From: Hydra vulgaris
Lineage: Eukaryota > Cnidaria > Hydrozoa > Anthoathecata > Hydridae
Reading direction: 5' to 3'
Assembly: GCF_038396675.1 (NCBI RefSeq)
Contig: NC_088921.1
Location: 29,189,501 to 29,253,500 of the forward strand
DNA length: 64,000 nt
The notes under the pieces were generated by a model. The model worked only from the letters and a program-made list of their open reading frames with translations, was not told where the DNA came from and did no database searches. The translations under genes were made by a program, and so were the position numbers. Shown in pieces: positions 1 to 64,000 of this stretch. Each line of letters opens with the position of its first letter. Positions within the stretch are counted from its first letter, which is position 1.

Positions 1-1022
1 AAACGAGAGGCTACTCTTTTCTGATAATGGCCAATACATTCTAGCTTTTCGATAATACAATCACCATATAGTTTACTTTTAACAACATTAGATAATGAAC
101 TTGAGTCACCATCTTCAAGGTACTTAGTATATCTTAGATTATATTTTTGTATTGACGAATGAAATATTTCTTGAGCCCCAACAGTTTCCATTGATCCTGC
201 TGAGCCAAAATGATTAACCTGGCAATTGTGTGGAGCTTTTCAACATTCAAAATCAATAGGATTGTTTATTCTTTTACGTACTTCACACTGCATGCAAAAC
301 TTAGATAAAGAAAAAACATTAATCATCTTTTTATTTTTATGTGAAAGACCAGCAACAACACCATTTAGGGAAGAGTATCCACGACGTTGCCATGTTCTGT
401 CTATTGATATGCCACCGTCAATAATTTCATCATCAGAAGCATTTACATTTATCATTTCTCTTAGTTCTGATACAGCAGCTTTCATACTCTGAGAACTAAT
501 TTCCTTTTAAACTTTATGTAATTTATTGTTTGTAAGGTCACTGTGAGGCATATTCATTATAGCAGTAAAAGTAGACATAGCTTCGTTATCACGTCCAATT
601 TCAAGAAATGCCATAACAGCACGTAAATTTATTTTATATGGGTTTGAACCAGGTTTTGAACTTTGATTTATATATGGAGATGAATAAAATATACTTTCAA
701 AGTCACAGTTTGAACATTGTATAATAATTCCAATAGAAAATCCCATACGTACAGATTTGTTATGCAAAACAGTTAGCTTGCTATTACACTCACTGCATGT
801 AGAATATATTTTTAATAATTCTAAAGTTAAATATAAAGAAATATTGTCGACTTCAGAATCACAATTTGTTTCAGCGCTAAAGTTATGTTTTTTCTTAAGC
901 TTTGATGCACTTGTTGTTTCTGATTTCCTGCTACATTCAATTACTTCCTTTGCTTTCCTTGAATATTTATTTCCTTGATATTTTCTCTTTAAATTTCTAA
1001 CTTTATTTTTTTTGTTTGCCAT
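1..1022 (-). pseudogene. Mutator-like transposase (PF20700-type), broken, truncated by window edge
   Basis: One reading frame runs from the ATG at 1022 down to base 1 and is interrupted by two in-frame stops, TAA at 509-507 and TGA at 242-240. The N-terminal part is basic and lysine-rich. A zinc-knuckle-like CSEC...CSNC stretch follows, then the family core: SIDRTWQRRGYSSLNG (first catalytic Asp region), FCMQC, and beyond the second stop NHFGSAGSMETVGAQEIF, YLEDGDSSS (second Asp region) and ECIGHYQKR. These are the hallmarks of the Mutator-like transposase domain common in cnidarian genomes. The TGA at 242-240 sits where the family normally has Trp, so it looks like a TGG to TGA change. The two stops with an otherwise uninterrupted frame suggest a fairly young dead copy. 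The element end beyond base 1 is not visible. Confidence 0.75.
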
Positions 1023-1414
1023 ATTCAGATAGATAGTTTTCAGTTAAATTCAGACAAAGTTTTCAGTTAAAATACATTAGAATAATGAGACAGAGCACAT
1101 TTTTTTAAAATGATATATTTTGTAGAACAGTAGAAAAGCATAATAGATCTAACATAAGCATAATAGGTCTAACACTGAGAAATACTTCAAAATTTCTAGT
1201 GGAAATCTTCAAGAAGTAATTAATAAAATAGTTGTTTACACCGTTGCTAAGGCGTTGCTAAGGAGTAGGAAAGTGCATTGATCACAATAATTGTATTTTT
1301 TGTTACTTTTAAAGCACATAATAGTAAAAATTGATTATGGATTTTGTACTTTAATGTTTAAAATAGCATAATTCAAAATAAAATAAAAATTTTTTTTTGA
1401 TTTTTAATAGTGAG
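1023..1414. other. AT-rich flank, no gene seen
   Basis: Upstream flank of the Mutator-like pseudogene. It contains a short doubled phrase (GTTGCTAAG twice near 1243-1262) but no coding signal and no clear terminal inverted repeat that I can pair with the visible part of the element. Confidence 0.5.
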
Positions 1415-1552
1415 CCACCTTAATAAAGTTTTACAAAAAAGAAATAATTTAATAAAGTTTTAATTATTTAATAAAGTTTTACAAAAAAGAAATTATTTAA
1501 TAAAGTTTTACGAAAAAGAAATTATTTAATAAAGTTTTACAAGAAAGGTTCT
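1415..1552. repeat. Tandem repeat, about 28-30 bp unit
   Basis: Four to five imperfect copies of a unit built on TTAATAAAGTTTTAC followed by AAAAAGAAATTA lie head to tail. Copies differ by single substitutions and one is shortened to TTAATAAAGTTTTAATTA. Confidence 0.8.
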
Positions 1553-1816
1553 TTAGCGAGTCATTACCATTATTATACTTACCTTTGCAAAACTTTGCTT
1601 TTCTTTTTGAAATAATATCAACGGGTGAACGTGAAGGAGGAAACTTTCGGGGTTTGGTTTCTATGCATGCTAAGTTTGACTCAATTTTAGGTCACACGTT
1701 TACATTCTTGCTCCACAAAGTATTTCATTAAAATTTAAAATTAAACTATTTTCTATATATCTAAAGCAGTTAAAACTCATTTGATAAAAAGAATTGTCCA
1801 TTTTATGCTGTCCTAT

Positions 1817-1842
1817 TTGATACTACAATATTGTAGTATCAA
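1817..1842. repeat. 26-bp perfect palindrome
   Basis: TTGATACTACAAT followed directly by its reverse complement, with no spacer. It can form a cruciform. No flanking gene explains it. Confidence 0.85.
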
Positions 1843-1931
1843 TTACTACGGTGTCAAGTTACCGTATCTACCGTAAGATCGTATTTCTGTAGTCATACGT
1901 TGGGTAGATTTAAATGCTAAAAATTGCGGCA

Positions 1932-2150
1932 CAAAAGAATCTTTTATTTGAATTTTTCGATGTCACAGATGCAACTGCTGTAGGATTAACAGAACGGGTA
2001 TGTGATTGACTGACGATGCAAGGTTTAAATTTAGAGAAGATACGAGATCAGGGTTATGATGGCTCCAGTGTAATGAGTGTAAAGAAGGTGGAGCATAAAA
2101 ACTATTTGGAGATTTGATAACTGAAGCACCTGTGCCATACATAAATACAT
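1932..2150 (+). pseudogene. hAT-like (DUF4371/ZMYM1-type) transposase fragment
   Basis: Conceptual translation gives FFDVTDATAVGLTERV, a TGA stop, LTMQGLNLEKIRDQGYDGSS, then after a frame change KLFGDLITEAPVPYI. The RGQGYDG-like motif is the signature of the DUF4371 region in hAT-derived transposases, where this Asp is catalytic. Only about 70 codons survive, with at least one stop and one or two frameshifts, so this is an old relic. The strand is set by the motif order. Confidence 0.65.
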
Positions 2151-3589
2151 TGTTCTTCTCATAACCTAAACTTAGTTCACGGCGATTTAAGCCTGTTATT
2201 TTATTGTGAGCATGCGCATAAGTTACGTTTGATAAAGTTACAAAAAAAAATGGCGATTAGATTTTTCGGCAAATAATGAAAATTTGTTTTTTTATTTGTT
2301 ATTAATGAGGTACAAATTTCACATGAATAAGTAAGCACAACAAATTTTTGGAATTTTATATCCTTAAGTGTTTAACCTAAATCGTGAAAATAAATGAGAA
2401 TGTTTGTAAACAAAGAAAATATCTCAGTTCAAAATTAAAGGTTTTTTAAGTTTAAAAACTAAACATCTGTCATACAACCTATAGAATATCTTTTGTTTGA
2501 AAATTTTTTGGCCAAAAAGTTTAATTGATTCAAATTCTGTAATAAAAGCAAAAAAAATCTGTATGCTCTGTTTTAACCGATCATTTTTTTAACTAAAATA
2601 AAATGATTTAACGGCAAGCTATGTATATATTCTATACCTTTTTGTGCGTTCTGAAAAAATTTCTTACCACTATAAAAACCTAAAATTGTACAAAGTCTGG
2701 TGTTGTATTATTCAATTCTAACTAAGTAATTATAAACATGTTAAGAGATACATGTATTTATAATTTATGAGATAACACTTGTAATCATTTACTTTAAAAT
2801 GTGTAAGAGATTCCACAGTTATGGAAATTCTAATGTTTGCCCTTAACTTGTAGACATAGATAATGTCATATTTTATTGAGTAACAACTTATAAGATTTAT
2901 GATATTCAAGATATTAACTAGAAAATTTACGTTTAATTGTGTAACGTATTAATTAAACTATAAATATGCAAGACTTAATGTTGTAATGCATAGAAAATAT
3001 TGATTTAAAAATACTTAAACTTCATGCAACATTTTTCTATTGTAATTTTTCATTAAAAAACTAAAAAATGTCCCTCCGATAACTTTTAAACACAAATATA
3101 AATACGAACCTTGTTAAGTCGGACTCTCAAGGGAAATAGATGAAGTTCGATAATAGATAATAGTCCGACTTAGCGAATGTCCTTAAACGAAGCTCTCAGT
3201 ATTTATAGAATGTTCAAAGGAAATTAAATATCTGACTTATCCAGGTCTGAATTTAAGGGGTTCGACTTATCCAGGGTCTGAATTTAAGGGGTTCTACGGT
3301 AGTTTCTACTGATAATACATTTCTTATGCACAATGCTACCTTATAAACTATTTGATTATAAATCCGGGAAATTTTCAACAGCAGTATTAATTATATCAAT
3401 ATATACTTCCATACTATAAAACTTAAAGTACAATTATTTTTTTTTAGTTTTCGGTAATGGTGCAGAATAGGGAGCCATTATTATTATTTTTAAATAATAA
3501 TACATTTCTGAATTATATACTCCTTAGAAAACCTTTTTTTTAAAAGATTGGATTTTCAATACAAATTTGTATACAATAAAATTTAAGAT
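2151..3589. other. No gene seen; AT-rich, 3' flank of the RAG1-like gene
   Basis: Stops in all frames and no recognisable domain. It includes a two-copy 30-bp direct repeat at about 3234-3293. I looked for RSS-like or Transib-like ends here to pair with sequence upstream of 8026 and found none. Confidence 0.5.
3234..3293. repeat. Two-copy 30-bp direct repeat
   Basis: GACTTATCCAGG followed by TCTGAATTTAAGGGGTT occurs twice in tandem with one base inserted. A related GACTTAG phrase lies about 70 bp upstream. Confidence 0.75.
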
Positions 3590-6500
3590 CTAAACATTTT
3601 TTTTTCTTTTTTTTATTTCTGGTTTCATAGCTTTAGCTTTCGGATGGTTTCTGAGATAATGTTCTTTCAGCGTGCTTTTTAAACGACTACAGCCTTTCAT
3701 ATGCCAAAACAAACGATTAAGGTTGTTAAATTCGGCATGTAAACTTTCGCCGCCTTGTTCCCCATAAACGCCAATGCCTAATCCCCATTTCTGAATAAAT
3801 TGAATTACATGGGATTCAAGCAAATGCATCTTTGGAGTTACAGATGCACTTGGCCAAGTCAACCGATAATACTCCATAAGCGTACGGATTGCTAAGTCTA
3901 AAATTAAATAATTTGAGTACTGAAAATCTTTTACACAACTTCCTTTAAATATACTAATCAAATATCTACCTAAAAGCAATCAAGACAATCATGCTCGTTT
4001 GCAAAATTTACTTTTCAATAAGCTCAAAAATGTGTTAAACTCAATCATCAATCTGCTTAAAAAGAAAACCTACCTAATTCTTGAATATCATTCTCTTGAA
4101 AAGATTGCGAGCTGTTCATGAGCTTATGACATTTTGAATAATAATGAAATAACTGCCTAAAATTCTGGCTCACTTTAACAGATAATAAATGAATATCGGT
4201 GCCAATAAAACCAAGAGTTGAGATTAGTTTTGGAATGGAATTGCACAAATCTAACAATGGCTGAGGCTAAAAAAATATTTATAAAATTAAATAATTTTTC
4301 AATATTTTACAACAACAAAAAAAACACTTTTGCATGAGATTAAACTGATTTCTGCGGATTTTTGATCAATTCTAATAACTTTTGTTTTTGTCGACAAGCA
4401 TTAGTTTTTTTCTTGCAATAACCAATTTACTTTTTCTGCTTAATTGTAGTGGATGTAATAAGCAGGGGTGTCTCTAATCCCTCTAATTTGCGAGGATCGG
4501 GTAGTTCAAAACAAAAAATTAGAAAAAAATTAAAGGTTTTATATGAACAATTCGAAAGCCACTTTAGGATTTTTCCCAGTGACCTAATGTTTTTCAATTG
4601 CTGCTTTTCAGAACAACTGTTCCTAATAAAAAAACACATAAAAATATAAATAATATATACTATTAAATAAAAACCTTAAGCATTATGTGAACATGGTTTC
4701 CAACAAAGCATTTTCCATGATAAGCCTGTCTTTCTACTTTATTAGCCTTCAACACTTCATCAAGTTGCTGAATGCAGGGACCTGAAGTTTTATCAAGTAC
4801 GTTTGCTTCATTTAATGAACTTAATTCTTTTATCTAGAAAAATATATTTAAAGTTTTAAAATATAAGCATACATATATAAATTTTTAATAACATTTTTAT
4901 TTAACAAAAATTTCATTTTAAACTTAATTAAACATTTTTGAAAACATAGTTTCATAATAATAAATACCTTGTCGTTTTTTATTAAATCATAGTAAACTAT
5001 TCTTGGTGTATATATGTTCCTAATTTCTTCTGTTTTATCTGGCTCACATATAACCTTTAGAGAAATTGTGTCTTGTAGAAGTGCAATTTTATTGTCACAG
5101 TCTTCAATAACACATTTTACAAAATTGGATTGAACATGCATGTTAACATATTTGTCAAAATCAGCTTTACCAATTATATTATTCTTTAAAGCAAGTTCTC
5201 CAGCAAGCTTTATATCTATTAAGTGGCATTCGTCTTCAAACATGTTGAAAAACTTTAAATAGGTACCCAAAGATATATGTAAAGCAGGTACAGCAACCTA
5301 ACAAAATTTCAAAGGTTTATTAGACTACCAATACTAAACTCATGATTGAACCAACAAAGAGTACTAAAAAGATTAAAAAACAGAAGTGCTAAATTATATT
5401 ACCTGGTCTAGAGGAATATTAAATAAAGTTTCATTAATCACATTGTTGAATAATTTAGCATTTTTCAAATTTCCTCCATTACTTTGAAAACGATGAAAGT
5501 CATTGTTTAAGGAGTTTAAAGACCTTTGTGAAACAACATGCTCTCTACATAATGGAGCTAGTTGGACATCTTTTTTGGTGATGTCACAAAAAAGACAGCA
5601 ATGCCGACCTATGCATAACAGAAATGGTATCAGTATAGTAAGGTTTTCATTGATTTTTAATGTTTTTAAAGTCCTTAAGTTTTCTTGATAAGATTTATTT
5701 ACTTTCTAAAAAAAATGGTTTTTTGTATAAGTGTAATAAAAGCAGAGCAAACTTACCAATAGCTCCTGTAACTCCATATACGCTGCAAAGAAAATCATAA
5801 TCACCAAACATAAAGACACGAAAATTGCAATTTCTAAATATTAATAACTGATAAATAACAATTGAATTGTTAATTATCAGTTATTAATATTTAGAGAAGC
5901 ATAAAAAAATAACAATTTAAATAAATAAAAAGATTATAATTTTGTATAAACTATAATTGCTTTTATCATTGGCATTATAACTTACTGCCATATCATGTTT
6001 TGTATCTCATCAACTTGCGATGTGTAACGAGACAGTCCTACTATAAGGTTAGTTCGATAGTCTTTGGCTTCAAATGTGCTGAACACAGTACTATTTGATT
6101 TTGAGTTAGGTTGATCTTGGTTAACTATTTGATAACTCATTTTAAATGAACCACCTCCATAATCTCCACCAATTTTTATGTGGATTTCATCACACTTTAT
6201 TCCATTTTGTTTTATTAACCTGAAACTTAAAATTAAAAAAAAAACAATAAAAAAAGAATAATAGCTTCGACTCTTTATATGTTTAAGTAAAAAATATATT
6301 AAACTTTATAACCTTTGCAAATATATTAAACTTTATACCTTTGAAGAACATTTAGCCGGTTTTCAATATTTGAAGGTAGATTTTCTATGTATGCCCAGGG
6401 AGCATGTTTGATTTCAAGAGTAGACTTATTATTTTCATTTTGAAATGTAAAATTCTCATCCAACACAATAAGATCATTACCTGCCCAGGTATTTGCAACA

Positions 6501-8026
6501 GCTCTTTGTTTACTGTTAGAAGCAGTCTGGACATTTCTTGAATTCAACCATCTACAATATTTTGTAAGTAAACTTTTTCCTCAAATTAATTTTTTTATTA
6601 TAAAAGCATTAATAAGACATTATTAAAAATTCACTTTAACACATCTTTACATACATTTATGTGTAAACTTTTTTAATAATTGAAATTTCTTTAACTAATT
6701 GAAAAAATATTTTACCTAGACATTGTTTTTAGTTTATTCCATGGTATCCCCACATCAGCTTTAAAGGCAACCAATTCTTCTGCAGAAAACTCAACAACTC
6801 CAACGTTAGCATTTTCCAAAATTTTTCTCTTTTGATTATAATCAAATGATTTTAGCATAACTGCAGTTTGCATTACTTGTGAATCTTTAGAAATTCCAAT
6901 CTGATGACTAACCTCCTCCATTAGAAGTCTGTTTCTTTTTTTAAGCGTACTTGTACTGCATGATGCACTTTCCTTGTAAGCTTTAGGTGTTACAGTTAAG
7001 CAAAGAGGCTTTAAAAAAAGTATATATTTATACATTAAAAATATCATAACAATAATCTATATTATTATGTTTATTTTAAACTTTAGACTAATTCATTTTT
7101 TCCTTAAAATTTTGCATAACGAATTTAATTTTTTTTTGAATACTTACTCTTGGCCCACCAGATGGAAATTCTATTGTAGTTGTTTTCGAATGCTCAAGTT
7201 TGTGCTTAATGACCTGCACGACTGCAGCTTCAATATTTCGAGAGATATCACTTGATTTATTGACTTTATAGAAATCATCAATGATTGTACTATGCTCTCT
7301 CTTTAAATGATCGTTTTGGCAATCATGACATTCATATTTGTCTTTAAAAAGAATTTTTTTTTCACAAAATTTGCATGCTATATATGAATGTTTTATCATT
7401 TCTGATACATGCACAGAACTGCAAAGGTTATTAACCATGATATAGGTTGAACATATAGGACATTTTGCTTCATTTTCTAGTTTACCTTTAATAAGCAATG
7501 CAATGCATCGGCTACAAAAAGAATGCTGACAATCTTTAATCATAACTGGTTGATGCATTATTTTTTCACAAACTTTACAAATACATAATGTTAAATGAGG
7601 ATTAAGCTCAAGATTTAATTCAGAATACTGATCTTGGTTCAAAGGTAAGGGTAAGGATTTTAGAAACAGATTAAGGTTTATTTGCGTCCATCTTTTAAAT
7701 GCTCCTGGTCTTCCTACATTTGGCTTTGGTTTTCGACCAGCTTTACCAAATACACAATTACACTCATTTGCTTGACATTTTAACCAAATTTTTGGTATAA
7801 CATTGAAAGTTTTATTACCTCGGTTTTCATAATTCACCATAGTTGCATTGCATTTCAAACACATTTGTGCTGGATGAACATCTAAACAATCTTCAGCAAT
7901 ATTTATTTTAAAAATATTATAAATTCTATCACGCCTACTGATGGTTTTTATAGAGTCTTTTCCAGTCAAATTTCCACAAATTCTGCATACTCTCAGTAAT
8001 TTTTGTTGATGTTTTTCAGCCATCAT
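3590..8026 (-). CDS. RAG1-like recombinase/transposase, ten exons, apparently intact
   Basis: Exons (minus strand): 8026-7148, 7008-6716, 6551-6339, 6219-5986, 5833-5757, 5608-5403, 5297-4968, 4833-4675, 4266-4074, 3897-3590. Every junction has GT..AG and the phases join to one 963-codon frame; vertebrate RAG1 is about 1040. Residues 14-60 resemble the RAG1 N-terminal zinc region (CRICGN, then VHPAQMCLKC). A C3HC4 RING lies at C150, C153, C166, H168, C171, C174, C189, C192. GGPR at 290-293 aligns with the GGRPR start of the nonamer-binding region. The core keeps D481 (GGDYGGGSFK), D551 (FGDYDF), zinc pair C570/C573, histidines H886/H891, and E912 (GGESLH). D551 to C570 is 19 residues, as in human RAG1 D711 to C730. 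Motif recognition and splicing are seen; DNA-cleaving ability is inferred. It could be a domesticated gene or an intron-bearing RAG-like transposon. Start chosen at the first ATG (8026); an AG acceptor-like site just upstream allows a 5' non-coding exon. Confidence 0.9.
4273..4674. other. Intron 8 of the RAG1-like gene, open on both strands by chance or from an insert
   Basis: About 400 bp lie between exons 8 and 9. A stretch near 4427-4649 is open on both strands. Splicing it in at the AG near 4628 would put an in-frame TGA after four codons. Exon 8 joins exon 9 directly in phase 0 (HIMLK to PQPLLDL), which gives the expected protein, so I treat this segment as intron. Confidence 0.6.
5834..5896. 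repeat. Hairpin containing the exon 5 acceptor of the RAG1-like gene
   Basis: CTAAATATTAATAACTGATA on the left is matched by TATCAGTTATTAATATTTAG on the right, separated by about 20 bases that are themselves partly palindromic. On the minus strand the inner copy ends in the AG that must be used as acceptor for exon 5. The acceptor is therefore in the stem. Confidence 0.8.
6292..6344. repeat. 26/27-bp tandem duplication spanning the exon 3 donor
   Basis: AAATATATTAAACTTTATA plus CCTTTG occurs twice in a row (6292-6318 and 6319-6344). On the minus strand this repeats the donor context CAAAG|GTATAA as CAAAG|GTTATA 27 bases into the intron. Use of the second site would add a TAA stop. Confidence 0.75.
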
Positions 8027-8499
8027 CAAAATGAAGATTTTATAAAAACCTCTTGACTAAAAAATGAAAATATATTTCATAAAAAAATGATCGGTTATAG
8101 AAACTAAAATTTTTTGAGAGACGATTAACAATATTTTTATTAAAAACTAACCCAAATACCATAAAAATTTTATTTCGTCAATAATTAGCATCTATGACAT
8201 AGACTATGTAAAGTGTTAGTTTAGGTAATATTCCAGTTAAAAGTTAATTAATTAAAGTGGATGTTTAAATATATTTTTCACATTGATTTTATGCTTAAAC
8301 TAACTCATTTACGTAAAATTTCATTTTATGAGTCAAAATATTAGCAACCATTAAAATATTGTCTTTAAAAACAGAAAACAAGGTTGAATCATGATATACA
8401 AATTGAACACGCAAAATATAAAATTAGATAACAGAGTATTTGTAACAGACGCATGCGCATAATAAAATCCCAAGCTTTCATAAGTATTGAATCACCGTG

Positions 8500-8555
8500 A
8501 TTGGCTTCGACGGCATCATTAACAACTAGTTGTTAATGATGCCGTCGAAGCCAAT
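8500..8555. repeat. 56-bp perfect palindrome
   Basis: Starting ATTGGCTTCGACGGCATC and reading to the centre in ACTAGT, the sequence is the exact reverse complement of itself with no spacer. The arms contain CpG dinucleotides, which are rare around it. It lies about 475 bp upstream of the RAG1-like start codon. Confidence 0.9.
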
Positions 8556-9159
8556 ATACCAGCCATAATATTTTTTGAAACAATAAGTCAGATTTTCAAT
8601 TTTTTGGCTTTAATGTTGAAAAGACTTTGTTCAAAATTTTTTTAAATAGTTCTAAATTTCAATTTAAGGGGTTTAAAATTTTTTCAAGGTTACAATTTTT
8701 GAACGCTAAAAGAATGTGTTACGAAATTTAGAACTGAAGAGCTTAGTACATAATAGATGTTTTGAAAAAAGTAACATAATAGATGTTTTGAAAAAATCTA
8801 CTTTGATCAGAGATATAACACTTCAAAATAAGGATTTGTAATGATTAAAATTTATTTTGAAGTTCTTTTAGCATTAAGCTAAAACAGAACAGAAAACTAT
8901 TCATAGTAACTATTCTTTATAAATTCATTTAACAATAGTAAAAAAAAAAATGTTTTATCAACATGTTGCTCTCGCGTTTGGGGCAAAATTTTAGGGTTTT
9001 TTATTCCCAGACTCCAATCATCGCAATTTTTTTGCAAAACGTATATAAAAATAAACTTTAAAATATTTTAATATTATTTATTTTTACGAATTTTTTGGGG
9101 TTTGTTCTTGAAGCTAGCTATCTCAAACATCAAAAAATGCTGGAAAATGCTGCGACCCT

Positions 9160-9396
9160 GAACTTGTTTATTTGTCAAGTTTTTAGAACTTAAGCTTGTT
9201 TACCTGCCATGTTTTTAAAACACTTGTTTGTTTGCCATGTTTTTAAAACACTTGTTTGTTTGCCATGTTTTTAAAACACTTGTTTGTTTGCCATGTTTTT
9301 AAAACACTTGTTTGTTTGCCATGTTTTTAAAACACTTGTTTATTTGCCATGTTTTTAGAATTTAAAACACTTGTTTATTTGTCAAGATTGTAACTT
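9160..9396. repeat. 28-bp minisatellite
   Basis: About six near-identical units of GCCATGTTTTTAAAACAC plus TTGTTTGTTT follow each other, flanked by diverged units (TTGTCAAG replacing TTGCCATG) that continue to about 9520. There are no spacers, so it is not a CRISPR array. Confidence 0.9.
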
Positions 9397-10243
9397 AAAT
9401 AAACTTAGAATTTATAATTATTAGATTATAGTTTATAACTTAATTAAACTTAGAATTTAAACTTGTTTATTTGTCAAGATTTTAGAATTTAAAACACTTG
9501 TTTATTTGTTTTTAGAATTTGAAATAACTAATTAAAGTAGTAACATCATTTCAATAAAAAAAATTTTTTTTAGTTAAAAAATGAACGTCTGGAGAAAAAA
9601 ACTCTAATTTGTTTCGAATCCGGCATTTAACCAAAATATAAGACACCACTTACCTCTTCTTATTATCCAGCCATTTTAGTGGTTATTATTTTATACTAAT
9701 GCAATACCGAACCATTTTTTTAAAATAATGATTTCGTTCTTAAGATATGGAGACCACACAATGAGTTCAATTAACGGTTAAAGAAAAGTGAATACAATTT
9801 GCAATGATTTACTGCAAAAACTTTGAAATGTATTTTTTAACATACCAAAAGTTTTAAGTATGTTAAAAAATACATTTAATTTTTTAATTTTAACTCAGAG
9901 CTAAAAATCGCACTAATATTTTTGCATCGTCAGCATAAGTCTTTGAAATATTGTTAAAATTATTAGGTAAACGAAATTTTTTTTAAATTGCATAGAGTTT
10001 TTAAATTTAAATAGAAACAGAAAGAAAAAAATTTTTTTTATATTTAAAAAAAAAAATATTTTATTCTTAAACTTGGGTAGAATAAAATATGCAAATCAAT
10101 GTGTAATTAAAAGAACACAAAATGGAAGAAAAAACATTGGGAATTAAAAAATTAACAATTCAAAAATGAATAACTAAAAATAGAATATTCAAATAAAAAA
10201 CCAATTAGTAAAAAAAAATTTTTTGAGACGTTGAGAGGTTCTA

Positions 10244-11548
10244 AGGCATGCTATCGGAAAAATTTGCCCACCTTTCTTGATCAAAAAAGGATGTAAGAAA
10301 GATTAAATGTATTTAAATCAATATATTTCTGAAAAATTAAGACTGTAAAGATTACATATTAATAGGTAAAAAACAAAAAAAAAATTAAGTTTTACAGAAA
10401 ATTCTGACTTTCTTTTTGATGCCTCCCATAAGTTTCTGGACAGAGTGATTTTTGTAAGTTTTAGCAGCGTAATCCCATTTTCTTTTCAAATCTGTAGCTG
10501 ATTTTACTGTTTTTCCACTTAATTTCAATTTCTTTTTTATGATGGCCCAATATTTTTCAATAGGACGTAATTCGGGGCAGTTTGGAGGATTCATCTTTTT
10601 TGGAACCAACATCACTCCATTATCATCGTAAAACTTTTGAGCATCTTTTGAGTAATGCATTGTGGCTAAATCAGGCCAAGACAATACTGAAGTACTTCTA
10701 TGAGCTTTAATTAGTCGTTTTATACGAGAAAGACAACATTTCACGTATTCCGAAGATTTCATTGTGCCCAAACAAACATGAATTGGCGATTTTTTGCCGC
10801 AAGAGCAAAGTGCCTGCCAAATCATCAATTTTTTCGAAAATTTATCAGTCATTACATACTTGTATTTATCACTCACATTTCCTCTTATTTTAGAAGCATA
10901 GTAGCACTGCCCAGGAATTTGTTTAAAATCCATTTTAACATAAGTTTCGTCATCCATCAAAATGCATCCATTATGTTTTGTTAACAAGTTATCATACAAC
11001 TTTCGAGCTCGACTCTTTGCGGTTGAATTTTGTTTATCGTTTCGATTTGGCATTTTAACTACTTTAAAACTTTGATATCCAAGTCTCTGTTGCCATTTGT
11101 GTACAAAAAAATTGGAAACCTTCAGTTTTTTTGCTCAATATCTATCAGACCAATCAGGATGTTCTTCCAATGAAGTCTCCAACCGTTCGAGAGCTCTAGG
11201 ATTTGCTGTGCGTTTTTTTCGACCACTTCCTTGTTTTCTCTGAATAGTTTTCTGTTCTGTAAACCGTTTAAGAACAGTATCTACAGTTCTTCTTGATATT
11301 TTTAATGGTTTCGCCAACTTTCTATTCGATAAAGTTGGATTTTTTAAGTGTTTGTCCACAATCAAAATTTTTTGTTTAGTTTGCTCGATTGACATTTTGA
11401 AACTAAATAATATTTTTAATTATTTTTTTCTGCCAAAATGTTCTATTATACAAACACTACCACACACTAAAAAATAATTTCAAAAAACGACCGTTAACTA
11501 GCTTTACCACACCGCAAAAGTTGGGCAGATTTTTCCGATAGCATGCCT
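10244..11548. mobile_element. Tc1/mariner element with both ends and TA target site
   Basis: Terminal inverted repeats AGGCATGCTATCGGAAAAAT at 10244 and its reverse complement ending at 11548 match over about 30 bp (next TYTGCCCAMC). Each end abuts a TA dinucleotide (10242-10243 and 11549-11550), the canonical target duplication. At 1305 bp the element is full length for the superfamily. Near-identical TIRs and a single ORF lesion suggest recent insertion. Confidence 0.92.
10385..11395 (-). pseudogene. Tc1/mariner transposase, one nonsense codon
   Basis: A single frame of about 336 codons runs from the ATG at 11395 to 10385 and is broken only by TGA at 11137-11135. The N-terminal half has the paired helix-turn-helix: SNRKLAKPLKISRRTVDTVL, then after the stop AKKLKVSNFFVHKW. 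The GRKKRT linker resembles the GRPR-type motif between the two. Catalytic residues are visible as the Asp in LMDDETY, the Asp in SWPDLATMHYS and the Glu in LRPIEKYW. The second and third are separated by 37 residues, pointing to a DD37E-type lineage rather than classic DD34E. The element boundaries enclose it exactly. Confidence 0.9.
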
Positions 11549-11550
11549 TA

Positions 11551-13580
11551 AAATAATTTTTTTAATTTCTTTTTCTCATCCCAGCTATTAAGGTCTAGTA
11601 AAAAATATGTAAAAAATCAAATTTTTGTTATTGGTGCAGTTTAAAAAAGAAATTTTTGCTCTTTCAGAAAATATATATTTTTACACATGTTTTTTAATTA
11701 GATTTTTCCAAAATTTTCTACCTATAATGACATGTATTTGTTTGTTCTCTTAGCAACATCCTTAGCAACAATGTTTTTTGGTTGTTTTGGGCCAAAATTA
11801 TTAACCAAACTTGATAATATAAACTCTCTTAAGAATGAAGAAACTTAAAGCCTAAAAGGGTTTATTGATAAAGAAAAACACCAGGAAGGAGGAGATAATT
11901 ATTCTAAAAGATTACTTTAATTTTTTTATATTAGTTTTGTTAGTTTTCTCTGTTTGTGATATTTCAGACTTAAAACAAGCATATCTCAGCTTCTATGAAT
12001 TATTTTTGAATGAAATTTTAAGGGTTTATTCATCTGTCTATAAGTTAGTATGTGAACCAGAATCCATTTAATTCTTTGAGTATTTTAGGAATTACGGGAT
12101 GGTTTTTGTTAAATTTTACCCCTTTTTTAGTTTCTCCAAATACGTAGAGCTACCATTATGGATCTAAACATAATTATAAGTTTTTACTGGTTCACATACT
12201 AATTTTATGCAAAACGAATGTACAAATAACTAGAACTCTTTGTTTTAAGAAAGTGATGTTTTACGCATTTTTTGCTGATTCAGCATTGAAGAACGTAAAT
12301 AAATTTTTTTTTTCCGGATATAATACAAATATAACTTCTTTATACTGAAAAATAAAATAAACTTTCCAACAAATTGTATTTATTATTTTTTTACTAGACG
12401 ACCACATTAATATTTAATTATCTTTGGCTTTTCTGGAATGATAGTTTTGACTCTTTTTCGGCATACATTACTGCTTTTTGTGCTTTTGCTATTCTGGGCT
12501 CTTGATACTGTTTTTACGCGGCTCACGCTTTTTTCGCACCTCGGCCATTTTTAAGCTTCACTCAACAATAAAAAACTTTCAACAATGCTTTGCGCTACTA
12601 CTTTAATTTCTAAAAACGAGGTAAGAAAAGCCTGAAACTAATGACATAAAATTTAGAATAATTAAATCGAAAATAGTTAACTTCTTAAAGTGAAAATTAA
12701 AGAAGTTTAAATTCAATTATGAAATTCAAATTAACTTTAAATAAACAACGTAATACATTATTACTTTTGGTTAACATTCTCAACATTTATGCGCTTTAAA
12801 CGTTAACAGTATTAAGCATTTCAGAAATTATTAACTCTAAAGTTTATCAGTCTTTCTTAAAGCAATGAGCATTAAACTGTTCGGTTACGAGCCCTGGAGA
12901 AAAGACAACCTTGATATAAAAATCGTTGTTTTAATGATCCTTAAAGACTTTCCCTTAGGAGAAACTGTAGGTGTTTCAAACAAAACAAAAAAAACCTTTC
13001 ATAATTTAGAATGTCTGAAAATGAGTTTTATGTGGTTACGAAAACGACACAAAAAGTTTTAATTGAATTTTACCCTCAACAAGCTAAACTAGAACCATGC
13101 TTAGTATTCATGTTCAAATTCTCATCCTAGTTAGAACATGTTTTTGTTAACAAGTGCCCACTTTTATAACTTTGACGCTTTTTATAATTCAGACAAACGC
13201 CCCTATCGCTTCCTTCTTTTCAAAAGCCCTGATTTGACCTAGAACCTAAAAAAGTAAAGACAAAATTCTCCAAAGGTTAACTTACTTTCAAATAACTTTC
13301 TGTTTATTTCTACTTTACATTTAGTCCATAAAACATTAATTTAATACAAACAAAAAATTATATATCACCAATAACAAAAACTATTAGTTTACGTCATTAC
13401 ATTAAAGTTTATTACTCTAAGATAAAAATTTAACAAAAATATTTACATTCGCATAAATAAAGTATAATGAAACAAACATTAATTTATACATTTTAATAAT
13501 TAATTTAATAATAATATTCATTTATGATTAAATAAAAATCTAAATATAATTAAATTAAAAATCTTTTAAAAAGTTAAGAT
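11551..13580. other. No supported gene
   Basis: AT-rich sequence with short ORFs at 11865-12071 and 12865-13062 that match nothing I recognise. A short minus-strand phrase near 12553-12490 (MAEVRKKREPRKNS, then a stop) is too short to call. Confidence 0.4.
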
Positions 13581-13810
13581 CTAAGTTGCGATATTTAATG
13601 TAGCAGTATCAGTTTTCGTCCCTCTACTTAGAATTTTCAAAGACCGTGTCTTGGTATACTTGTACGCTTTTATGTAGTTGAAACCAAGCATTCTGTAAAA
13701 TAAAAAATCATTTTTATAAAGTTGAACTGAATACTTACCGAAAACATTTTTGACAGAATTTAAAAAAGCATTTGAAACTCATCGTTTTCATGTAGTATAA
13801 ACTAAGTATT
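13581..13810 (-). CDS. Candidate pair of duplicated 3' exons, gene unidentified
   Basis: On the minus strand a segment at 13692-13581 follows a good acceptor (TTTTACAG) and reads MLGFNYIKAYKYTKTRSLKI and on to a TAG stop. Just upstream a segment at 13810-13739 follows an almost identical acceptor (CTTTTACAG) and ends at a GTAAGT donor. It reads ILSLYYMKTMSFK, alignable with MLGFNYIKAYKYTK in the same frame. The upstream segment enters and leaves in phase 2, so it could be included or skipped without frame change. The sequence does not match a family I know and no further upstream exons were identified. It could also be a decayed duplicated repeat that keeps splice signals by descent. Confidence 0.35.
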
Positions 13811-14439
13811 CTGTAAAAGAAAAATCTCTATGCAGTTCAAACGAAATATTTAAAAAAACAAAACAACGTTCTTATATCCCACACTGCAAATTTGATCTAA
13901 TAGTAAACATCCAGAGCTTGTAATTATAAAAAAAATCTTTTGAAAATGTAAATAAGAAATTCACAAAACATGCCAAAAATCAAAAATATTAGGTTATTTA
14001 TATATACATCCATAGATACATACATATTAGGGTGATAACTTTTTAACTTTTTTTTTCTTAAAAATCATTTCTTGTAGCACGAATGGATGAACTTTTACCT
14101 ATTAATGACTAAAATAACCTTTATTCCAATGAAATATTGAAAAAGGTCACGCACAAACCAATTTGAAATGTAATATAGGCAATTTTAGCGTGATATATTT
14201 GTTTCAACAATATTTATAATATAATATGGCATAAGTCATAAATCCCCCCTAAAAATTTTCACCCTGAGAGAATTGTTTGGAATTTTCCAGAATATCGTAG
14301 AACGTTTTGCGTTTGAGAAGTTCCTGTAGAGTTATAACATTTTTTTAAGCTGTTTTGCAGTATGGTATAAACTGATATGTAACTGAGGTGTTCAAAGCAG
14401 ATAGTTAAGTTTAATTTGGCTTAATTATTGCCTAATTAA
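13811..14439. other. No gene seen
   Basis: AT-rich, with no coding signal recognised on either strand. Confidence 0.4.
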
Positions 14440-16049
14440 CCCCTTTCTTAATTCTAAATTTAGTAACTTAAGACAACATTTAAAATACAGACCTTTTAGA
14501 ATTAATAATCCCAGATGAGGCCTTAAATTTATATCGTTTTTCTGCTGGATAGGACTATGTTTTGCATGTAATTTATAACTCAAGTTAAAAAAGTGTAGTA
14601 GTGAAGCCGTTGGTATAATTCTAAAATTCTATATTTGTATATTCATATATATTTTTGTCTAGAAAGTGTTTTTAAAATAAAATAATATAAAATAGTTATT
14701 ATTACTTTATATACAAACATAATTTCTTTTAAATTACAATTTACATGGGTAAAAATGATTCAAGTTACTATGTTATTGTACAACAACATTGCGCTGATAA
14801 GGTTATAAGAAATTTTTATTTCTTAAAAAGCTAAATACCACAAAAACCAATTCTAAAAAACCAATATATATTATTATGGGAGTGCTAAAATATCCGCATT
14901 ATAGGATGTATTGGTCTCAATACACTAAATGTGCATCAATTGCAGATTATATGATTTTAAAACGATTTGAAGTATTAAAAAAGTATTTTCATGCAAATGA
15001 TAATACACATATGCCAAAAAAAAAGCACAGCAGAATATGATCATTTGGATTTTGGAATATGGGCTATAGGAACCATTCGTAATAACCGCTTACATGGTGC
15101 TGAAAAAGTAACGCCTAAAAAAAAAGAACTAGAAAAAAAGAAATGTGGCTCATTTGATAGGGCACCTAAAAGAAAAAATAAAAAAAAACAAAACAAAGAT
15201 TACCAGGTTGATTTTAATTCCAAAATAACAGTTACATATTGGATGGATAATGGAGTAGTACAGCAAGTATCTACACTTATTGGTCCATCATTAGGAGAAT
15301 CAATTAATCGCTGGTCCAGCAAAAATAAAGTTATTGTGAAAATGCCTTGCCCAGAAATGGTACATCAATATAATAAACATATGGGTGGAGTTGACTTATG
15401 TGACATGTTAATGGCATTGTATAAAATTTAGTTAGGTACAAAAAAATGGTATACGCATATATTTTATTATTGTATAAATGTAGCAATAGTGAATGGTTGG
15501 ATTTTGTATAAAAGATATTATAAAAGACATACGCATTGCAGATTCTTTATTGCAAGAAGTAATACACCTGCTGTGAAAAGCAAACTTTGTCCAGTAAACG
15601 CCCTGGCTAAAGAAATCCATTTAAACAATATTGGTCACTTGCCTAACTTTGCTGAAAAAGGTGCTAACATTGCAAGTCTGGATATAGTCGTATTTTTTGT
15701 AAAAAAGACAAAGTCCACTTGTGCTTGGTTACCTCTCGCAATTGTTTTTATAATTTCCACAACTAGAGATTTGAACATTTAAATGGAAACTTATATATAT
15801 TTTTTTAATATTTATATTGATGTCTATTTGTTTTTAACATGATTTTATTCCAAAAATTACTTAAAAAATTTGTTTAGTTTGTATACTTATTTTTTGCAAT
15901 GTTGTTGTAGAACAACATGTCCATATCTTTTAAATAAATCATGAAAGTCTTTTTTTTTTTTTTGGACATGAAATAGAATACTATAGAGGTAAAAAATAAA
16001 ACATAAATTTTTTATTTTTATTTTTGGTGTGATTTAGTGAAGTAAAGGG
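14440..16049. mobile_element. piggyBac-like element, internally deleted
   Basis: TTAA tetranucleotides sit at both borders (14436-14439 and 16050-16053), as expected for piggyBac insertion. The ends begin CCCCTTTCTT on the left and CCCTTTACTTC on the right (reverse complement), a weak but plausible terminal match. A subterminal inverted pair of 23 bp is much better: ATGTTATTGTACAACAACAT near 14770-14792 against 15896-15918, with about three mismatches. The total is 1.6 kb, against more than 2 kb for a complete piggyBac. Confidence 0.65.
14871..15782 (+). pseudogene. piggyBac transposase (DDE_Tnp_1_7) remnant
   Basis: Three blocks in order are recognisable. The first is the N-terminal PHYRMYWSQYT and IADYMILKRF...YFHANDN segment (14880-15010). 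The second is GTIRNNRLHG, then VTYWMDNGVV and the strong YNKHMGGVDLCDMLMALYKI signature ending with a TAG at 15429-15431. The third is NGWILYKRYYKRH (15495-15540). Between the first and second blocks the region that should carry the first catalytic aspartates is missing, and the frame changes. The element is therefore non-autonomous. Confidence 0.85.
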
Positions 16050-17121
16050 TTAAAAGAGATCTTGTATTATTTGGTGAGCTACATCAAAATTTGTGCTTTA
16101 AGTACAAACATATAACTGTGCATATAATATTTTATTAGTGTCTTTTTATTTTCTATAATTTTTAATTGCTTGTTTTTAAATAAAATTTATGAAAACTCAG
16201 TAACAGATACTTTAATTTGTTACGTATTTTATATTCACGTCTAGGCATTTTCTATTTCAGTAGCTGAGTAGAATATAACATGTCGTTTAAAAAGAGCTCT
16301 TTCAACACCAAGAGGAACAAGGAAACATGGACAAAGAATTTAATCCAGATTCAAGCACAATTAGGAAGAGGCAAAGTGGCAATTTATGAAGCATTCTTGA
16401 GTAAAAGAAGTTGCAGGTCCTCAAGAATGAAGCACTAAAAATTAAGTTGACTGCACTCAAATTGAAAGATAGAAAAGCTCAAACAATTGCAGAAGGATTT
16501 TACAATGCCAACACCAAGTGCTGGATCACATTCTTCATATTGTCACGGACAATGAGATCAATGGATTGACTAAAATGAATTGAGTACTTCTTTGTGACGG
16601 ATTTTATGAGATACTGATGGAGATATGAATTTTCTTTACCATCTCACTTGCATCTTCAGTCACCACACTGAGGTGAATGAGATACCCCAGACTGGTTCCA
16701 ACCTTTGCTTAAATTTATTTATTTTACAGACATCCATAAACTAAATCAATAACCACTAAATAAGATTTATAAAGTTCAGTTTCTAGTCAATCATTTTAAC
16801 AAAAAAATTTTATGCTTTCACCACCCTAAAAAAATATTTCCATTGATTAGAATATCATTCCCTACAAGGGAAGACAACACATGTGCGCCAATATTTGCCA
16901 ATATATGTTAAACTAAAATATCACGATTGCTTTGGAATGAAATATTGGTTTCAGATAGCACTATTTAATTCTATCAGGTTATTTATATCAGTTTGAAATT
17001 TATAAAGGAGGAAAAGACCCAGGTGAAGAGGCTACTAACAAAGGTATGACTTACAACTTAGTTCTTTTACTTTTGCATTGAAACTCGACCATACTATTAC
17101 CATAGAAATAATATACTTGTC
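16050..17121. other. No firm gene; short relic ORF at 16280-16438
   Basis: An ATG at 16280 opens 52 codons starting MSFKKSSFNTKRNKETWTKN. This weakly resembles the N-terminus of the transposase-like pseudogene at 61801 (MSFKSKK...EMWTQNLKS). A second frame carries on with ALKLKDRKAQTIAEGF. It may be the head of a related, badly decayed element. Nothing else is visible before the last exon at 17122. Confidence 0.35.
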
Positions 17122-54908
<37,787 letters not shown>

Positions 54909-54910
<2 letters not shown>

Positions 54911-55965
54911 TCAAAAAAAAATATAACATTTAAAACTATTTCTGAACTTCTTTTTTAAAAAATTTTGTTTTCAGATTCGGATTCTTCATAAAATTCTTCA
55001 CTTAAATAGACTTCCCCTCATTTTTAAAATTTGATAAAAACAAATTATATTTCAAAACGCACTTTATTGTCACATTCTTACTCTAAAATATGAAAAAAGT
55101 GCCTAACATCCGTTTAAAACAACACCTATATTCTTCCAGCAAAACATCATTTAAGAAAAAAAAATTTTTTGTAGATTTGGAATCCCCAAAAAATTCTTTA
55201 CTAAAATTAGCCTCCCGTTTTTATAATTGAAAAAAAAAAACATCACATCCTTAAGAACGCTTAAGTTCTTACTTTTAATTTCTTACATTAAAAAAAAACA
55301 ATCCGTTATAAAATAAATATTCAAAAATATAATAAAAATTTACATGATCGTTACTAAAAAATAAGAAAAGAAAACCGCTAAAAAGTTTACGGGTTAAATT
55401 TTCATTTAATAAATTTTAACAAAGTAAATAAGTAAATTTACAATGAGAAATATGAAATTATATTTGTAGATAAAAAATACTTTTGAATTAAAAACATAAA
55501 AAAATTTTAAAATAAAAAAACAATTTCCGTCATAAATATAAAGATTCGTTAAACAGTTTTAAGATTTAGACGATCTACTAAATACCCGTATCTTAAATGG
55601 TCGTTATTAATTTTATAAAAAAAGCTTTTTAACTCATACTCATTCTAAATGAAATTTAAAATTGGAAAAAAAAATTTTTTTCCTCTGTTTTATAATTTCC
55701 ATAATTTTATTTGACATGAACGCATTTCTAAAGAGACTAAATCTAGTCTTTTTAGAAAAAAGATTTTTGATTATAATGCTTAAAGCTATATAATAATAAT
55801 TGCACTGCAATCATGAATACCATATCACTTCAAACTCCCTGCAGCCGTTTTCACTTTTCTCCGTTAAACTAACGGAGAGTTTGAGTGTCCGTTAAGAAAA
55901 AACTCTAAACGGCCGGTTTTATAACGGAAGAAAGTAAATGTATATTAACCGATCCAATAATTTTT
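54909..55965. other. No gene seen
   Basis: AT-rich, with poly(A) runs. No element recognised. Confidence 0.4.
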
Positions 55966-56122
55966 TCAGTTAAAATTCCTCCATAAGCCAGCTCCATTAA
56001 CTAGTTTTCGTGCTGTTTTTCTCATCGCATCTAAACGTTGCGATGCCAACAGACGATGATTTTGATTGATGAATTGGTAAATCGTAGCCGGTGATTTTTT
56101 AAATAATGGTCGCTGAGTAATT
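55966..56122 (-). CDS. Candidate terminal exon of an unidentified minus-strand gene
   Basis: After an acceptor-like TTTAAAG at 56125-56123 the minus strand reads one base and then 51 codons: ITQRPLFKKSPATIYQFINQ, NHRLLASQRLDAMRKTARKL, VNGAGLWRNFN and TGA. Codon composition is clearly unlike the surrounding AT-rich noise, and the helical, basic sequence looks like a conserved protein end. I do not recognise the protein and found no upstream exon that joins it with certainty. Confidence 0.4.
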
Positions 56123-58040
56123 CTTTAAATTTAAATAAAACACGTTACAATACGAAAAACTCAAAGAGTTTGTGCCTTAGTTTAATTTTTTTAAATTTTA
56201 TGTTGATGTTTCTTCATTCTTATGGATTACACATTTTCTCATAATCTATTTTCTTCAGGGTTTTGTCGTAGAGCATAAAAAAAGCTTTATTGCCCACCCA
56301 ATTCATGTTTTGTAGCTACCGTCCAGTAATACAGAACTGTGTACATATTATACAGTGATAAGAAACAACCATACAGTGTTTGATTAAGTAATTCAAAAAC
56401 AGAGGCGTTTTTATGGGAGGGGGGTGGTACCCTCTAATTTTTGCTTAATTTTATAAAACTGTTATTTAGAAATCTTCAATAGTTGCATAAACGTCCATTG
56501 AAAAATAATGAGTTTGAGCTGACGGGAAAAAAAAGTTTTTAAAATTACTTATGTGGATTTTAAGGTTGGGTTATTTTAAGGTTGGGTTATTTTAAGGTTG
56601 GGTTATTTTAAGGTTGGGTTATTTTAAGGTTGGGTTATTTATGATAATATGAATAACAATATATATTTTTCTTGCAGCGGAATATTGGTGAATAAGCTAA
56701 TCATTCAAAGAATACAAAAAAGTTTAAACAAAACTCAGATGGTATTGGTGAAAATAATAAGTTTCTAAGAAATTTAGCTGAATACTACCAGTAAATCCAA
56801 AACACGCCCAGTTGGCACATCTAGTTTCACTTTCGGAATTAATACCTGTATAGGCACGTGTTTGCCATCCAGGCAAAAACACGTTGATTTCACGATTAAC
56901 CAAAAACACGTTGTTTCGCGGGCAGTTTTACACATGCTTTATGAGTTTTTAAAGTCAAATTTTGTGTACTTTTATTACTGATTACAGTCGTTATGGAAAC
57001 TTAGTATATTTTTATACTACGTTTTTATAATGGTGAAACTATTAATATCCTAATTGATATTTTGTTAAATAGTAATAGATAATTTTCCGGAATGGAAATC
57101 CTATTCTTGACACGTGTTATTATTTTTATTTTAGAGGCTTTTAAACAAACAACAGAAATCATGCGTTCATTTTTTAGAGCGTTGCCCGGCTTGGTATATT
57201 ATTATCGAAATACCTTGGTGCATTTTTGGCTGTGTATGCAAGTAGGTCATAAGCTTGTAGGATAAGTTTGATGTTCATCGAATCATAACGTCAATCATTG
57301 TCGTTAAGTTTTCATTAGAAGTTTTGAAGTTGTGTTTCCTTGTTAATGGCGACATTAATGACTTTGTCAATAACTTTATCTATCTAATATCACAACATCA
57401 TTTCTTTTACTTGGTTTTTAAATAATTAAGTTCGGATTGGTTGCGCAAGGTTGAGCTTGCAAAAAAAAAAAAAAAGGAAAAAGAGGGGCGAAGAAGTAAA
57501 ATATGGGTAAAACATTTCATTATTAACTCCATTATACATTATAACTATAAAAATAAAATTGGCGTTCAAAAAATATAGCTTGCGTCTTTTTTTCCAACTT
57601 TACATGACCACAACATTTTAACCTCAAAAGATTTTTTTTTTAATAAAATTTTAAAACGTTAAAAGAAAATTTAATGGAAAAAGGAACAACACTTTTTTCC
57701 TTTTTAAGACAATCATGTTGTATTTCAATTAAATTTTTTCTAAAAAAAGGTTTGTTTTATGATATTTTTTTAAAAGAGATTTTACTTGAAAAAATTTTCT
57801 AGTTGTAAAAACATACACGTCGTTATTTCTAATTAAATGCCGCCTATAAAAAAATAGTATGAATAAAGTATTCAAACCTTTGAATAAATAGAAGAAAAAA
57901 TTACAAAACAGTTAAATATTTCAATAAATACAATGTGTAAAACAAAGAAAATAATATATAAATAAGTTATTAAAAATATGGAAAATTCTCAAAATAGTTA
58001 TAAGATCTTTAAAAAAAGTCGTCCCGAAATTAATTTTAGT
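56123..58040. other. No firm gene; 16-bp tandem repeat inside
   Basis: Sequence at 56770-56940 is less AT-rich and open in two minus-strand frames (one reads KHVPIQVLIPKVKLDVPTGR), possibly another exon, but splice sites are ambiguous. The rest is AT-rich with long A and T runs. Confidence 0.35.
56561..56640. repeat. Five exact copies of a 16-bp unit
   Basis: TAAGGTTGGGTTATTT repeated five times without mismatch. Perfect identity implies recent expansion. Confidence 0.95.
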
Positions 58041-58188
58041 CTATAAAAGAACTTCTCTGACAGGTTCAACTAAAGTTTGAAATATCAAGCGGACATAACC
58101 TTCTCTTCCATCAAGAGGAATTGAGCAAAACGGACATAAAGAGCTAAAATGATCCTTTCCATGAGGAAGTGGTACCTGCGACCAATAT
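58041..58188 (-). CDS. Candidate terminal exon with a CxxC motif, gene unidentified
   Basis: After a good acceptor (TTTTTAG at 58195-58189) the minus strand reads one base and then 48 codons: YWSQVPLPHGKDHFSSLCPF, CSIPLDGREGYVRLIFQ, TLVEPVREVLL and TAG. The CPFC pair and the PLDGREGYVRLIFQ end look like a conserved metazoan protein terminus. I could not identify the protein or link it to an upstream exon. A possible upstream exon at about 58415-58330 is only weakly supported. Confidence 0.45.
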
Positions 58189-59084
58189 CTAAAAACAAGT
58201 TTTTTTCAATAAGATTATTTATTTCATGTTTAAGTCGTATACATACATAAAAGCATACATGCATGCATGCATAAATAAGTACACGCACGCATATATACAT
58301 AGGCATGCTAATGTCTGCCAGGATAACATGTATAACGAATTTAAAAACGTATTTCTTAAAAAGTCAAAATTTGACGCATGACAGACGAATATTAGATCTA
58401 CTTTTGTTAGTAAAGATTTTCCTCTGGAAAGATGAAAAATGATATTTACTAATCTCAGAATCACAAATCTAATAAGACAATAGCTTTTTGCATCGATTTC
58501 TTGATTTGAGATGCAAATTCAAGTTTATAAAAATTTGACACTTTAAAATAAATCAAAAAAGAATAACAAAGTTAATAATAATGATCTTAAACTTTTGGCA
58601 TCAACATTAAAAATTTTAAATCATTTTAAAATAAAGTTGTTCGAGGTCAATGTTTAAAAAAGATTTGTATACTCAACAAACAATTCAATTTCCATTAGAA
58701 TTATTAAAATCAAACCGAAATTACTTTTTTATATATTGTATATAATTATAAACTTAACTTAAGAGAGCCGTGTATTTAGTGTTTAGTTAAAAAAATTAAA
58801 ACTAGATCATTACAGATATTTTAAATTAGTATAAACTAATTTCGATCCTTTTTATTATGCTTTCTTGGTCGTCTTGGCAAGAAACTATTACGATACAGCT
58901 TTAAAGCCGCAATAACAAATAATTGTTGGCAATGTTGTTAAATGTCATTACAGTACATATAGTTTTTTTTTTGTCAGGTCAAGTGTATGGCAATCAAGAT
59001 CCCCCTTCTATTGGGCAGAAACAAAGGCTGGAAGAAGTGCACTTCCTGTCATCAATACTATCTAATATCTGTCATGCTTATAAT

Positions 59085-59088
<4 letters not shown>
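58189..59088. other. No firm gene
   Basis: A plus-strand acceptor-like TTTTTTTTGTCAG at 58966-58978 is followed by an open stretch GQVYGNQDPPSIGQKQRLEE to the (TA)n array. This may be an exon or repeat and is left uncalled. Confidence 0.3.

Positions 59089-59162
<74 letters not shown>
59089..59162. repeat. (TA)n microsatellite
   Basis: About 36 uninterrupted TA units. Confidence 0.95.
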
Positions 59163-59166
<4 letters not shown>

Positions 59167-59195
59167 TAAATCGCAGTTTTTACTAACATGTAAGG

Positions 59196-59449
59196 TGCTA
59201 TCTGTGTGTTTGTGTTCTGTCTGAACCTCCGGCACTGTTTTCATTCATCCGTAAGTTGCTTTATTTATTTTTGTGTTCTGTATGAACCTCTGACGCCATG
59301 TTGGTTCACCCGTTAGTTATATATGTGTGTTTATGTTCTTTCTGAACCTCTGGCACAGTGTTCACTTACCCGCAAGTTATGTTATGTATGTTTGTATTCT
59401 GCTTAAATCACTGATGTAGTGTGAGCTCAGTAACCCACTAGTGACTCCA
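59196..59449. repeat. Diverged tandem repeat, about 63-65 bp unit, four copies
   Basis: Each unit has TGTGTTCTGTCTGAACCTC, a CGGCACTGTTTTC-type phrase and a CCCGYAAGTTAT-type phrase. Copies differ at 15-25 percent of positions by eye. It lies upstream of LINE sequence and may be its 5' untranslated repeat array. Confidence 0.75.
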
Positions 59450-60460
59450 ACTATAAAACCTATGCTTACCTTAATCTTTAGTATTCTGTTATATATAATA
59501 TTCCTAATACATTTCCAAAATATTCCTATTAATATTTTAAAGTATTGCTTACAGGAGGTAACTACTTTTAACTACTCCAGATCAATTATGATGATCCAGG
59601 TCAGGTTCAGGATCATCACGACCACCCTGCTGCTGATATCATGTAACTCAGTACTACCTGCTTTATGCCCTGCTGCCTTGTTGGATTTGCTTTTTAGGCA
59701 AAAGCTAGGAGAAACAAACACTGACTTTTAAACCTTTTGCCTTGGGACTCTCGGTTGAGAAATGGCTATGATGGTGTCTCAATATAAATACTCATCATGG
59801 GCAGATATTACCTGCATCCAGCTACTGTCTTTTAAAAGGCCTTCTAGGCAAAGACTTTAAGGGTAAGCAGATTAACTCTGTTGACCAGCCTTGAACTCTT
59901 TCGTCATCTAATAAAGTGGCGTAGATGTAGACCTGTGTTACAGTGTTTTCTGCCTAGGATGATGAATGCTGGATCTTCTTGACTCTGCGCATAGATTTTT
60001 GCTTGTGCCTCCTTGATAGTGGCTATGCAACTCTTCTTCTTATTTCTTAATGATGGTACAGCTAAAACTCAGTTTATGGTTCTATGGCCAGCTGGTAGTA
60101 AGGTTTCCCAAACTCTGTGGTAGCTCTTAGAGAGGCTGATTCCATCAACAGCTGCAAAATATCAGTGTTAACAGTGACATGTTGCACATGAAGGGTGTCA
60201 CTGTTAATGCTTTTGGTGTATACTGTTAAGGCCACATAAGGAGCCCTAAGTTACAACTTTGGGTTAAATAGCAGGACTAAGACAACTGCATTGCTTTTTG
60301 TTTGGGATGCCGTGCTCTATCTGAGTCAAGTTCTCTTTAAACTTAAATCATGCCCAAATAACCAAAAATAATAAATATAAAAAACCATCACAACCACCTA
60401 ACTGTTTTAATATATCCTTCACAAACATTTAGGTTTTTTAAGTAACTTTTTATCAGTTAA
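59450..60460 (+). other. Probable 5' part of the LINE at 60.47 kb
   Basis: Moderate GC sequence unlike the surrounding introns, without a continuous frame. Its position between the tandem repeat and the endonuclease relic suggests LINE 5' UTR/ORF1 remains; no motif proves it. Confidence 0.35.
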
Positions 60461-60469
60461 ATCTTACCT

Positions 60470-61720
60470 CAAAACTTTCCAGACTTGATTGCTCTTTGTG
60501 AAACTAATTTAAATTTGGTTGTTCCTTCTTCGTATTAATGAGATACTATCTTTTGATTCACAAAGACTCCAATAGTAAGTTGGCTTAGAGGTATACAAAT
60601 CAATTCAATGTCGAGAAATCAGGTTTCAATCTTTTGACCATTCTTTTATGCGCTTCCGCTTAGCATTACTTCACTGTTACATTTCTCTTTGTTTTTTATC
60701 GTTCACCTACTTTGACTGCACTCTTTAGATGTAATTTCTGATCGAATTGACCATGCCCTTTATCTTTACCCCACTGCCAATATTGTTGTTACTAGTGACT
60801 TTAATGCTCAACACACTGAATGGCTTGGCTCTAACACCATTGACCTTGCTGGCACTAAAGTCTATAATTTCTGCATTTCTTAATCTCTTACTCAGATAGT
60901 TAACTTTGCGACTCCTTTTCCATATAACCTTTATCACTTACCTTCACTCCTTGATTTGTGACTTGTCTCTGAAACTAGCTTGTGTTCAGTTTCTTCTTTT
61001 TTTTTTCTTTAGGTGGTTCTTATCATTCAATGATCTCTATCCTTCATCTCGCACTTCTTCTTTGGACTCACCAAAGCTGACTGAGATTCTTTTTGTGATT
61101 TTCTTTGTGACGGTCCTTGGCCTGACGTCTTTTCTCACTCTGTTAATAAAACCTCCTATGTAACCTACTGGATTCAGACAGGAATGGAAGCTTTTATTCC
61201 TTCTTGTCAGCTTCAGGTCATTCTACTCCATGTTTTCCACCTTTTGCAGTTGCTATAACTAATCGAAATCAATTTTTATCTTTCTAAAAAGAACAACTCT
61301 TTTGAAACTAAACATTTATTATTGCAAAAAATCAATTGTAAAAAGGTGGTGTCTGATGCTAAGTTCTATTATTCTCAATTTACTAAATCTCATATCTTAT
61401 CTCAGAAGTTAGGCTCAAGAGAATTTGGAAAATCGTCAACAGCGTCATAAGCAAAGATCTAACATTCCATTTTTCATTCATGGGACTGATCTTATCGATC
61501 TAAATTTTAATTTTCCTGATGTTGCATTTGATGAACTTTTACCAATAGATCACTGTTTTGAGGTTTATTTCATTGGATCACAAAAAAACCTCCCGCACCT
61601 AGCACCTCACCACTCTTAACTTTTTCGATTCTTTACTTGATTTTGTTCCCGTTCTTACTTCCTTATGCTTGACTTTGATTTTTAAAACTGTAAATATATA
61701 ATATTGTATATTGTATAGTT
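60470..61720 (+). pseudogene. LINE endonuclease region (Jockey-like), broken
   Basis: LIALCETNLNLVVPSSY (about 60490-60540), TSDFNAQHTEWLGSNTIDLA (about 60795-60860), SLTQIVNFATPF and NLYHLPSLLDL (60885-60960) are apurinic-endonuclease motifs of Jockey-type LINE ORF2. AD*DSFCDFLCDGPWPDVFS and SYVTYWIQTGMEAFIPS follow (61075-61205). Frame changes and stops occur every 100-200 bp. The RT domain is absent; a different element begins at about 61.8 kb. Confidence 0.75.
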
Positions 61721-61800
61721 GTTCATATCATTTAAACAATTTTTGTTTATTTGCGGTATTAATTTGCAAGATCTGCTGTTTAGTGCTTCTTTTTGAAAAT

Positions 61801-63594
61801 ATGTCCTTTAAAAGTAAAAAGTCAAAATCAGCAGTGGAAGCAGCTGGTGAAATGTGGACACAAAATTTGAAATCAAGCACGAAGCGCCGTCCTAATATAC
61901 CACAGGTAAAACAGGATATGAGCGACAAATTGTGTAAAATGCTTTCCAACAGAGATATCGTTGGAAGATTCTTGGGACTTTTTGATGAATTGAAAGGACG
62001 ACATGATCGACTAACAAAAATATCCGAGGAATTGATGAATCTTTGGCAGAAGTTTAATTTTCCTGTTCCTTCTAAACAACAAGTGTCTGCTAATGTTGAC
62101 AAACTTATCACATCATTTGAGAAACACAGAAAGCGACCAAATGCAGTATTTGAAGAAAATTTTGCTAATCTGTTCGATATAACAAAACCAGATGGAAATT
62201 GGCTTTTTAGTGAGGACAAACAACTGTACAAAGTACAAACTGAATCAGATGGCAGGGTGGGATATACAACTATGAAAGTGGCTCCTATGTCAACAATCCA
62301 TCCATCAAAAAGGGCCAAAAGCACATCAGAACCCTCGACAAACCAAGCGGTTATCTCCGTACCACTTTCCTGCGATAGTGAGGATTCTGAGGAAGGAAGC
62401 AGCAGTGGTGACTCGGAGGCAGTTCCAAGAGAATCTCCCAGAAAGCATGCAACACGCCAGTCAACTAAGTCTGCTGCCAAACTAGTTTCTAGTCACTCTT
62501 TGTCAACCAGAAAAACGTCACGGGTTCTTCAAAGTCTGGCTGAGGATGGAGTTTGTGTCCCAACACCATCACAGTCTGGAGTCTGGCGTCAAACAATCAA
62601 AGATGCAGAACAAGTTAAGAACCGCCTCATGGAACTGATCTTTGAAGAGAAATTTTCTTTGTATTTTGATGGTAAGAAAATTGACAAGACTGAGTACCAA
62701 GCTGTGTGCTTGAAAAATGACAAAAGAACATTAAAATTTGGCATTTTGGTTTGTGACAGTGGATCCTCTGCAAACATATATAAAGCACTACAGGACCTAC
62801 TTGATGATTACAATGCATGGAACAGTATTCAGATGATCATCTCTGACACAACAGCTGTAAATACTGGTGGCAAGAATGGAGTTGTAACCAAGCTTCAGAA
62901 AACATTTCGAGACAAGGGATTCGATGAACCTCAATACATCGGCTGCCAACACCATATTCTTGATCTTGTTCTATGACATATGTTAGATTTCTTTTTTCCT
63001 ATACAGTCAAAGTCGCCTAACATTAACTACAAATTTATTGATGAGATTATGGAGCATTATGATGATTTAAAAAATGCCTACAAGGGCACAGCAGTGGTAG
63101 CATAGTACGAGAACCTTGGGTGGAGAGATGACTTTAAATTTCTTTTTCAGCTTTGTGAAGCATACAAGTTTTACAAAAATGAGGAAAAATGGCCTCGTAT
63201 CAAATGGCACAAGCTGCCATCACTGCACAGTGCCAGGTGGAACTCAAGAGGCATTTTTGCGTTTATTGCATTTTTCATTCTTCCAAACTGGCGAGAACAG
63301 CTTAGGATAACTTGCAATTTCGTTGCAACTACATGGTTGCGGGCCTGGTTTTCAAACCAGCACTATGCAGAGGCGGCTTATGAAGACCCGCTGTTAGCAA
63401 TATCACAACTTAAGTGTTCCAAAGCTGTGAAATGCTTCTCTACCCACTGGAAGAAGGAACCATCAGTGCTTGATGTGCCTCAATCCAACATAGTAGCAGA
63501 GAGAGCTGTAAAGTTGATGGAGGACATTCGTTCTTCTTGCAGAACAAACAAATATCTTAACTGTAAATTTATTAATACTAATACACAAATCTGA
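61801..63594 (+). pseudogene. Transposase-like gene with two nonsense codons
   Basis: A single frame of about 598 codons starts at ATG 61801 (MSFKSKKSKSAVEAAGEMWT) and ends at TGA 63592-63594, interrupted only by TGA at 62974-62976 and TAG at 63103-63105. Motifs include LWQKFNFPVPSKQQV, NWLFSEDKQLY, a Ser/Glu-rich linker, FSLYFDGKKIDKTEYQ (first Asp), MIISDTTAVNTGGKNGV (second Asp), IGCQHHILDLVL (zinc-like C and H), ARWNSRGIFA and SNIVAERAVKLMEDI (candidate Glu). The TGA replaces a probable Arg codon (CGA to TGA). The pattern is hAT-like, but the family, widespread in aphids and Hydra, is not one I can name. The low lesion count implies recent inactivation. Confidence 0.75.
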
Positions 63595-64000
63595 AAGACT
63601 ATTAACATCACTACAAATCCTGTAGGACAGTGTAGGTACTCATTTTCATGTATTTCTCATGCGTATTGTATATAAAGCTGACATATTATAATTAAAAGCC
63701 TTTGGGCCGCTATGTGTTATATGGTTAAATATGAAACTGTCTTAGGTACGGGAAGTTTTTTCAAGGTATGGTGAAATCAATGTCATTTCTGTGATTTATA
63801 GGCAAAAGTTCATCATTTAGAACCCCAGGCTAATTGGTTAAAATTTATCATATACCTAGTGTACACAAAATGAATGTGAAAGTAGAAAAACAACTAAAAA
63901 AAAGTACTCCTCAATTTTTATTTCGAACCAGGTAATAATTTTAATACAATAATATAAGAAAACCAAACATTAAAAAAAAAATTAATTATTCTTGTGGGAA
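63595..64000. other. No gene seen
   Basis: 3' flank of the transposase pseudogene; AT-rich. Confidence 0.4.

Follow-up and report, generated by a model that had tools for sequence, protein, structure and literature searches.

A ten-exon gene inside a transposon

A ten-exon gene for a RAG1-like protein lies on the minus strand of the window, the 64,000-nt stretch of Hydra vulgaris DNA analysed here, and is enclosed by the ends of a transposon (Table 1). The gene structure was predicted from the sequence, and its exon junctions were compared with those of the gene models P0001 and P0002. As the original prediction had claimed, the ten exons (8026-3590) splice into exactly 963 codons and a stop; all nine introns are GT...AG. 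P0001, the gene model of another copy, shows 98.8% identity to the window product over residues 157-963. Since two additional residues (SF) are present at the exon 3/4 join in both P0001 and P0002, the exon 4 acceptor is likelier to lie 6 nt earlier, which would replace 6219-5986 with 6225-5986 and give a product of 965 aa. The exon 10 acceptor is ambiguous in the sequence, with five in-frame options yielding 961-987 aa, and P0001 uses the one originally modelled. Conservation of the core extends to Hydra paralogues, sponges, echinoderms and amphioxus, which places the gene well beyond chance; as a gene prediction it is confirmed.

Table 1 Features of the element and its predicted gene. Residues are numbered on the 963-codon model.
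Feature	Position	Strand	Remarks
Whole Chapaev-type transposon	2178..8499	-	6,322 bp; CAC...GTG ends; near-identical copies have the same ends
5' terminal repeat (gene sense)	8450..8499	-	50 nt, long spacer: CACGGTGATT, 23-nt gap, TTTATTATGCGCATGCG
3' terminal repeat	2178..2216	+	39 nt, short spacer: CACGGCGATT, 12-nt gap, TTTATTGTGAGCATGCG
Target site duplication (TSD) at 3' end	2174..2177	.	AGTT on + strand; sister copies have 4-bp duplications
Probable second TSD copy	8528..8531	.	AGTT, 28 bp away from 5' end
Segment between 5' end and TSD	8500..8527	.	28 bp; exact inverted copy of flank 8528-8555
Exon 1	7148..8026	-	293 aa; Chapa/RAG1-type zinc region, RING, further conserved Cys/His, GGPR
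RING finger, residues 150-192	7451..7579	-	Pfam zf-C3HC4, E 2.8e-07; fold search of exon 1
Exon 2	6716..7008	-	P0001 has the same junctions
Exon 3	6339..6551	-	Junction with exon 2 the same in P0001
Exon 4	5986..6225	-	Likelier acceptor; contains D481 codon
D481 codon	6162..6164	-	First catalytic Asp (KIGGD); column invariant in 21/21 rows
Exon 5	5757..5833	-	P0001 has the same junctions; contains D551 codon
D551 codon	5800..5802	-	Second catalytic Asp (FGDY); column invariant in 21/21 rows
Exon 6	5403..5608	-	Contains C570/C573 zinc pair
Exon 7	4968..5297	-	Splice model
Exon 8	4675..4833	-	Splice model
Exon 9	4074..4266	-	Splice model
Exon 10	3590..3897	-	Contains H886, H891, E908, E912 and stop
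E912 codon	3746..3748	-	Presumed third catalytic acid; splice model and alignment of relatives

A simple local-alignment scan gave the true ends a score of 31, below the shuffle mean of 35, and the ends were spotted there by eye; a scan for unequal spacers (3/300) followed this sighting and is not a blind test. The deciding test was the later match with other copies in the genome. Exact 4-bp duplications flank five near-identical copies elsewhere in the genome, and 16 of 18 elements have an exact 4-bp TSD. The window copy departs from this pattern at its own 5' junction, where a 28-bp inverted duplication precedes the TSD. The first candidate for a terminal inverted repeat, TAACCGATCATTTTTTTA at 2574 and 8097, was an exact 18-bp inverted pair but was rejected, since it sits within the element, some 400 bp from either end.

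Copies and recent mobility

The original prediction took the locus for a RAG1-like gene. It is not a solitary RAG1 gene but encodes the putative transposase of a multi-copy Chapaev element with terminal repeats of its own; the further copies and the transposon ends rule out a single-copy or domesticated gene. Near-identical copies differ by 0.2-0.4% of aligned positions, and the 18 splice dinucleotides and 965 codons are intact both in the window copy and in a second copy. On these sequence grounds, the element is very probably an autonomous-type Chapaev transposon of 6.3 kb that moved recently in Hydra vulgaris. Because the open frame and all splice sites are kept in only two of the seven near-identical copies (the window copy and one other), this claim covers the recent past, not the present.

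The alternative of a dead remnant, with a frame left open by chance, draws on the six sister copies, four of which contain one internal stop (one of these being also frame-shifted) and one of which contains many. It appears improbable in view of the ten exons intact in two copies, the low divergence among copies, and dN/dS values of 0.23-0.44 for exon 1 in nine comparisons between subfamilies. Such a selection check had been proposed across hydrozoans; run here on exon 1 and between subfamilies, it gave values that were all below 0.45.

Relation to RAG1 and to Chapaev transposases

The N-terminal part of the predicted protein bears out the RAG1-type zinc region and RING that had been claimed for it, with hhalign giving 99.9% over 229 columns in addition to the zf-C3HC4 match. 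Its RAG1_imp_bd score of 19.5 is below the cutoff of 23.3, whereas a relative, P0006, scored 28.3; the same model was also found in some relatives outside Hydra, such as P0040 of Antedon and P0066 of Branchiostoma. The best single-sequence PDB matches of this part were generic RING ligases (RNF125, E 1.3e-6), with RAG1 at 6e-4. At the suggested 'NBD-like' start at GGPR, the motif (GGPRP) is present and falls within a phmmer match of residues 148-299 to zebrafish RAG1 (E 6e-4), but the region is poorly predicted (pLDDT about 49-69) and lies outside the range of the structural alignment.

D481, D551, C570, C573, H886, H891 and E912 were all found at the positions originally given, and the spacings (19 residues from D to CxxC, five from H to H, 21 from the second H to E) are correct. 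C(2)C and H(3-4)H motifs are common to EnSpm, Mirage, Chapaev, Transib and RAG1 (PMC12730594), so the spacing is not specific to RAG1. The D551 column was placed by hhalign on the GYD of RAG1, and E908, four residues ahead of E912, is conserved equally well. Structure prediction, another check proposed at the outset, followed by structural alignment, gave a core with a RAG1-type fold.

Profile searches supported the RING of the original prediction but not its RAG1 core. The core matched Pfam DUF1280 (PF06918; E 2.8e-13, 50.5 bits against a cutoff of 25), which corresponds to the DUF1280/Chapaev transposase (PMC3985635), and the Pfam RAG1 core, PF12940, had no match in the window protein at E up to 1. 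The family profile, searched against the PDB, hit neither a RAG1 core nor a Transib chain (HzTransib included) at E up to 10; in contrast, the mouse RAG1 core matched amphioxus RAG1L (1e-80) and HzTransib (0.003). On these results a core of the RAG1 clade was rejected. Placement in Chapaev is based on the DUF1280 core, the 5'-CAC...GTG-3' termini and the 4-bp TSD; a RAG1-type zinc region followed by a RING is also present. A RAG2-like gene was not found among ORFs of at least 70 aa within the element, the two overlapping the 1.4 kb between its 3' end and the gene having no Pfam match, and the CTT cysteine motif (CCGHC) was not found in aligned family members, which have no Cys/His after the core.

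A true RAG1-like (RAGL) transposase or a domesticated RAG1 homologue, as originally held, would fit the N-terminus, the predicted fold and the full set of DDE and zinc residues, and RAGLs are reported in other cnidarians (PMC7204232), yet this reading is very unlikely and largely refuted by the DUF1280 match instead of PF12940, the PDB comparison, target duplications of 4 rather than 5 bp, the failure to find a RAG2-like ORF of at least 70 aa within the element or a CTT cysteine motif, and, for domestication, the multiple copies with transposon ends. What stands of the RAG1-like gene is its presence in Hydra, the zinc region and RING, the catalytic and zinc residues and the predicted fold. A RING, a RAG1-like zinc region and DDE residues in an invertebrate are by themselves no proof of a RAG1 gene. 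A 2020 Hydra paper (PMC7642931) put the number of Pfam RAG1 domains in H. vulgaris at 13; genes of RAG1/Transib type may therefore be present at other places in the genome, with no bearing on 3590..8026.

The Hydra Chapaev transposase is distantly related to the enzyme that rearranges antibody genes in vertebrates. An N-RAG-TP of Aplysia was reportedly described by Panchin and Moroz in 2008. It too is a transposon with a RAG1 N-terminal region, described in PMC8355894 as N-terminal-like sequence only, whereas in the Hydra element a complete core follows. Chapaev transposases with a Chapa and RING N-terminus were described in 2015 by Kapitonov and Koonin, citing Kapitonov and Jurka 2007 (PMC4411706), which means that a gene with both the N-terminal part and a complete core was already known outside jawed vertebrates. 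Those elements share the Chapa zinc region, RING, DDE core and CAC...GTG ends, and their stated TSD of 3-4 bp fits the 4 bp in Hydra; the Hydra element has unequal end spacers, a difference that the available text of PMC4411706 does not mention. RAGL and ProtoRAG share the RAG1-type N-terminus and fold and CAC at the ends, but have a convergent RAG2L, a CTT cysteine motif and, in ProtoRAG, a 5-bp TSD (PMC7204232, PMC8289069), none of which was found in the Hydra element.

Unequal spacers of the two ends

V(D)J recombination is kept orderly by the 12/23 rule. All 18 elements have one long and one short end, differing in length by about one helical turn, and long/short pairing was seen in 33 of 33 pairs among the matches listed. 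These pairs are not independent events, since spacer asymmetry is inherited within lineages; they represent perhaps six independent subfamilies, several with related repeats.

The transposase probably recognises both bipartite ends by the outer CACGG motif together with an inner one, cleaves beside CAC with D481, D551 and E912 on an RNase H fold of RAG1/Transib type, and leaves a 4-bp stagger on insertion. Accessory roles in targeting, dimerisation or ubiquitin ligation, like those of RAG1, would fall to the Chapa zinc region and RING at the N-terminus. Less surely, since the spacer on the 5' side of the gene exceeds the other by about one helical turn, the complex might prefer one long and one short end, a 12/23-like pairing rule without RAG2. 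We tentatively suggest, at somewhat less than an even chance, that a RAG2-free transposase with the RAG1 N-terminus and fold, and without the invertebrate-type C-terminal tail, reads these ends under such a rule.

The asymmetry may equally be a frozen accident without function, inherited from one ancestral element with unequal ends, to which we give a nearly even chance: the copies are related, and end sequences are common to subfamilies A, D and E. Against this, subfamilies B, C and F also keep the spacer difference at 10-12 bp; their end letters differ, and their exon-1 proteins have no more than about 28-41% in common with that of the window. Among 100 listed of 127 end matches, with gaps of 2-32 nt allowed, every length but one (46 nt) is either 39 or 49/50 nt, and L033, a multiplied deletion derivative, retains one end of each type.

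If a 12/23-like rule does apply, both this rule and the reading of an inner motif in NBD fashion would predate RAG2 and the split of RAG1 from Transib, or be independent of them. Hydra would offer a recently mobile system for testing the rule. The RAG1 N-terminal region and the pairing rule would then be open to study in a simple element of a laboratory animal.

Asymmetric Chapaev ends were not found in the literature searched, to which the Repbase Reports of 2007/2008 did not belong; 'asymmetr' is absent from PMC4079192, PMC4411706 and PMC12730594, and the asymmetry passages in the available parts of PMC8355894 and PMC8289069 concern Transib and ProtoRAG only. One review places 12/23 asymmetry outside V(D)J only in some Transibs (PMC8355894). 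ProtoRAG ends are also asymmetric, at 27/31 bp (PMC7204232, PMC8289069). Transib shares the RAG1 fold and the lack of RAG2, some members having 12/23-like or otherwise asymmetric ends (PMC9435367, PMC8355894), but differs in its 5-bp TSD and in lacking the RAG1 N-terminal region (PMC8355894). Vertebrate RAG1 resembles the Hydra protein in its N-terminal zinc region and RING, fold, DDE residues and lack of the CTT cysteine motif, and its 12RSS/23RSS spacers are likewise about one turn apart; it is a single host gene working with RAG2, whereas the Hydra gene is a ten-exon transposon gene.

A transposon and its copies

Inspection by eye picked out two weakly matching inverted stretches, near 2189 and 8477, with CAC on the outer sides. 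A script tolerating unequal spacers returned just one pair of ends that start with CA and lie on either side of the gene, at 2178 and 8499; any such pair arose in 3 of 300 shuffled flanks, with thresholds chosen after the site was seen. The exon-1 protein was searched against the 911.5-Mb, 15-contig assembly, in which the window is C2:29189501-29253500. At least 138 matches were found, six of which (window counted) were at 99-100% across all 293 residues. Six further full-length copies (L009-L013 and L015) aligned to the window at 99.6-99.8%, L010 carrying an extra insertion. For five of these the alignment ended precisely at 2178 and 8499, with exact 4-bp target duplications (TTTT, TTAA, TATT, GTGA and GTTA); the 5' end of L015 is short of its outermost bases. 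All 18 splice dinucleotides were intact in all six, and the open frame was kept in two of the seven near-identical copies (window and L009) and lost in five. An older copy, L014, aligned in pieces at 92-96%. Judged from these sequences, the window gene belongs to a transposon.

Between 0.2 and 8.5 Mb of the contig bearing the window (C2 of assembly G000) elements are clustered, several of them measuring about 4.6 kb end to end. The two examined, L033 and L034, belong to another group and have in common one internal deletion that starts inside exon 1 and reaches roughly to exon 5; such elements are probably a non-autonomous derivative that multiplied. Transposable elements are given as 334 Mb, or 36.6% of the genome, for strain AEP in PMC12220107.

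Features in and around the transposon (window positions)
Feature	Position	Strand	Remark
Transposon	2178-8499	-	6,322 bp
Short end	2178-2216		3' terminal repeat
Long end	8450-8499		5' terminal repeat
Gene	3590-8026	-	ten exons
Inverted pair TAACCGATCATTTTTTTA	2574-2591, 8080-8097		exact, 18 bp; inside element, ~400 bp from each end
Third site of the 18-mer	53170-53187		two mismatches
Inverted duplication	8500-8527		28 bp, exact inverted copy of flank 8528-8555
Palindrome	8500-8555		perfect, 56 bp, adjoining 5' end; presumed target duplication AGTT just beyond centre
Tandem array	9162-9357		28-bp unit, 6.9 copies, just beyond transposon
Two open frames	10385-11419	-	jointly like Tc1/mariner-type transposase, broken near 11134 (by eye)
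Long open frames	61702-63594	+	424 and 162 aa, resembling another transposon-type protein; near window's right edge

Gene product and family assignment

Splicing and translation bore out the original prediction of ten exons, giving 963 codons, nine of nine introns GT...AG, and all catalytic and zinc residues at the predicted positions. The junctions matched those of P0001 (LOC124815234, a gene model of another Hydra vulgaris copy, 98.8% identical to the window protein over residues 157-963) except at the start of exon 4, which is 6 nt earlier in P0001 and is also backed there by P0002, making a predicted product of 965 aa likely.

The gene had been described as RAG1-like. Pfam searches of the window protein supported the RING region (best E 2.8e-07), but gave no match to the RAG1 core model; RAG1 importin-binding fell under the cutoff (E 8e-4), and DUF1280 was over it (E 2.8e-13). 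DUF1280 is the Chapaev transposase, placed with RAG1 in one RNase H-like superfamily clade in PMC3985635. The element has both Chapaev hallmarks named in PMC4079192, CAC...GTG termini and 3-4 bp duplications. PMC4411706 describes Chapaev transposases with a Chapa domain, a zinc-finger region in common with RAG1, followed by RING in two subgroups; the architecture of the Hydra transposase is therefore already known, and the element belongs to a known kind of transposon. A search with the window protein returned 28 matches, 19 named Hydra vulgaris, and a core-profile search returned 115, including sponges, corals, hydrozoans, echinoderms, amphioxus, hemichordates and a nemertean. RAG1 was absent among the protein names shown for the 115, some names being partial and many missing. 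On these matches, the transposase family is widespread.

Asymmetry of the terminal repeats

Ends were compared at 25 loci (24 regions and the window) and both were placed in 18; seven loci with an end missing, degenerate or outside the stretch were dropped (L014, L015, L018 and L023-L026). Exact 4-bp duplications were present in 16 of the 18; the other two are the window copy and L028, which has a degenerate 3' end. In every element the two ends matched at 8-10 of the outer 10 nt and at 16-20 positions of the inner 20-mer, for which 900 shuffles averaged 11.8 and never exceeded 16. In every element, too, the inner motif lay deeper on the gene's 5' side than on its 3' side, by 10-12 nt: the difference was 11 nt in subfamily A, 10 in both B and C, 11 in E, and 11 and 12 in F.

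An end pattern whose gap could range over 2-32 nt matched the genome at 127 places, and its reversed-pattern control at 0. Among the 100 matches listed, total lengths were 39 (47 matches), 49 (21), 50 (31) and 46 nt (1); the pattern's gaps of 12 and 22/23 nt depend on arbitrary motif borders, and only the 10-11 nt difference carries weight. All 27 pairs of inward-facing neighbours at most 12 kb apart, among the same 100, comprised one long and one short end. A subfamily B pattern had 23 matches, every one of them listed (control 0); by manual count, 15 ends measured 49 nt and 8 measured 39 nt, with six of six pairs mixed. The long end was on the gene's 5' side in all pairs enclosing an exon-1 match (22/22 and 4/4 for the two patterns); five and two pairs, respectively, had no such match inside. 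Because copies share descent, the 33 pairs are not independent events. Literature searches, and word searches in three papers on Chapaev (PMC4079192, PMC4411706 and PMC12730594), turned up no published mention of this one-turn asymmetry for Chapaev, Repbase reports apart, where it may already be known.

The best-supported reading is that a DDE enzyme of RAG1/Transib-type fold moves the element by cut-and-paste transposition. The asymmetric ends of 12/23 RSS and of ProtoRAG, whose activity depends on them according to PMC8289069, offer an analogue, by which the unequal Hydra ends would probably favour synapsis of one long with one short end.

The 5' junction of the window copy

An inverted duplication of host flank separates the 5' end of the window copy from the expected duplication AGTT. 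It looks like an event at insertion or repair, outside the element proper.
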